Positions 1 through 64,000 of a stretch of DNA of 64,000 bases are shown one piece after another. The stretch is from Holophagae bacterium (GTDB lineage: Bacteria > Acidobacteriota > Holophagae > Acanthopleuribacterales > Acanthopleuribacteraceae). Within the stretch, counting starts at the first letter, position 1. Each line of letters starts with the position of its first letter. The notes under the pieces were generated by a model, which saw only the letters and a list, made by a program, of their open reading frames with translations, made no database searches and had not been told where the DNA came from. The stretch covers positions 186,001 to 250,000 of the forward strand of contig JAJCXM010000003.1 of assembly GCA_029263455.1 (NCBI GenBank), in the 5' to 3' direction. A program made the position numbers and the translations under genes.

Positions 1-632
1 TGCAAGACTATCAATGGATCATTTGGTTTTCGGGCGATCAATATGGAGGCACCAGTTCGCCTCAGGCGGGACCAACGGATCTAGACGAATCCAATCTCAC
101 CACCTATCTACAGCAAGGCGGTTATTTGTTTATGACTTGCCAAGACTACCTATATGATCAGGGCGGCGTAACGACCTTTATGAGCTCGCAACTAGGCGTC
201 GCCACTGCCGATAGCGACGGCGGCGACTACGACTCGGTCGTGGGTATAGGGAATTTTGCGAGCTATGGCCAATTGTCATTAGACCCAACGGTCGGATCCG
301 AATATTTCGATACGCTGGAGCCAGGATCAGGGGCGCTAGCCTTTGATGGTCTTAACGGCAACAATGCAGCCGTTGAAACCAGCCGATCACTCATGCTCGG
401 CTTCCCCTTCGAAACAGTTATCCAAAACCAGCCAATTGTGGCAATGCAGATCATGCTTGACCTTATGGACAGCTATCAGATTGGCTGCAGTGAGGTGAGT
501 AACCCTTGCCTAGTATTTGATCTGGACCAGAACGGGCTTAACATGCAGGATCTCTTAGCCCATGCGGCTCAATGGCCCGTGAATGCCATTGACTCACCAT
601 TGATTCAAGTCGTTAACTGCATAGACCCCTAA
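1..632 (+). CDS. C-terminal part of a secreted protein with dockerin-like tail (5' truncated)
   Basis: The frame is open from base 3 to the TAA at 630-632, so the gene begins before the window. The visible 209 residues contain a stretch around IIWFSGDQYG, then LTTYLQQGGYLFMTCQDY. This resembles the 'is the value inside a bracketed, glutamine-amidotransferase-like Rossmann fold' region often found in large extracellular proteins. The last 40 residues contain DLDQNGLNMQDLLAHAAQW, an EF-hand/dockerin-like calcium-loop motif, flanked by cysteines that may form a disulfide. The multicopper oxidase gene starts 12 bp downstream on the same strand, so the two may be co-transcribed. The enzymatic role, if any, lies in the missing N-terminal part. 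The secreted nature is inferred from composition (acidic, Gly/Asn-rich, paired Cys). Confidence 0.6.
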   Translation, partial: QDYQWIIWFSGDQYGGTSSPQAGPTDLDESNLTTYLQQGGYLFMTCQDYLYDQGGVTTFMSSQLGVATADSDGGDYDSVVGIGNFASYGQLSLDPTVGSEYFDTLEPGSGALAFDGLNGNNAAVETSRSLMLGFPFETVIQNQPIVAMQIMLDLMDSYQIGCSEVSNPCLVFDLDQNGLNMQDLLAHAAQWPVNAIDSPLIQVVNCIDP

Positions 633-644
633 AAGGTTAGAACC

Positions 645-1952
645 ATGAAAATTATATGCCTGTATCTGTCAACCTTACTTGCATTAGCAGGTCCACCCAT
701 AGATATTAGGAACATTCCATTGGCGAATGAAGTTTATATCGTTGCCATTGATGTTCAGACAAATCCGTCTAATATGCCCAATTCGATGTTGTGGGATAAA
801 CCGATAGCCCTTCTTTATAAGCAAGTCGGTACCTTTGACAACATCAGAGCCGACGTGGTTCGGCAAGAATTGAAAACAGATTTCGATAACGGGCAATATC
901 AACCGGTCGTTTTGCATGCCATGCAAAATACATCTATGACTATTCACTTTATGAACCTAATTGGCGAAGGTGAAGCACCTGTGCGAATTGTGCAGGGGCC
1001 GGTTTGTAAAGAGTGTCCTGCTAACAAGGCGTATACCTTTTCTTACGGCCAGAATGCTGATCAAACTCAGTATCCAACCTATGCATCCATTCATGCACAT
1101 GGCGTTTCTTACGACATTGATCAAGACGGCACACGGGCTGGTAACAATCTGGAGCTTGGCCCTGAGTATGACGGGCTAGTCCCACCGGGTCAGTCCCGAA
1201 CCTATTTTTACAAAAAACTTGATATCCCAGGTTTGTGGCCTTTGCATGACCACGCTAATCCGTCCCACACAGTTGGTCGTGGTTTACATTTGGCCCTCGT
1301 CGTCGAGCCTTTAAAACCCGGAGTGCAGGTTGATCATGACTTTCTAATCATCTTTTCCGACTACCCAGATTATGACCAATACATCGATGATTTTTATTCG
1401 GGTCAATTTATTCCGCCATTCTTGCATATGCAAAATAGTAATGTCATGCACGCTCACGCGCTAAATGGTTATGCAGCCATGCTACCGCCACGAATGCAGA
1501 TGTCTATTATGAATGGCGCCAGTCGCTGGGATCCGCTGCGGACAGATATTATTGGAGACCCTAGGACGCCTGTCTATGACGTCACATTAGGTTCATTAAT
1601 ACGATTCAGATTCTTAAGTTTCGGCAGTCAAACAACCCATTCTTTTCATTTGCATGGGCACGTTTGGTGGGACGTCGAGGCGCAAAAGTACAGCGATAAT
1701 ATTGCGGTACCTGCTGGCGACACACGCGAAATCATGTTTTATGCAGGGGGGCAACCCTTTCGCCATATTGCCAATTTCTTGTCAGCGGAAGCTTCCAAAA
1801 CCAGATCAGGGACAGGTGACTGGCTCTATCACTGCCACATCATCCCGCACGTTAAACACGGGATGTGGGGCGTTTTCAGGGTTCGGGATGCCGACAATGA
1901 CGACGAGGACTCCGAAGACAAGCCGCAGGGAATCGCTATTCCACAGGACTAG
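645..1952 (+). CDS. secreted multicopper oxidase
   Basis: This is a 435-residue protein with a short signal peptide (MKIICLYLSTLLALAG). It has all four copper-ligand motifs of multicopper oxidases: HAHG near residue 150, HDH near 202, HSFHLHGH near 333-340, and HCHIIPHVKHGM near 396-407. The last motif supplies the type-1 Cys, His and axial Met. A trinuclear centre plus a type-1 site with Met implies oxidation of a phenolic, metal or similar one-electron donor, with O2 reduced to water, outside the cytoplasm. The substrate cannot be read from sequence. The tail is very acidic (DADNDDEDSEDK). ATG follows AAAAGG at 8 nt. The stop codon lies inside a palindromic CTAG shared with the convergent downstream gene. 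An operon with the preceding truncated gene is likely. Confidence 0.9.
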   Translation: MKIICLYLSTLLALAGPPIDIRNIPLANEVYIVAIDVQTNPSNMPNSMLWDKPIALLYKQVGTFDNIRADVVRQELKTDFDNGQYQPVVLHAMQNTSMTIHFMNLIGEGEAPVRIVQGPVCKECPANKAYTFSYGQNADQTQYPTYASIHAHGVSYDIDQDGTRAGNNLELGPEYDGLVPPGQSRTYFYKKLDIPGLWPLHDHANPSHTVGRGLHLALVVEPLKPGVQVDHDFLIIFSDYPDYDQYIDDFYSGQFIPPFLHMQNSNVMHAHALNGYAAMLPPRMQMSIMNGASRWDPLRTDIIGDPRTPVYDVTLGSLIRFRFLSFGSQTTHSFHLHGHVWWDVEAQKYSDNIAVPAGDTREIMFYAGGQPFRHIANFLSAEASKTRSGTGDWLYHCHIIPHVKHGMWGVFRVRDADNDDEDSEDKPQGIAIPQD

Positions 1953-4102
1953 TCGACAAAACCTATAAAGCTCTCTTGATAAATTCCACTCGTTTCTTGT
2001 CCTGACACGGATTTTAATGCACTCATGAAATCCCACGTGGTTGGGGCTCTGAAATTTGAGCGCTGCATAAAGCCACTCAGCAGCATGACGAACTTTTGGT
2101 CATCGGCCATTTCTGTTCGTATTTGATGAATCATATTGGCAGCTTTGTATTGCAACAAGTCTGTTTGAATATGAGCATTCTTGTAGTCGACGATAGATAA
2201 AGCGTGACTGATGGGGAAGTTCTTCACATATTTGCCCCGGGCATCCCAGCGTTTCGTAAATTTACCTTCTACATCGTCACGGTCCGCTACGGCCATCATC
2301 AAATAGGCTGTGTATTCGGAGAAACCGCGTCCAAACCACGCATCATAAGCGGAAGCCGGTTGCACGACTGAATTCCACCAAAGCCCCGCCAAACCAACAG
2401 CCAATGACTCGTTAATTCCTCTAAATCCTGCCGTATCTGCCCTTTGTGAGCCCTTAAGACTAGCCGAGAAACGATTAAACGTTTGCTCGTCTACAGCGAT
2501 CACTCCGGGTACCGGACGCCTCAATGCTTGTAAACTAGGAACCTCAACAACACTGAATTCTTCGAAAGGTACAACGCCAAGTAGGTTGCCATAAAAATCC
2601 AAATATTGGACCGCCAGTTTGTCCATTTTCTTGACGGTCGTTTTCTTCTCCTGCGCGTATGAATAGTAATTAACGTCAAAGCCTTTGTGAGAGTACGTTA
2701 TCTGTTTGAGGTTCCCAAGTATGATGTTCGGATTCAATAGACGTCTCTCATCGGTAAAAGTACCCCAATTCATTTCCTTGTCGTGCCCTTCTTTGCTGAG
2801 TTTGCCAGGGGAGACTAAGAGCCAAGGTTTGGGTAACTTAAAACTAATATTAACGCTAGGGCGGGCGTTATAGTAATAGGGCTGTGGCCACCAAGCATAT
2901 TCGTCAAAATGAACCAGTTGATTGCCAAAATCTTGTGCCAACGCATTGCCACCATAATTGAAGGACAGGTTAAACGGTTTGCCCGCTTGGCTGGCCATGG
3001 GCAGTTCAACCACCAGACCATCGTTTTGGTGCGCGAATCGTAGTTCCTCGCCATCCGAGCTCTTAACCGATCGCAAAACGATGGCGTGCTTTTCCATATT
3101 GCGCTTGTAGTGGATAAGATCTTTAACGGTTACATAACCAAACTCTTCAACCTCGCTTTGGCCTGCCGTTTCGACAAGACTACCAAAGCCTAACGAATGC
3201 TGCTCTATGTCACGTGTCTTGAAGCGTTTGGCCGAACGTTCAGACATTAAGTCTAAGTATATGTAGCGATCACCCCCCTGGGGATCGGTATATTGAACTT
3301 GAACGTCAAAGTCTAACTGTTTCAAATTGTCGGTGCTGACGGTGGCTTGCAAATAATCTGCACCAACTGTATGAATCCGGGGCTGGCGAAAATCTGGGAT
3401 CAAATCAACAACGACATGTGTTTCAGCCTTCAGGACATCATCAAAACGGTCAAACGCAATTAAGCCCATCTTGAAATTCCGAAATGCATCCACAAAAAAG
3501 GCAAATGGCTTGTCGTCCGTTGTGAAATCAAAAAATAGATAGCCCTTATGATTAAGTCTGGCACATAGAGTAGCTAATAAGGGTTCCATGCACATTTTTG
3601 TAGGAAAAAAGATCTCATCGCGATTCTCTAGGTAGTCGCGAATAACATTCTCTGCCTTTTCCTTAAGATCAGCTGGCAAAGCCATCACGCTACCTTTTAA
3701 ATCGATGGCTGAGAAGATGATGCCTTTACCCTTTATGGAAACCGAGGACACAAGATCACCTTCGCCCTGTATCTCAACATGCCGTCCACGGACAAGTTCC
3801 AAACCGGCAAGATTATGTTTAGCTACGCGACCGTCCTGGGGCTGTTTGAGATCAAGCGTAGCGGTAATGACGCCGGACAGCGGAATATATCCGATCGGTA
3901 GATCGGCACCGTGGTCCCAAGGAATTGTAATCTGGGCCAATACGACATCTTCGAATTGAATGGAACCCGAGGGAAGTTTCATATTCTGTTGCGCAATCGC
4001 AATAGCTTGCGGGTGCACAGAAATTTCATTAAGGCGATCAAACTGGGCCGTCGCCGTCCGGCACATCAAAAAGCAAACACAGCCAAAAAGAAACGTTTTC
4101 AT
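1949..4102 (-). CDS. exported M1 aminopeptidase-like protein lacking the zinc site
   Basis: I start it at the ATG at 4102 (717 aa) rather than ten codons upstream. It is preceded by a G-rich SD (TTGGGGGTTAC) and begins a clean signal peptide, MKTFLFGCVCFLMCRTATAQ. The C-terminal third has the layout of the M1 (gluzincin) catalytic helix pair: LAVGLAGLWWNSVVQPAS near residue 570, then AYDAWFGRGFSEYTAYL. These match HExxHxWWG...DxWLNEGFxEY of M1 enzymes. The histidines and glutamates that bind zinc are replaced (HELAH becomes VGLAG, NEG becomes GRG). No GAMEN motif is seen. I infer a folded, exported but catalytically inactive M1-like protein, perhaps a binding or scaffold protein. The N-terminal half is not recognised. 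Confidence 0.7.
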   Translation of the reverse strand: MKTFLFGCVCFLMCRTATAQFDRLNEISVHPQAIAIAQQNMKLPSGSIQFEDVVLAQITIPWDHGADLPIGYIPLSGVITATLDLKQPQDGRVAKHNLAGLELVRGRHVEIQGEGDLVSSVSIKGKGIIFSAIDLKGSVMALPADLKEKAENVIRDYLENRDEIFFPTKMCMEPLLATLCARLNHKGYLFFDFTTDDKPFAFFVDAFRNFKMGLIAFDRFDDVLKAETHVVVDLIPDFRQPRIHTVGADYLQATVSTDNLKQLDFDVQVQYTDPQGGDRYIYLDLMSERSAKRFKTRDIEQHSLGFGSLVETAGQSEVEEFGYVTVKDLIHYKRNMEKHAIVLRSVKSSDGEELRFAHQNDGLVVELPMASQAGKPFNLSFNYGGNALAQDFGNQLVHFDEYAWWPQPYYYNARPSVNISFKLPKPWLLVSPGKLSKEGHDKEMNWGTFTDERRLLNPNIILGNLKQITYSHKGFDVNYYSYAQEKKTTVKKMDKLAVQYLDFYGNLLGVVPFEEFSVVEVPSLQALRRPVPGVIAVDEQTFNRFSASLKGSQRADTAGFRGINESLAVGLAGLWWNSVVQPASAYDAWFGRGFSEYTAYLMMAVADRDDVEGKFTKRWDARGKYVKNFPISHALSIVDYKNAHIQTDLLQYKAANMIHQIRTEMADDQKFVMLLSGFMQRSNFRAPTTWDFMSALKSVSGQETSGIYQESFIGFVD

Positions 4103-4155
4103 GTAACCCCCAAGAGCACAACTTCGTTGCAATTTTCACATTCTAGTACATATGC

Positions 4156-4182
4156 AAAAAGGGCACCCCCGAAAGGGTGCCC
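4156..4182 (-). terminator. Rho-independent terminator of the TonB-receptor gene
   Basis: An 8-bp perfect inverted repeat (GGGCACCC at 4161-4168 and GGGTGCCC at 4175-4182) encloses a 6-nt loop. On the minus strand it is followed directly by TTTTT (4156-4160). It lies 23 bp beyond the stop of the receptor gene and upstream of the M1-like gene. The two minus-strand genes are therefore probably separate transcription units. Confidence 0.85.
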
Positions 4183-4204
4183 CATATGTCTAACTCCAAC
4201 TAGA

Positions 4205-7165
4205 TTAGAAGGAGAACTTGAGACCAACGCGATAGTAGCGCGGAGGCATAAGTTGAGTTGGTTGACCAAACAGAGGCCATATCTCACGGCCACTTGAAGT
4301 GATGTAGCTGCTCAGACTTTCGACATCGTCGAAGGTAGCTGAACCATCAGCGTTTTGAACTTCGTTGATTTCGAGAACGTCAATCGTGATGTTTTCGTCT
4401 ACGAAAGTTGCGGCCTGCTTGTCGAACAAGTTGAACACGTCTAAGTAGAAATTCATCGCATAACGATTCGCGAAACGCCACTCATATGCCAATTTGATGT
4501 CAAACTGAGTTTGACTTGGCAATTGACCAGCTGTACCACGAGTCAACAGGTGATACTCACCGTAGCCATCATCAGGAGGTGTACCATACGCAGAGTAAGG
4601 AGTACCGCTCCAATATCGAGCTACAGAACCAACTGACATACCCCAGTCAAAGCGATAGAAACCATCAACTTTTACTTGGTGCTCACGGTCATTAGGCAAG
4701 AAGCCGTCACCGTTTACAAGCGTTGAAGTGAGGTCATAAGTCGCAGTGATGTTGGGATCGGTTTGACCATAGAATGGCAGGTACAGACCGATGTAGTCAC
4801 CTTTGAGTTCACTATTCAGGTAGTAGAAGTTAAATGCATAGTTGTTAGAGAACGACTTACGCATAGAAAGTTCGATACCTTTGTAGTCACGCTTAGGATC
4901 AACAAATCCGGTTTGTTCTGCGCTCAGAACAACGGAATCACCTTGGTTGTACAGGTGATGGTTGCCCAAGGCATCGTCAAACTCTAGCTCATAATTTGCG
5001 CCCCAAGTGAATTCGATTGCTTCACCTGGATTTGCAATGATGTAGGTGTTGCCACCATCAAAAGAAACATCTTCGATAACGCGAATAATGGATTTATCAA
5101 TGTACTTGATACCCGCTGCCCAGTTAGGCATGAATTCGTACTCAAAGCCGGCAATGATTTCGTCAAGGCCTTGGCCTTTGAGGTTGTCAGATACAGGCTC
5201 GTTATCGCCACCAAAGAGACCTTCGAAGCGAACGTTTGCATCATCAACACCACGCAACAAGTTGCCGTTGGCATCGATCAACAGACGTGGATCAAAACCT
5301 TCGATCGTTCGTTGTGAAGGATCTAAGTTAAGGCCGTTTGCATCAAGGTAAATTTGAGTGATGTTAAAGGTTTCTGCGCCAAAGGCGCGGTTATTGATGT
5401 CCAGAGGAACGTTCTCAAAGAAACGACCAAAAGAACCATAAAGTTTCGATTTGCCGTTTCCAATCACGTCATAGGTGATGCCTAAACGAGGTGCCCAGTT
5501 GGCATCTAGTTCAAAGGCAGCATCGCCCGTGGCGTTTTCCACTCGTTGAATTTCATAGCGCATGCCGGCTTTGATATTCAAACGACTGTTCACTTCCCAA
5601 GTGTCTTGTAAGAAGAAGGCAGTGTTGATGGTGTGCGTGATAGCTTGGGCACCATTTGGACGTGGTGTTTGGCCATCCGTATTACGATCAACAAAGGAAC
5701 GAATTTGTGCGTAGTTGTGGGCGCCTTCGGCATTTGCCTGTCTTAGGCGGAAACGATAGCCGTCCCCATAACCACGAACCGAATCAAATTCGTTATCTTC
5801 ATAGTCAATACCGAATTTTGCTTGATGGCTTCCAAAGAAACCTTCCAAGGTAGCTTTGAAGGATTCGCGATTAGCATTTTCTTCTTCCCAAAAGCCCAAG
5901 CCACCACGTTGGATGGTTGAAGAACTAAGTTCAGTTGAATATACCAATGCTCCGCGCTCGCCACCAAAGGTAGGCGCATTAACGATTTTGTTGTTTGAAG
6001 TTTCTTCGTGGGTTCCCACTTGAGCTTCAAAAATCAATGAATCGGTTAACAAAGACGTGTACTTCAATTGCATGTTGTCGCCACCGGATTCGACCAATTG
6101 ATCGGTATCGGCTGCGCCACCGCTGGAGCGGTTGGTGAAGTCACGAGGATCGGACAAGACGTTGAACACCAAGTCATTATTTTCGTTGATGTTATAGGTC
6201 ATTTTGAAAGACCAACTTAGGTCTTCAGTTGAATCACTAAACTGACCCTGTCGGAATGGGTTATCCGCGACAAAATCATAGTAGTCTGTTTGCTCAGCAG
6301 GGTTAGCTGCTGCAAAGAACCACAACTTGTCTTTAATGAAATAGCCACCCAAAGTGAATCCGAAATCTTCTTCATCGGAACCAGAAAATCTAGCGCCTGC
6401 AGAAGGAGTATCGGCATCTGAGTAGAAGTCTGCATCGCGGAAGTAGCCGAATACAGTACCGGAGAATTCGTTGCCACCAGATTTAGTCAATACGTTGACC
6501 ACAGCACCAGTTGAGCGACCGAATTCAGCTTCATAACCACCGGTCTTAACTTGAACTTCTTGAACAAAGTCAAAGTTAATGCGCTTGCCGTTTAAGCCAT
6601 ACTCCATATTGGTGGTGTTTTGGCCATCAATAATGTAGTTAGACTCAGGACCCGAAGATCCATAAACAACAAACCCACCTGATCCATCTTGTCCAGATAC
6701 GCCTGGAGCCAAGTTAACCAAGGAGTTAGTTGAACGGCCTGTTGGCAATTCCGAGAAGTATTCTTCATCGTAGTTGCCACCGATGGTCGTTGAGGTGGTG
6801 TCCAGCAGAACTTCGCCTGCTGTAACGGTTAAAACCTCTTCCACACCACCAATTTCCATGGGCACGTCGATACGTGTCGTTTGGTCAAGGTTAATTTGAA
6901 AGCTGGTCTTTTGTGTTTTGAATCCTTCAAGAGTTGCCGTCATCTCGTATTTTCCAGGAGGTAACAAAGGAATGCGGAACTGACCATCCGAGTCAGAAAC
7001 CGCCGACTTTGTGCCCTGCAAGTTACTGGAATTTACCGTAACAACAACGCCCGGTAGGGGGGCACTATTATTGTCGACCATATTGCCTTGCAATGTACCA
7101 GTGGTACCCGCGAAGGTGAACATAGCTGAGACTAATAAAAGCCCCATGATGAAACGCTTAAGCAT
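4205..7165 (-). CDS. TonB-dependent outer-membrane receptor with carboxypeptidase-regulatory-like domain (Oar-like)
   Basis: This 986-residue protein has a signal peptide (MLKRFIMGLLLVSAMFTFAG). A CarboxypepD_reg-like beta-sandwich follows at about 20-100 (GTLQGNMVDNNSAPLPGVVV, ending in the DQTTRIDVPME region). A plug domain lies at about 115-235 (NYIIDGQNTTNMEYGLNG; GYEAEFGRSTGAVVNVLTKSG), and a long beta-barrel ends in the terminal aromatic KFSF used by the BAM machinery. This is the architecture of the large Oar-like receptors expanded in Acidobacteriota. It would import an unidentified large substrate across the outer membrane with TonB/ExbBD energy. ATG is preceded by the strong SD GGAGGAG at 6 nt. 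The leader carries competing hairpins and a U-tract (separate entry), and the gene ends at a strong terminator. Confidence 0.93.
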   Translation of the reverse strand: MLKRFIMGLLLVSAMFTFAGTTGTLQGNMVDNNSAPLPGVVVTVNSSNLQGTKSAVSDSDGQFRIPLLPPGKYEMTATLEGFKTQKTSFQINLDQTTRIDVPMEIGGVEEVLTVTAGEVLLDTTSTTIGGNYDEEYFSELPTGRSTNSLVNLAPGVSGQDGSGGFVVYGSSGPESNYIIDGQNTTNMEYGLNGKRINFDFVQEVQVKTGGYEAEFGRSTGAVVNVLTKSGGNEFSGTVFGYFRDADFYSDADTPSAGARFSGSDEEDFGFTLGGYFIKDKLWFFAAANPAEQTDYYDFVADNPFRQGQFSDSTEDLSWSFKMTYNINENNDLVFNVLSDPRDFTNRSSGGAADTDQLVESGGDNMQLKYTSLLTDSLIFEAQVGTHEETSNNKIVNAPTFGGERGALVYSTELSSSTIQRGGLGFWEEENANRESFKATLEGFFGSHQAKFGIDYEDNEFDSVRGYGDGYRFRLRQANAEGAHNYAQIRSFVDRNTDGQTPRPNGAQAITHTINTAFFLQDTWEVNSRLNIKAGMRYEIQRVENATGDAAFELDANWAPRLGITYDVIGNGKSKLYGSFGRFFENVPLDINNRAFGAETFNITQIYLDANGLNLDPSQRTIEGFDPRLLIDANGNLLRGVDDANVRFEGLFGGDNEPVSDNLKGQGLDEIIAGFEYEFMPNWAAGIKYIDKSIIRVIEDVSFDGGNTYIIANPGEAIEFTWGANYELEFDDALGNHHLYNQGDSVVLSAEQTGFVDPKRDYKGIELSMRKSFSNNYAFNFYYLNSELKGDYIGLYLPFYGQTDPNITATYDLTSTLVNGDGFLPNDREHQVKVDGFYRFDWGMSVGSVARYWSGTPYSAYGTPPDDGYGEYHLLTRGTAGQLPSQTQFDIKLAYEWRFANRYAMNFYLDVFNLFDKQAATFVDENITIDVLEINEVQNADGSATFDDVESLSSYITSSGREIWPLFGQPTQLMPPRYYRVGLKFSF

Positions 7166-7657
7166 TATTACTCCTCCATCATGAGTAAAAAATTCTGGGA
7201 CCTGTTTAGGGTCCCGGAGACCCTGTATGTAGTCATACAGTTGATCGGCCTCAATAGAGCAAGCCCCATACCAAATCGGTTTGATTACAAAAAGATCAAA
7301 GATTTACAAACTGTTTACGGTTAACACACGTATGTAACAAATGTGCACAAGTGTGCAGAATCCAAGTCGTTGGATAGCTTTGATCCAAAATGTTGAATAT
7401 TCCAGCCGCGCAGCCCTGCGTTCCAGACACAGTGCATCCTTTAGATCAAACACCTGCGCGCCCCGAATCCGAACGACTACAAGCGGCACACAGCGCGTTT
7501 TCTAAGCATGTTCGTCGTTGCCTAAATAGCTACAACGAATTCGGCCACTCGCGGGCAGTATGAAGCGAATTGAGGTAATGCCTCTACGGCTTCTACCTCA
7601 ACATCAGCCAAGCCAGTAAACAAACAAATAGATATAACTACTGAGAAACTGGTTCAA
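7166..7657. other. intergenic region between the TonB receptor and tyrS
   Basis: This is 492 bp without a convincing gene. Besides the leader hairpins at 7197-7240 it holds an imperfect stem-loop at 7571-7600 (TGAGGTA pairing with TACCTCA, with a smaller inner GCC/GGC stem). That stem-loop lies about 60 bp beyond the tyrS stop but has no U-tract on either strand. A short minus-strand reading frame at 7304-7489 has no SD or recognisable motif and was not called. The region must hold the receptor promoter, but I could not fix -35/-10 boxes with confidence. Confidence 0.6.
7197..7240 (-). promoter_or_regulatory. candidate attenuator leader of the TonB receptor gene
   Basis: Reading the minus strand from 7240 to 7186 there are three hairpins. 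The first is CTGTATG/CATACAG (7234-7240 with 7223-7229, 4-nt loop). The second is GGGTC/GACCC (7219-7223 with 7209-7213). The third is GGGACC/GGTCCC (7210-7215 with 7197-7202), followed by AGAATTTTTT. The second and third share bases, so they exclude each other. The third with its U-tract looks like an intrinsic terminator and the second like an anti-terminator. The ATG lies about 30 nt beyond. The pairings are read directly; the regulatory role is inferred. No known aptamer was recognised upstream. Confidence 0.45.
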
Positions 7658-8923
7658 TCAAGAAACGATTTTCACCAATTTCATTCGTTTCTTGCCAGCG
7701 CGAAGCAGGAATTCTCCTCGGGCAATCGAGGCCACTGAAACTAACTCATCTGCTTCCTGCAATGCTTGATCATCGACCTTAGCTCCGCCACCCCGAACCA
7801 AACGCCTGGCTTCACTATTTGACTGAGCTAAGTCAGCTAGAACCAGTAGTTGCGTCCATGTCATCTGTTTAATATCTGCCATCGGCACAGAAATGGACGG
7901 CGTATTCAGGTGCTCCTTAACATTCACAGAAGCAATGCCTGAACTTGTTTTTACCTGTCCGCCTTCATCTGCTTGACCAAAACGAACCGCAGCCGTAGAG
8001 AATGCTTTTTTCGCGGATTCATTCCCGTGACACAATCGCGTCACCTCAAACCCTAAGATTTCCTTAGCTCGATTGATGTTCTCTTCTATTAATCGTTCGA
8101 TCTCAGCAACTGGTAGAAAAGTGAAGAGTAGCAAAAATCGTTTCACGTCCGAGTCTTCAACATTACGCCAGAATTGGTAAAAATCGAAGATCGGCGTGCG
8201 CGCTTCGTCGAGCCAAATATTCCCTTTTTCACTCTTGCCGAACTTGGCGCCGTTACTGTTTGTAACTAGCGGAAAGGTGGCACCAAACGCCTGCTGATCT
8301 TCGCCCATTCGGCGGCACAAATCCATGCCCGCAACGATATTGCCCCATTGGTCTTGGCCACCCATTTGTAACGTACAGTTGTAATTTTTGGCTAAAATGT
8401 AAAAGTCATAAGCTTGCAAGAGCATGTAATTGAACTCAATGAAGCTTAAACCCGTCTCCAGACGTGATTTCACCGACTCGGCGGTTAACATACGGTTGAT
8501 GCTGAAATGAACACCGATATCACGCAAAAAATCGATATAGCGTAACTCAATCAACCAATCTTTATTGTTTTGAATAGATCCTTGTTTACCGTCTAATTCC
8601 AGGTAGCGATTTAATTGCTCAGCTATCCCCTTCTCATTGGCCTCAATGGTGCCGTCTTCGAGCATTTGACGCATTTCTGTCTTGCCTGAAGGATCGCCAA
8701 CGCGCGCCGTGCCTCCACCAAGGATGGCGATTGGGTGATGACCGGCCGCTTGCATATGAGCCATTGCCATAATTGGCACCAGTGATCCGACGTGTAAGCT
8801 ATCTGCCGTTGGATCAAAACCCACATAAAATGTGCAGCTCTTTTGTAAATGCTGCTCAAGTTCTTGATCATGGGTTGTTTGATAAATGAATCCACGGTCT
8901 CTTAGCGTCGTCAATACCGTCAC
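7658..8923 (-). CDS. tyrS: tyrosyl-tRNA synthetase
   Basis: This is a 421-residue class I aminoacyl-tRNA synthetase that charges tRNA-Tyr in the cytoplasm. The HIGH-type motif reads HVGS at 44-47, after the tyrosine/ATP pocket YVGFDPTADSL. The KMSKS loop reads KFGKS near residue 230. The tyrosine-recognition region MGGQDQWGNI and the C-terminal S4 RNA-binding domain (QSNSEARRLVRGGGAKVDD) are present, and length is normal for bacterial TyrRS. The start codon is GTG with SD AGGGGAGGG about 6 nt upstream. It follows the kinase-fusion gene on the same strand after 122 bp. That gap holds small inverted repeats (GCTAG-CAA-CTAGC) but no clear terminator. No T-box leader was seen. Confidence 0.97.
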   Translation of the reverse strand: MTVLTTLRDRGFIYQTTHDQELEQHLQKSCTFYVGFDPTADSLHVGSLVPIMAMAHMQAAGHHPIAILGGGTARVGDPSGKTEMRQMLEDGTIEANEKGIAEQLNRYLELDGKQGSIQNNKDWLIELRYIDFLRDIGVHFSINRMLTAESVKSRLETGLSFIEFNYMLLQAYDFYILAKNYNCTLQMGGQDQWGNIVAGMDLCRRMGEDQQAFGATFPLVTNSNGAKFGKSEKGNIWLDEARTPIFDFYQFWRNVEDSDVKRFLLLFTFLPVAEIERLIEENINRAKEILGFEVTRLCHGNESAKKAFSTAAVRFGQADEGGQVKTSSGIASVNVKEHLNTPSISVPMADIKQMTWTQLLVLADLAQSNSEARRLVRGGGAKVDDQALQEADELVSVASIARGEFLLRAGKKRMKLVKIVS

Positions 8924-9045
8924 GGGTGCCCTCCCCTAGTAGTGGAATTGGGAAAACTACCACAATTGAGCACACAGGGCTAGCAACTAGCTTAGCCGGC
9001 GTACTATATCCATCCTGGCTCCCATGTCAGTGGGAACACGAGCGT

Positions 9046-12000
9046 TTATTGCGGCGAACCAATTTGGGATACGTAGTTAACACCACCTGGGGGACTCAAG
9101 ATCCCTTTCAAAGAAGGCATCAGACCTCCAAGCGAAGCCGCGTAAGCATAAAAGGTTTTCGGTTGGAAAAGAGGTAGCCAAGGGAGTTCTGAAGCAAATA
9201 ACTCATTGATCTTCAAAATAACTTGCTTGCGCGTTTGCGGAGCCGTTCTATCTAGTTGATTCAGTAGCTCGTCCATCATTTCAGATGAGTAGCCAATGAC
9301 ATTCGCTTCGCTCTTCGAATGTATTTGGTCGGTTAAGCCATCGTAATTGGGTTCAGGACAATAGACGTCTATCCAGGCATTTACCTTGGGGTGCGCAATC
9401 AATTTCGTAAAGTCATCAAGGGGTTTCCACGCCACTTTCAGTTTAAAACCCAGACGTGACCAATGTTGAACCATGGCCTCGAAACATTTCCTCATAGAAC
9501 GATCATCAGGAATGATAATTTGAATTGAAAAGGGTTCACCGCCCTTTACCCAAAGCTCATGTTCTTTTCGATAGCCCCTGCGCTCGAGCAATGCAACTAA
9601 TTCAACGTTCGCTTGACGTATCGTTGTTGGGGCACTTGTTTTACTCTGACTAACCAAAGGCAAACCATGTACGGCTGTAAATTCATTACGAAGTAACGAC
9701 GACGTCCAATACTCAAGTAGCTGACACCGATAAAAGGCTCGCTTAAATTCACGATCAAACAATGGCTGCCGACTTTCGTCAAAACACAAGCGATACACCT
9801 TATTTGACACGTAAAAATCACGAACGATTGAGTCTCGCACTTGAGCCAACGGTGTCAATTGATGCCAGCGTTTGAGCGGCATGAAGGCAACATCTACCGA
9901 GCCGCGTACCAAGTCGCCTACGGGATCATGATCCGACGCAACTAAATCCAGCCGATTAATGCCAATGCTCGCCTTCTTAACGCGTTCTAGGCGTTTCAAT
10001 TTTTCTTCGAGTCGAGTCACCTTGAAATCGCCTGATCCCACCATCGCTTGGCTTGGATCGACTGATTTCGATTCGATTTGATGGTGGTAAACATAGGACG
10101 GCACGATCATTAAATCACACCAAAACGTCATGTTCGCTGGTAACTCATCGTGATAGGTGACGGTAATGGTAGACGAATCAACCACTTTCCATGAACTGAT
10201 TCGTCTGGCAGGCAGGGTTAACAGCGTATTGAAATAGCTTTGATTTTTAATCTGGTCTAAGGCAAAGGCAACATCGTCCGCCCTTACCAAGGCTCCGTTA
10301 TGGTATTTCATGCCCTTTTCTAATATGAAAGTCAGGCTCCGGTTTTCAGCATCCCAAGTCCAGCGGCGCGCAAGGCGTCCAACAAAGTCACCGTGAGCAT
10401 CCCATTCAATTAGCGTATGAAAAACCAACCTTGCATATTGATGGCTCTCAGGGTCACATACCTTGCTTGGCTGCGTGCTAGCGATCCAATTGGTGTCGTT
10501 AATCGCCAATTCATCATTCGATCGTCTGCGATGACTGATGTAATTGACCTCACGCATCATGCCTTCGATTTCATGCCAAACCGATTTGGCATTGGCATAA
10601 CGGCGTTTGCGTACTTCGATAAGCGCCAGCTTGTGAGACACCAATCGGCGCAACATCGTACGGTACAATTCTGGATCTTCATTGTTAGGAACCTCGACGA
10701 GATCAAGAACATCCATGGCAGACCGAAAATCGACGCCCGCCTCTTGCAATCGATATAAGCAAAGTTCCGCCTCGCCCTTCCAAAAGTAGGCCTCAAACAG
10801 TGTCAGTCTTGGCGGACCCTGATAATAGGCAATGGCATTCCCCAAATACTGCTGTGCTTCGTCGTACATATCTTTTTCAAAGAAAAAGAGTGCTAACTCC
10901 TTGCTGTACTTGAAAACGTGAGCAGTGTCTTGGGCCACAGAAGCATGTCGGATAACTGAAAATAGAAAACGGATATCGCGATCGTTCTTGACGACTGCAA
11001 CTAACGCCGCTAATGCTTGACGATGCAATTCGGTTCGCGTTTCGTCTGACAATGACTCGTAAGCGTGGCGTTGAAGACGTGAACTAGAAAACACAACGAT
11101 TTCTTGACGTAACGAGACGAAGTCTTGCAGGATGAGCTCGTTTAAATAAGTGTCAAATTCATTATCTTTCAGTCCTGACGCCTGCAGTAACACGTGCATC
11201 GAAGATTGATAACCAAAACATGCAAGCAGTGCCAACAGATCCCGCGCTCCAGGTGGAAGAAGCTGAAACTGTCGAATCAAGACTTGAGTTAGATTGACCT
11301 GAATCGTAGAGGACTCATCTTCACGACGGAAGACCCATTTACCGCTTCTAAACACCAACAAGTCGCGCTCCAACAGAACGGCGAGTAAGTTGGCCACTGA
11401 ATAGGGTAATCCCGAGCTAAGTTCGGCCAGTTCAGCGACAAGCGAAGTCTCTACCTCATTACCCTCCATCAGATAAGTACACAGCGATGCAACTTCATCT
11501 TCTTCCAACGGATTCATGGTGACGGAGACTCGATGAGGAAGCAGGTCAACAAAAGACGAACCACCGATGTTCATGGATGATTCCGCATCATCGTTGAGTA
11601 ACAGCATCCAAATGAAATCACATTCACCTGGTTTAGTGCGCGCAGACGAAAAGAAATCAACTAACTCACTGAGTTGAGTCGAGCTCAAATGTTGGATGTC
11701 ATCAATAATGATCACGCCAGGAGCTCGCCAGCGCTGAGACAGTAGCTTGATGACTTGCACAGGCGTCAAAGTTTCCGACGAGAGGGTTCCTTGCGAAAAC
11801 TCATGAGATCGATCTTTGCCAATCAAATTAACAATTGATCGAAAAACATTGCCCTCTTCTTGAGCTAACAACTCGCCATGAATGACCACTGCGCCATAAT
11901 TTTCTTCAAGGCACATGCGTGCAACCGCGTCCGCAAATCTCGATTTTCCCGTTCCGGTTGTGCCGCGAACTAACGCGGGTTGGGAAGACCTGGAGCTGAT

Positions 12001-12969
12001 CCACTTCGCGATTGTTGAATAGGCGTCGTCACGACCTAACATGGTCGCATTGCGTATCGTCAGCAGTGGTGAAGCACCCACTTTGACCGGTTGTGGCTCA
12101 AACTTTGGTGCCGTCAATTGCCTGTCAAAGAAGCCAAGTACTTCAGCGGCCGATCTATATCGATTGAGCGGATCACGCATGATCATACGGTTGGCGGCTT
12201 CAACAAGCCATGGCACTGAAGTCCCATCCATGACAGCCATCGAAGGACTCTCACGGCTTGTCTTTTCTCTGAACAGGTCAACAAACGAATAGACTTCGAA
12301 CATTCGTCTACCTGTTAAAGCGCGATAAAGCATGACCCCCAGAGAATAGATGTCGATGCGGTGATCGTAATTCTTACCGGTTAGCATTTCAGGCGCCATG
12401 TATTCAAGCGTGCCGATGACTTCTTGATGTTGTGTCAGGGCCAATTTGCTTTCCTGAAAACGAGCAACCCCAAAATCAAGTAACTTCACCTGCCCATCTG
12501 GCATAACCATCACGTTCTCTGGTTTTAGATCGCGGTGGATCACCTTGTGCTGATGTAGGTAGTTCAGTCCCTCAAGAATCTGTAGAGTCACATTAAAGAG
12601 ATGGTCAATACGATCTAAGTCGATCGCTTCGCCAATATTACGAATGTTGAACTCATCTTTGAAGGTATTGCCTTCAACAAATTCAAGGGTGAAGAATGGG
12701 CGTGTGGCATCATAAAAATCAAATACTTTGGTCACGGTGGTGTGTTCTAACCGTTTGAGCAGATCAAATTCCAGTCGAAAACGCTGGATAAGTAGATGAT
12801 CTACGGTATCTTCTTTGAGTGACTTAATCGCTATCGTTTCTTCGGAATCAGGTTTACGTGCCACAAAGATTTCGCCGACTGCGCCAACACCCAAACGCTT
12901 GTAGACCTCAAATGGCGCAATGCGTTCGTTAACCTCGTAGACAAATGAATCTTGGTAGCTAATCGTCAT
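9046..12969 (-). CDS. Ser/Thr protein kinase fused to an AAA-type ATPase and a family-5 solute-binding domain
   Basis: This 1307-residue protein has no signal peptide and no membrane segment I can find. Residues 20-285 form a complete Hanks-type kinase: glycine loop at 26-33, AIK lysine at 49, HRDLKPEN at 145-152, DFG at 165-167 and GTLEYMAPE at 186-194. Residues 300-560 are a P-loop ATPase with Walker A GTTGTGKS at 336-343 and Walker B VIIIDD at 419-424. A helical region with likely TPR character (650-810) follows. Residues about 820-1300 match family-5 extracellular solute-binding proteins (oligopeptide-binding type), for example FILEKGMKYHNGALVRADDV at 881-900. Such domains are normally periplasmic; SgrR of E. 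coli is a known cytoplasmic example. I infer an intracellular ligand-sensing kinase. The ligand is unknown, perhaps a peptide or sugar. No SD is evident at the ATG. Confidence 0.9.
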   Translation of the reverse strand: MTISYQDSFVYEVNERIAPFEVYKRLGVGAVGEIFVARKPDSEETIAIKSLKEDTVDHLLIQRFRLEFDLLKRLEHTTVTKVFDFYDATRPFFTLEFVEGNTFKDEFNIRNIGEAIDLDRIDHLFNVTLQILEGLNYLHQHKVIHRDLKPENVMVMPDGQVKLLDFGVARFQESKLALTQHQEVIGTLEYMAPEMLTGKNYDHRIDIYSLGVMLYRALTGRRMFEVYSFVDLFREKTSRESPSMAVMDGTSVPWLVEAANRMIMRDPLNRYRSAAEVLGFFDRQLTAPKFEPQPVKVGASPLLTIRNATMLGRDDAYSTIAKWISSRSSQPALVRGTTGTGKSRFADAVARMCLEENYGAVVIHGELLAQEEGNVFRSIVNLIGKDRSHEFSQGTLSSETLTPVQVIKLLSQRWRAPGVIIIDDIQHLSSTQLSELVDFFSSARTKPGECDFIWMLLLNDDAESSMNIGGSSFVDLLPHRVSVTMNPLEEDEVASLCTYLMEGNEVETSLVAELAELSSGLPYSVANLLAVLLERDLLVFRSGKWVFRREDESSTIQVNLTQVLIRQFQLLPPGARDLLALLACFGYQSSMHVLLQASGLKDNEFDTYLNELILQDFVSLRQEIVVFSSSRLQRHAYESLSDETRTELHRQALAALVAVVKNDRDIRFLFSVIRHASVAQDTAHVFKYSKELALFFFEKDMYDEAQQYLGNAIAYYQGPPRLTLFEAYFWKGEAELCLYRLQEAGVDFRSAMDVLDLVEVPNNEDPELYRTMLRRLVSHKLALIEVRKRRYANAKSVWHEIEGMMREVNYISHRRRSNDELAINDTNWIASTQPSKVCDPESHQYARLVFHTLIEWDAHGDFVGRLARRWTWDAENRSLTFILEKGMKYHNGALVRADDVAFALDQIKNQSYFNTLLTLPARRISSWKVVDSSTITVTYHDELPANMTFWCDLMIVPSYVYHHQIESKSVDPSQAMVGSGDFKVTRLEEKLKRLERVKKASIGINRLDLVASDHDPVGDLVRGSVDVAFMPLKRWHQLTPLAQVRDSIVRDFYVSNKVYRLCFDESRQPLFDREFKRAFYRCQLLEYWTSSLLRNEFTAVHGLPLVSQSKTSAPTTIRQANVELVALLERRGYRKEHELWVKGGEPFSIQIIIPDDRSMRKCFEAMVQHWSRLGFKLKVAWKPLDDFTKLIAHPKVNAWIDVYCPEPNYDGLTDQIHSKSEANVIGYSSEMMDELLNQLDRTAPQTRKQVILKINELFASELPWLPLFQPKTFYAYAASLGGLMPSLKGILSPPGGVNYVSQIGSPQ

Positions 12970-13140
12970 TGTTGAACACTCATATATATAGACTAATTAT
13001 ACTAAAGCATGAGTCAAATTGCGCGATCATCTCCGTAAAATCCAGGCAGATTCAAGTTAGAATTGTAGACGGTAACCCTATTCAAAAGATCGCCGAACCA
13101 TTAACTTTTTTCAAACAACTGGAAAATAAGGAGCCACGCA

Positions 13141-13974
13141 ATCGTTACTATAATCGCTAGTTTCACGATTGTCACCTATGCGAATGTCGTATATAGACTT
13201 GTCCAATGGTCAAACCTGAAGCGGGATTTTCAACATAAGCGCTATCCATGTACACAAATCGTTTGGCCGCTGCTCTTGATCACTTTGGAATCCACGCAGT
13301 TATCGCTATACTATCCAACACTTTTCGATTTTCTACGCTGCGGCGCTTTCCTATCTGCCGTCATAGATCTCAGCCATTATTACGGCATTAGACATCCAAT
13401 TCAGGTAGGTCGAAGGTGGTGCACGCCTTGCCTGATCTTGCTGTGGCTTTTTGCTTTTCGCTGGTGGTTAATGCCTGGGCCTGCCGAAGAGTGGACCGTC
13501 CCACACAACGGCACCTCTTATCTGTCACCTTCGGGATTATTAAATAATCGCCTGCACTTTGTGATGCTACCCCAATGGCGAGAAAACGATCCCTCTAAGA
13601 TCCTGGCTTGGAACAACGCTCGGGCTGTCTTTTGCCCCGTCACAGGGACAGTGCAGTCCATTGAGGACGGATCCATTCAAATTGAGGTGGACAAGGACTG
13701 CAGCATTCGCATTTATCCATTGATTCCAGAGTCCATTCAAGTTGAAGTTGATGAAACGGTAAGTGCGGGACAACCACTGGGTCTACTTGCCCAAAGCGAA
13801 TTGATGGGAATTGTGGTAGAGCAGCTGGGGCGTCATCGTGGATTGCCGCGCTTTTCTGCGGCCCAAAGTGGACGACTATTTGTGCGTCCGCTTAGCGGCA
13901 CTCAAATACACCATCATCAGTATGTAACCGCACAAACAGGCAAGTCATTTACCCAAGCAGACAGCGATCGTTAA
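13141..13974 (+). CDS. membrane protein with degenerate M23/biotinyl-lipoyl-like barrel; possible AUC start
   Basis: The frame is open from 13105. The first standard start would be TTG at 13276, which would cut away an obvious hydrophobic segment (VTIIASFTIVTYANVVY) and leave a start without SD. A perfect SD, AAGGAG (13128-13133), lies 7 nt before an in-frame ATC at 13141, so I place the start there (277 aa). Four hydrophobic segments fill roughly the first 120 residues. The soluble end (CPVTGTVQSIEDGSIQIEVD, later VSAGQPLGLLAQSE) has the spacing of an M23 peptidase or lipoyl-like barrel, but the zinc-binding His/Asp residues are absent. Probable membrane-anchored, non-catalytic envelope protein. 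It is convergent with the dehydrogenase gene at 14043. Confidence 0.55.
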   Translation: MVTIIASFTIVTYANVVYRLVQWSNLKRDFQHKRYPCTQIVWPLLLITLESTQLSLYYPTLFDFLRCGAFLSAVIDLSHYYGIRHPIQVGRRWCTPCLILLWLFAFRWWLMPGPAEEWTVPHNGTSYLSPSGLLNNRLHFVMLPQWRENDPSKILAWNNARAVFCPVTGTVQSIEDGSIQIEVDKDCSIRIYPLIPESIQVEVDETVSAGQPLGLLAQSELMGIVVEQLGRHRGLPRFSAAQSGRLFVRPLSGTQIHHHQYVTAQTGKSFTQADSDR

Positions 13975-14042
13975 CACTTATCCGTAACGCCGACGGGTTA
14001 AGCTCGTTGGTGAAGCCTTTCGGGTAAGCTCGCCGGGTTCGC

Positions 14043-15011
14043 CTACCGGTAAAGACCCAGTTCTGGAATTTGGCTGCGGATGGCGACCGCGATTTCTAAT
14101 GCCCGTAATCCGCATTCACCGCTTACTTTAGGACGCGGTACCTTTTCTTGCGTCTTGGCTGCAACCACACAGTCAACAAAATGTTCCAGTTCCTTAAGCA
14201 AGGCATTGTGGTCATGAATAGGTACGTCTTCGCGGACCAAGCCTTTATCCGTTTTCTGGAATATCTCACCCGTTTTGGCTTGGTAATCGAGACTAATGTA
14301 AGTGTCGCTTTGAAACACGCGGATCTTTCGCATAGGTTCAGGTGTCACCCGGCTTGCGGTCAAATTGGCGACACATCCATTGGCAAAGCGAATACGTGCA
14401 TTAGCAATATCTTCAGTGGGACTCAACACAGGAATACCCACTGCATCTACGTGGGTTACGGGACTCTTGACGAGGGCAAGTACCAGGTCGATATCATGTA
14501 TCATCAGGTCGAGGACAACGCCTACTTCGGTGCCGCGCGGCGGAAGGCCGGGTCGCGGAGGTGGATACGAGGCTAGTCGGTGACATTCAATAAAGCGTGG
14601 TTGGGTTGCTTTCTCTTCCAGATAGGAAATCACAGGGTTGAATCGCTCCACATGACCCACTTGTAATACGAGCTGGTTGTGATCTGCCAGCTGAATCAAT
14701 TCACTCGCTTCTTCCACCGTTTCGGTGATCGGTTTTTCAACCAGGATATGTTTTCCCCAGTTCAACCATTTGCGACCAATCTCAAAATGATTGTTGGTTG
14801 GCACAGCAATACTTACGGCGTCGACCTCTGCAGCCATGGCCTCCATGGTTTTAAAAACGCGCACGCCCAGTTTTTCGGCAACTTTCTTGGCCGTCTCTTC
14901 GTGCAAATCGTACACGCCTACAAGATTGGCATTTTCCGTCTCGCTATATAATCTTGCGTGATGCCATCCTAAAGCACCCACGCCCACAACGCCCACCGCT
15001 ATTTGAGTCAT
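14043..15011 (-). CDS. Gfo/Idh/MocA oxidoreductase, probably UDP-sugar 3-dehydrogenase (GnnA-like)
   Basis: This 322-residue NAD-dependent dehydrogenase has a Rossmann GVGALG at 10-15, the family EKP motif at 92-94 and a likely catalytic His at 172 (DLMIHDIDL). It overlaps the aminotransferase gene by the 4-bp ATGA (15008-15011), and SD GGGAGAG precedes the ATG. A dehydrogenase of this type coupled to a DegT aminotransferase is the GnnA/GnnB arrangement. That pair converts UDP-GlcNAc to the 3-amino sugar nucleotide used for amide-rich lipid A. Similar pairs (WlbA/WlbE) build O-antigen sugars, so the sugar remains uncertain. The VVLDLMIHDIDLV segment recalls the dehydrogenases sitting in lpx operons, which favours the lipid A role. 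Confidence 0.85.
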   Translation of the reverse strand: MTQIAVGVVGVGALGWHHARLYSETENANLVGVYDLHEETAKKVAEKLGVRVFKTMEAMAAEVDAVSIAVPTNNHFEIGRKWLNWGKHILVEKPITETVEEASELIQLADHNQLVLQVGHVERFNPVISYLEEKATQPRFIECHRLASYPPPRPGLPPRGTEVGVVLDLMIHDIDLVLALVKSPVTHVDAVGIPVLSPTEDIANARIRFANGCVANLTASRVTPEPMRKIRVFQSDTYISLDYQAKTGEIFQKTDKGLVREDVPIHDHNALLKELEHFVDCVVAAKTQEKVPRPKVSGECGLRALEIAVAIRSQIPELGLYR

Positions 15012-16105
15012 CGTTGCTCTCCCACTAAAGCGGCAACAACCTGCTCGGCCCGGTCGGTCATAATTGGAATGGCTAATACCTCGTCGGCCGCTTTTTCAGC
15101 AATAGGAAAATCACCGGTTTTGTAGCCCAAGCCAGAAAAGCAAGCTTGTTGATGCAAGCAAAGAGGATAGTAAATCGCATAGGACACCTGAGCCTTCTTC
15201 AAGCGCTCAACATATTGGTCACGCTTCCCATCTAACACACGTAGCACATATTGATTATAGACATGGTGGCAATTCGCTGCCTGGACCGGTCGTCCTAAAT
15301 CCGAGAAATCTCCAAAGGCGTCGTCATAAAAAGCCGCATTCTTGCGCCTCACTTCTTCCCACACTTTCAGGTAAGGCAGTTTCACACTAAGGACGGCAGC
15401 CTGAATTGCGTCTAGCCTGAAATTTCCGCCAACCCGCTCATAAAAATATTGGTTTTGGCCACCGTGGTTGCGCATCGTTCTCAGTTGCTGCGCAAAATTA
15501 TCATCATCAGTCATTACGGCGCCAGCGTCGCCAATAGCCCCTAAATTCTTGGCTGGAAAAAATGAGTAAGTGCCTGCCAATGGAAAGCTGCCCGACATCC
15601 GGCCATTGTACTTGGCACCTATCGACTGCGCTGCATCTTCAATGACCCATAAGTGGTGTTGCTCGGCAATTTCGATTATGGCATCCATGTTGGCTGTTTG
15701 TCCGTACAACGACACGGGAATGATGCCTTTGGTCTTAGGACCGATTGCCGCGGCCAGTTTTTGGGGGTCCAGGTTAAAGGTATCGGGCTCAATATCGATA
15801 AAAACAGAGGTTGCGCCAACCCGAGCTATCGCGCCGGCGGTCGCAAAAAAGGTAAACGGCGTGGTAATAATTTCATCACCAGGCTCAATACCAAGAGCCA
15901 TCAGCGAGATGATCAGGGCATCTGATCCTGAGGTCACGCCAATAGCGTGCTTTGCACCACAATATTCAGCGAGTTGAGATTCAAACGCTTCGACATAAGG
16001 ACCATTGATATAAGACGCTGAATCAAGCACTTCTACCAACTTATCAAGCAACTCTTGCCTAAACGGTTGATGCATTACTTTAATGTCTAAAAGTGGAACA
16101 CCCAT
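15008..16105 (-). CDS. DegT/DnrJ/EryC1-type PLP aminotransferase (GnnB-like)
   Basis: This 365-residue PLP enzyme transfers an amino group, usually from glutamate, to a keto-sugar nucleotide. The Schiff-base lysine is K186 in SFFPAKNLGAIGDAG. The cofactor-binding aspartate lies in VIEDAAQSIGA (157-160), and the phosphate pocket is GVTSGSDAL (56-64). ATG at 16105 follows GGGGAG at 6 nt. The gene lies 15 bp downstream of lspA and overlaps the dehydrogenase by 4 bp, so the two enzymes are translationally coupled and presumably act in sequence on one sugar nucleotide. GnnB of the UDP-GlcNAc3N pathway is my preferred reading. An O-antigen sugar aminotransferase is the alternative. Confidence 0.88.
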   Translation of the reverse strand: MGVPLLDIKVMHQPFRQELLDKLVEVLDSASYINGPYVEAFESQLAEYCGAKHAIGVTSGSDALIISLMALGIEPGDEIITTPFTFFATAGAIARVGATSVFIDIEPDTFNLDPQKLAAAIGPKTKGIIPVSLYGQTANMDAIIEIAEQHHLWVIEDAAQSIGAKYNGRMSGSFPLAGTYSFFPAKNLGAIGDAGAVMTDDDNFAQQLRTMRNHGGQNQYFYERVGGNFRLDAIQAAVLSVKLPYLKVWEEVRRKNAAFYDDAFGDFSDLGRPVQAANCHHVYNQYVLRVLDGKRDQYVERLKKAQVSYAIYYPLCLHQQACFSGLGYKTGDFPIAEKAADEVLAIPIMTDRAEQVVAALVGEQR

Positions 16106-16120
16106 CCATCACTCCCCTGT

Positions 16121-16627
16121 TTAAGATTCCGTTGAAACGTCGCCAACATCAGCAACCGCTCCATTTTCAGGTTGGCGATTCAAAAATATACCTATGGCAA
16201 AGAGCGGCCATATACCTACATGAATCAGAACATCGGCTGTATTAAAAATGTAATTCCAATAAGGGATACCGTGAATATCAATAAAATCAACCACCGAACC
16301 ATAAATGACCCTGTCCAGGATGTTGCTAGCTCCTCCGCCAACCACCAGTCCAAAACATAGGTACTCGACGCGATGTGCAAACTCAGACCTATAAACCCAA
16401 CTAACCACAACAATTAGGATAATCGCCGATACGGCAGCAAACACCCAACCCTGACCTTGAAAAACGCCAAAAATGCCGCCATGGTTACGAACATGAGTGA
16501 CATAAACAGGCCCAAAAACCTGCAGTGAACGACCAATATCAAGGCTACGATTGACCACATAGCTGCTGATTTGGGATGCCGCCAAAGCTAATACGGCCAA
16601 TATCAGGAACAATCGCGAACCCTTCAC
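16121..16627 (-). CDS. lspA: lipoprotein signal peptidase (signal peptidase II), variant N-terminal motif
   Basis: This 168-residue protein has four membrane segments and the family signatures NHGGIFG (48-54), GGGASNILDR and VVDFID...FNTAD. The last two carry the two catalytic aspartates that cut prolipoproteins before the lipidated cysteine in the inner membrane. The family's first conserved motif, Asp-x3-Lys in helix 1, reads Ser-x3-Ser here (S18 and S22), which is unusual. The GTG start overlaps the TGA of the cyclotransferase gene (GTGA). It is followed after 15 bp by the aminotransferase, so it belongs to an envelope-building operon. The altered motif may mark a functional variant or a second paralogue. 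Confidence 0.88.
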   Translation of the reverse strand: MKGSRLFLILAVLALAASQISSYVVNRSLDIGRSLQVFGPVYVTHVRNHGGIFGVFQGQGWVFAAVSAIILIVVVSWVYRSEFAHRVEYLCFGLVVGGGASNILDRVIYGSVVDFIDIHGIPYWNYIFNTADVLIHVGIWPLFAIGIFLNRQPENGAVADVGDVSTES

Positions 16628-17397
16628 GAATCCACCTTATTTAATTTGATTTCATAAATAAATGACCACTTCTTGCCGGTCACGTACAATCTGTTTTCGC
16701 TTGCATCAAAGGCAATACCGTTGAGCACATCTTCTCCGCCGTAGCTGTCTTCACGCGAACGAAGTCCATCGAGATTGACGCGGCCTTCAACTCGACCGGT
16801 CGAGCTATTAATGACCACAATCTCATTCTTGCGCCACACATTGGCCCACAACTTACCGTCAATAAACTCCAATTCGTTGAGGTTCTTTACAACTCCAACA
16901 GAATCCTTAACTGTCAATGTCTTTCTATTAGTAAAGGTTTCGGGGTCAAGCACATAGATAAATTCGGAGCCATCGCTCAGATAGAGATCTTGCCCGTTTG
17001 TAGCGAGGCCCCAGCCTTCGGAATTAACAGCAAACTCACGTTCTAGCTTGAAATCGTCAATCGAATAAATAAATCCGCGTCGCGACCTCCATGTCAATTG
17101 CACCAATTTGTCGTTAACTAATGCTAAACCTTCGCCAAACAATTTTGCATCAAGGTCCCAAGCCTGATAAACGACGCCCGTTAGGGCATGCACTTTGCGA
17201 ATGGACGATGTCCCATAACCGCCTGTGCTCTCATAAAAAAAGCCATCGTGATACACCAGCCCCTGCGTAAAGGCATCGCGATCATGGGGAATCTTGCGTA
17301 CGATAGAAAAGCCATAATTCACGACGTCCTTGGGTTTCATCATAAGGTAAGTACCCGCTGATGCAGCAATGATGGTAACCAGTCCAATAACTTTCAT
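16624..17397 (-). CDS. glutaminyl-peptide cyclotransferase, plant/bacterial beta-propeller type
   Basis: This protein of about 257 residues has one N-terminal hydrophobic anchor or signal segment (MKVIGLVTIIAASAGTYLMM). It is followed by a five-bladed-propeller family fold recognised from FTQGLVYHDGFFYESTGGYG, EGWGLATNGQDLYLSDGS and NELEFIDGKLWANVW. The family cyclises N-terminal glutamine to pyroglutamate on exported proteins, protecting them from aminopeptidases, so the enzyme probably acts in the periplasm. I chose ATG 17397, preceded by AGAGGG, over the ATG five codons earlier, which has no SD; both are possible. It overlaps lspA by 4 bp, linking it to lipoprotein maturation by position. 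Confidence 0.88.
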   Translation of the reverse strand: MKVIGLVTIIAASAGTYLMMKPKDVVNYGFSIVRKIPHDRDAFTQGLVYHDGFFYESTGGYGTSSIRKVHALTGVVYQAWDLDAKLFGEGLALVNDKLVQLTWRSRRGFIYSIDDFKLEREFAVNSEGWGLATNGQDLYLSDGSEFIYVLDPETFTNRKTLTVKDSVGVVKNLNELEFIDGKLWANVWRKNEIVVINSSTGRVEGRVNLDGLRSREDSYGGEDVLNGIAFDASENRLYVTGKKWSFIYEIKLNKVDS

Positions 17398-17505
17398 ATG
17401 CCCTCTAATCATAGCGAACCCGATTATACAGGAGCGATTCTCTGTTGTATCGGACCCATTTAATTACTTGGCTGTTTTTGGATTAGAATCGTTTTTTGGT
17501 CATGA

Positions 17506-19269
17506 TCAAGTCAGCCACCGACCAAATAGCGCCGCAAACAACACGCGAAACACACCAAAGACGCTTGGTTTTATCTGAAACTGCGTTAACTGTCGTGCCA
17601 AAGGGAGTGGGTTAGGATGATTTACAAACCAGGGCGCTACGGGCCAAATTTTGAAAGGACCGCGGATCACCGTCTTTTGCGGATTATCTAACATCATTGT
17701 ATTGTGAACGACCCCCTGCCCTGACTGAACGTCGTCTCTTGTATGGCCGGGGAAGGCACCCCAAGGTGTTGTCCCAAGCGCATAGCCTAGGGCTGGCCAA
17801 AAATTGACCGAAACGGTCCCATACTTCAGGTTTTCAATCGCCCGTTCTAGCGCTTGTTTAACAGGTGCTTGCCGAGCCGTCCTGGGGTCAATAATGATGC
17901 AAGCATTAAGCGAACCCCAAACGTGTTGATTCACAAACTCAACCGCATTATCGATAAACTCCGCTGTGTCCGTCGCGGAAATGGTCGTCTCCGCAAAAAC
18001 ACTGCAGAACGCCTCAATGTTGAACACCATATCTGACACATCGCTGGATTCAACGCCTTCAATGAGTGTCCAGGGTAAGTCACCTGGAGAGGTCGCACCT
18101 AGCTGCTGTGCATCCTCATGGGCATTCACAAACTCAGCGTGTCGCTCGGCTGCGCCTGGATAATAGGCATTTCGTGTAGGCAATTTGTCCAATACCTGAC
18201 GAAGACATTGAAGCAGTTGAGGTCTCTGGCTCCATTGTTGATGGTTGATGATGACGCGTGTAGCGTTGCAGTTGAATCCAGCATTGTTTGCCAGCATCGA
18301 AGCTAATCTATTCGCTTGGTACATTAGATCACTTTGGCTCCACTGGCCTGGCACAACGATGACAGGACTCACATTGCCTAATTCACTGGTGATTGTTTTG
18401 TTCGACAGTGGTGTATTGGCAGACTTACGCGCTGCACCCTCATCGCCTACACCCCACACAATGGCATCAAAGGTCCGGTTCGAGCCGGTAACATGAATTT
18501 CGTCGACGGCCTTGTGGGCACACAACCATTTCCCAACCTCAACACCGCCGTAAACTAGCTTCAAATAGCCAGCCTCAATCAGCGGTTGAAAAGCTTTTTC
18601 GAAGGCTGGTCCGAGGTAGTCATTAACTGGATTCATCTTAAGAACAACCACTTGTTTTTCGACGAACATTTTGTAAAAGACATCCAAAGGCGCGATCGAG
18701 GATACGTTTCCGCCACCTAAAACCAAGCAGACTCTGGGCTTTGGGTCCTGTCTGTAACAAGCGGCCAGATGTTGCGAGACATTTTCTGCTGTAACCGCTC
18801 CGTCCATCCAGACTCTCGCCGTGATTCCCGGAAAGAATAAGTAGTCATACACTTCGTAAGGCATCGCTTTGATCGATATTTGTTGCCGATTTGCAACCGC
18901 CGAGATGGTCGGCGCCAGAGGACGACCGTCTTGTCTAATTTCGTTCAATGTCTTCTTCAGGAACCTTAAATTTCGTAAGACGATAAAGGGTCCCCCAAGC
19001 CATTCTTCGGCTTCACAGGGACTTCCCGCCTGAATACCTTTGGCCTTGATACTCAATGCCACCCATTCATCGATAATACTGCTGAACCCCTGAATCATGA
19101 GATCAACCCAATGAATTCGATGGCTAACGTCCTGATCAACCCACATGGCCTTACGGCTAACTAGCTCATCTAAAGCAGCAGCCAATTCCGTTTGTGTAGA
19201 CACCCGATTCTTTGATGCGACTTCAGGTATATCAGGGCTGCCAATGTTCTTACTCAACTCAAGGGTCAT
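17506..19269 (-). CDS. aldehyde dehydrogenase family protein
   Basis: This 587-residue soluble protein is an NAD(P)-dependent aldehyde dehydrogenase by its C-terminal two thirds. The family glutamate lies in TSELGNVSPVIVV (near 293) and the catalytic cysteine in NNAGFNCNATRV (near 334). Cofactor-loop residues appear in VLKMNPVNDYLGP, with LGGGNVSSIAP upstream. It is longer than typical ALDHs (about 480-500 aa), with about 100 extra N-terminal residues and a hydrophobic C-terminal end (VFGVFRVLFAALFGRWL) that may touch the membrane. ATG follows AGGAGG at 4-5 nt. The gene lies about 100 bp upstream of the cyclotransferase with no clear terminator between. The aldehyde substrate is unknown; acyl-CoA-type or long-chain aldehydes are possible. 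Confidence 0.85.
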   Translation of the reverse strand: MTLELSKNIGSPDIPEVASKNRVSTQTELAAALDELVSRKAMWVDQDVSHRIHWVDLMIQGFSSIIDEWVALSIKAKGIQAGSPCEAEEWLGGPFIVLRNLRFLKKTLNEIRQDGRPLAPTISAVANRQQISIKAMPYEVYDYLFFPGITARVWMDGAVTAENVSQHLAACYRQDPKPRVCLVLGGGNVSSIAPLDVFYKMFVEKQVVVLKMNPVNDYLGPAFEKAFQPLIEAGYLKLVYGGVEVGKWLCAHKAVDEIHVTGSNRTFDAIVWGVGDEGAARKSANTPLSNKTITSELGNVSPVIVVPGQWSQSDLMYQANRLASMLANNAGFNCNATRVIINHQQWSQRPQLLQCLRQVLDKLPTRNAYYPGAAERHAEFVNAHEDAQQLGATSPGDLPWTLIEGVESSDVSDMVFNIEAFCSVFAETTISATDTAEFIDNAVEFVNQHVWGSLNACIIIDPRTARQAPVKQALERAIENLKYGTVSVNFWPALGYALGTTPWGAFPGHTRDDVQSGQGVVHNTMMLDNPQKTVIRGPFKIWPVAPWFVNHPNPLPLARQLTQFQIKPSVFGVFRVLFAALFGRWLT

Positions 19270-19336
19270 GATGCCTCCTAGTTGTCCATATTATGGCGCA
19301 ACGCGGCATTTTTGAATAGGCATTCAACTTCTACAG

Positions 19337-20155
19337 CTATGCAGAGTTTTGATCGTCTACCTTGTCCAAGAAATTGGCCAGCGACTGATTAACAGCGTCA
19401 GCAGCTTCCAAAGCGGAGGTGTGTCCTGCACCTGAGATCGTCACCCAATCCGAATGTTTGATGGCCTCGTGGATGCGACGTGACTTTTCCGGAATGGTTG
19501 CCACGTCTTCTGAACCAGAAAGGATGAGGGTCGGCGCCGTAACAAGATTAAGTTCATCCATCACCCCTAGTCTATTAATGACGCCGTTCACGGCGCGCAC
19601 AATGCCTTTGGGATGATTACTGATGAGTCGTGCCTTTAATTCCTGCCGGTAATGATCCTGTTTTTCGTCATTGAGAAACGTCTTGCCAAACATAACTGGC
19701 ATAACCCGGTCGGCTACACATCTTAAACCAAACCAGCGCGCCACAAAATTGAGTAATCTGTATTTAGCTGCACTTCGAGCAGGCTCGGGATCAGCACTTG
19801 TATTCATAAGCACGATTGAGCGCACCAGTGAAGGTTTCCTTGCCGCTATACGCATCGCTACAAAACCGCCCATGGACAGCCCAACGATATGACAAGGTGC
19901 CAAAGACAAGCGATCGATGATGGCAATAGCGTCATTGGTCAACGAATCCATATCGTAACCATTTTCAGTAACTTGAGATTGGCCCTGACCACGGAAGTCA
20001 AAGGCAACGCATCGATAGCGCGACTTCAAAAACGCTATTTGAGGGGCAAAAAGGCGATGATCCCAAATAAGTCCGTGGCAGAAGAGAATCGTTTGAGGAC
20101 CTTCACCCTCGTCAACGTAATGAAGTTCAGCTCCCTGTACATTTATAGTTGGCAC
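19337..20155 (-). CDS. alpha/beta-hydrolase fold esterase or lactonase
   Basis: This 272-residue protein is started at the GTG at 20155. An AAGGA SD lies 7 nt upstream, and the N-terminus (PTINVQGAELHYVDEGEG) matches family members. A GTG nine codons earlier has no SD. The oxyanion region is FCHGLIWDHR, the nucleophile elbow is GLSMGG (Ser near 94), the acid lies near LILSGSEDVAT and the catalytic His in GAGHTSALE. These make a complete Ser-Asp-His triad. It resembles the 3-oxoadipate enol-lactonase/haloperoxidase group, but the substrate cannot be fixed. It is divergent from the M50 protease gene, sharing about 100 bp of upstream region. Confidence 0.88.
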   Translation of the reverse strand: MPTINVQGAELHYVDEGEGPQTILFCHGLIWDHRLFAPQIAFLKSRYRCVAFDFRGQGQSQVTENGYDMDSLTNDAIAIIDRLSLAPCHIVGLSMGGFVAMRIAARKPSLVRSIVLMNTSADPEPARSAAKYRLLNFVARWFGLRCVADRVMPVMFGKTFLNDEKQDHYRQELKARLISNHPKGIVRAVNGVINRLGVMDELNLVTAPTLILSGSEDVATIPEKSRRIHEAIKHSDWVTISGAGHTSALEAADAVNQSLANFLDKVDDQNSA

Positions 20156-20262
20156 GTTGGATCCTTTGATTGATGCTATCACAGCTATGGCAAATCATTC
20201 AGATTTGCAACCTTAACAAGCGACAGGAATCGTGTAGAATGATCACTTTTGGAAGGTGATTT

Positions 20263-20916
20263 GTGGACTTCGGCGTCGAATATGTAGTGATAGCCATCTT
20301 TGCTTGGTTGTTTTCAACAACGATTCACGAAGCATCACATGCTTTTGTGGCATTCAGAAGTGGAGACCCAACGGCATATAACGCCGGACAAGTTACCCTT
20401 AATCCGATTCCCCATATCAAACGCGAACCCATGGGCATGTTAATCGTGCCTTTGGCGATGCTCATGTTTACAAAGGGCATGATGATTGGATGGGCATCCG
20501 CACCTTACGACCCACATTGGGCTGCGCGCCATCCTCATCGAGCCGCAAAAATGGCCATGGCAGGTCCGGCTTCAAATTTGTGTCTCCTCATCTTGTGCTT
20601 AGGTCTATTGAAGTTAGGTCTGCAGTTCGGTTGGTTCGCCAATACAATGGATGGTCAATTAACCGTTTCAGCCATCATCCTCCAATTCCTCAACTTTATG
20701 GTTGGCCTGAATCTATTGCTGTTGTTATTCAATCTCATTCCCCTGCCCCCGCTGGACGGATCTGAAGGCATACTCTTGTTTTTTCCTGAGCACAGGGCGA
20801 GCGAGATACGAACAAAAATGCGCTCGGTCGGCATTTTTGGCATCCTGATTGCCATCGTTGTGCTGCAGAACATTTATTACCCTGTCTATTCAGCCATGAT
20901 GAGCTTAGTTTTTTAG
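20263..20916 (+). CDS. site-2 protease (M50) family membrane protease
   Basis: This 217-residue protein has about five membrane segments. The zinc-binding HEASH lies at 22-26 and the third-ligand motif LPPLDG at 162-166, both within hydrophobic helices as in the short S2P-like enzymes such as FjoH-type rhomboid-neighbour proteases. It would cleave transmembrane segments inside the inner membrane. GTG start with SD GGAAGG 6 nt upstream. No PDZ domain is present, so it is of the minimal subgroup. Its stop overlaps that of the convergent propeller gene. No anti-sigma factor or other obvious substrate gene lies nearby, so the target is unknown. Confidence 0.9.
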   Translation: MDFGVEYVVIAIFAWLFSTTIHEASHAFVAFRSGDPTAYNAGQVTLNPIPHIKREPMGMLIVPLAMLMFTKGMMIGWASAPYDPHWAARHPHRAAKMAMAGPASNLCLLILCLGLLKLGLQFGWFANTMDGQLTVSAIILQFLNFMVGLNLLLLLFNLIPLPPLDGSEGILLFFPEHRASEIRTKMRSVGIFGILIAIVVLQNIYYPVYSAMMSLVF

Positions 20917-23900
20917 TCCGTGATCGCGTATGGCGAATGAACAGATAACCACTCCGATTGCACGCCACGCCATAATACAAGACCGGTAATATCCAGATTT
21001 CCACTTACTAGAATCGTATGAACGTCCGGCAATTGGATGGTCGCTAATTGACCAAACAGGTCCGATACTTTGAGTGAGCGACGCTCTTTACTCTGTATCT
21101 GAATAACGGATTGCGCGATTCTTCTGCCAGACGATGAATAGGCTTCCACCGTAAGGGCCTCAGCTCGACTGTCGCGGTTGGTTATGACGATCTCCGTCGA
21201 TTCATGCTCGGATTCACGCACTCCTGGATAAATCAAACTGGTACCAGAATTGGCGCTTAGTGAGGTACCCGCCAACTGTTTCTTGTCATGGGAGCCAAAC
21301 ATTTCGATGCCAACAATTGGCAATTCAGCCACCACAGTCAGCCAGCGAACATCCTCACGATCCAGTTCGAGTAGCCAGTCTTCCAGTTGAACCACAAATT
21401 GACCAAGTGCCTCGATTGATAAATCGTGGTCGAGCGCGATCAAGCCTGCTTGGTCATAGCCAATAATACGCAATCTCACCGGCCTCGCATTCGGATTTGT
21501 TAGTGCAAGTCCAGTCCAATAGGTCTCGGGTTGCCCAATAACATGCGGAATGACTAGAAATTCACTGGCTTCCTTAATCATAGGTATGACAGCCAAGTCG
21601 TCAATGTCGGCACGACGATAGCGGGCAAACCCATCAATTACCGTGTCCAACTGTTGATTTAGAAGCGATATCCAGCGTGTTTCGCTTTCAAGGGTTGAGC
21701 TGAGTTCAGCAACCCTGGTACTACCCGGGGTCATGGCCAGCAACCGAGTGCGGCCACTAGGTTCTAGAATAATCACGTCCGTGGTCGAAAGCTGCGATGT
21801 GTTTCGTAAATGCATCTCACTTGTCCATCCCTGCGCGGGATTGGCTATATGGGGAAAGATCAAGCCACTACCAGTGTTGGGTGACACCGTGTAAGCGAAG
21901 CGGCCATTAACACCGCCTATTGAACCAGAGACAACAGGCGTCAACGGTTGACTGCTATGCAGCACAAAGGTATCAGGTGTCACTTTTACATTTACGTCCA
22001 CGAACCAGTCAGCAAAACGCTTGCGGTTCAACTTGCCCAAAATATCACGATCCATCAACTGTCTGCCCACCACTTGGTTCGCCGTGTCATAGGCTACCAA
22101 TTGAACGACGGTGTTCGCCGCCAAGAAGGTGTTGATGTCTAATTCATAAGTGTCTCGGTAAGGAATAACGTAGGTATAGGCTAACGGAGGACAGAGCAAT
22201 TCGTATTCATCGACTGAATTATCATCGGCCGCCAACAAGCCACTCTCACCAAACGACAGATATTTGGGTGAACTACTCGTCAATAGGTCAAGCTGAGCGG
22301 ACAGAATGCCATCCTCTTCGCGGTCAAGGAGGAAAAACTGACCCGGCACCTGGTAAACCCTGTTTTGAACAAACAAGTGGTTACTTTTGCTTAAGGTTAA
22401 ATCGTACCAGCTATCGTATTCGGCCAGACTCTGAGATGTGCCCGACAGGGCCAGCTCAAGAATGCCAGATTCTGTTTCTATCAATCCAAGATCACCCAAG
22501 AAAGCAAATGACTTGATGGGTGGAGGATCGGCTCCTAGCTGGACGATTTGCATTTGTTCGATTGAATGAATCGAATGGATAACTATTTGACTACCATCGT
22601 AATAAGCGAGGCGGTCGTTTAATGTTTGAAAGTATTGAAAGGGGTTAGGCCCGCCAATGGGAATGTCCCTAGTTAGCATGACGTCCGATTCCAGGTCTGA
22701 TGCGCTTACATGAGCAATATAGTGATCCTCGATGGCGTCGCGAAACGATTGGACGAAGCTAATGCGTCCGTTACGATGGCGCAGATCACGAATCGACCCA
22801 ATGTAGGAGTCCGACGAGCGTTCGACCAAATTCCCATTTTCGAAATCTATACGTCTCAACGAGACGGCGTTATTGCCCGCTTGCGAAGTGGTCAGAATCA
22901 ATTGCGCCTGGTCACTAACAAGCTCAACGACCGATTCTCCTATATTGAATTGGGTCATGGCGTCGATGGGACCCAGCTCCGCGCCGTTGTCGAGCGATTG
23001 ATAGTAGAGGTAACGGTCGGCGGCTACGAACACCCAGTTCCCAATCGTTGTAACGCCCGTAATTTCATCGAGTCTCGAGGCAATAAGTGCGTTTTGTTGC
23101 AAATTTGAGCCTCGCAGTTGGTACCAGGCCAAACTCCATGGGCGACTCTTCGATTGATTGAGCAATAGCAACTCTTCCCCAAACGCGAACATTTTGGGAA
23201 TGCGAATCTCCGACAAGTCGATTTCTCGAGAACTGACGCGGTTAGCTTGCTGCCCACCTATGAGGCGATAGACAACAAAATCAGTCGCAAAGCGTGCATA
23301 TAATAAATCGCCAGCCAGCGCCATGCCTAACACAATATTGGCGCCCCTGTTCTCAATTAGAAAATTACTGCCACCTATGGACCCGTCTTCGTTGATTGCG
23401 ACCCATCGAATGCCGTCAGGCGCATCGACGACAATATGACGTTCTGTGATTTCGAAATTGTAAAAGGCATTGTGGCCTTGCACATTGAGTACGATCGGCA
23501 CCTGGAACATCTGGTCAAAGGCAACGACTTCCATTTTGCCGTCGGTAAATTGTACGGCCACAAATTGACCGTCAGATCGAATTTTTCTGATCGTGCCTGA
23601 CATCTCCACGGTATCCATCAAGCGGTACGGCAACCCCCGCGAGAGATCATAGGCTTCTAGTCTTTGCTCCCGACCCACGTACAGGACCTGACCAAACGAA
23701 GCGGCCGTCGTAATCGCGTCGATTGCCGTAAACCCTTCACGAGTCGCAGGTTGTCCAGGTTCGTTAAATCGATATGTAAAAAGACCCGTTCCTTTTGAGG
23801 TCACAAAGAGTGTGTTTCCATCTAAATAAACACCCGTCGTTTGTCCAGGAATAGCCTCGACTGCAAGCACATCTGCGCTCGCACCATTGAGTCGGCTGAA

Positions 23901-24083
23901 GACAAGTCCATGTCCATTAGCTAATACCAGCACTTCACCGGCCAACTGGGCATCCACGTAACGGTCTGAAACCAGAGCCCTGCCAAACCGACTAGCATCA
24001 CATTGCGCAAATGCGAAATTAAAAGTCGATAGCAGCAAAAGTAAAGCCGTAAAACGGTAAGCGAGCCCGTACATAGGGTTCAT
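20913..24083 (-). CDS. large secreted beta-propeller / beta-sandwich protein
   Basis: I place the start at ATG 24083 or the nearby 24074. Either gives a signal peptide MYGLAYRFTALLLLLSTFNFAFA followed by QC; upstream residues look like extra translation. Roughly residues 30-650 are LVIVD/WD-type propeller repeats (VLVLANGHGLVFSRL, TLFVTSKGTGLFTYRF and so on). Residues about 750-1050 hold repeated beta-sandwich units of the type GLIFPHIANPAQGWTSEMHL and FLVIPHVIGQPETYWTGLAL. This module recurs in two other secreted proteins in the window. No catalytic motif is seen; surface display or adhesion is a guess. The TAA stop overlaps the TAG of the M50 gene. No obvious SD. Confidence 0.75.
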   Translation of the reverse strand: MNPMYGLAYRFTALLLLLSTFNFAFAQCDASRFGRALVSDRYVDAQLAGEVLVLANGHGLVFSRLNGASADVLAVEAIPGQTTGVYLDGNTLFVTSKGTGLFTYRFNEPGQPATREGFTAIDAITTAASFGQVLYVGREQRLEAYDLSRGLPYRLMDTVEMSGTIRKIRSDGQFVAVQFTDGKMEVVAFDQMFQVPIVLNVQGHNAFYNFEITERHIVVDAPDGIRWVAINEDGSIGGSNFLIENRGANIVLGMALAGDLLYARFATDFVVYRLIGGQQANRVSSREIDLSEIRIPKMFAFGEELLLLNQSKSRPWSLAWYQLRGSNLQQNALIASRLDEITGVTTIGNWVFVAADRYLYYQSLDNGAELGPIDAMTQFNIGESVVELVSDQAQLILTTSQAGNNAVSLRRIDFENGNLVERSSDSYIGSIRDLRHRNGRISFVQSFRDAIEDHYIAHVSASDLESDVMLTRDIPIGGPNPFQYFQTLNDRLAYYDGSQIVIHSIHSIEQMQIVQLGADPPPIKSFAFLGDLGLIETESGILELALSGTSQSLAEYDSWYDLTLSKSNHLFVQNRVYQVPGQFFLLDREEDGILSAQLDLLTSSSPKYLSFGESGLLAADDNSVDEYELLCPPLAYTYVIPYRDTYELDINTFLAANTVVQLVAYDTANQVVGRQLMDRDILGKLNRKRFADWFVDVNVKVTPDTFVLHSSQPLTPVVSGSIGGVNGRFAYTVSPNTGSGLIFPHIANPAQGWTSEMHLRNTSQLSTTDVIILEPSGRTRLLAMTPGSTRVAELSSTLESETRWISLLNQQLDTVIDGFARYRRADIDDLAVIPMIKEASEFLVIPHVIGQPETYWTGLALTNPNARPVRLRIIGYDQAGLIALDHDLSIEALGQFVVQLEDWLLELDREDVRWLTVVAELPIVGIEMFGSHDKKQLAGTSLSANSGTSLIYPGVRESEHESTEIVITNRDSRAEALTVEAYSSSGRRIAQSVIQIQSKERRSLKVSDLFGQLATIQLPDVHTILVSGNLDITGLVLWRGVQSEWLSVHSPYAITD

Positions 24084-24270
24084 CGTAGCAAAGCTCAAGC
24101 CAAATGCAATGAAGACAGATCTTAAGCGCCCAACCAAGCTCGCTACTTTGTTGTGATTCAACCGATTTACAGACAAGAACGCCGGTCACAACATCTCACG
24201 AAAGCATCAGGAAGACGAGGCGCTTATCTCCAATTTATGATGTGCCCACACAGATTTAAGGAGATTAGCT

Positions 24271-24738
24271 ATGTCATTTCAAATTCAAGCACTGCCATCA
24301 AATATCGCCGCAGAATGGTTTCAAAAATCACCCGAAGACTGGCAGCGAGAAAACGCTCGACTGGTCGTTGCCAATTCATCGCTAGGATTCCCCTGTCGTT
24401 TGAGCCTACAAGACGCGGAAGTGGGCGAAGAATTACTTTTGTTTCCCTATCTTCATCACGATGTAGCCACACCGTACCGGAGCGCTGGTCCTATTTATGT
24501 TCGGCGAGCCGCCATGCAAGCGCAGTTGGAAGTTGACGAGTGCCCAGCTGTTTTCAAGACACGACAATTATCGCTTCGCGCCTACTCGAGCAAAGGCTAT
24601 TTGACGGACGCTCGTGTGTGCCAGGGCGAAGAAACCGCCAGCGCCATTCACGAACTCTTTCAAGTGGACAAAATCAACCAGATCCATGTCCATTTTGCTG
24701 CACCAGGATGTTTTGCTTGTCGCATTGAACGTGCATAA
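24271..24738 (+). CDS. DUF1203 family protein
   Basis: This 155-residue soluble protein has the pattern of the DUF1203 family: an N-terminal LPSNIAAEWF, then VVANSSLGFPCRLSLQDAEV (residues 32-51), LLLFPYLHHDVATPYRSAGP and IYVRRAA, ending in the cysteine pair GCFACRIERA. Family length (about 150) matches. No function is established for the family. ATG follows AAGGAG 8 nt upstream. It lies alone, between the divergent propeller gene and the three-gene ATPase operon; about 150 bp without a terminator separates it from the latter. Confidence 0.8.
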   Translation: MSFQIQALPSNIAAEWFQKSPEDWQRENARLVVANSSLGFPCRLSLQDAEVGEELLLFPYLHHDVATPYRSAGPIYVRRAAMQAQLEVDECPAVFKTRQLSLRAYSSKGYLTDARVCQGEETASAIHELFQVDKINQIHVHFAAPGCFACRIERA

Positions 24739-24894
24739 TCCGTACAAAACCAGCGAATACGGGGCTCATCACAGGACAAGCTGTATCTTCGACCAATAGT
24801 CGACCTGGTCAACTCAACCTAAACTTGCCCCATAAGCTCATTGGCAATGGCAATTTTGCAATTCGTCGGGGGCCAAAAGAATCTTACATCGTGT

Positions 24895-26181
24895 ATGATC
24901 CAGCCTATGTTTTGCTCGCCGCTTGGACGCTGGATTTCTCTTCGGGTTTTCCTGGGATTCATCACGCTTAGTGTTGTCAATGCATGGGCACAGACCAACG
25001 AGGAACTTTTTAGAGAATATCAATTCAACTTTTCATTGCCAGGAGCCCGAGCCAACGCATTGGGCGGTGCTTTTATTGGGCTGTCTGACGATGCGACATC
25101 GTCCTTTTCGAATCCAGCCGGTCTAGCGTTCCTTAGAGAACCGGCCATCACGGTGGAATACCGTGACCGGGGACTCGACTCAAGAACCGGTGAACTATCT
25201 GGCACGATTAATTTTGCCTTTGAACAAAAGGAACAGAGACTGCAAGCGATCTCTTTTTTGAGTCTTAACTATCGATTTAAGGAATGGTATTTTGCGGTTT
25301 TTGGCCATGACTATGTCAATGCCGCCCAAGATCGCGACTTCGTATCAAGGTCCCTGGTTGAAGGAACGGAAACCATATCGGCCATTGACGTGCAATTGAA
25401 TCTCAATGGCAAGACTTATGGCGTAGGCATAGCGAGGCGGATCCGAGCTTTTAAAGTCGGATTAACCTTGAACTTAGCCGATTTGCAGGCCAAGACCCAG
25501 TTCACCCAGGAACAAATTGTCATCCGGCCCGAGGTCTCTGAAAACTTTTACGCTTCAAGCATCGACTCTCAAGATCAAAAGGTCAGCTGGACGCTTGGCT
25601 CTTTGTACGAATTTAGCGAGACCCTGTCTCTGGGAGCCGTTTACCGCAAGAACCCCCGTTTTTCGTTAACGGAACATGTGGAAGAATTCGCAGAAAACCA
25701 GGTGCCCCGCATCGCAGACTTCAAGGTTCCATTTGTAGTTCCAGACGTCTTTGGTGTAGGCGTTCGCTTCCGTCCTCGCCATACGCTCAACGTGTTATTC
25801 GACTGGCAACACGTGTTCTATTCGCAAATAATTAAGCGGGGTTTTACCATCATCGAGGCGCCCGGATTCGATTCCCAGGATAACTACACCATTGGAGACA
25901 TAAACGAATTCCACATCGGTGTGGAATGGTTATTGCCCTTAGAAAATCATGTGTGGGCGTTTCGAGGCGGCTACTACAATAATCCCAACCACCAGGTGAG
26001 GTACATTGGTCATGATCCTGTCAAAATTAGCTTGTTCTCGCGCGGAATCCTGGCCGATGAAGACCACTTAACCCTGGGTGTTGGATTGGTGCGTGGCAAT
26101 AAATTGCAAGTAGATCTTTCAGTTAATCTTTGGCAACAAGGACAAGAATTAACAGCCTCCTTCATTTGGAGGAAAAAATGA
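24895..26181 (+). CDS. OmpP1/FadL-like outer-membrane beta-barrel protein
   Basis: This protein of about 428 residues has a signal peptide ending NAWAQ and the motif ARANALGGAFIGLSDDATSSFSNPAGLAFL. That motif is the hallmark of the FadL/OmpP1/PorV-like group of barrels. The rest is alternating beta strands (FSLTEHVEEF, TLNVLFDWQHVFYSQ, WAFRGGYYNNPNHQ). FadL proteins pass hydrophobic compounds; PorV-like members anchor secreted proteins. The start is uncertain (24895 or 24907, both without clear SD); an upstream TTG at 24841 would add a non-signal stretch. The stop overlaps the ATG of the TPR/ATPase gene (ATGA), so the barrel is translationally coupled to an inner-membrane ATPase, which is unusual. 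Confidence 0.85.
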   Translation: MIQPMFCSPLGRWISLRVFLGFITLSVVNAWAQTNEELFREYQFNFSLPGARANALGGAFIGLSDDATSSFSNPAGLAFLREPAITVEYRDRGLDSRTGELSGTINFAFEQKEQRLQAISFLSLNYRFKEWYFAVFGHDYVNAAQDRDFVSRSLVEGTETISAIDVQLNLNGKTYGVGIARRIRAFKVGLTLNLADLQAKTQFTQEQIVIRPEVSENFYASSIDSQDQKVSWTLGSLYEFSETLSLGAVYRKNPRFSLTEHVEEFAENQVPRIADFKVPFVVPDVFGVGVRFRPRHTLNVLFDWQHVFYSQIIKRGFTIIEAPGFDSQDNYTIGDINEFHIGVEWLLPLENHVWAFRGGYYNNPNHQVRYIGHDPVKISLFSRGILADEDHLTLGVGLVRGNKLQVDLSVNLWQQGQELTASFIWRKK

Positions 26182-28325
26182 TCACCTGCTTACTGCTACT
26201 ACTTACACAAGATTTGTATTGGTACGAACACTACGAAGAAGCTGAAAAGTCTTATCGGAAAGGCGATTACGCGCTGTGTTTGAGCCATATCGATGCCTCA
26301 CTCAAAGAAAGGCCGACCGCCAAGAAAGCCGAAATCATACGCGCAGTCCAGAAGATCGAATACAAGCCCTATTATTACAAGGCACTAGCCCTCTTTAAGC
26401 TTGGCCATCTCGACGAAGCTGTCGCGGCCTCTTCACAAGCCAGCCAGGGTGAGGTCGTGCGTCAATCATTTGAGCTTCAGAACGATCTGTTCCCAATCCT
26501 GCGCGAGTATTCCAGACGAATTCAGACCTATCGGCAGGAAATCAACAAGGAACAGATGTTGATCAATAGGCGCCGCGACGCGTTGGCCCTTTTAGCCACA
26601 GAAGATTTTGATGGCGCAAACCAAATACTGGCCGAGGTAGACGAGTCAGAACGCGATCGTTTTACCGATATCCAGTACATCCTCAATATGATCAACGCCA
26701 CTAATCGCCAGGCACAAACGACACAAAACCAGAGTATTGAACGCATCGAGTCCTATTTGAGCGATGACCAACCTCAGTCCGCAAAAGCCCTCTTTTTAGC
26801 ATTGCATGACGTATTGACGCCTGACATTGCCGATCCTCTGGAGGCTCGAATCGATGCCGCAATTGATGCCTTACCAGCCGTCGAAGACGCCAGTATCGAA
26901 GAAACTGATCCCGCTGAGAAAGCCCGACTGGAACTCCAGTTAGAACAGGGTTTGAGTGAAATTAAGGATCTGCAACAGCAACGAGAATTGATGCGCGAGA
27001 GCCTCGACACATTGGAAAGCCAAAACGAACGCTTGCAAGCAGAAATTGTGACGCGCATACGTGAAGGCGACACGGTTCCGGGCTTGCCAAACGCCGTACT
27101 CATTATTACGCGAAAGGGTTTGCGAGAAGCAGATCTTGAGATTCAACTTGTGGTTCCGGCCGGCGTCACTAGCTGGTCTGTGACATCACTGAGCGCTGAT
27201 ATCCAACTCGTTGACGAGCCACTTGTCTCCACTGAAGCTGACACCTACACCTACGAACATTCATTTCCAAAACTCCCCTACGGGCTCCATTACGTCTCGC
27301 TAACCGTCACGGACCAACTTGGTCGAAAAGCACAAGCCGATCGGTTACTGGATTTGCCGCGTCCGTTTTTTGCCCAACCCCGTTTTTGGATCCTGTCCGG
27401 CTGCCTATCCTGTTTATTGGCTATTTGGATATGGATAAGGAGGCGTCGAACACGACGGCTGGCCATGATGCGTAATTTCAATCCATACATCGCAGGAGCG
27501 CCTGTCCTTAACGACGATATGTTTTACGGGCGCGACTCTTTAGTAGATCGCATCGTTGGGCTTGTCCACAAAAACAGCCTCATGATTTACGGCGAACGTC
27601 GAATTGGTAAAACGAGTCTGCTATATCAAATCAAGAACCGGTTGAGCGAAATGGAAAGCGACACGTACGTCTTTTTGCCCGCCTACATCGATCTTCAGGG
27701 GATCCGAGAGGATGACCTGTTCCACCATGTCATGGCCGATTTCCTACTCGGATATCCGCAGTTTGCGGAGTCTCTGCAGTTGGAGTTTCGCGAAGAGAAC
27801 GAACGCTACCGCAGCCGTCAATTCTCCAAGGACATCAAGCGCATCATCGAAGCGGTGCAAGCCAACGAAGAAAGGCACTTGGTGATCGTCCTATTAATGG
27901 ACGAAGTCGACGTCATCAACGAATTCAGTGAAAAAACCAACCAGAAATTACGCGGCATATTCATGAAAGAATTCGCAGAACACCTTAGCTGTGTCATGGC
28001 TGGCATTCATCTAAAGAAAGAATGGGAGAGCAGCGGCTCACCTTGGTACAACTTCTTCGAAGAGATACCCATGACCTTTTTTGACGAGGAAGCGGCTCGT
28101 GAACTCATTCTTGAACCGGTGCGTGGCATCTTCAAATACGACAACGACGCCGTTTCATTGATTCTTAATACCACGACTGGTCAACCCTATCTGATCCAAA
28201 AGATTTGTGTCAGTTTGATTAATGGCAAACTCAGCGAGCAGCGCTTCCGCATCAAGAAACAGGATGTCCTGCAAACGCTCGAAAAAATGAAAGATGAAAT
28301 GAAACTCATTCAGGGAGTGAATTGA
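26178..28325 (+). CDS. inner-membrane ATPase with periplasmic TPR/coiled-coil arm
   Basis: I start it at ATG 26178 (715 aa), with SD GGAGG and an ATGA overlap with the barrel gene. It has a hydrophobic N-terminus (MITCLLLLLTQ) and a TPR-like helical repeat at about 15-120 (AEKSYRKGDYALCL; ALALFKLGHLDEAVAASSQA). Further helices and a coiled coil follow at about 250-293, then an Ig-like beta segment (330-390). A membrane helix at about 403-420 is followed by Arg-rich RRRRTRR. The last 280 residues are a P-loop ATPase: YGRDSLVDRI, Walker A GERRIGKTSLL near 471 and Walker B VIVLLMDEVD near 570. The positive-inside rule puts the ATPase in the cytoplasm and the arm in the periplasm. It is related to STAND/MNS-type ATPases. 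The function is unknown. Confidence 0.85.
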   Translation: MITCLLLLLTQDLYWYEHYEEAEKSYRKGDYALCLSHIDASLKERPTAKKAEIIRAVQKIEYKPYYYKALALFKLGHLDEAVAASSQASQGEVVRQSFELQNDLFPILREYSRRIQTYRQEINKEQMLINRRRDALALLATEDFDGANQILAEVDESERDRFTDIQYILNMINATNRQAQTTQNQSIERIESYLSDDQPQSAKALFLALHDVLTPDIADPLEARIDAAIDALPAVEDASIEETDPAEKARLELQLEQGLSEIKDLQQQRELMRESLDTLESQNERLQAEIVTRIREGDTVPGLPNAVLIITRKGLREADLEIQLVVPAGVTSWSVTSLSADIQLVDEPLVSTEADTYTYEHSFPKLPYGLHYVSLTVTDQLGRKAQADRLLDLPRPFFAQPRFWILSGCLSCLLAIWIWIRRRRTRRLAMMRNFNPYIAGAPVLNDDMFYGRDSLVDRIVGLVHKNSLMIYGERRIGKTSLLYQIKNRLSEMESDTYVFLPAYIDLQGIREDDLFHHVMADFLLGYPQFAESLQLEFREENERYRSRQFSKDIKRIIEAVQANEERHLVIVLLMDEVDVINEFSEKTNQKLRGIFMKEFAEHLSCVMAGIHLKKEWESSGSPWYNFFEEIPMTFFDEEAARELILEPVRGIFKYDNDAVSLILNTTTGQPYLIQKICVSLINGKLSEQRFRIKKQDVLQTLEKMKDEMKLIQGVN

Positions 28326-28326
28326 T

Positions 28327-29829
28327 ATGAGCTTTATCACCAATCGTTGGGTGCGCGGCGACGATTTTATCGGCAGATCCGAAATCCTTGAAGTCATTCA
28401 CCAGCGACTGCATCGACCTATTTGGCTACTGGGAAACCGAAGAGCAGGCAAAACCTCATTGCTGCGTCAAATTGAGTGGCTAGGTGACACCGGCGTTTGG
28501 CCCGACACCCTCGCCCTATTTTGGGATGTGCAAGGGGCTGGCTCTTCAGAGGGTCTCAAAGAAGCGTTGCTGGAGAGCATCGAAGACAAGCCATCGATCC
28601 TCGAGCAACTTGATTTGGATATCGACGAACTTGAACAGGCCAACTTTTCAGACATCGCGCTCAAACTCCGTCGCAAAATCAGACAGTCAAAATGTAAGCG
28701 CGTGCTTATCCTGGTGGACGAAGTTGAGGAATTAGTCGATATTGCCGCCAATGAACCCGGAATCCTTGGTGCCCTGCGAAAACTGCAAGATAACGGCGAA
28801 CGTGTAACCCTTATCCTGGCTGGCTCTCTTCGGCTACTCGATTTAGACGAATCGCAGAGCCGCACCTCCCCTCTGTTACCCGACTTCTTGCCACCAGTCT
28901 TACTTGAGCCCTTCAACCTGGAAGACACTCAGCAACTCCTAATTCGTGGGGATATTGATGCTGATCTCGCTAAACAGATCCACGACATCACGTTTGGCAA
29001 CCCCCACCTGATCCAGTCGTTGGCAGATCGTTTCATTCGCTTTGCTGATCTGGACCGCGCCATGGAAGACCTTCGTCATCACAATGTGCTTGACTACTTT
29101 TTTCGCTCCAACTTTGCCTGCCTGAAACAACCCTATCGTTCCTGGTGGACAACCGACGATCTACTCAAGAAACTATCGGATATGGATCCCAGCCATAAAG
29201 ACTTCCCTTATTTACGCCAGTCGGCGTTAGTGCGTATTGCCGAGCGCGGGAGCTTATTGATTAGCCCACTGTTACGTATCATTCGTGAATCAGGCCGCAC
29301 AACCATGGAGATCCCCTTTGATGTCCCGCAATCAGAAGTCGATAGTTACACCTCAACCTTTGATCTGATCGACGCCTTGAGGTCCCGTAAACAGGCACCC
29401 AACTTCTTGCCTAAACCTGTCTTTGAAGGGGATATCGACGCTGCCAGAGATTTCGTTAATGCGCCTAATCTCAATATTCTCTATTCAACAGGCGAAGCCG
29501 AGAGCCACCTCCATGAAGTTCTTGATGGTGCTACCCCGGAATATGTATCGGGTCAGGAGGCCAACGAGAAATCGGCGGTCTTCTTAGTGGGACTATTTCT
29601 GTTCTTCGAACTGTTTGGGCAGCGACTTTTTGCTGATAGCGAAGATCCCTGGCAGCGAGCCGATCTGCTTGTTGATCGAGACGCAAATATTCCGTCTCAC
29701 ACTAAAACGGGCGATAAATTAGACGCCAAAATTGGCATGATCTTATTGCGCTGTCTACGTGCGAAACCCGAACACCGATACGCCGACCTTGATCAACTGG
29801 CAGCAGATCTGTTAAGTGCCCACTCATAA
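28327..29829 (+). CDS. soluble STAND-like ATPase with pseudokinase-like C-terminal lobe
   Basis: This 500-residue protein begins 1 bp after the previous stop. The ATPase part is close in plan to the preceding gene: RGDDFIGRSEILEVI, Walker A GNRRAGKTS at 36-44 and Walker B VLILVDE at 126-132, followed by a winged-helix-like region. The last 98 residues (from 403) read TPEYVSGQEANEKSAVFLVG, then ELFGQ and CLRAKPEHRYADLDQLAADL. This follows the APE...DxxSLG...LTG...R pattern of a kinase C-lobe. The HRD and DFG motifs and an N-lobe are missing, so any kinase fold here is a remnant and inactive. It presumably partners the membrane ATPase encoded upstream. Confidence 0.8.
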   Translation: MSFITNRWVRGDDFIGRSEILEVIHQRLHRPIWLLGNRRAGKTSLLRQIEWLGDTGVWPDTLALFWDVQGAGSSEGLKEALLESIEDKPSILEQLDLDIDELEQANFSDIALKLRRKIRQSKCKRVLILVDEVEELVDIAANEPGILGALRKLQDNGERVTLILAGSLRLLDLDESQSRTSPLLPDFLPPVLLEPFNLEDTQQLLIRGDIDADLAKQIHDITFGNPHLIQSLADRFIRFADLDRAMEDLRHHNVLDYFFRSNFACLKQPYRSWWTTDDLLKKLSDMDPSHKDFPYLRQSALVRIAERGSLLISPLLRIIRESGRTTMEIPFDVPQSEVDSYTSTFDLIDALRSRKQAPNFLPKPVFEGDIDAARDFVNAPNLNILYSTGEAESHLHEVLDGATPEYVSGQEANEKSAVFLVGLFLFFELFGQRLFADSEDPWQRADLLVDRDANIPSHTKTGDKLDAKIGMILLRCLRAKPEHRYADLDQLAADLLSAHS

Positions 29830-29912
29830 AATAGATCTCGCTTTGCAGTAGGTGGGACACATTCAGTCGCAAACATGAAACAGCTAACTGTCCCAAAAAG
29901 ACAGTCAAGTCA

Positions 29913-30317
29913 TTAGGCAGTTAACCACCTGATAGCAGCTTCGCGGTCCGAAAAGAAACGAGCCGGGATACCACGATTCTGAGCCATTGTTTCTGCAAAC
30001 TGGAGTGCGTCTGGCAAGCGATCGTCGGCCTTATCAATATAGGCAATGCGGGCCAAGGGTGGATCAAATGACAACCAAGCTTCCGCGATAACGTCAAATA
30101 TATCGCCCTTACCTATCCCTGGCCCTTCCAGATGCTCTTCGATCAGGACACGGCGCTTGTTATGTTGCAGCGAAAGTTCGTGAACTCTCTGCAGATACGC
30201 ACACACATTTTCAGGTGAGTTTGTGCCGGTGACATGAAATTCTAGATAGCGAGTATGAACCATCATGTCGCATTGAAAGTCAGCTGTTAGTAGGTCAATC
30301 TTTTCTTTGGGAGCCAT
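29913..30317 (-). CDS. SpoIIAA-like (STAS-related) small cytosolic protein
   Basis: This 134-residue protein has a beta-alpha plan: YLEFHVTGTNSPENVCAYLQ, RRVLIEEHLEGPGIG, ARIAYIDKAD, FSDREAAIRWL. It resembles the SpoIIAA-like family of small proteins with a STAS-like fold. The phosphorylatable serine of true anti-anti-sigma factors is not evident. ATG follows AAGG at about 7 nt. It stands alone in the minus direction, convergent to the ATPase operon. A weak 6-bp hairpin (29887-29905) sits between them without a U-tract. The role is unknown; regulation of the nearby SpoIIE-type phosphatase pathway is only speculation. Confidence 0.6.
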   Translation of the reverse strand: MAPKEKIDLLTADFQCDMMVHTRYLEFHVTGTNSPENVCAYLQRVHELSLQHNKRRVLIEEHLEGPGIGKGDIFDVIAEAWLSFDPPLARIAYIDKADDRLPDALQFAETMAQNRGIPARFFSDREAAIRWLTA

Positions 30318-30552
30318 ATTGTGACCTTGAGAGGTAATAAGAGACTAACACACAAAATATGCCCGACTAATTCGTATTCACTAACTCCCGACCTTTTATG
30401 CAGACAGATAGTCGAATCCAAGCCTCCTCATGTTTACGAGTCAAGGTGACTTTCCTCCCAAGTCCAGAGTCGTATCATCGCTGGCAGCTTAAAAGTGATT
30501 GCGCGTGGTATTGAATCCATTACTGGCTCGACGTTCACGATTTGCGGGCGAC

Positions 30553-31887
30553 CTAGTCGAATATCGACTCCGCTAGCACGTAACTTGTCTGTCCTGACTC
30601 ATCAAAAGTAAAAATGAGCCCGGCAAGGTTGTCGTAGGTACTTTCCCCAATGGCGTAGCCCACATCAACAACGTCCGGGAATAAGTCTCGCACCATGAAT
30701 GCTTGGGGTCCCCAAAGTGGGATGTCTTCAAAATCAACGCTGCCAAGGGACTGTCCTTCGGTCGTGTAGAGCGTGAGCGTGATATCACCGGGCCCGTATC
30801 CGGTATTCAGCATTACGATCGCCGAGTTAGGACCTACAGAAGGAAAGAACATTCGAGGACTCATAAACCTCGTGGTTGGCCTAATGATGATGTAGTTGCC
30901 AATATCTTGTATTCCAATGCGTGGCCTTAATGCATTCAACATAGAAGGCGGGCCGCCGTGACCCTTGCGTGCAATGGACCATGCACCCGCAACTTCGTTC
31001 GGACATTCAACGGCCACCGAGAAGCCCGCTCCAGGGCCAAGGTCGGAAAAGATATCTGCAGCATTTGAGACCATTTGCTGCTTTGCGCCCAATTCCAGCA
31101 TGACCACCGCGTAGGAACCATCCATCCGTTGTGCTTTGGCCTTGAGTGCAATTGCTTCGTCGTTTGGATTGAACAAGACTAGTTTGCTCTCGTACTGTGA
31201 ATTGTTGGTAACCCAAGGAAAAAGGAGTTTATTGCATTCGAACACATTGCCTGCCCGAAAATCATTTCCTAGGTTTATTATGAGTTCTGCACCTAAATAG
31301 ATATCGAGGTCCGAAGCAGCGGTTGTAACCCCTGACGCTTCGCCGTACACCAAATAGGTGTAATCAACCGCAGCGGACGGTGCTGGAAATGGATGATGCA
31401 ATGGCGTGTTTACGTTGATGTGAAATACGGGCAGGGTCCAACGTGCAGCAGCACCTACCTGAGGGCCATGTATTTCATTTTCAGTACGAAGCCACTCTGA
31501 CGAGCCTTGAGAAACTCTTAACCACAATGATCTTTCGCCCTCTATGGCCCTTACGATCTCAACCGCATCAGGCCTGGCGACAACAGAGGATGATTGGCAA
31601 CCCGAACTGATCGGTATACTGATGGGTACAAATCCGGTAGCCGAGCTTTCAAGATCAACAAGCGTCTTGCTCAATCTGTTAGGGGCAACGATTCGAATAT
31701 ATATCGGAGAATCAGGCGAAGCTTCAGAAAACAAAGTAGGTGTGGTCACCAAAAACCGAACCCCAGCAACTTCGGCATTAGCATCACCGAAACACCATTC
31801 GTTTAATGTCGCCTCAACCCAAAACGATTGGCCAAGCGAAAAAAGACTACAAGCGATGTTGAGATAGATGATTGATGCAAACTTCAT
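30553..31887 (-). CDS. secreted beta-sandwich protein
   Basis: The start is set at ATG 31887 (444 aa), which opens a signal peptide (MKFASIIYLNIACSLFSLGQ). The upstream ATG adds eleven hydrophilic residues in front of it. The protein is mostly beta. Near the middle lies the module LLFPWVTNNSQYESKLVLFN followed by AIALKAKAQRMDG. This is very similar to IFPWISNNAQFDSILVVQN...ARRIDG in the esterase-like protein at 60700. A second sandwich (RMFFPSVGPNSAIVMLNTGY) follows. No catalytic residues are recognised. Likely an extracellular or surface protein. SD is weak (TTGGAC). About 235 bp separate its stop from the SpoIIAA-like gene. Confidence 0.65.
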   Translation of the reverse strand: MKFASIIYLNIACSLFSLGQSFWVEATLNEWCFGDANAEVAGVRFLVTTPTLFSEASPDSPIYIRIVAPNRLSKTLVDLESSATGFVPISIPISSGCQSSSVVARPDAVEIVRAIEGERSLWLRVSQGSSEWLRTENEIHGPQVGAAARWTLPVFHINVNTPLHHPFPAPSAAVDYTYLVYGEASGVTTAASDLDIYLGAELIINLGNDFRAGNVFECNKLLFPWVTNNSQYESKLVLFNPNDEAIALKAKAQRMDGSYAVVMLELGAKQQMVSNAADIFSDLGPGAGFSVAVECPNEVAGAWSIARKGHGGPPSMLNALRPRIGIQDIGNYIIIRPTTRFMSPRMFFPSVGPNSAIVMLNTGYGPGDITLTLYTTEGQSLGSVDFEDIPLWGPQAFMVRDLFPDVVDVGYAIGESTYDNLAGLIFTFDESGQTSYVLAESIFD

Positions 31888-32024
31888 GATTAATGACGTC
31901 CAATTTGCATGCTGCACCATAGACCATCATAACACCTGACATTGGCATCAAGATGTCAGCTCCACGTGCGGTCATTGTTTTCTCTCATCTATATCGAATT
32001 TATGTCAAAAGACTCCACTCGCGG

Positions 32025-33155
32025 CTAATACTCATAGCCAAATTCGGACGCAAGTTTGGCAGTCTTGCGTTTTAGAATATGAATCGTTTCTGAGTCCAAC
32101 AATGCAGCTCTTGGCGGCAGTTGCGCAATCACATCGTCAGTTGGTCCTTCTGCAAAGGATGAGTTTATCTTCGTCGGCAGACCATTTACCGTCGCAGTGA
32201 AAAGCGTATCCACAACTTCTATGCCCAAATAATCACAGATCGTTTTCAAACTAGATTCTGTCATTGAGGTCAAATCTTCAAATCTAACCACTTGATAAAT
32301 AGCGACAGGCAGTTTGCGGCGCCACTTCTTTGCTGACTTCAACGCACTCTTTATGGCAGTTATGTTCTTTCTCGCATCCATCGCATGTCCAAAAACCGCA
32401 CGTTCCAACGCGACCATGGACGCAAGTGTATCCATTGGATTGCGAACCACATGCACAAAACGTGCTTTGGGAAAGCGTTTCAGACAGGTACGAACAAATC
32501 GTTCATATCCAGGACTTTTATCCACCCAAAACGCCCCCTTAGTGCGACCGCTATGAACCGCATAGGCCAACATAATGGGTATCTGAAAACGAAATTCAGC
32601 ATAAGGCTTAAGCCAAGGTTGATCCGCGATCGCTAAAACAGTTTTCACAAACTCCACGTAGGGCGAGCGCTGTCCATCTGTCCTACCCAACAGCCAGTAG
32701 GGTGGAATATTGATGGAATGAACGAGCCGCTTAAGCCATATTTTCGACATTTGCTCTACTTGGTCTGCATAGGCCATCCGTTTCATGCGCGGATGAAAAT
32801 TGGTCAATAAGTTGCCTTCACTTGGTAGAGCCACCAACTCGGGATGACCATCCAGAAGATTCCGCATTAAGGTCGTCCCACTTCGGTGGCAGCCAATCAC
32901 GAAGATGGGTCGGCTCGCCAATGACTCTAAGCGCTTCATGTCAAAATCGGTTTCGAAAGCCGAGGAATCTGAACGAGCAATTTCCCAAACCAATTCTGAG
33001 AATTCTGAGAAAAGAGCATGCTGATTCGACCAAACGAAACCCGGACCGCCCTGTTGGCGATTCTCTTCCATGCTCGTTTCAACGGCAATTAATCGAGCGA
33101 TTGACTCTTTAGTTTGCAGGTAACGACCTCCGTTCGGAGCAGTCTGACAAATCAC
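32025..33155 (-). CDS. sulfotransferase family protein
   Basis: This 376-residue protein has the PAPS-binding loop PIFVIGCHRSGTTLMRNLLD (P-loop at 88-97) and the 3'-phosphate motif RFVHVVRNPMDTLASMVAL. Both are diagnostic of sulfotransferases that move sulfate from PAPS to a hydroxyl group. It is closest to the bacterial/tyrosylprotein-like group, but the acceptor (glycan, lipid or protein) is not readable. The start is uncertain: GTG at 33155 has no SD, a CTG at codon 13 follows GGAGG at 7 nt, and an ATG lies at codon 29. It is followed by beta-sandwich genes and preceded 47 bp away by ftsK, with no operon evidence beyond strand. Confidence 0.85.
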   Translation of the reverse strand: MICQTAPNGGRYLQTKESIARLIAVETSMEENRQQGGPGFVWSNQHALFSEFSELVWEIARSDSSAFETDFDMKRLESLASRPIFVIGCHRSGTTLMRNLLDGHPELVALPSEGNLLTNFHPRMKRMAYADQVEQMSKIWLKRLVHSINIPPYWLLGRTDGQRSPYVEFVKTVLAIADQPWLKPYAEFRFQIPIMLAYAVHSGRTKGAFWVDKSPGYERFVRTCLKRFPKARFVHVVRNPMDTLASMVALERAVFGHAMDARKNITAIKSALKSAKKWRRKLPVAIYQVVRFEDLTSMTESSLKTICDYLGIEVVDTLFTATVNGLPTKINSSFAEGPTDDVIAQLPPRAALLDSETIHILKRKTAKLASEFGYEY

Positions 33156-33201
33156 TAGACAACAGATCGACGGTCTTCAATTCAGCCCGGTTTTGGCTTT
33201 G

Positions 33202-35643
33202 TTAGTCTCTGGGTTGTTGATCGACTTGATCGAAGTAGTCGGCGGCAACGAGTATTTCGCGAGCCTTGGAACCGGCGTTGGGGCCCACGATACCGTCGGC
33301 CTCCATCATGTCAACCAAACGGGCTGCCCGGTTATATCCAAGCCTCATTTTTCGCTGGATGTAGGACACGCTGGCTTGACCGCTGCGCACAACTAATCGT
33401 GCAGCTTTGTCGTACATGGGATCGTCGCTAGCGGAAAGGCCACTGCTGCCCCCTGACGCATCTTCAGCTTCGCTCTTGAGCACGGAATGGTCATAGTCAG
33501 GCTTTCCTTGGCGGCGCAAGAACTTAACCAACTCCAAGATCTCGCTTTCCATGAGGAAGGGCGCATGGATGCGTACCAGACGCGCCGTACCCGGAGCCAA
33601 AAACAACGAATCGCCTTTGCCCAGTAACTTCTCGGCGCCGTTGGCATCCAAAATGATACGTGAATCATTTTTCTGAGAGACACGGTAACTGAGTCGCGAA
33701 GGCAAATTCGACTTAATGACACCCGTAATAATGTCGACCGAGGGACGTTGTGTCGCCAAAATTAAATGAATGCCAACCGCTCGAGATTTCTGCGCAATGC
33801 GCGCAATCGACTCCTCAACTTCACCTCTTGCCACCATCATCAAATCGGCCAACTCGTCAATGACAACCACAATCGAAGGCAAAGCATCAGGCTGCTCTTC
33901 GCCCTCCTCAACCGGCACTTTCCTCTGTGCAACAGCATTGTTGTACTGTTCAAGGTTGCGGAAATTGAAGCCGGCCAAGGTGCGATAACGTTGTTCCATC
34001 TCCACCACAGCCCATTTGAGCGAGTTAGCGGCTTCTTGAGGATCGGTCACAACCGGCGTTAGTAGATGTGGAATATCGGCATAAATGCCCATTTCAACCA
34101 TTTTGGGGTCGATTAAAATGAACTTGACTTCATGTGGCGCAGCGCGCATGAGCACCGAGCAAATCATGGCGTTGATGCCCACACTCTTTCCTGAACCGGT
34201 TTGGCCAGCAATTAACAAGTGAGGCATGCGTGCTAGGTTGGAATAAAATGGATCGCCTTCAATGGTTTTACCCATGGCTAAAAACAGCTTTGATCGTTCG
34301 TCTCGGAATTGGCGACTCTCAATCATCTCTCGAAAAGTAATGATCTCGCGCTTACTGTTGGGAACCTCCATACCGACCGAAGAACGGCCAGGCATGCGGT
34401 CTATGCGGATCGATTCTGCGCCTAGTGCGAGACAAAGATCGTCCTGTAAATTCACGATGCGACTGTATTTGATACCGGCGTCAGGCTTAAATTCATAGGT
34501 TGTGACCACTGGGCCCGGGTGAATAGCCTCCATGGATCCGGTCACGCCAAACTCTTCAAACTTGATTTGTAACGTCCGTGCCTTTTCTTTGAGTTCTTCG
34601 GCGTCAATGCGGTGCTCTTCTTTGGCAGCTTGAAAATAGCTGCTATTGGGGTAGACCCAACTCTTACCGACCGCATCCATGAACTCAAAGGTGTTTTGCT
34701 CTGTTTTTGATCGAGCTCGTTCCTTGACCGGAACATCCGACCCTTGGACAGGAGCTGCTACGGGTGGTGCGGCGGCAGGTTTTGCATCCTGGACAGGAGT
34801 TGAAATTGGCTTAGCCGATTGTGCCGATCTGCGATTTGGCGGCTCAGCGGCCGGTGTCGGGTCAAGTAAAATGGCAGCCGCTTTCTTTTCGGCCGGCTTT
34901 TCCAATTTCTCCAATTCCCGTTTGATGATGGTCTCACGCATCTGACCGCGTTTGCGTGCTTCCAATGCCTGACCAAGTCCCTGAAAACGGGAAAATACCC
35001 ATCGTGCTAGCGACGACACGCGCGCGGCGGTCCATTGGCCGACATCTATTAGGGTCAATTGTGTGGCCATCAACACCGCTAACCCTGAAACTCCAATCAA
35101 CACCACATAGGTACCGACAATATTGAGGTACAAGGTCATGAAGCGATAGAGGTCGATCCCAAGTGTGCCACTGGCATAAACAGGAATCTCTTTAATCAGT
35201 AACGGCCGTATCCCACCCGCAAAAACAATGATTGAAAACCAAATAGCAAGACTGGCAAGCACCTTGACCAGCCATAGCGCCATCGCTTTGCCGCGAATGG
35301 TCTGCAAGCCTATAAAGGCCATCAGTAAGGGCAAGTAATAACTCGCTAGCCCTAAGAACTGAATCATGAGCGCAGACAAATGTGCTCCAAATGGACCGAG
35401 CAAATTGTCCGCTCTGTGTTTAGAGGTGACCGTGAAAAAAGATGGATCGGTTGGATCGTACGACATAAGGGCCAAAATGATGCCGACAGCGGCGACCACC
35501 ATCGTCCATCCGAACGCGTCCCGCCCCAATGAAGAGGTAGCTGGTGTTGGTCGCGCCTTCTTTTTTCTCAGCGTCTTGCGGTGTGCGGTCAACCCATCGT
35601 TTTCGCTAAGATCCATGGACGCCGTCTGCTCCCCGCTTTTCAC
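33202..35643 (-). CDS. ftsK: DNA translocase FtsK/SpoIIIE
   Basis: This is an 813-residue chromosome-segregation motor. The N-terminus has four membrane segments (first DAFGWTMVVAAVGIILALM) that anchor it at the division septum. A proline/alanine-rich linker lies at about 250-300. The RecA-like motor has Walker A IAGQTGSGKSVGINAMI near 476-490, Walker B (VVVIDELADLMM) and the ATQRPSVDIITGVIK segment. The C-terminal gamma winged helix (ASVSYIQRKMRLGYNRAARL), which reads KOPS and activates XerCD, is intact. GTG start; GGAGG lies 12 nt upstream and an ATG at codon 10 is an alternative. The linker is shorter than in E. coli, as in SpoIIIE-type proteins. Confidence 0.96.
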   Translation of the reverse strand: MKSGEQTASMDLSENDGLTAHRKTLRKKKARPTPATSSLGRDAFGWTMVVAAVGIILALMSYDPTDPSFFTVTSKHRADNLLGPFGAHLSALMIQFLGLASYYLPLLMAFIGLQTIRGKAMALWLVKVLASLAIWFSIIVFAGGIRPLLIKEIPVYASGTLGIDLYRFMTLYLNIVGTYVVLIGVSGLAVLMATQLTLIDVGQWTAARVSSLARWVFSRFQGLGQALEARKRGQMRETIIKRELEKLEKPAEKKAAAILLDPTPAAEPPNRRSAQSAKPISTPVQDAKPAAAPPVAAPVQGSDVPVKERARSKTEQNTFEFMDAVGKSWVYPNSSYFQAAKEEHRIDAEELKEKARTLQIKFEEFGVTGSMEAIHPGPVVTTYEFKPDAGIKYSRIVNLQDDLCLALGAESIRIDRMPGRSSVGMEVPNSKREIITFREMIESRQFRDERSKLFLAMGKTIEGDPFYSNLARMPHLLIAGQTGSGKSVGINAMICSVLMRAAPHEVKFILIDPKMVEMGIYADIPHLLTPVVTDPQEAANSLKWAVVEMEQRYRTLAGFNFRNLEQYNNAVAQRKVPVEEGEEQPDALPSIVVVIDELADLMMVARGEVEESIARIAQKSRAVGIHLILATQRPSVDIITGVIKSNLPSRLSYRVSQKNDSRIILDANGAEKLLGKGDSLFLAPGTARLVRIHAPFLMESEILELVKFLRRQGKPDYDHSVLKSEAEDASGGSSGLSASDDPMYDKAARLVVRSGQASVSYIQRKMRLGYNRAARLVDMMEADGIVGPNAGSKAREILVAADYFDQVDQQPRD

Positions 35644-35670
35644 CGTTTACAAACGCCTCCGAATCGCAGT

Positions 35671-36198
35671 TTAGATTGATTGTATCACAGCGCTATCGCC
35701 GCTTTCAGATAGGTCACATGTGACCCCAACAGATTGTCCTGGGCTCTCAGAAATGTGTACGTCAAATCGAGTGACATTGGATAGATCGCCCGCTATTTTC
35801 TCTTTCAACAAGCGTGAAAAATGGCGTGCAAGTTCTTCCGATGACGTGTTTGTAATTGGCAGAACCAACACATCTTCGCTGGGAAAAGCATAACGTTTGT
35901 TTACCTTGCTTGTTTTCAAGTGCACCAAAGTTTGTCCGTCTTCCGTCAGCACTTGTACAAAAACAGAATCCGACGGGATCAATACACGTTCGTCCCAAGC
36001 GTCACATAGGCATTGAATGTGTTTCTTGGCGATCGAAAAAGGAAACAACAAGCCATTGCTGAGTTGCTCGCCATAAAAATCAACGCCAACTGCATAGTTA
36101 TGACCATGTAGACGTTCAACCGACCCATCATCAAAGATCGTAAAATGAGCGGCTGAAAACTTGGCTCGCTGCTTAGAAAGCGATACACAAAAAGTCAT
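35671..36198 (-). CDS. 6-pyruvoyltetrahydropterin synthase family, PTPS-III type (folate)
   Basis: This 175-residue protein has the zinc ligands FSAAHF (H18) and LHGHNY (H31, H33). The catalytic cysteine of QueD/PTPS, four residues before the HGH histidine, is Val. A glutamate sits three before it (E28 in VERLHGH), giving the ExxHGH signature of PTPS-III. PTPS-III enzymes make 6-hydroxymethyl-dihydropterin from dihydroneopterin and replace FolB in folate synthesis. The C-terminal ESPGQSVGV keeps the pterin-anchoring Glu. It overlaps trmB by 4 bp (ATGA). It is longer than QueD (about 120 aa), with an insertion in the middle. The Glu-for-Cys reading is seen in the sequence; the activity is inferred. 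Confidence 0.8.
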   Translation of the reverse strand: MTFCVSLSKQRAKFSAAHFTIFDDGSVERLHGHNYAVGVDFYGEQLSNGLLFPFSIAKKHIQCLCDAWDERVLIPSDSVFVQVLTEDGQTLVHLKTSKVNKRYAFPSEDVLVLPITNTSSEELARHFSRLLKEKIAGDLSNVTRFDVHISESPGQSVGVTCDLSESGDSAVIQSI

Positions 36199-36818
36199 GG
36201 TTTTTGATAACCGACGCGATAAATCGGCCTGCCCTCACGCACATACTTGATTTCGTAGTTAGTGAGGCCGTCCTTTTCTGCCGGAGGCTCTGGAAGACGG
36301 TCCGTTTTGAGCAATAACGTCTGTTTTTCTAGTACCTCGCACATCCATTCCCAGTATTCAGCGTGATCGGTTGCAATGAGAAGTTCACCGCCCGGGACAA
36401 GCGTACGGTGGCATTGTTCTATGAAGGCTTGAGTAATAAGGCGGCGTTTGTGGTGGCGGGTTTTGGGCCATGGGTCAGGAAAATAGACATGAATCACGTT
36501 TAGCGATTCGGGCACCACAAAATCGACCATAAAGGTCAAGGCTTCGCCATGGATTAGACGAACGTTCTTGATTGGCCGTTTCTCGATACGATGGATGCCC
36601 ACTTTTAGATATTTGCGGGCATATTCGATGCCCAAGAAGTTGCGATCTGGATGAAATAGTCCACAGCGCATCATGAACAAGCCTTTACCGATGCCAATTT
36701 CTAGTTCAACAGGATTTGAGTTGCCAAATAGAAGCTCAAAAACCAATGGTTTATTCGACTCATCTAACTTAAGTTCACAACTTACCCGTTCCTCAACGGG
36801 TACAAATACATCTTCCAT
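36195..36818 (-). CDS. trmB: tRNA (guanine-N7)-methyltransferase
   Basis: This 207-residue SAM-dependent methyltransferase puts the m7G at position 46 of tRNA. The SAM loop is VELEIGIGKG at 37-46. The family signature PDPWPKTRHHKRR is at 114-126, and the C-terminal NYEIKYVREGRPIYRVGY substrate motif is complete. The gene overlaps the PTPS-like gene by 4 bp and starts 10 bp after the enoyl-CoA hydratase stop, so the three probably form one operon. Confidence 0.95.
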   Translation of the reverse strand: MEDVFVPVEERVSCELKLDESNKPLVFELLFGNSNPVELEIGIGKGLFMMRCGLFHPDRNFLGIEYARKYLKVGIHRIEKRPIKNVRLIHGEALTFMVDFVVPESLNVIHVYFPDPWPKTRHHKRRLITQAFIEQCHRTLVPGGELLIATDHAEYWEWMCEVLEKQTLLLKTDRLPEPPAEKDGLTNYEIKYVREGRPIYRVGYQKP

Positions 36819-36827
36819 GGTGGTTCC

Positions 36828-37604
36828 TTAAGGTCCTTTAAATTCAGGGCGACGTTTCTCAATAAAGGCACTTAAGCCTTCGCGTGCGTCATCTGAAGCG
36901 CACAAAATGCCAAACAGGGTCGCTTCATATTCGTCACCTTGAAAATGGGACATATCCAACCCGCGGTGCACAGCTTCAAGCGCAAAGCGAATCGCACGTG
37001 GTGCTTTCTGACCAACCTTCGTTCCCAACTCTACGGCCTTGTTCACCAGCTCATCGGCTTCAACCACGTAATTGACCAGCCCAATACGCAACGCTCGTTC
37101 GGCGTCAATCATTTCACCGGTTAGCACCAGTTCAAGAGCGGAACCCTTGCCTACCAAACGCGCCAGGCGCTGAGTGCCAGAATAGCCAGGAATGAGGCCT
37201 AAACCCACCTCTGGAAGCCCGAACTTGGCGTTGGTGGAAGCGATGCGAAAGGAACAAGCTAGAGCCAATTCACAACCTCCGCCTAAGGCAAATCCATTTA
37301 CAGCCGCAATGACAGGTTTACCCAAATACTCTATCTTCCTGAAAATTGCTTGCCCCAGGCGAGAGGCCTCTCGGCCTTCGTCTTGGCTGAGATTTGCGAG
37401 TTCCTTAATGTCAGCACCAGCCGCAAAGGCACGATCACCTGAGCCAGTTAAGACAACAGCCGCAACTTCTTTGTCTTGACGAATCTCATCCATGGTTTCA
37501 CGTAGCTCTTTGAGTAGCTCTGCGTTGAGTGCATTGAGCGCCTTGGGACGGTTTAGCGTGACGATTGTGACGCAGCCACGACGCTCTACTTGCAGGTGAT
37601 TCAT
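36828..37604 (-). CDS. enoyl-CoA hydratase (crotonase)
   Basis: This 258-residue soluble crotonase hydrates trans-2-enoyl-CoA in fatty-acid beta-oxidation. The oxyanion-hole stretch is AGADI (62-66). Both catalytic glutamates are present, E112 in GGGCELAL and E132 in LPEVGLGLIPG. The C-terminus ends in the usual EKRRPEFKGP. ATG follows AAGGAG at 8 nt. It is the first gene of a likely operon with trmB and the PTPS-III gene, an unusual mixture for a beta-oxidation enzyme. Specificity for short-chain substrates is typical of this subgroup but not shown here. Confidence 0.93.
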   Translation of the reverse strand: MNHLQVERRGCVTIVTLNRPKALNALNAELLKELRETMDEIRQDKEVAAVVLTGSGDRAFAAGADIKELANLSQDEGREASRLGQAIFRKIEYLGKPVIAAVNGFALGGGCELALACSFRIASTNAKFGLPEVGLGLIPGYSGTQRLARLVGKGSALELVLTGEMIDAERALRIGLVNYVVEADELVNKAVELGTKVGQKAPRAIRFALEAVHRGLDMSHFQGDEYEATLFGILCASDDAREGLSAFIEKRRPEFKGP

Positions 37605-37717
37605 TGGGGTTCTCCTTTAGGGGGCAAAAAAATCCACAAAGCCATTCTTAAAAATGAAGGGTCCGCCACGGATTACGTGACAGACCACATTTCTACTGAC
37701 TTAAGGCTTTGATATGA

Positions 37718-38440
37718 TTAACGGTCGGTGGCTGTATCCGCGCCCATTTCGCCAGAAACGACGTAGTCTGTGCGCAAAATTCGGGCGCTCTCAGTAAATC
37801 GCACGGATACCGTGCCCGTTTCCCCAGCTAAGAGGGATTTGGGACTGACTTCAGCATTCATTTGCGCGGTCGTTCCATTATCAAAAACGGCGGTAACCAC
37901 CAAACTCACGTTTCTGAAGCCCCGTGGATCGTTAACGGAAACCGTGCCCTCGATTAGATAGCCGTCTGCATAGCGCTTGATAGCTTCGCGGGACACATAA
38001 ATGGGGTCAGACGAGGTCCAACTATGCATTGTTGGGCTTTCAATCAAGTTCTCATCTACTGCCGGCACTTCACCCGGCGTTGCTTGATCTATGGTTTTAT
38101 TGGACGACCGACCGTAACTTGGCAAATCGTAATTGCTACGTATATTAATGGTCTTTTCAGCGGGTTCAGAACTGGCTTGACTCTTTTCGAGTTCCATCTT
38201 CAAAGCTGCAGCCTCTTCCTGCTGAAGCTTAATCTGTTCGTTATAGGTCTTTGTTTGATCGCGATCAATGATTCGAGCCGGCAGCATGCCTTTATCACCG
38301 TTGGTTTGCGTGAAGTAGACAGATTTGCCTTCGAACTTGGGTTCGCCTTGAATCTCCATCACTTTGCCATCGGTGAGTACCAAATACTGGGGCATTTCAT
38401 TCTGTGGACTAACAAGTGCAATAAGCAGCAAAACGATCAT
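37718..38440 (-). CDS. small exported protein with coiled coil and FxLYD-like domain
   Basis: This 240-residue protein has a very short hydrophobic N-terminus (MIVLLLIALVSPQ). A small beta segment LVLTDGKVMEIQGEPKFEGK lies at about 19-38, then a coiled coil at about 70-90 (EQIKLQQEEAAALKMELEKS). The C-terminal beta domain (YLIEGTVSVNDPRGFRNVSL, ending VSVRF) resembles FxLYD domains of exported Gram-positive and myxobacterial proteins. The function is not known. It is separated by 113 bp from the enoyl-CoA hydratase gene and is divergent from the propeller phosphatase gene, whose promoter must share the 155 bp between them. Confidence 0.65.
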   Translation of the reverse strand: MIVLLLIALVSPQNEMPQYLVLTDGKVMEIQGEPKFEGKSVYFTQTNGDKGMLPARIIDRDQTKTYNEQIKLQQEEAAALKMELEKSQASSEPAEKTINIRSNYDLPSYGRSSNKTIDQATPGEVPAVDENLIESPTMHSWTSSDPIYVSREAIKRYADGYLIEGTVSVNDPRGFRNVSLVVTAVFDNGTTAQMNAEVSPKSLLAGETGTVSVRFTESARILRTDYVVSGEMGADTATDR

Positions 38441-38616
38441 GGTGACGTCCTTGACCTCAACGTAGTTACACGTCGGGCAATTTTAACGATGCTAGTGTCA
38501 TCTTACGAGTCATGAAAACAACTGTCAACGTTCGACGTAAACAGGAAAGACGCAGGCTAATTCTGTAGGAAGGCAGATCATCCCGTTATGATAGAGTGTC
38601 ATGGGCAGGTCCATTG

Positions 38617-41600
38617 ATGATGCAAGCGTTGTCTACATTTTTGCGTTTTGTTGTCTTGTGGACGAGTTTGGCCGCCACATTGACCGCTGGAATTGGCCAA
38701 ATCCGATTTGATCACTTGAACATAGCCGACGGGCTGTCACAAAGTGTGATTAGCGATATCCATCAGGATAGTCTTGGCTATATGTGGTTCGGAACTCAAG
38801 ATGGTCTGAACAAATATGACGGCGCCTCCTTCCGTATTTACAAACACAGACCTTTCGATCCAGATTCACTGGCCGACAATTTTGTCAGCAAAATTTTTGA
38901 GGATTCACGCGGTCGGCTTTGGGTCATTACAAGTGGCATCCTCAACCGATTCGAACGTGAACATGAACGGTTCATTCGATATCTGCCCAAGAGCAGTGGA
39001 CATTTAGCGCCGGTAGGAGCCAGTTTAGTATTCGAGGACAACGAAGGGCGTATTTGGGTGGGAACCAACCAGGGCGGTTTGTTCATGTACTTACCTGCCG
39101 ACGATGAATTTGCTCATTTTGAAATCCAAGAAGGCGGCACCTTTAACAAGTTTCCTGTCACAGGCATGGTTCAGGATGACGAAGAATTCTTGTGGGTCGC
39201 TTCCTTCGGTAAAGGCCTCTTAAGAATAGATGTCAAACAAGGGCGCGCCGTTAATTTCAACCAAGCAAATAGTGGCTTATCGTCCGATTACGTTCCCTTC
39301 GCACAGCCGCTCTCAAACCTAGTAATCGATTCAAAAAACCAACTGTGGGTTGGGACACAGCGTGGCCTGCACAAGTACAACCGCGAAGATCAAGATTTCG
39401 TTCGTTACCAACGATCCCCGGAAATGCCGGAAGAAGTTCGCCAGGAGCGGGTCAATTGGATTCAACCAGATTCGCGTGGTAACCTTTGGATAAGCTACGA
39501 AGGCATCGGCCTGACTCTATACGAAGCCGACTCGGGATTCACTCACTACCAACAGAACCGAAACAACCGAACAAGCCTTCCCAGCAACCGTATTTCCGCG
39601 CTTACCGAAGACAATGCAGGCACGATTTGGGTGGGAACAAACGGATCGGGACTTGCGAGTTTCAACTGGCACACCCGAGAATTTGACCATCATCGTAGCG
39701 AAATATCAGACAGCCGCAGCCTCTCCAACGACCACATAAATCGATTATTTGTGGATCGAACGGAGACCTTGTGGATCGGCACCAATGGTGCTGGCTTAAA
39801 CACTTACCACCGGGGCCGGCAAAAGTTTCGCCACTACAAAATGAGCGATCCCAGCCAAGCCATAACAGACCAGTTGGTTTGGGCGATTCGGGAAGACGCT
39901 TACGGTCAGCTTTGGGTGGGTACACGAGCCGATGGGATCTTCGTCCTAGATATCCAAACGGGAACCTTGATCAACCGTTTTCACACAGATGACAAACCTG
40001 GCTCCATCCATTCTAATGACATACGCGCTTTGCACTTGGACCGCCAAGGTCGCATGTGGGTCGGTACAAACGGGTCAAGCCTTCACCGCTACTCAACAGC
40101 AACAGGCGGTTTTGAGGCTTTTTCGTCTATACAAGACCAGCCAGACACATTGAGTAGTCCCTCAATTACGGCGATTTCCGAGGGCCCAAACGGTGAGTTT
40201 TGGGTAGGAACACGATTTGGACTTAATCTATTCGACAGAGAGACTGGACGCGCAAGCCGTGTGATGGCTGATGTGAACGATCCGCACGCGCTTGCGAGTA
40301 ACGCCATCACCAGCCTTTCTCATACACGCGACGGCGAGTTATGGGTTGGCACCCCACAAGGCGCTCACCGCATGAACGCTGACGGCCGCTTTACGCGATT
40401 CCAACATGACCTCAACCGTCCTACTACATTAAGCCACAATAACGTGATGTGCATCTACCAAGCCAGGAACGGACTGCTGTGGATTGCTACTTTCGGGGGA
40501 GGCCTGAATCGACTGGAACAAGATGGTCAATTCACGCACTTCACCACTCATGATGGCCTGCCAAACGATGCGATCTATGCCATTGTCGAGGACGAAGAAG
40601 GTCAACTTTGGTTGAGTACCAATCTGGGCCTGTCGCGCTTTGATCCCATTAATCAGACATTTAGGAACTATGACGCATCCGACGGGCTTCAAAGTAATGA
40701 ATTCAATCTCGGTGCCCACTTCATGAGTCGCACAGGTGAGGTCTATTTTGGAGGCATCAACGGTTTTAACGCCTTTTTCCCCAGCGCGGTTAAGGACAGC
40801 AAAAAGCCACCTCCTGTGGCCATCACTGGTTTCACACCACTAGGCGGTGCAACGAGAACCGAATTCCAAAATGATGCCGTCATCCACTTAAACTATCAGG
40901 AAAATGCCTTTGTCCTGCAATTTGCGGCACTCGACTACACCTCGCCCCACAAGAACCAATACGCGTTCAAACTGGAAGGATTTGATCCCGAATGGCGATA
41001 CGTAGGAACACAAAAAACAGCTTCCTATACCAACCTTGACGGTGGCACCTATAATTTTGTCGTCAAAGCGACCAATAGTGACGGTATCTGGAATGAAACG
41101 GGAACCTCGGTCAAGATCGTGATCCAACCCCCGTTTTGGGCAACCAACACATTTTACGGCGCTTGTTCTTTGTTCATCGTATTCAGCTTCATCTTGGCCT
41201 TCCTGTTCCAGCGAAGACGACTCCAGCTCCAAAAAGAAGAAGCACTACGCGCACTGGAGCTTGCACGCAAAACCGATGAATTGGAGTATGCACGCAAAGT
41301 TCAGCTTTCCATGCTACCGGCCAAGCACTATCAATCGTCTGCCCTAGAAGTCTGGGGCACCATGAAAACAGCTACCGAGGTTGGTGGCGACTATTTCGAT
41401 TTTTTTCAATTGGACGAGCACCGCGTTGCCGTTGCCCTGGGCGACGCCACTGGACATGGTATGGCCGCAGGCGTCGTTGTGGGCATGGTAAAGATGGCAA
41501 CGACCGTTTGGTCACTAGATCCCGACGCCTCATTGAGTGAGACCATGCAACGTTTGAACCTAGCGCTCAAACGATCCATCAGCGAACGCGGAATGGGGAT

Positions 41601-42135
41601 GGGTCTCACGCTCGCCATTCTTGATACGCGTGACGGAAAAATGGAAATGGTTTCATCCGGTATGCCTTATCCCTATCACTTCAAGCGCTCATCTCAGTGT
41701 TTGGATTCCATCGTACAAAAGGGACCACCATTGGGGTTCTTTGAGCACATAGACTTCAGACCCAAGTCCCTACATCTTGGTCAGGGTGACCTGATGATCT
41801 TTGTTAGTGATGGCCTTACGGAACGCTTTAATCATGAAGATCAAATTTGGGGAAGTACGAGACTCGAACAAGAATTGCGCGGGCTCTGCCACGAACACAC
41901 GCAACCCACCGAGATTTGCGACAAACTTCTAAGGCACTGTGATTTATACGCTTGCGGACGCAAGAATGATGACGACATGACCGTGCTGGTTTTGCATTTC
42001 AAGAAACTAATTGCTCAGCAACCTTCAGCGCACGACATGCCATCCCAAACGGTGCAAAAAGCCGATCAAACAGCTGAGACCGTTATCAATCGATCTAAAG
42101 GCCGCCAGCCAAGCGATTTCTCCCCTGCGACTTAG
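38617..42135 (+). CDS. periplasmic two-component-type propeller sensor joined to a SpoIIE/PP2C phosphatase
   Basis: The start is placed at ATG 38617 (1172 aa), the signal peptide being MMQALSTFLRFVVLWTSL; a GTG at 38596 is also open. About residues 30-740 are two-component-regulator propeller repeats (SDIHQDSLGYMWFGTQDGLN, WVGTNGSGLASF and many more). A Y_Y_Y domain at about 760-830 and one membrane helix near 845-865 follow. The cytoplasmic part has a coiled-coil linker and a SpoIIE-type phosphatase (VQLSMLPAKHY; EVGGDYFDFF; GDATGHGMAAGVVV; LMIFVSDGLTER). It senses a ligand outside and should dephosphorylate an anti-anti-sigma factor inside. No such partner is adjacent. It overlaps the converging TPR/FG-GAP gene by 41 bp. 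Confidence 0.93.
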   Translation: MMQALSTFLRFVVLWTSLAATLTAGIGQIRFDHLNIADGLSQSVISDIHQDSLGYMWFGTQDGLNKYDGASFRIYKHRPFDPDSLADNFVSKIFEDSRGRLWVITSGILNRFEREHERFIRYLPKSSGHLAPVGASLVFEDNEGRIWVGTNQGGLFMYLPADDEFAHFEIQEGGTFNKFPVTGMVQDDEEFLWVASFGKGLLRIDVKQGRAVNFNQANSGLSSDYVPFAQPLSNLVIDSKNQLWVGTQRGLHKYNREDQDFVRYQRSPEMPEEVRQERVNWIQPDSRGNLWISYEGIGLTLYEADSGFTHYQQNRNNRTSLPSNRISALTEDNAGTIWVGTNGSGLASFNWHTREFDHHRSEISDSRSLSNDHINRLFVDRTETLWIGTNGAGLNTYHRGRQKFRHYKMSDPSQAITDQLVWAIREDAYGQLWVGTRADGIFVLDIQTGTLINRFHTDDKPGSIHSNDIRALHLDRQGRMWVGTNGSSLHRYSTATGGFEAFSSIQDQPDTLSSPSITAISEGPNGEFWVGTRFGLNLFDRETGRASRVMADVNDPHALASNAITSLSHTRDGELWVGTPQGAHRMNADGRFTRFQHDLNRPTTLSHNNVMCIYQARNGLLWIATFGGGLNRLEQDGQFTHFTTHDGLPNDAIYAIVEDEEGQLWLSTNLGLSRFDPINQTFRNYDASDGLQSNEFNLGAHFMSRTGEVYFGGINGFNAFFPSAVKDSKKPPPVAITGFTPLGGATRTEFQNDAVIHLNYQENAFVLQFAALDYTSPHKNQYAFKLEGFDPEWRYVGTQKTASYTNLDGGTYNFVVKATNSDGIWNETGTSVKIVIQPPFWATNTFYGACSLFIVFSFILAFLFQRRRLQLQKEEALRALELARKTDELEYARKVQLSMLPAKHYQSSALEVWGTMKTATEVGGDYFDFFQLDEHRVAVALGDATGHGMAAGVVVGMVKMATTVWSLDPDASLSETMQRLNLALKRSISERGMGMGLTLAILDTRDGKMEMVSSGMPYPYHFKRSSQCLDSIVQKGPPLGFFEHIDFRPKSLHLGQGDLMIFVSDGLTERFNHEDQIWGSTRLEQELRGLCHEHTQPTEICDKLLRHCDLYACGRKNDDDMTVLVLHFKKLIAQQPSAHDMPSQTVQKADQTAETVINRSKGRQPSDFSPAT

Positions 42136-45100
42136 CTAACTCTTCGTCCGGTAATAGGCCAATTACGTCACCGTCGTGTGTGTATAGGTCCATATCCTTG
42201 CACCACCCGGCAAACTGTCCAATTATTCGTCGACGTTTGCCCTCAACTTGTCCAGGTAACTGATACCTTAGCTCCACTTCATCTCCTGGCGACATGAACA
42301 CCGCGTGAGAATCAGGACGAGAGACAAGATCCGTCACCTCTCCGTATTGGGTATACCACCCAAATTGTGTACGTACACCACCTTCAACGGCCACGCGATT
42401 ACCATCAAAGAGTTTGGCGATATCATGGCCGCCGGTTTCACGAGGAAAACCCATATAGCTCAAAACCGCCGTATCCAATTTAACTGTAGTCAATTCACAA
42501 TCCGCGCACATCTCTTGTTTCGCTAGCTGTAGCCAATCCCAATAAATCTCCTGATTGGTGGTCAGACGCATGCGTTTGACAGGAAACGGTAAGTGCCCCA
42601 GTGGCAGTGTCGATTCACGGTCGAATCCTGCCGGGTAGCCGAACGCCTCATGCAACATGAGCCACTCACCAGTGTCCATATGCTGCACTTCGAGACTCGC
42701 TGGTTGATAGCTTAAGCCAGCTTGCCAAGCGCCAAATACGGTTTGTGAATAAGGATATTCTATCCAACCACCCATTTGCAGGATCCAGTCTGGTCCTTCA
42801 ATGGGGTCGGCTAATTCGAACTCAACAATTTGAGGTTCTGCTAATAGGCCTAAGAATCGCGGATGCAAATCGCCAGTCGGTGCGCAGACTTGATCGTCAT
42901 TCGTCACAGCGTCGAGACAATCCTTGCCGTTGGCCGTCGCTTGAACGAGCGATTTTGTCTGTTTGTAAGTTATGACATTACCGGTTGGGAATGGTTCGCC
43001 TGTCCCCATTCGCTCGTCCACCGTCACGTGCCATTGGGGCGGTCCATCAAAAACGAGCAGGTCCGCGTGGTCTAGGATACATATTTCTTCCATCGGTTCG
43101 GCAATCACTAATGTCAGTTCGTCGGCTTGACCGACCGATTCTGGCATCAGAAAACGTTCCCAAGGCCGTGGCTCACTATATTCATTGGGCGCTAACCAAA
43201 AGCCCATGCCACCCACGCCAAGCACATCGGAAATAAAGGTATCGCCGTTTTCATCGCGCACAAACAACAGCGGACAACTGGAAAGTTGCCTTTGAGTTTC
43301 CACAATTTCCCAAATGCCTGTGTTTTCAGGCTTCCATTCAACCTGATAAACGCCATCTGTCCATTGAAGCGCGACATATGACAGCTGCTCATTTGAAGCA
43401 CTGCCGACCAATACATACAGAGAGTCTTGGCCCGGGTTAGAGCTCACCGAATGACGGTTGCCTGAACCCCAGCGACGATCGAATCGAGCTGCAACCGTGG
43501 TACCGACGCCGAACGTATTAGACCTCATCGACTCACCTGCGGATGTGCGACCCAGCGTGCGTATAACCATAAAAGGATTGCGACCTGGTCCTGGATTCAA
43601 GATCGACAACCCTGTCTTTTGACTCCAGGTCAATAAGCTGAATCCGTTTGCCGGAGTATTTTGGGTGAGATGGAAACTGTCTATGTCCTCATAAATGAGT
43701 CTCACGCTACCATCTACGAAAAGACTGAGCTGTCGCTCTTTGTGCGAAATCCACTCTAGAGCGCCATTGCCATTCAGGTCCATCATTGCCAACTCTGCAG
43801 CTCCCTCTTCAGAGAGTTTCTGCGCTAACCAATCCGCTCTATGTTCCTGGCGATAAACATCTTGAGTCGTGCTGGTGAAGAGGCAGTCTTTACCTGTTCC
43901 AAGATCATCGAAAGCCACAACAGCTTTAGCGTTTGCATCTGTGACTGATTCGCTCTGGTAAGCCCAAAGACGGTCGTTCCACCAAATATGAACGACACCT
44001 GATTCCGTTAGTGCACCTAAATCGAGATCGCGATCGCCGTCAAAATCGCCAACAAAACTCTGTTTCCAAGTTGAATTCTGTGGCACATTTAGGGCGATCT
44101 TTTGCCAAGTGCCATCGCCATTGTTATTCAGTAATTGGGGTCCTGCTTGAACGTCGATCAACCATAAGTCGAGGTCGCCGTCATGATCTGCATCTATCGT
44201 CCGGCCGTCGCGCCATACGCCTCCCTGGGTCAAGGCCATCAAGGATGTAAGATCACCCTCGACGCCCTCAATATTCAAGCCCGTCTCCATCAACAGGACA
44301 CGGTCAACTTGACCATCATCATTCACGTCGCCAACCAAGCAACCATATACAGGAGCAGCTGGACCAAAACCATCGGAAATCGGAACAAGAAACCCCTGAT
44401 CATTGATCAACAAGGTGTGCGTCGATGATTGAGTGGCTAAGTTCCACGCAATCACATCGATATCCTCATCGCCATCTATATCTAGCGACGTGAAACTTAC
44501 TGGCGTGCCTTGGGACGCCGTCCAATCGCCCGCAATGGTTACCGCTTCAGCAAACAGCAGTCCTTGCAATGGCTTAGGTGGTTTCGATGCACGTTCAGAT
44601 TGAACAGCAGCCAGGGGTCCCATTCGCCCATAGACGAAATCGAACTTTGTCACGCGCAGACAGTTCTGAAGTTTTCTGAATTCTTCAACATATTGTCTAG
44701 CTTCCTCCCGGGCACCTAACGCGTTACACACTTGGAAGAGTCCATAAAAAGCGGACTGAAAATAGCCATCTTGTTCGATGGCTTGCAAGAAAAGGGACTT
44801 GGCCTCGTCCAGTTGCCCTTCGCTTTGAGCAATTGTCGCCAATAAATAAGGTATATAAGCATCGTTTAACGATTGCTGCGCTAAGTCATCAAGCAAGGGT
44901 TTGGCTAAATCGTAGTGACCTTCGTAAAGATGCACGATTGCCGAACAGTATTGAGCTCTAACGTGTTTGGCATCCGCCTTGGTGACGAGATCTAGGTATC
45001 CCATGGCTAACTTTGTATCGTTTTCGCTTTGACGATTCAAAACAGCGATGGCGCGATTGACCTGAAAATCGAGATTGCTCGCATCCAAAGCGACCGCCTC

Positions 45101-45256
45101 ATCAAAAGCCTCAACCGCATCTGAGTATTGGTAACGGCCCATCAGCGCGACACCTCGGTCGTTGGCTAGATTTGCTGCTGGATCGGCTTGCTTTGTTCCG
45201 CACGCAACACACCAGACCAAGAGCGTCGTTGCGATAAATCTATTGACTCTTTTCAA
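42095..45256 (-). CDS. exported TPR + FG-GAP/ASPIC-like repeat protein
   Basis: This 1053-residue protein starts with TTG at 45256, 7 nt after GAGG. The first 25 residues are a signal sequence ending in VACGTKQ, a possible lipobox with an unusual preceding residue. TPR repeats run to about 200 (DAVEAFDEAVALDASNLDFQ; QLDEAKSLFLQAIEQDGYFQ). FG-GAP/VCBS-like blades follow (TSLDIDGDEDIDVIAWNLA, VGDVNDDGQVDRVLL, FVGDFDGDRDLDLGAL), with Asp-rich calcium loops. Near 575-660 lies an ASPIC/UnbV-type segment (NPFMVIRTLGRTSAGE; GVGTTVAARF). The remainder is beta-rich and not recognised. Such proteins are usually cell-surface, carbohydrate- or calcium-binding. It overlaps the nitrilase gene by 17 bp and is convergent with the phosphatase gene. 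Confidence 0.8.
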   Translation of the reverse strand: MKRVNRFIATTLLVWCVACGTKQADPAANLANDRGVALMGRYQYSDAVEAFDEAVALDASNLDFQVNRAIAVLNRQSENDTKLAMGYLDLVTKADAKHVRAQYCSAIVHLYEGHYDLAKPLLDDLAQQSLNDAYIPYLLATIAQSEGQLDEAKSLFLQAIEQDGYFQSAFYGLFQVCNALGAREEARQYVEEFRKLQNCLRVTKFDFVYGRMGPLAAVQSERASKPPKPLQGLLFAEAVTIAGDWTASQGTPVSFTSLDIDGDEDIDVIAWNLATQSSTHTLLINDQGFLVPISDGFGPAAPVYGCLVGDVNDDGQVDRVLLMETGLNIEGVEGDLTSLMALTQGGVWRDGRTIDADHDGDLDLWLIDVQAGPQLLNNNGDGTWQKIALNVPQNSTWKQSFVGDFDGDRDLDLGALTESGVVHIWWNDRLWAYQSESVTDANAKAVVAFDDLGTGKDCLFTSTTQDVYRQEHRADWLAQKLSEEGAAELAMMDLNGNGALEWISHKERQLSLFVDGSVRLIYEDIDSFHLTQNTPANGFSLLTWSQKTGLSILNPGPGRNPFMVIRTLGRTSAGESMRSNTFGVGTTVAARFDRRWGSGNRHSVSSNPGQDSLYVLVGSASNEQLSYVALQWTDGVYQVEWKPENTGIWEIVETQRQLSSCPLLFVRDENGDTFISDVLGVGGMGFWLAPNEYSEPRPWERFLMPESVGQADELTLVIAEPMEEICILDHADLLVFDGPPQWHVTVDERMGTGEPFPTGNVITYKQTKSLVQATANGKDCLDAVTNDDQVCAPTGDLHPRFLGLLAEPQIVEFELADPIEGPDWILQMGGWIEYPYSQTVFGAWQAGLSYQPASLEVQHMDTGEWLMLHEAFGYPAGFDRESTLPLGHLPFPVKRMRLTTNQEIYWDWLQLAKQEMCADCELTTVKLDTAVLSYMGFPRETGGHDIAKLFDGNRVAVEGGVRTQFGWYTQYGEVTDLVSRPDSHAVFMSPGDEVELRYQLPGQVEGKRRRIIGQFAGWCKDMDLYTHDGDVIGLLPDEELAKSQGRNRLAGGL

Positions 45257-46214
45257 TTCTCTGCCTCGTTTTTTCCATCGTTATGGGATGTTTTTCTGCC
45301 ATCGCTAAACGACTCTTATCTAGATAATCATAGGACTCCGTACGCAGGTGCCTAATCATTTGGTGGCCCACACGCCTTTGTCGTTCTTGCCTTAGGCTGT
45401 CGAGATGGATCGGGGCAATGACGACACGCTCGCCACCTCCGTGCTCGGCTTGAGCTACGATTCGACCATCATAGTCAACTATCATACTGCCGCCGGGCCA
45501 TGAGAACGGCGGAAAGTGAGCGCGGCTAGCGCCTTGGTTTGCTGCAACGACGTAAACCATGTTCTCCAGTGCGCGCGTGCGGTTTATGAGTGTCCACCAC
45601 TCCATAGGTTGTGCGGTTCCCCAAGGATCCATATAGGCTGAAACGCGGTTAATCACGTCTGCGCCCTGAACAGCGATTTGGCGTATGGCCTCAGGAAAAA
45701 GCCAGTCGTAACAAATTGCCACGCCCAGTCGACCAATTTCCGTTTCAACCACAGGAAATAGGTCGCGATCATAACCGGGCAAATCATGAGGAGATGCGTG
45801 TATTTCCCATGGAATCCACGGGTTCACTTTGCGGTAGACCGACAAGATTCCCTGTGGACCGATCAGGGCGGTGCTATTGAAAATCACGTCTGGGTATTGT
45901 TGATCCAGCTCCAAAAACGTTCCTGTTTGGATGAAACAGCCGTATTCTTTTGCCAATGACGCTAAAAGGTCGGTGTGCTTGTTAGGGATCTCTTCACCCA
46001 GGATCTCCTGTAATTTGGGAATAGAATCGTAAATAGGTGCAGCATGGGCAAACTCAGGTAAAACCAACAAGCGAACGTCACCAATCGGTTCATAAGCCGT
46101 GATCGTTTCCTCGATCAGCTGACCCATACGACGCGTATGCGTCATCATTTGAACCCGCGAAGTTGGACAGGGGAAATCTGTTTGAATGGCCGCAGCGTAA
46201 TAGCTATTTGTCAT
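45240..46214 (-). CDS. nitrilase-family carbon-nitrogen hydrolase
   Basis: The start is taken at ATG 46214 (324 aa), which gives the usual family N-terminus NSYYAAAIQTDF. An ATG at codon 13 of a longer frame (46292) is possible. The Glu-Lys-Cys catalytic triad is complete: LPEF (E54), VYRKVNPW (K129) and AICYDWLFPE (C168). The family hydrolyses amides or nitriles. The residues next to the lysine and the WTLINRTRALEN segment favour an amidase of the aliphatic-amidase/N-carbamoyl type, but I cannot name the substrate. It overlaps the start of the TPR/FG-GAP gene by 17 bp. No sign of export. Confidence 0.87.
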   Translation of the reverse strand: MTNSYYAAAIQTDFPCPTSRVQMMTHTRRMGQLIEETITAYEPIGDVRLLVLPEFAHAAPIYDSIPKLQEILGEEIPNKHTDLLASLAKEYGCFIQTGTFLELDQQYPDVIFNSTALIGPQGILSVYRKVNPWIPWEIHASPHDLPGYDRDLFPVVETEIGRLGVAICYDWLFPEAIRQIAVQGADVINRVSAYMDPWGTAQPMEWWTLINRTRALENMVYVVAANQGASRAHFPPFSWPGGSMIVDYDGRIVAQAEHGGGERVVIAPIHLDSLRQERQRRVGHQMIRHLRTESYDYLDKSRLAMAEKHPITMEKTRQRIEKSQ

Positions 46215-46379
46215 GGGCGCATCATACCTGAAAGCAGCATATTCGTGCAGTCGCATCTCACAGTTCTGCCGGCTCAGTTTGCTTTTTTGCATGGCAGTAC
46301 TTATGGTATATACGGCAATTAATACTCTACCGTTCTAGCCATACATCAACGGACTTATAGCATCTCGACTGGAGCCTTT

Positions 46380-46811
46380 ATGCACGACTATGCCTGTGAA
46401 TTCACCATTCAAGCCGATGTCGAAAGCGTCTACCAGGCGATATCTGAACCAGACGGGTTAGCCGTGTGGTGGCCCAAAACAGCCAGCGGCTATGCCAAGG
46501 CCGGCCAGATGTATGACTTTCATTTTGGGCCAGGTTACGATTGGAAAGCTGAAGTCGTTGAGTGTAAATCCAATGAGTTAATCGAGTGGATCTTCAAAAA
46601 AAGCGACCCAGATTGGTTAGGTAGCAAGGTGCGCATTCAAATCGAGCCACAGGAGCAAATCAGTCGAGTACAGTTTCGTCACAGTGGCTGGGCCCAAGCG
46701 AACCAGCACTACCACATCTCCTGTTATTGCTGGCCCATGTATTTACGTCACTTGAAACGCTGGGTTGAGCATGGCGAACGTGTTGACTATGAATTGAGAC
46801 TAGAGGTTTAG
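46380..46811 (+). CDS. SRPBCC/AHSA1-type domain protein
   Basis: This 143-residue protein has the START-like plan of the activator-of-Hsp90-homologue group: FTIQADVESVYQAISEPDGL, then WWPKTA, GYDWKAEVVECKSNELIEW, and a final amphipathic helix WPMYLRHLKRWVEHGERV. These proteins form a hydrophobic cavity and may bind ligands or chaperones; a specific role is not known. ATG follows GGAG at about 6 nt. It is followed by 219 bp without a gene and preceded by the divergent amidase. No signal peptide. Confidence 0.85.
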   Translation: MHDYACEFTIQADVESVYQAISEPDGLAVWWPKTASGYAKAGQMYDFHFGPGYDWKAEVVECKSNELIEWIFKKSDPDWLGSKVRIQIEPQEQISRVQFRHSGWAQANQHYHISCYCWPMYLRHLKRWVEHGERVDYELRLEV

Positions 46812-47030
46812 TGATTTCGAGGTGATACATCGATCACCATCTAACCGAACTTAACAAGCAAAGCTTCGCCAATGACATTCCATGAATGCTATGTGAAAAG
46901 CGAAACAATAATGTAGCCGTTCGGTCGTAACGAAACGTGCAGCCTGATCTTGCAAATGCGACACCTTCCCCTTTTTCAACCCAATTAACGCCGTGTTATC
47001 ATCATTTAGTCCCACCGGAGATTTACCTTC

Positions 47031-47273
47031 ATGCCTAGGTCGACACCAATCGAGGTCGCAAGCTTCTCTCGCTCAGATGAAGCACATATTGTCAAAACGC
47101 GCTTAGAACACGAAGGCATTGCTTGTTTACTATTAGACGAGCACGTCAACCGTATTTATGGACAAGTGGTATCCATGCGTTTATTTGTCGAATCATCTGA
47201 CGCGGAAAGGGCTCGTAAATTGGTGATGCGCTTTCGTAATTTTCAAGTTGTTGACGAGGACGAGTCTGCATAG
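47031..47273 (+). CDS. DUF2007-type small protein
   Basis: This 80-residue protein matches the short DUF2007 'putative signal transducing protein' pattern: VASFSRSDEAHIVKTRLEHE, GIACLLLDEHVNRIYG, MRLFVESSDAERARKLV. The family has a ferredoxin-like fold related to GlnB-like domains, with no settled function. GGAG lies about 10 nt before the ATG. The 3' end overlaps the convergent truC by 31 bp. Between 46812 and 47030 I see no gene. Confidence 0.85.
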   Translation: MPRSTPIEVASFSRSDEAHIVKTRLEHEGIACLLLDEHVNRIYGQVVSMRLFVESSDAERARKLVMRFRNFQVVDEDESA

Positions 47274-47956
47274 GTCTGCATTTGCGCCAGAACATCGAGA
47301 AAACACTTGTCTGGCTGCTGGGTAAATGTCCGTAGTCTTTGGTCACGTGGATCATTGAACTCAAGCCCAACTGCCGCTAACAGTAACCTCGAGCACGCAA
47401 ATTTCTCGCGGAACATTCGGTTATGCTTGCCATCCCCATAGACAGTGTCACCGATGATTGGATGCCTAATATGCACGAAATGCTGACGGATTTGGTGCCT
47501 GCGACCTGTCTTCGGATTAACTTCAGCGAGCGTATATCGCGACGTCGCATGAGGTTCCATGGCAAATGGTAGTTCGAATTGACGTAACATGCGGTATTGC
47601 GTCAAAGCTGGACGAGCGCTGGTTGCACGACCATCCTCAATTGCCTTGTCAATCTGGCCTTCCTGCACATAGCCGCGTACAACGGCCCAATAGGTTTTGT
47701 GAATGGCACCCGCTTCGAAGAGTCGTTGCATGCTCGTCGCAAACGGCTGGTTCACTGCCAACATCAGTAACCCAGAAGTAGGTCTATCTAATCGGTGAAT
47801 GGGATATACACGTTTACCTAGCTGGTCACGAAGTTTTTGTAGGAGAAAGACTCGATCGGAACTGATCGAAGTTCTGTGAACCAACAAACCCGCCGCTTTA
47901 TTAACGACAACAAGGTCATCGTCTTGGTAAACAATTTCAATCAGCTGTCGCCCCAA
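47243..47956 (-). CDS. truC: tRNA pseudouridine-65 synthase, TruC-like (RluA family)
   Basis: This 237-residue protein has the RluA-family catalytic loop HRLDRPTSG with Asp57, an N-terminal YQDDDLVVVNKAAGLLVHRT and the C-terminal RRHQIRQHFVHIRHPIIGD. The wording of these motifs is closest to TruC, which makes pseudouridine 65 in tRNA. A member of the RluC/RluD rRNA group is less likely because no S4 domain is present. The start codon appears to be TTG at 47956 without SD, inside the end of the lysoplasmalogenase gene (20-bp overlap), implying translational coupling. The 3' end overlaps the convergent DUF2007 gene. Confidence 0.85.
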   Translation of the reverse strand: MGRQLIEIVYQDDDLVVVNKAAGLLVHRTSISSDRVFLLQKLRDQLGKRVYPIHRLDRPTSGLLMLAVNQPFATSMQRLFEAGAIHKTYWAVVRGYVQEGQIDKAIEDGRATSARPALTQYRMLRQFELPFAMEPHATSRYTLAEVNPKTGRRHQIRQHFVHIRHPIIGDTVYGDGKHNRMFREKFACSRLLLAAVGLEFNDPRDQRLRTFTQQPDKCFLDVLAQMQTYADSSSSTT

Positions 47957-48584
47957 TCATGGACGAAGCGATCAAAGCCTGTGCCAGCCAATAGGTGGTG
48001 ATGACTGCGTAGGGGGAGGCCCAACCCACATCCAAGAACAGCTGGCATGACAACAACGTATCGCTTACACCAAACAATAATGCTCCTAAGAACGCGCGCA
48101 TCGTAGCCGCATCACGCGTTACTATCCACCGCATGGTTGCGCGCCACATCATCAAGCAAATAACCAAAATATAAGCCATAACCGGCAATTTCAGCTGGCC
48201 TGTATGTGGCAAAAGGATCCAAGCCATTAAGCCAGACCAAACAAGAAAAGGAAATAGACCAACAACCTGTTTACGGGTGACGCGCCAGCCAAATGCCTTC
48301 ATGTAACAAACATGAGCAATCAAAAAGGCACCCAATCCGTATAGAAAGAACGAATCACCAACGGCCAGGTAGACATCGCCAAATGCCGAAACGATGAGAC
48401 CGATGACGACCCAAGTTGTGTAGCGGCTGGATTTATAGCAAAAACAAAGCGCCAACAACAGCACCGGCATTGGTTTTATCGCTGCCCGTAACGACGCATA
48501 CGGGCCTGACAAACTTATTAAGTAGGCAAGCGCCGCAATCACAGCGATTGCGGCTAAGGCCATTCTGTATCTGAGTGGAATCAC
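47937..48584 (-). CDS. lysoplasmalogenase (YhhN/TMEM86 family)
   Basis: This 215-residue polytopic protein has about eight helices and the YhhN family signatures: AIKPMPVLLLALCF, SAFGDVYLAVGDSFFLYGLG (acidic residues of the active site), FLIAHVCYMKAF, and FLGALLFGVSDTLLSCQLFL. The family hydrolyses the vinyl-ether bond of lysoplasmalogens, giving an aldehyde and a glycerophospho-base, in the membrane. The GTG start shares its first base with the TAG of the TonB-receptor gene, so translation is coupled. Together with the AGMO-like gene upstream it points to ether-lipid turnover. Confidence 0.87.
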   Translation of the reverse strand: MIPLRYRMALAAIAVIAALAYLISLSGPYASLRAAIKPMPVLLLALCFCYKSSRYTTWVVIGLIVSAFGDVYLAVGDSFFLYGLGAFLIAHVCYMKAFGWRVTRKQVVGLFPFLVWSGLMAWILLPHTGQLKLPVMAYILVICLMMWRATMRWIVTRDAATMRAFLGALLFGVSDTLLSCQLFLDVGWASPYAVITTYWLAQALIASSMIGATAD

Positions 48585-50950
48585 TAGAATCGATATTTTA
48601 GTTCGACATTGATTTGTCTGCGCAGGACATCTCCAAACACGTGATGTTGTATTTCGTCATCGGTAAGATTGGATATCTTGAGCATGGTCTTCAATTGGTT
48701 CATCCACGTGTAACCCACGGATACATTGACTAAGGTAAAACTATCCGTCGGACCGTGATAGCGCGAGTCCAGGACATCCGTCCAAAAGGCTTCGTCGATA
48801 TAGTTCACGTTGAGATTGGCATTCAAGCGCTCATGCGCGTAGTTAAGGGTCAAATTGATTCTGTTTTCCGGAGGCAGTGACAGTTCTGCTTCCAAGAATT
48901 GTTCACCAGGGTCAGCGGCCAGAATCTCCGGTGTATCCTGAAATGAATAGTTGAAGTTGCCGTCAAACATTTCGTTGAAACGATAGTCGATAGAGAATTC
49001 GTAACCTTCATAACGCAGTGGACCCAAATTGAAATAACTGAATTCAGCTGGCAACGAGATGCCTCCAGAAGCTAAAGCATCAATAAAGGCAACCGGAAGT
49101 CCCGCCTCCGACCAGCCTGGTGGTGGGCGATTACTTGAATAAGCAGCAAAGGGCACAAAGTTGATATTGTCGTCGGTGTCATTGCGATACCAAGACAGAC
49201 TCACTAAACCATTGGGAATTGCACCGGTATAGCTGAGCTCATACGATTCCACCTTATCTTCCACAAGCTCGTCATTTCCATATGCATACGAAATAACAGG
49301 AAATATCTCACCAGGAAGATCAACCCCAAATGCATTTTCAATCGCAGTCAAATCGAGATCAACTGACACAATCGAAATGTTTAAGAAATTCTCAACCATA
49401 GACGGCGACCGGAACGCCTTGTTATACGAAGCTCGGAACGTATGTTGATCATTGGGTTGAACCATCATGGTCACGCGCGGTGAAATCACAGCGTCGTCGA
49501 TCACATCAAACTTATCGTAGCGTGCACCTAACACTAGCCGGAACCATTCATATGTCATTTCGTCTTGTAGATACACGCCATACTCGTCGCGTTCGTCTTC
49601 ATTGGGAGCAAGCGATAGTTCGAATTGGTTCTTTCTGTAGTTACCACCGTAACTGAAAAGGTGATGATCGCCGGCATATGCGGCGTGACCTAATTCAATA
49701 TCCATGGTTCTATTCTTGAACGTGAACTGAACTAACTCACCAGTCTCGGCGTCCCTCGCCAAAACGTTCTTCGCATCGCCATCAAGATAATTCATAAAAA
49801 CATTGGCCTTGAATGCGCCCTTCGAGTAATTGACTTTTGAATAACCTAAATAACTGCCATTTTGGATGTCAAAAGGACCTATGCCAGTATGGATCATGCC
49901 TTCGGTTCCAGCAGCCCCTGCTCCATAGATCAACTTAGCGCCGTCGCCTAAGTTATGGTCCAATCTGAAATCGATTTTTGGCTGCGCAGTGCCTTGGTTC
50001 TCAAAAGTTGGATACTCAAATCCGCCCGTGCCTCGATTGGCATCAAATGGCACAAACCCTGTTGGTCTGGCATAAGCGTCTTGTTCAAAATAGCCCGCCG
50101 ACAACTTGTAAGACATTGAGTCATTAAGCAATCCGGCATGGGTCGCACTAAAGCCGAAGCCGTTGCCATTGCTTAAGTTATTGCCCTCTAAGTCACGATT
50201 AAATATTCCACCAGAAACTTGCACACTGGTTCCTAAGATTTCATGGGGAGATTTGGTAATGATATTGACAACCCCAGTCGAAGCGTTAGCGCCCCAAACA
50301 GCTGACGCCGGACCCCGGATAACCTCGATCTGTTTGATCTCAGAAAGGTCGCTGGGCACCAGATCCCAAAGCACGATGCCGTAGAAATCTTGATAAATTG
50401 AACGGCCATCTAAGAGCGTTAATTGCGAGTTAGCCAAGGAGCTCGCGGTCTGCCGGCTAACGACGTTGATATCACGAGCTGAAAACTGAATAACGTTCAC
50501 GCCAGGAACCGAGCGCAACAAATCGCCGTAGTCATCGGCTGCTGAGTTTTCGATAGCTTGGGCGGTGATGACGCTAATCGTGGCCGGTGAATCGATCAGC
50601 TTAGTTTCGATTTTGGAGGCCGAGACGACCGTTATCTGCTCAAACTGTTCAGGGAACAAAACCATCTGTAATTGAGTCGCCCCAGACCCAATGATGACCC
50701 CCTTTTCGATCACGTTCTTGAAGCCGAGAAACTCGACATGCACGTCATAGGTACCCTCGGTAAGATCAAAGTTAAATTCACCATCTTTCCCACTAATCTT
50801 GTAAAGACCCGCCGGCACAACATGTACGCTGGCACCGGGAACGGGTTGCTTTGCGCTATCGACAACTTTACCGACCAGCTGACCTGCCCAGCTGGGTGAA
50901 CCCAGACAACAAATAAGAATAAACAGATTGCGCAATGAATAACGATTCAT
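48584..50950 (-). CDS. TonB-dependent receptor with carboxypeptidase-regulatory-like domain
   Basis: This 788-residue protein has a signal peptide (MNRYSLRNLFILICCLGSPSWA) and a CarboxypepD_reg-like domain at about 24-95 (GKVVDSAKQPVPGASVHVVP). The TonB-dependent plug spans about 105-235, with the TonB-box-proximal QITVVSASKIETKLIDSPAT and VIRGPASAVWGANASTGVVN. The 22-stranded barrel ends in ELKYRF. It is more like classical siderophore/vitamin receptors than the large receptor at 4205. The substrate is not readable. ATG follows GAGGAC. It sits between the lipid kinase and the lysoplasmalogenase genes on the same strand, with 154 bp upstream, so it may have its own promoter. It shares one base with the next gene's start. 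Confidence 0.93.
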   Translation of the reverse strand: MNRYSLRNLFILICCLGSPSWAGQLVGKVVDSAKQPVPGASVHVVPAGLYKISGKDGEFNFDLTEGTYDVHVEFLGFKNVIEKGVIIGSGATQLQMVLFPEQFEQITVVSASKIETKLIDSPATISVITAQAIENSAADDYGDLLRSVPGVNVIQFSARDINVVSRQTASSLANSQLTLLDGRSIYQDFYGIVLWDLVPSDLSEIKQIEVIRGPASAVWGANASTGVVNIITKSPHEILGTSVQVSGGIFNRDLEGNNLSNGNGFGFSATHAGLLNDSMSYKLSAGYFEQDAYARPTGFVPFDANRGTGGFEYPTFENQGTAQPKIDFRLDHNLGDGAKLIYGAGAAGTEGMIHTGIGPFDIQNGSYLGYSKVNYSKGAFKANVFMNYLDGDAKNVLARDAETGELVQFTFKNRTMDIELGHAAYAGDHHLFSYGGNYRKNQFELSLAPNEDERDEYGVYLQDEMTYEWFRLVLGARYDKFDVIDDAVISPRVTMMVQPNDQHTFRASYNKAFRSPSMVENFLNISIVSVDLDLTAIENAFGVDLPGEIFPVISYAYGNDELVEDKVESYELSYTGAIPNGLVSLSWYRNDTDDNINFVPFAAYSSNRPPPGWSEAGLPVAFIDALASGGISLPAEFSYFNLGPLRYEGYEFSIDYRFNEMFDGNFNYSFQDTPEILAADPGEQFLEAELSLPPENRINLTLNYAHERLNANLNVNYIDEAFWTDVLDSRYHGPTDSFTLVNVSVGYTWMNQLKTMLKISNLTDDEIQHHVFGDVLRRQINVELKYRF

Positions 50951-51104
50951 AATTTGTCCTCACAAAAGAATAGCAATATATGGCGGCCCTTCAGAGAGCG
51001 TCTTTAGCCCACCATAGCTGCCTCAAAAAATAGATTGTCCGGATGATTGTACGTAACTTAACTCAAAACTTAACCTAGCCCTCAATGGCTGTCAACAACC
51101 GCGC

Positions 51105-52007
51105 TCAAAGCCACATTGGTAAGACAGCGGGAATCAAATCGATGTTTGTGATGAGGTCTAGCTCAATCTCGCCGTCACATTCGAAGGCATCTGCCCTATT
51201 GCGCTCGATGCTAATCGATGTGGCCTTGCCAACACGCACTTCCGAGTAGTTCAAATGCCAACCTTGTCGATAGCCAATAGACTTCATAGCCAGGGCAAGT
51301 TTAGGTAGTCGCTTCACCACAATCACATCCAATTCGCCGTCTTTAACCGACGAACGCGGGGAAATATTGACCGCACCCCCAAAATAGCGACCATTGGCAA
51401 TTGCGACAAACATGACATCGCCTTCGAAGAATTCTGCACCGTCCAAAGTCACCTTCATCCGACTTGGCTGGAATTTGGGTATTTCAATAAAGGCGGCAGC
51501 AAGATAACTAGCAGCACCCAAGACAGACTTAAACATGCCGTGCCGTGCCACAAAGCGAGCCACGTCGGCCGTCAGCCCGACACTCGCCACATTAACAACC
51601 CAGCGGCTTAATCCGCTGGTATTTGTCATACGGGCTAAATCGAGCTTCTCGAGCCGGGGGTTTTCAAGGATCTGAGACAGAGGACGCAGTCCAAATTGGA
51701 CACGAATGGTGCGGGCAAAATCTGAACCTGTCCCAAAAGGAAGCAATGAGATCTTTGGAATGTCACCGTCCTGAAACGTTAATCCGTTGATGACTTGATG
51801 GATCGTGCCGTCGCCACCAACGACAACTAGATGATCTACACCCTCATTTTGGCATTGAGCCGCTAGCTTAGATGCCGAATCGACATCTGCGCCGGTTTCC
51901 CGCCACTCTATTCCTTGAGCGATCATCTGTGCTTTGAGCGCCTGAGCTTGTCTCGACCATCGTTGGGCGGCCCGTCCATTAACAATCGCGACGCGCTTCA
52001 TGTTCAC
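51105..52007 (-). CDS. diacylglycerol/lipid kinase family protein (DAGK_cat)
   Basis: This 300-residue cytosolic enzyme has the nucleotide-binding GGDGT at 64-68 (DHLVVVGGDGTIHQVINGL) and the LPFGTGSDFART segment, both marks of the DAGK catalytic domain shared by DgkB, YegS and BmrU. It would phosphorylate diacylglycerol or a related lipid, including ether-type glycerides. GTG start overlapping the TGA of the AGMO-like gene (GTGA). Which lipid is used is unknown; its neighbours suggest it may recycle alkyl- or alkenyl-glycerols. Confidence 0.88.
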   Translation of the reverse strand: MNMKRVAIVNGRAAQRWSRQAQALKAQMIAQGIEWRETGADVDSASKLAAQCQNEGVDHLVVVGGDGTIHQVINGLTFQDGDIPKISLLPFGTGSDFARTIRVQFGLRPLSQILENPRLEKLDLARMTNTSGLSRWVVNVASVGLTADVARFVARHGMFKSVLGAASYLAAAFIEIPKFQPSRMKVTLDGAEFFEGDVMFVAIANGRYFGGAVNISPRSSVKDGELDVIVVKRLPKLALAMKSIGYRQGWHLNYSEVRVGKATSISIERNRADAFECDGEIELDLITNIDLIPAVLPMWL

Positions 52008-53230
52008 GCAGTTTCAGGCATGGATCTGCGAGCGCCACGAACCAGAACTACGGTCCAAATCACCAAAAACAGTATCGCTAGAGACCCAAGCATTTGATGG
52101 ACCCTGAAATGCGTGCCGGTAAACGCCCAAATAACTGTCAGCGCATACAGATGACGCAACATTTCGCTTTGCAAACCCCAGGCGCGGTTTTCTAACAACG
52201 CACCCAAGTTCAAGAGAGCTAGTGAAATCCATATCGCTACAGCTAATTGGTAAATCTGAGACAGGTCACTGTACACAAAAAGAAATACGAATGTGACAAC
52301 AACCGCCAAAGTAAACTGTACGACCGCATAGGATTTGACCGTCGTTGGAATGGGGCAATCAAATTTCTCTTGATTGCCATCGACCGGTGGCGGGGCTTGG
52401 AACCCGCCCTGATCTCCAGGAAACCATCCTGGCTCTTTGAGGAAGACACGCAGCTTGTCTGAAAACCTTGGTGTTTGACGCGCACTCACCCACAAATCCC
52501 GCCAGTAATGGAGATTCGCCCAAAGTGGATTCCAGCTCTCAAGCGGTTTGGTAATCCCAAAATAGACTTTTTCCGTTTCCGCTTGAAAGGTGCCAAATAA
52601 GCGGTCCCAAACGATGAGCGTGCCGCCATGATTGCGATCAATGTAGAGCGGATTCCGGCCATGGTGCACACGGTGATGGGAAGGTGTATTAAACACCCAT
52701 TCTAGCGGCCCCAAACGGTCGATCGCCTGCGTGTGAATCCAAAATTGGTAAAGCGTGTTGGCTGCTGAAAGTGTCAAGAACATGGCTGGATGAAATCCAA
52801 GCAGCGCAAGTGGCCAATAAAAAAACGAACTGAATATTCCCTGAATGACGCTCTGTCTTAGAGCGACGGCCAAATTATAGTCTTCACTTTGATGATGAAC
52901 CACATGGGCCGCCCACAAGGCGTTGATTTCATGGCTTAAGCGATGAAACCAATAGTAGAAAAAATCAACCCCAATGAAGCACACCACCCAAACCCAGGCC
53001 TCGGCTAACGGCAACTCCAAAACTCGTATCGAGCTATAGATCCATATATAACCCGCAAAGATGGCCGTTTTTGCAAAGACAGTAAAGACCTGTTGCAACA
53101 TGCCACAACTCAGATCATTGAGCACATCTGACAAGCGATAATAAGATCTAGTACGCGTGAAAAACCACTCGATCGCTATGAGGGCAAAAAATACAGGAAT
53201 AGCTAAAGCGATAATTCTAACGTCGTCCAA
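52004..53230 (-). CDS. alkylglycerol monooxygenase-like membrane di-iron hydroxylase
   Basis: The start is taken at TTG 53230 (408 aa). AGGAGG lies 6 nt upstream and the product then begins with a membrane helix (RIIALAIPVFFALIAIEWFF). The ATG seven codons earlier has no SD. The eight-histidine di-iron motif of the fatty-acid hydroxylase superfamily is complete: HRLSH (96-100), HVVHH (109-113), HTQ (166) and HHRVHH (185-190). The surrounding NALWAAHVVHHQSEDYNLAV and LRQS are the signature of alkylglycerol monooxygenase, which cleaves O-alkyl ethers using tetrahydrobiopterin. Sterol desaturase-type hydroxylation is the alternative. It overlaps the lipid kinase gene by 4 bp. Confidence 0.85.
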   Translation of the reverse strand: MDDVRIIALAIPVFFALIAIEWFFTRTRSYYRLSDVLNDLSCGMLQQVFTVFAKTAIFAGYIWIYSSIRVLELPLAEAWVWVVCFIGVDFFYYWFHRLSHEINALWAAHVVHHQSEDYNLAVALRQSVIQGIFSSFFYWPLALLGFHPAMFLTLSAANTLYQFWIHTQAIDRLGPLEWVFNTPSHHRVHHGRNPLYIDRNHGGTLIVWDRLFGTFQAETEKVYFGITKPLESWNPLWANLHYWRDLWVSARQTPRFSDKLRVFLKEPGWFPGDQGGFQAPPPVDGNQEKFDCPIPTTVKSYAVVQFTLAVVVTFVFLFVYSDLSQIYQLAVAIWISLALLNLGALLENRAWGLQSEMLRHLYALTVIWAFTGTHFRVHQMLGSLAILFLVIWTVVLVRGARRSMPETA

Positions 53231-53478
53231 CGGGTCCCTCCTGATAAACATTCAAGCACAAAATGAAATCAAAGCTGAGCGTTTCATCAGAAAGACGTCA
53301 CATTCTTGAAGCTATCCGAATCGCAGCAATTCACGTTTTGCCAATTTTTGATGGATGTTTTTGGTTAAGTGCCGATAAGTTTATTAACCGAAGGTCCAGC
53401 GAGCACTAAATTGAAGTGCCTTGATTGACTGTTTAATGACGCATCTCAGCAGAATGGTCGGTGTTTGAGGAGAGCGAA

Positions 53479-56400
53479 TTGAAACATGTTCCATTACTAG
53501 ATAACAATGAACAAAAATTCATTAATCTGACGGAGCTAATAAATGAATCTGGCTTCAAGACGGTTGAGACACAAATCGAACAAGAGGACTGGGATCAAAT
53601 TAAGGCGATTCTTCCCGATTTAGAAGCCGGTCACTTATCTCCTCCAAAATTGATCATAGCGCGTCGAAACCCATCGTCATCTTCAGATACTGACATGCTG
53701 GTTGCAGTGGACGAATCCATGCTCCTTCGCGAACTGCGAGACAAACAGAAACACCTGAAACATGTGACTCAAGAGCTTAAACAGCGCGAACAGAGATTAC
53801 GTGCCATTCTAGATGCCGAGCCTGAATGCGTGAAGTTACTGGACAAGAACGGCATGCTGATAGACATGAATCCTGCAGGGCTGACCATGATCGAAGCGGA
53901 CTCGATCGATGAAGTCAAAAATCATTGCGTCTACCCGTTGATAAGCGAGCAGCACCGCAGTAAGTTCAGGGACTTAACTGAAAGAGTTTTTAAGGGCGAA
54001 TCGGGTGTCATGGAGTTTCAAATCATTGGTCTCAAAGGCTCGAAACTATGGCTAGAAACCCACGCCAACCCATTGCGCGACGAAGAGGGGAATGTTTGCG
54101 CCCTGCTGGGTGTCACTCGCGACATTACGGAACAGAAGCACACCAGTTTAGTGATCGAACAAACTCAAGTTCAGCTAAGAACCGCGTTGCAGGCGGCTGA
54201 GTCTAGTAAACACGAATTATCGATGCGCAATCAGGTGTTAAGTGCTTTGGCCGATTCCGCCACCGACCTGATGAAACACCCAAACTGGCGAGGTGGCATA
54301 AGCAGTATGTTGGCACGCTTGGGGAAAGCCACAAACGTAAGCCGTGTGTATTTGTTTGAGCTAAATAAAACACCCAACGAAGCGATCAGAGTCAGTCAAA
54401 GGGCCGAATGGAGCGCCGATGGTATCGAAGGACAAATCGACAACGCCGACCTGCAGAATATAGATATGGCCGCATCAGGATTTGAACATTGGACGAGCGA
54501 AATGGAGGCCGGCCGACCAGTAATTGCCTGTGTCAACGACATGCCCGTGTCAGAACGGCCCTTGTTAGAGTCGCAAGGCATCCTTTCATTGGCAGCCTTT
54601 CCCATCATGGTGGATGAGCGTTGGTGGGGTTTTATCGGATTTGACGATTGTGAGACCGAGAGAATCTGGTCTGACGCAGAAATTGACGCCTTACGAACAG
54701 CAACAGGGATACTATCTGCGGCTATCAAACGTAGCATCGCGTCGGGGACCTTATTAGAAAGCGAAACGAAATTTGCCGCCGCTTTTCAAATAAGTCCCTA
54801 CCCAATGAGGATCACGAGAATGGATGGCGTCCATGTTGAGGTTAACGATGCCTACTGTAAATTAGTTGGTTATCAGCCCCATGAAATGCTGGGCAAAACA
54901 TCACTTGAACTAGACTTGATCGACCCAGATTACCGGGAGAATCTGGTTGCCGAGATCAAAAACAAAGCCAATAAAATCGAGAACCTGGAACTCCAAATAA
55001 GGGTCCGTGATGGCAGTGACCGAAACATCATCATGTCGGTCGACTCAATTATGTTAGAGGGTGTACCCCACCGTATCTCTACATGCGTGGATGTGACTAA
55101 ACGAAAAATAGCTGAAGAAGCCCTTACCGAAAGTGAACGCCGCTTCCGCAATATCGTCGAAACCGCCACCGAAGGTATCTGGACATTAGGTCCTGATGGA
55201 CGTACAGATTTCGTCAATAAGCAGATGGCATCAATGTTAGGTGTCGAACCTAAAGACATGATCGGCAAGGAAATTAGCGTGTTCATGGATGAATCGTCAC
55301 GCATTGAGGCACTTAAGCTGATCGAGCGACGACGCCAGGGTATATCTGAACAACACGATTTAAAACTGAAACATGCTAACGGGCAGGATGTCTGGACAAG
55401 CATAAATACGAATCCCCTTCTCGACGAGCACGGTGAATTTGCCGGTGCCTTGGCCATGGTCACCGATATCACTGCTCAAAAACAGGACAAAGATGCTTTG
55501 CGTACCAACCAACAGCACCTGACTGCACTGATCAACACGGTTGAAGGCATTGTCTGGGAGGCCGATGCCAAGACCTTCCAATTTACGTTTGTAAGTCCAC
55601 GAGCAGAGCGCCTACTCGGCTACCCCATCGCTAGCTGGCTGGACGATCCACACTTTTGGGCAGACCACATACATCCCGATGACAGAGCAAAAGCGGTTCA
55701 GTACTGCACAGAGTCTACAAAAAAGATGTTGGACTACGAGTTTGAGTACCGCATGATGGCCGCTGATGGCAGCGTGGTTTGGTTACGAGATTTAGTTTCC
55801 ATTGTCATTGAAAACGGCGAGGCTGTTTCTCTTCGCGGTCTCATGGTGGACATCACGCAACGCATCAAAGACACGAACCAAATTAATCACCTTAATCGCG
55901 TCTATTCCGTCCTCAGCGACATCAATCAAACCATTGTCCGCGAACGAGACCCACAAATCATTATTGATGAGGCTTGTCGAATAGCCGTAGAAAAGGGTGA
56001 TTTCCGACTTGCCTGGATAGGATTTACAGACGATCAGCCGGATTCGCTTCGAATTGCTGCCCACTCTGGCGCATCCACGGAAACCATCACCATCATTGAA
56101 CAACTATTGTCTCAACCAAACCTAGGTTGCGTCTTTACAAAATCAGCGTTGGAGCAAAATCGGCGATCTGTTTGTTACGACATTGAGACCGATGAACGCA
56201 CAACTCCATGGCGACAGGCAGCTCTCGAAAGAGGATACAGGTCGTTGATTTCACTTCCTTTGAGTATAGAAGGTCGTTGTATTGGCAATCTCAATTTGTA
56301 CGCAGAGCAAGTGGATTTTTTCGATGATAAAGAGTGTCGGTTGCTTGACGAATTGGCTAATGACATTTCCTTTGCGTTAGATAGCTGTCAGAGAGATAAA

Positions 56401-58326
56401 GAACGAAGAATAGCCGTTGAACAGTTGAAAGTCAGCGAGCGCCGCTTTCGTGAACTCGCGGAAACCATCGACGAAGTATTCTGGATTGCTGACCCCAAAG
56501 TCGACCGACTTCTATATATTAGTCCTGCTTACGCTCGCGTTTGGGGGCGTTCATGTGAAAGTCTTTATGAAAAACCCCTCTCCTGGCGAGATGGTATTCA
56601 CCCCGATGATCGAGAACGCGTGCTTGAGGCCATTCGCCGCCGACCTATCGAAAATCATTATGACCTAGAATTTCGAATTATCCGCCCCAATGGCGATTTA
56701 CGTTGGGTTCGTGACTGGGCCATCCTTGTCTATAACGACAATGGCGACATCGAGCGAGAAGTCGGTGTTGCGCGCGACATCACCAAACAGAAGGACGCAG
56801 AGGAGGCATTACAAAAACGAGAGGAATACTACCGGCTTCTTATCGAAAACGCATCAGATCTCATAACCGTGATTAACTTTAAGGGCGAAATAAAATACCA
56901 AAGTCCTTCCATACAGCGCGTCCTAGGGATCCCTCACGTTGACATCATTGGCAAGAACCTTATCGATCTCATTCATGTAGACGACAAACCGTCGACTTGG
57001 GATGCCATCCAACGCATTATCGCTGATCCGACCACACAAGTTCCTTTTGAATACCGTGCCAAACATCTTGATGGCAGCTGGCACTTGATTCAAACCATGG
57101 GCCGGAATATTGTCGGCCAGTCAGAAGAAGGATTCATCGTCGTTAACTCTCGTGACATCACCGAGAATCGTCAATTGGAAAGACAGTTCAGACAAGCCCA
57201 AAAAATGGAGGCAATCGGTCAACTGGCGGGCGGTGTTGCACACGATTTCAATAACATATTGGCCGCCATTATGATGCAAGCTGAACTTGCATCCATGGAC
57301 AGCGATGTTGAAAAGAAGACCCAATCTGGCTTGCAGGAAATAATCAAGTACGCCGAGCGCGCCGCCGATCTTACCCGACAGCTCCTTCTGTTTAGTCGTC
57401 GACAAGTGATGCAACAACGCACGCTCGACCTCAATGAACTCGTCACCTCACTTATGAAAATGCTGCAGAGAATCATCGGCGAAGACATTCGTCTTCAACT
57501 GCATTTACACCCTGCCACTCTTATGGTTCATGCAGATTCCGGCATGCTTGATCAAATCTTGATGAATCTGGCCATCAACGCGCGCGACGCCATGTTTAAC
57601 GGCGGGCGACTCATCATTGAAACTGGCAGCCTAATTTTGCAGAAAGCCATTTCACATCATGAAGGTGCTGTTGCTGCAGGCGAATACCATTGGTTCAGCG
57701 TAAGCGACAACGGCGCAGGGATTCCCCCAGAAGTGCTTCCTCACATTTTTGAACCCTTTTTTACGACCAAAGAACCAGGCAAAGGCACTGGTTTAGGATT
57801 GGCGACCGTCTTCGGCATCGTTAAGCAACACAACGGTTGGATAGATGTGACCAATCAAACCGGCGGTGGCACCGCGATAACGGTTTACCTGCCCATAAAC
57901 GCCGCAAATCCAGGACCACTCAAAAGCACATTGCTAACGTCAAAGCCAAAAGGCGGATCTGAAACAATCTTGTTGGTTGAGGACGCACCAGCTGTGCGTA
58001 AACTATCCAACGAAATACTTCAGCGTAATGGATATCAAGTATTGAATGCATGCGACGGTGAAGAGGCGTTAGAAATCTGGCGTACACAACGCGATAAAAT
58101 TTCACTGCTGTTTACTGATATGGTGATGCCGGGTGGTATTACAGGCCAAAAACTCGCACGCCTCCTAAAGGCCGATGACCCTCACCTAAAAGTCGTCTAT
58201 AGCAGCGGTTACAGTCGCGAAAACGCTGGCAAAGATTTAGAACTTCGACCCGGAGAAAACTTCGTACAAAAGCCTTATCATCCAGATCAGCTGTTAGCAA
58301 CCATACGGCACTGCCTGGACGAATAG
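53479..58326 (+). CDS. multi-PAS/GAF hybrid histidine kinase
   Basis: This is a cytosolic sensor of about 1615 residues with no signal peptide or membrane helix. I start it at TTG 53479, which has SD GAGGAG 6 nt upstream, rather than GTG 53461 six codons earlier. At least five PAS domains (for example YQSPSIQRVLGIPHVD) alternate with two GAF domains (GGISSMLARLGKATNVSRVY; DFRLAWIGFTDDQPD). The HisKA phospho-acceptor is in GGVAHDFNNILAA near 1255. The HATPase has NGAGIPPEVLPHIFEPFFTT and GTGLGLATVFGIVKQ. A C-terminal receiver has its Asp in LLFTDMVMPGG near 1547. It senses several intracellular cues, perhaps redox or small ligands. No separate response regulator lies nearby. Confidence 0.95.
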   Translation: MKHVPLLDNNEQKFINLTELINESGFKTVETQIEQEDWDQIKAILPDLEAGHLSPPKLIIARRNPSSSSDTDMLVAVDESMLLRELRDKQKHLKHVTQELKQREQRLRAILDAEPECVKLLDKNGMLIDMNPAGLTMIEADSIDEVKNHCVYPLISEQHRSKFRDLTERVFKGESGVMEFQIIGLKGSKLWLETHANPLRDEEGNVCALLGVTRDITEQKHTSLVIEQTQVQLRTALQAAESSKHELSMRNQVLSALADSATDLMKHPNWRGGISSMLARLGKATNVSRVYLFELNKTPNEAIRVSQRAEWSADGIEGQIDNADLQNIDMAASGFEHWTSEMEAGRPVIACVNDMPVSERPLLESQGILSLAAFPIMVDERWWGFIGFDDCETERIWSDAEIDALRTATGILSAAIKRSIASGTLLESETKFAAAFQISPYPMRITRMDGVHVEVNDAYCKLVGYQPHEMLGKTSLELDLIDPDYRENLVAEIKNKANKIENLELQIRVRDGSDRNIIMSVDSIMLEGVPHRISTCVDVTKRKIAEEALTESERRFRNIVETATEGIWTLGPDGRTDFVNKQMASMLGVEPKDMIGKEISVFMDESSRIEALKLIERRRQGISEQHDLKLKHANGQDVWTSINTNPLLDEHGEFAGALAMVTDITAQKQDKDALRTNQQHLTALINTVEGIVWEADAKTFQFTFVSPRAERLLGYPIASWLDDPHFWADHIHPDDRAKAVQYCTESTKKMLDYEFEYRMMAADGSVVWLRDLVSIVIENGEAVSLRGLMVDITQRIKDTNQINHLNRVYSVLSDINQTIVRERDPQIIIDEACRIAVEKGDFRLAWIGFTDDQPDSLRIAAHSGASTETITIIEQLLSQPNLGCVFTKSALEQNRRSVCYDIETDERTTPWRQAALERGYRSLISLPLSIEGRCIGNLNLYAEQVDFFDDKECRLLDELANDISFALDSCQRDKERRIAVEQLKVSERRFRELAETIDEVFWIADPKVDRLLYISPAYARVWGRSCESLYEKPLSWRDGIHPDDRERVLEAIRRRPIENHYDLEFRIIRPNGDLRWVRDWAILVYNDNGDIEREVGVARDITKQKDAEEALQKREEYYRLLIENASDLITVINFKGEIKYQSPSIQRVLGIPHVDIIGKNLIDLIHVDDKPSTWDAIQRIIADPTTQVPFEYRAKHLDGSWHLIQTMGRNIVGQSEEGFIVVNSRDITENRQLERQFRQAQKMEAIGQLAGGVAHDFNNILAAIMMQAELASMDSDVEKKTQSGLQEIIKYAERAADLTRQLLLFSRRQVMQQRTLDLNELVTSLMKMLQRIIGEDIRLQLHLHPATLMVHADSGMLDQILMNLAINARDAMFNGGRLIIETGSLILQKAISHHEGAVAAGEYHWFSVSDNGAGIPPEVLPHIFEPFFTTKEPGKGTGLGLATVFGIVKQHNGWIDVTNQTGGGTAITVYLPINAANPGPLKSTLLTSKPKGGSETILLVEDAPAVRKLSNEILQRNGYQVLNACDGEEALEIWRTQRDKISLLFTDMVMPGGITGQKLARLLKADDPHLKVVYSSGYSRENAGKDLELRPGENFVQKPYHPDQLLATIRHCLDE

Positions 58327-58454
58327 TTGGCCAAACTAAATATCTTTCGTCTAACGGCCTAGATACGTCTGGAAACCTTGCACGTGCGACAAAGCCAGGA
58401 GACTGTTAGAATGCCGCTTTGCTTTGGCAGCCTTTAATGTCCACGGGAGAAAAC

Positions 58455-59396
58455 ATGTCCATACCTCGAATCGATTTGATGCAATTTAAGCAAGGCAGTG
58501 CAAATGACCGCATACATTTTGTCGAAACATTGGGTCAGTCCCTGCAGTCGTTTGGCTTCTTTAAACTAACCGGTCATGGTCTAAACAAATCCCTGGTCGC
58601 CGAAACCTATTTGGCCCACGAACGCTTTTTCGCCTTGGATGAGGGGCTTAAAATACCCTACGATCGAGCGAAAGGCGGCCAACGCGGATACACACCGTTT
58701 GGACGTGAAAAGGCGAAAGACAGCCAAGAGCCCGACCTCAAAGAGTTCTTCCATGTCGGTCAAGAACTCGCATCCAACGACCCCTATTTTGATGTGTATG
58801 GCCACAATATTTGGCCTGATGAAGTTCCCGAAATGAAGGCGCTGTCAAATCAATTGTTTGCAGCGATGGAAGCTATTGCTTCCGATTTACTCATAGCGTT
58901 GGCCATTTATTTCGATATCGACGAAGGCGTGTTTGCCAACATGATGGTGAACGGCAATCATGTGTTGCGAAGCATTCACTACCCGCCCATAACAGACCAC
59001 CACAATACAAACGCGATCAGAGCTGCCGCCCATGAAGACATCAACTTGATCACGCTACTCATCGAGTCAAAAGGCCAGGGGCTCGAACTATTAACTGCTG
59101 ACGGTAACTGGCTCCCGATTGACGCCCTGGAGGGCGACATCGTGGTCGATTCAGGAGACATGTTGTCTCGCGTTTGCAACGGCGAAGTCCCGTCAACGAC
59201 GCATCGAGTGGTAAATCCGCCCGGTCACGCCAATGTCTCACGTTACTCGATGCCCTTTTTTGTGCATCCATTTCCCAGTTGCGACCTCACCGTCCTTGAC
59301 CGTTTCGTAAGTGCCGAAAAGCCAGCCCAGTTCCCGCCCACCACCGCGCATGCATTCCTAACTGAACGCCTAAAACAGATCGGTCTCATCTCCTAG
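58455..59396 (+). CDS. 2-oxoglutarate/Fe(II) oxygenase, isopenicillin-N-synthase type
   Basis: The start is taken at ATG 58455 (313 aa), with SD GGGAG upstream; a frame from 58419 adds twelve residues. The fold is read from QSFGFFKLTGHGL in the N-terminal DIOX_N region, the iron-binding HEDINLITLL (His-x-Asp), the distal His in TTHRVVNPPGH and the 2OG-binding RYSMPFF. The iron and co-substrate sites are complete. The family oxidises small molecules in primary and secondary metabolism; the substrate is unknown. The product lacks an export signal. It follows the kinase gene after 128 bp on the same strand. Confidence 0.92.
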   Translation: MSIPRIDLMQFKQGSANDRIHFVETLGQSLQSFGFFKLTGHGLNKSLVAETYLAHERFFALDEGLKIPYDRAKGGQRGYTPFGREKAKDSQEPDLKEFFHVGQELASNDPYFDVYGHNIWPDEVPEMKALSNQLFAAMEAIASDLLIALAIYFDIDEGVFANMMVNGNHVLRSIHYPPITDHHNTNAIRAAAHEDINLITLLIESKGQGLELLTADGNWLPIDALEGDIVVDSGDMLSRVCNGEVPSTTHRVVNPPGHANVSRYSMPFFVHPFPSCDLTVLDRFVSAEKPAQFPPTTAHAFLTERLKQIGLIS

Positions 59397-59964
59397 AGGC
59401 AAGTCTCCCCAGCGTTACGACCGGGGCTAAATTCTGTTGTCTCCGAGGCAAGACCACGGCACTCAAGGTAATCAACACCAGCTCAAACCTCGGGGATGTC
59501 GGACTGACGTTTTGGATGGACGAGAGTTTCGATACTTTTGCTTCGTAGTGACCCACAACTCGAACATCTTCAATGTTTTAGTTATGGAAACTAGAGGTGT
59601 CACGGCTGCGGTAAGTTGGTATATTGGCTAACAGCCGTACCTACATCCATTCAGAGGTCCTTTGCCTCCTGTTTTCGATATATTATCGAACGCCTGATTG
59701 TCTAATGTTTCGACCGAACAACGTATTAGCACTAATGAAACGGCCTTGTCTCGTTCGCGATGTCAATCAGATCCGTTCAAACAAATACTTGGGGATTTCT
59801 GAGACTAAAGCGGACCCTCCTCATGCAGTTGCGGTACCGACACCTGCTCTACTCTGGGATTGGTGGCCTTGCAAATAAGCTCATCAAAGGCTCAGAACGT
59901 TCTCACCCCGATCACAGTTCCTCTAAGTTATCTTTAGGCCGAAATCAAAACTTGAGGCAAAACA
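59397..59964 (+). other. 568-bp region without a convincing gene; contains a 17-bp dyad
   Basis: Short overlapping reading frames exist (59437-59631, 59624-59878, 59760-59972), but none has an SD, a signal or a recognisable motif. They could be a decayed gene or ordinary non-coding DNA. At 59674-59690 there is a perfect palindrome, TTCGATA-TAT-TATCGAA. A weak C4/G4 hairpin near 59407-59426 may be the dioxygenase terminator, but no U-tract follows. Base composition looks like the neighbours. Confidence 0.5.
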
Positions 59965-60534
59965 ATGAATGAGCAAATCAAAAATATTGGACGAACTATT
60001 AATCGATTGAGAATCGGCGCCTGGACAGCTGCCGCTCTACTATTACTCCTACCCTTGATCGCCATGCAATTTACTGATCAAGTTCGTTGGGACCTGGCCG
60101 ATTTCGTCGTCTTCGGCGGCATGCTCTTGGCTGCCGGTGCCACCTTGGAATTAGCCACGAGAATGACGGCCAACATCGCGTACAGGTCCGCCTTCGCTAT
60201 CGCAATCGCAGCAGGTTTCTTTATGATCTGGGTCAACGGAGCGGTAGGTATAATCGGCAATGAAAACAACCCAGCAAACTATATGTTTGTTGCCGTGCTG
60301 GCCGTGGCAATCATCGGCGCAATCAGCTCCCGCTTCAAAGCGCACGGCATGGCTCTGACGATGGTGGCAACGGCCCTAAGTCAGGCATTAGTCGCTTTAA
60401 TTGCCTTGTTCGCCGGGCTAGGCTCCGCAAGTCCAAGTTGGCCCAAGGGCTTCTTAATAATCACCTTTATCTTCATTGCCATGTGGCTCATTTCGGCCTG
60501 GCTATTTCGGAACGCAATTCGGTCGCAAATATAA
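59965..60534 (+). CDS. conserved small polytopic membrane protein
   Basis: This 189-residue protein has about five hydrophobic helices (WTAAALLLLLPLIAM; FVVFGGMLLAAGATLELA; SAFAIAIAAGFFMIWVNGAV; FVAVLAVAIIGAISS; LIITFIFIAMWLISAWLF). It carries the conserved WVNGAVGIIGNENNPAN followed by the RFKAHGMA segment of an uncharacterised bacterial family. The function is unknown. ATG follows GAGG at 8 nt. No operon partner: the 165 bp to the next gene include its own SD. Confidence 0.75.
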   Translation: MNEQIKNIGRTINRLRIGAWTAAALLLLLPLIAMQFTDQVRWDLADFVVFGGMLLAAGATLELATRMTANIAYRSAFAIAIAAGFFMIWVNGAVGIIGNENNPANYMFVAVLAVAIIGAISSRFKAHGMALTMVATALSQALVALIALFAGLGSASPSWPKGFLIITFIFIAMWLISAWLFRNAIRSQI

Positions 60535-60699
60535 CGAAATAATAGAGTTATGCTGACTGTTCTTTCAAAACGCTGTGACTAATTACTTCTGCGCGCTGTA
60601 TGTCATTAATTGCTTCTCAGGGATCTCGATAGTCTTCAAGTACAGTAAATTCACACGCACTCTTTTCGAATCGGGTTAGTATCAAATAAAGGAGCTAAC

Positions 60700-63510
60700 A
60701 TGGTTCACTGGTTTATCTGCATATGCACTTTTGTGGTCCTCACGGCCACTCCGATCATGGCTCAGGTCAATCAATACATCTCTGTGGGCGTAGACCCCCC
60801 ATCCATGCAGATCTGCCAGATATCTCCACAATTTTGTTCGCTGTTTAGTGAGTTCGATTCCGAAAGCAGCCCTGCGGGACTGGTGCGCGGATTTGACGGT
60901 TGGTTTTATGTGGCCGATCGCACAAAGAACACAGTATGGCGTGTCGATAAATCCGGCAAACAGGTTATGCCCTTTATCTTGCCAGGCACCGGGGGCTTAT
61001 CGGAACCGACTGACCTAACATTTGGAAAGGATAACCAGCTCTATGTTGCCAGCGCTGGCACCAACGCAATCTTGCGTTTCGATGGCTTTTCGGGCGACTG
61101 GATTGAAACATTCATCGCCGAAGGTTCATCCGGTCTAGAACGGCCACGTGGACTCGCATTCGCCAATGATGATCTATTCGTATTGAACGGCGTCGCTCCC
61201 TTTCTTTTGGTCTTTAACGGCCAAACAGGTGAATTCAAACAGTCTATTGCAGATACAGGTAACTTAGTACAACCCAACGACTTGACTTATGGTCCCGATG
61301 AGATGCTCTACGTCAGCGATCTCGAGTTAAGCGAAGTCCTGCGGTTTGAGCCGCGAAGTTTGCGTTTGTGGGACACCATCGCCTTATCGGGCCCAGCCAG
61401 TTCGGTTGCGTTCGATGACGATCATCGGCTCATTTGGACCGCAGAGAACGCCAGGCTCTTCCACATACAGGGACTAGGAACATCGTTTTCAGTTCCCCAT
61501 GTACCTACTTCATCCATTGATACCGTCCCTGCTGCAAGCCCGATGCAATGGCGAATGATATTCCCGTGGATCTCCAACAATGCTCAATTCGACAGTATTT
61601 TGGTGGTCCAGAATCTGTCTGACGAGGCCATCACCATCGACCTGACGGCACGACGAATTGATGGCCCAGCCGCGTTCACAAAGAAACTCATCCCTGCGCA
61701 CGGTTTCTTACGCGAAAAGGCCGCAACTCTATTTCCAGCGCTAGGCGAAGGAAAGGGCTTCAGTGTAGAAATTCTCTCGAGTACACAACGCTTTTCAGGC
61801 GTGTGGGTTACCAACAACCTCGAGGCCGCTTCGGGCATGTCGCCGGCTCAAGGAGTTGGCATAAAAATACCCTTCAACGCAGACGAATCGAATATTCGGG
61901 CGGGTCAACACATAACTTTTGGTTACCTACCCGTCACGCTGGGACTCACATCGGCACCCGTTATCGTCAATCTCGGCGACTCCCCTATCGACGTCACGCT
62001 TTCATTTTACGACCGCAACGGGGAGCTGCTACTGCGCGACTCCGACAGGTTGCGTGACTTGTCTTCAATGCGGCCCTTTGCAGCAGTCGTCAATCAGCTC
62101 GTAAACACCTCTCAGGGCGACGTTTACGTCACCGCCTCATCGCCAGGAAATCTCATAACAGGCGTCAGTTTTGTTTTCAACCAGGGCTCGGAACCTGCCA
62201 TAGGCAATGTAACCGCTTTTGAGCCAACAACCACTCAGAACGAAAATGTGCAATGGCTGATCACCGATGGCAAGGAGCTGAGAAACGCCGACCCCGCCGA
62301 CGAAGACTTTTCAGACCTCGAAGCACTAAGGTCGAAAATCGGGGATGCGAAGCTAGTCATGTTAGGCGAACAAACCCACGGCGATGGCACCACCTTCCTC
62401 ATGAAAACGAGGCTTATCAAGTTCCTACATCAAGAGATGGGATTTGAAGTGATCGCCTTCGAAAGTGGGCTCTATGATTGCCGAAAGGCTTGGCAGCAAT
62501 TCGTCGATGGCGAACAAGCAGAAACAGCATTTGCCCGTGGCGTCTTACCCATTTGGTCCTGGAGCCAACAGCTCATTCCGTTGGCCAATTACCTGGCCGA
62601 AAACGCACACAGCGAATCGCCTCTGGAACTGGCTGGCTTCGACCTGCAATTCACAGCCAGCGCATCACAAGGCCTCCTACAAGATCTAAATACGTATCTG
62701 GCTGCCATCGGATCTCAGGTACGGTTCGACAGTGACTGGGACACATTCGACGATGTGGCCGTTGGTCTTTCAGAGAATAGATACTTCAACGCGCCCGGTC
62801 CTTCGAACTTAGAGTTAGAGGGGTTCACTTCCATTTTGGCTCAAATCAGAGCCGATATTTTTTCCAAGGGCGGTGGTCATGTAGACACGCCTTTTTGGTC
62901 GCAAATGATGCTCAGTTTTCAGGTTTACGCCAACCGTGTCTGGAGTCGTGACATCCAAGGAGCACCACCATCAAGTCGGCAGGTCAGCGATCTACGCGAT
63001 ATCACCATGGGCCACAATCTGGTGGCCTTGGTTGAAAAGATCCACGCCGGCAAAAAGGTGATTGCTTGGGCAGCCTCCCGCCATACTGCAACTCAACTTG
63101 CTGCCCAATTCAAGGATCCCAGTGATGGCAACCTCGTTTTCGAAAGTGATTTGATCGCCATGGGCGACATCGTCAAAACGGAGCTGGGCGATCAATGTTA
63201 TTCAATCGGCTTCACTGCCCGCGACGGAACCGGTGGAACCGTATTTGGATCCCCCTTCGATATTGCACTGCCGCAGCCTGGCGATTTGGAAGAGCTGATC
63301 CATAGGATTGGCGCCGAATATCTGTTTCTAGATTTTCGTCAGCGATCACAGGGTGGACTGTGGCTTAGCGATGAAATGGTTAGTCGGCCATTAGGGTACG
63401 CGCGCATCCAAGCGGATTGGACGCAAGTCTTCGATGCCATGATCTACACTAGGACCATGGTACCAAGCGACCTCAATCCAGCTTTTGCCAAGGGGAAGCA
63501 AGACGAATAG
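60700..63510 (+). CDS. secreted propeller / beta-sandwich / erythromycin-esterase-like protein
   Basis: This 936-residue protein has a signal peptide (MVHWFICICTFVVLTATPIMAQ). It has NHL-like repeats at about 40-245 (LVRGFDGWFYVADRTKNTVW; PTDLTFGKDNQLYVASAGTN), then the beta-sandwich module at about 280-510 (IFPWISNNAQFDSILVVQN). The C-terminal domain from about 520 has GEQTHGDGTTF near 556 and GFEVIAFESGLYDC. These match the erythromycin-esterase family's catalytic His/Glu pattern (GExTHG; ..E). That family hydrolyses macrolide lactone rings, but many members act on other esters or are of unknown function. The domain order propeller-module-esterase is unusual. SD AAAGGAG about 5 nt before ATG. 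Confidence 0.85.
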   Translation: MVHWFICICTFVVLTATPIMAQVNQYISVGVDPPSMQICQISPQFCSLFSEFDSESSPAGLVRGFDGWFYVADRTKNTVWRVDKSGKQVMPFILPGTGGLSEPTDLTFGKDNQLYVASAGTNAILRFDGFSGDWIETFIAEGSSGLERPRGLAFANDDLFVLNGVAPFLLVFNGQTGEFKQSIADTGNLVQPNDLTYGPDEMLYVSDLELSEVLRFEPRSLRLWDTIALSGPASSVAFDDDHRLIWTAENARLFHIQGLGTSFSVPHVPTSSIDTVPAASPMQWRMIFPWISNNAQFDSILVVQNLSDEAITIDLTARRIDGPAAFTKKLIPAHGFLREKAATLFPALGEGKGFSVEILSSTQRFSGVWVTNNLEAASGMSPAQGVGIKIPFNADESNIRAGQHITFGYLPVTLGLTSAPVIVNLGDSPIDVTLSFYDRNGELLLRDSDRLRDLSSMRPFAAVVNQLVNTSQGDVYVTASSPGNLITGVSFVFNQGSEPAIGNVTAFEPTTTQNENVQWLITDGKELRNADPADEDFSDLEALRSKIGDAKLVMLGEQTHGDGTTFLMKTRLIKFLHQEMGFEVIAFESGLYDCRKAWQQFVDGEQAETAFARGVLPIWSWSQQLIPLANYLAENAHSESPLELAGFDLQFTASASQGLLQDLNTYLAAIGSQVRFDSDWDTFDDVAVGLSENRYFNAPGPSNLELEGFTSILAQIRADIFSKGGGHVDTPFWSQMMLSFQVYANRVWSRDIQGAPPSSRQVSDLRDITMGHNLVALVEKIHAGKKVIAWAASRHTATQLAAQFKDPSDGNLVFESDLIAMGDIVKTELGDQCYSIGFTARDGTGGTVFGSPFDIALPQPGDLEELIHRIGAEYLFLDFRQRSQGGLWLSDEMVSRPLGYARIQADWTQVFDAMIYTRTMVPSDLNPAFAKGKQDE

Positions 63511-63540
63511 AGTTGCAATGGATAGAAACGGGGTATATTC

Positions 63541-64000
63541 CTATTTGTCTATGTTGCTCAAAAAGTCCTGCACAAGGTCCAATGTGACCGCATGTAATGG
63601 CCTTGTGCCATTCAGGTAGCTGGGCAAATAACGCTCCAGCACAGCATGATAATATTCAAACACTTTGCCTCGCTTCATATAGGTCACGTAGCCCGGCACC
63701 TTGTCGACGCTTAAGACTTCTTGAACGGCAGCTCCTGAAAAGTAAAAAAGATAGGCATGCCACAAGTCTCGCAACGACTTCCCATGGATATCCTGTACCT
63801 CGCGAATGGTTCCACCAACAAAGCCAGTGCTGACTGATATCAGGTGATGGGCGGCCTCATGAAAGAGCAACTCGATCCAATTGCCAGCAGGTAGCGCATT
63901 GGTGCCACTATCCATGACGATATGGGTTGTGGGTCCCAGCGTGGTGTAAGGGCGGTTCCTTTTTGAGTGGTAGGAGATATCCACCCGAATCGGCTCCGAC
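63541..64000 (-). CDS. 3' part of a zinc-metallopeptidase-like protein (HEAAH)
   Basis: The frame is open to the right edge, so the start is outside the window; a GTG at 63984 is unlikely to be the true start because residues before it fit the same fold. The visible part reads VMDSGTNALPAGNWIELLFHEAAHHLISVSTGFVGG. HEAAH is the zinc-binding HExxH pattern, and a later SGAAVQEVL could provide a third Glu ligand. The end is FLSNIDK. The substrate and family are not recognised. It is convergent with the esterase-like gene, 30 bp apart. Confidence 0.6.
   Translation of the reverse strand, partial: SEPIRVDISYHSKRNRPYTTLGPTTHIVMDSGTNALPAGNWIELLFHEAAHHLISVSTGFVGGTIREVQDIHGKSLRDLWHAYLFYFSGAAVQEVLSVDKVPGYVTYMKRGKVFEYYHAVLERYLPSYLNGTRPLHAVTLDLVQDFLSNIDK

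Follow-up and report, generated by a model that had tools for sequence, protein, structure and literature searches.

The 64,000-nucleotide stretch of Holophagae DNA that was analysed here (the window) encodes a 1307-residue protein, P0001, in which a Hanks-type Ser/Thr kinase, a P-loop ATPase, a helical region and a family-5 solute-binding domain (SBP5) follow one another in a single chain. Our main conclusion, held at a probability of roughly 0.57, is that this protein is a STAND-type receptor kinase, soluble and cytoplasmic, with the C-terminal SBP5 domain as its sensor. The conclusion builds on computed properties, i.e., the identity and order of the domains, the catalytic and P-loop motifs, the lack of a membrane segment and signal peptide, purifying selection and the recurrence of the layout in other genomes.

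Fusion gene, orthologues and topology

The gene occupies 9046-12969 on the minus strand as one open reading frame that starts with ATG and has no internal stop. The continuous fusion of kinase, ATPase and SBP5 described in a first-pass annotation was confirmed by significant Pfam matches for all three domains (Pkinase, AAA_22 and SBP_bac_5, each exceeding its curated cut-off); the helical region of about 260 residues between the ATPase and SBP5 had not been set apart there. The kinase (residues 18-290; 12100..12918, minus strand) is matched by Pfam Pkinase at residues 20-226 (E 8.8e-49) and, among PDB sequences, by PknB (E 1.8e-33). All features of a Hanks-type Ser/Thr kinase (PF00069) are present, i.e., the glycine loop, the VAIK lysine, HRDxKxxN, DFG and APE. 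The motif table places K49, E67, HRDLKPEN (145-152), DFG (165-167) and APE (192-194), so that the complete kinase claimed earlier from K49, HRD 145-147 and DFG 165-167 was found with its motifs at these residues.

Full-length orthologues with the same layout were found in a genome of the same genus (G001; 1309 aa, 65% identity) and in one of the same family (G002; 1334 aa, 34% identity), and these three proteins are referred to as the window type. A search of an 84,980-species collection with a profile of the helical and SBP regions gave only two full matches, JAGQSC010000009.1 (HKST-UBA04) and PDUC01000029.1 (DOLJORAL78_46_51); a third match in the contig collection (L039) was rejected as an exported SBP located beside Opp ATPases. 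At E 1e-60 the window-type fusion was absent from four further family members and from the remaining 86 genomes of the class. The comparison of the window with G001 gives saturated synonymous sites (pS 0.81-0.84) and a low pN of 0.16-0.28 for each of the four parts of the protein, which indicates purifying selection throughout. Identity between the window and G002 is 46.2% in the kinase, 34.9% in SBP5, 26.9% in the ATPase and 26.8% in the helical part; SBP5 is thus better conserved than the two regions preceding it and is not decaying. As intact full-length orthologues exist in two other genomes, a chance origin is excluded, and so is the frameshift joining separate genes that the first-pass annotation had raised against its own reading. 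Both orthologues come from metagenome-assembled genomes, but the same continuous frame is found in three genomes, of which two are publicly deposited and stem from separate projects, and 21 parallel proteins were found (see below); the probability that misassembly or misjoining created the fusion is accordingly negligible.

The neighbours of the fusion gene in the window are tyrS, a TonB-receptor-like gene and Gfo/Idh. The tyrosyl-tRNA synthetase gene tyrS (7658-8923, minus strand) lies directly downstream in the window and in G001 and not in G002, and the neighbours in G002 and in the widespread type described below are other, unrelated genes. Neither an obvious target gene nor a transporter adjoins the fusion gene in the window, and Pfam analysis of the neighbours gave no adjoining ABC permease or ATPase genes. 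Two neighbouring open reading frames of the window, 13276-13974 (plus strand, 232 aa) and 1949-4132 (minus strand, 727 aa), have no Pfam family, and the same holds for a gene beside the fusion in G001 (L004 5554-6360).

SBP5 domains normally work outside the membrane. The highest 19-residue Kyte-Doolittle mean in P0001 is 1.28, compared with the usual cut of 1.6, and no membrane helix is visible by hydropathy, either in the protein as a whole or specifically between the kinase and SBP5. The N-terminus, MTISYQDSFVYEV, is no signal peptide. This bears out the absence of a signal peptide and membrane helix noted in the first-pass annotation, and from the hydropathy and the need of the kinase for ATP we infer a cytoplasmic location. 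The nearest free-standing SBP5 relatives, as judged by profile, bear a lipobox-type signal peptide, and the fused domain therefore lacks the export signal of its relatives. It is highly improbable that SBP5 resides outside the inner membrane by means of an undetected segment or unusual export. Apart from the usual location of such domains, this would be favoured by a hydrophobic stretch at residues 575-593 of the G001 orthologue (L004), which scores 2.08; the aligned stretch however reaches no more than 1.46 in G002 and about 1.28 in the window, it comes before the helical part and resembles a buried helix, and among the widespread-type proteins no such stretch is repeated between kinase and SBP5.

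The solute-binding domain and the ATPase

The SBP5 domain spans from about residue 820 to the C-terminus (820-1307; 9049..10512, minus strand) and carries no signal peptide. Pfam SBP_bac_5 (PF00496) matches at 862-1180 with E 5.2e-22 (78.9 bits against a cut-off of 32.4). An AlphaFold model of residues 820-1307, built on 37 sequences, has a mean pLDDT of 85.8 and a pTM of 0.86, and Foldseek matched it to AppA, NikZ, MppA and OppA with a best E of 1.2e-28. VIA-align superimposed it on CcNikZ-II with Z 27.7 (448 residues aligned, rmsd 4.9) and on OppA, NikZ, AppA and DppA chains with Z of about 25-27. A profile from the three orthologous SBP5 domains alone also found NikZ in PDB sequences (3e-18). 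The two-lobed cluster-C fold together with a profile score above cut-off assigns the domain to family 5; the full-length domain at about 820-1300 claimed in the first-pass annotation is hence supported by Pfam, model and alignment, and its solute-binding fold was recovered by Foldseek and VIA-align.

The cleft motif is changed in the window type. Many SBP5 domains have a W-x-x-D motif, whose acidic residue is also present in the widespread type; in the three window-type proteins this position (E1206) is occupied by E, D or N and the local sequence around it is altered. The window type may therefore bind weakly or take another class of ligand. This divergent motif would agree with a rather unlikely alternative, in which SBP5 no longer binds small ligands and acts instead as a platform for protein interaction or structure, the kinase being regulated by partner proteins. 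The window-type domain furthermore sits on a long branch of the SBP tree, and its structural matches include LpqW, an SBP5-fold protein that reportedly acts as such a platform. Against this, SBP5 is complete, well predicted and conserved in its core, it has diverged less than the ATPase and arm, and the tandem SBP5 domains of the widespread type retain the canonical D-Y-x-D-x-D-x-F motif.

Residues 291-560 (11290..12099, minus strand) form a STAND-like ATPase, probably followed by a winged helix, as judged from Pfam, hhalign and a structural model. Pfam AAA_22 matches above its cut-off at residues 330-442 (E 3.1e-10); the AAA_16 cut-off was not reached. The Walker A motif GTTGTGKS lies at residues 336-343 (nt 11941-11964, minus strand), exactly as annotated before, and Walker B, previously given as 419-424, was found as IIIDD at 420-424 (nt 11698-11712, minus strand). 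Both motifs are present in all three window-type proteins, among which a GLP motif (residues 520-522) is invariant. The middle-region model has a pLDDT of 56.5 overall and mostly 60-89 in the ATPase core; Foldseek matched it to AAA+ and ORC/Cdc6 type folds, and a helix-helix-strand hairpin at about 525-560 is seen at low confidence. As the model is too weak beyond the ATPase core, a fold claim for the rest of the middle region was dropped. Residues 561-819 (10513..11289, minus strand), a candidate arm or linker, are all-helical in this low-confidence model and gave no match to Pfam TPR, and 'TPR-like' is for both reasons a provisional label. The ATPase and the start of the helical part do align with the AAA_16-helical region of the widespread type (hhalign 98.1%, E 1e-13, 387 columns).

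It is also conceivable, though still less likely than a platform function, that SBP5 acts on the kinase directly, or does so by contacting a membrane importer and sensing the loaded importer or the imported peptide, with the ATPase as a mere structural hinge. The ATPase, together with the helical part, is the least conserved portion of the protein, and the source genome has one ordinary SBP5 gene adjoining two BPD_transp_1 permease genes, so that peptides can probably be imported. These genes however sit on a different contig from the fusion, and Walker A, Walker B and GLP show little or no variation among the three orthologues, which speaks against this alternative.

Recurrence of the layout in Acidobacteriota

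The same order of domains was conserved in several Acidobacteriota genomes, an outcome that the first-pass annotation had named as support, in the two orthologues as well as in 21 proteins of a second, widespread type. An SBP profile was first run against 297 Acidobacteriota genomes and long frames were then inspected; kinase-AAA_16-helical-SBP5 proteins turned up in three other families. Two of them, L054 (1873 aa) and L057 (1880 aa), have two tandem SBP5 domains each, and the third, L061, is at least 1375 aa long, its frame being cut by the contig end. A second search of 396 genomes, with the SBP domains of these proteins and domain HMMs built for the analysis, yielded another 18 proteins in which every part is present; the majority have two SBP5 domains. 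The widespread type thus comprises 21 proteins from 14 genomes in ten other GTDB families of the 396-genome sample, and the three window-type proteins come in addition; the count of 21 represents HMM results on DNA, three of which were confirmed by Pfam. Ten other candidates (L030, L031, L033-L035, L052, L056, L062, L064 and L065) were rejected as ordinary exported SBPs behind a spurious open frame, because of their signal peptides, their codon composition and the absence of domains upstream. A plasmid search with an SBP5 domain gave no annotation of a kinase or chemoreceptor fusion among the best 40 records, in which the annotated proteins were ABC transporter substrate-binding proteins and several had no annotation.

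The catalytic lysine is present in all 24 kinases (21 of 21 in the widespread type), and HRD in 23 of the 24 (20 of 21 in the widespread type). The exception, L095 (1568-5860, plus strand), reads HRALRPEN instead of HRDxKPEN and is still fused to ATPase and SBP5; judged by its sequence it is probably inactive, a natural pseudokinase. Other variations are the 2142-aa frame of L090 (2548-8973, minus strand), with two tandem kinases, ATPase, helical region and two SBP5 domains, and L100 (1993-7323, plus strand), which has the order ATPase-helical-SBP5-SBP5 with no kinase found in the frame; its kinase may be missing, truncated or frameshifted. The tandem SBP5 domains fall into two separate clades with support 100 and 99, and the duplication is therefore old.

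A C-terminal SBP_bac_5 domain was also found behind the signalling domain of chemoreceptors (MCP) in 24 proteins from 23 Acidobacteriota genomes (L032, L053, L055, L058, L059, L060, L063 and L105-L121). L053, L059 and L108 have no membrane helix, and in many of the others hydrophobic helices are confined to the N-terminus. As MCP signalling domains are cytoplasmic in all cases known to us, the SBP5 domains that follow them should be cytoplasmic too. A sensor role agrees with the sharing of a single ligand fold, at the C-terminus, by two outputs, kinase and MCP. The widespread-type kinase fusions and the MCP fusions group together in the SBP tree, with a support of 85 that is not decisive, apart from exported SBPs.

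The window type differs from the widespread type in its single SBP5 domain and altered cleft, it is separate from it in the free SBP tree, and its kinase is no nearer to widespread-type kinases than to unrelated ones. On the other hand AU tests on the SBP tree do not reject a single kinase-SBP5 clade (p 0.155 and 0.244), and on the kinase tree (AU p 0.565) the held-together tree scored slightly better. The window protein is either a divergent member or deep branch of the widespread type or an independent second assembly.

Known relatives and proposed mode of action

SgrR and the SgrR-like DsvR are transcription factors with a C-terminal cytoplasmic SBP_bac_5 domain as putative sensor (PMC13060122), and the naming of SgrR as a cytoplasmic precedent in the first-pass annotation thus stood up. 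P0001 shares this putative C-terminal sensor and has a kinase and ATPase in place of the N-terminal DNA-binding domain of SgrR, for which there was no Pfam match in P0001 at E 0.01. The order of kinase, P-loop ATPase and helical region is shared with TOMM_kin_cyc (TIGR03903) and other kinase-AAA_16-TPR proteins, presumably including PknK. The widespread type aligns with TIGR03903 over its ATPase-TPR region (297-882); P0001 scores 160.2 bits, below the whole-protein cut-off of 705.75, and among the NCBIfam matches listed no model reached its cut-off. Unlike TOMM_kin_cyc, P0001 has no cyclase and has the SBP5 sensor added. MalT has the same plan of nucleotide-binding domain, helical arm and C-terminal inducer-binding sensor, in which inducer bound to the sensor pulls the arm off the STAND ATPase, which then opens (PMC4381067); it is however a transcription factor with a repeat-domain sensor, whereas P0001 would have a kinase as effector and an SBP5 fold as sensor. 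Control of a cytoplasmic Ser/Thr kinase by a solute-binding protein is found in the GlnH-GlnX-PknG system of Actinobacteria (PMC6069109, PMC9769921), where GlnH is separate, periplasmic and linked through a membrane protein, whereas the SBP5 of P0001 belongs to the same, apparently cytoplasmic chain as the kinase. OppA, AppA, NikZ and DppA share fold and profile with this domain, but are exported and serve ABC importers. According to a survey of solute-binding proteins, cytosolic signalling proteins in general may also have such Pfam domains as their sensors; no kinase-STAND-SBP5 protein is named in the passages covered (PMC9602780). No description of a kinase-STAND-SBP5 or MCP-SBP5 fusion was found in the open literature searched. 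The earlier remark that this exact order had not been seen described therefore holds for the publications searched, but the order is not unique, as it recurs across Acidobacteriota. Its parts, i.e., the kinase-STAND-TPR chassis and the cytoplasmic SBP5 sensor, are already known.

In the receptor-kinase reading the Hanks kinase would be the effector, the P-loop ATPase a nucleotide switch, the helical region an arm and SBP5 the sensor. A solute that enters or is made in the cytoplasm would close the two SBP5 lobes, and this closure would release the arm from the ATPase. The freed ATPase could then exchange ADP for ATP and the protein assemble, and the opened switch would activate or retarget the kinase. 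Here we infer ligand binding, the coupling of closure to the switch, the kinase output and the kinase targets. SBP5 proteins mostly bind peptides, although family members also bind nickel chelates and opines, and a peptide-like solute is therefore the first guess; the SBP5-permease set of the genome could carry such a solute into the cytoplasm.

The presence of the same domain order in many Acidobacteriota suggests that these bacteria repeatedly use SBP5 as a sensor inside the cell. It is tempting to go further, although the odds are here slightly less than even, and to regard SBP5 as a general intracellular sensor module of Acidobacteriota, located C-terminal to kinase-STAND (often in tandem) and MCP domains. 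The window protein may then be a single-sensor version that either branched off early or arose as a second, independent invention; it would sense peptide-like solutes in the cytoplasm and respond by phosphorylating Ser/Thr residues. To our knowledge the activators of most bacterial Ser/Thr kinases have yet to be found. In P0001 the presumed sensor is joined covalently to the kinase and has a fold that ranks among the best understood bacterial ligand-binding folds, and the signal may therefore be searched for by routine binding assays. The findings also suggest that SgrR is no isolated oddity, and that, throughout one phylum, a fold that is normally exported may act as a sensor in the cytoplasm and be coupled to two different outputs.
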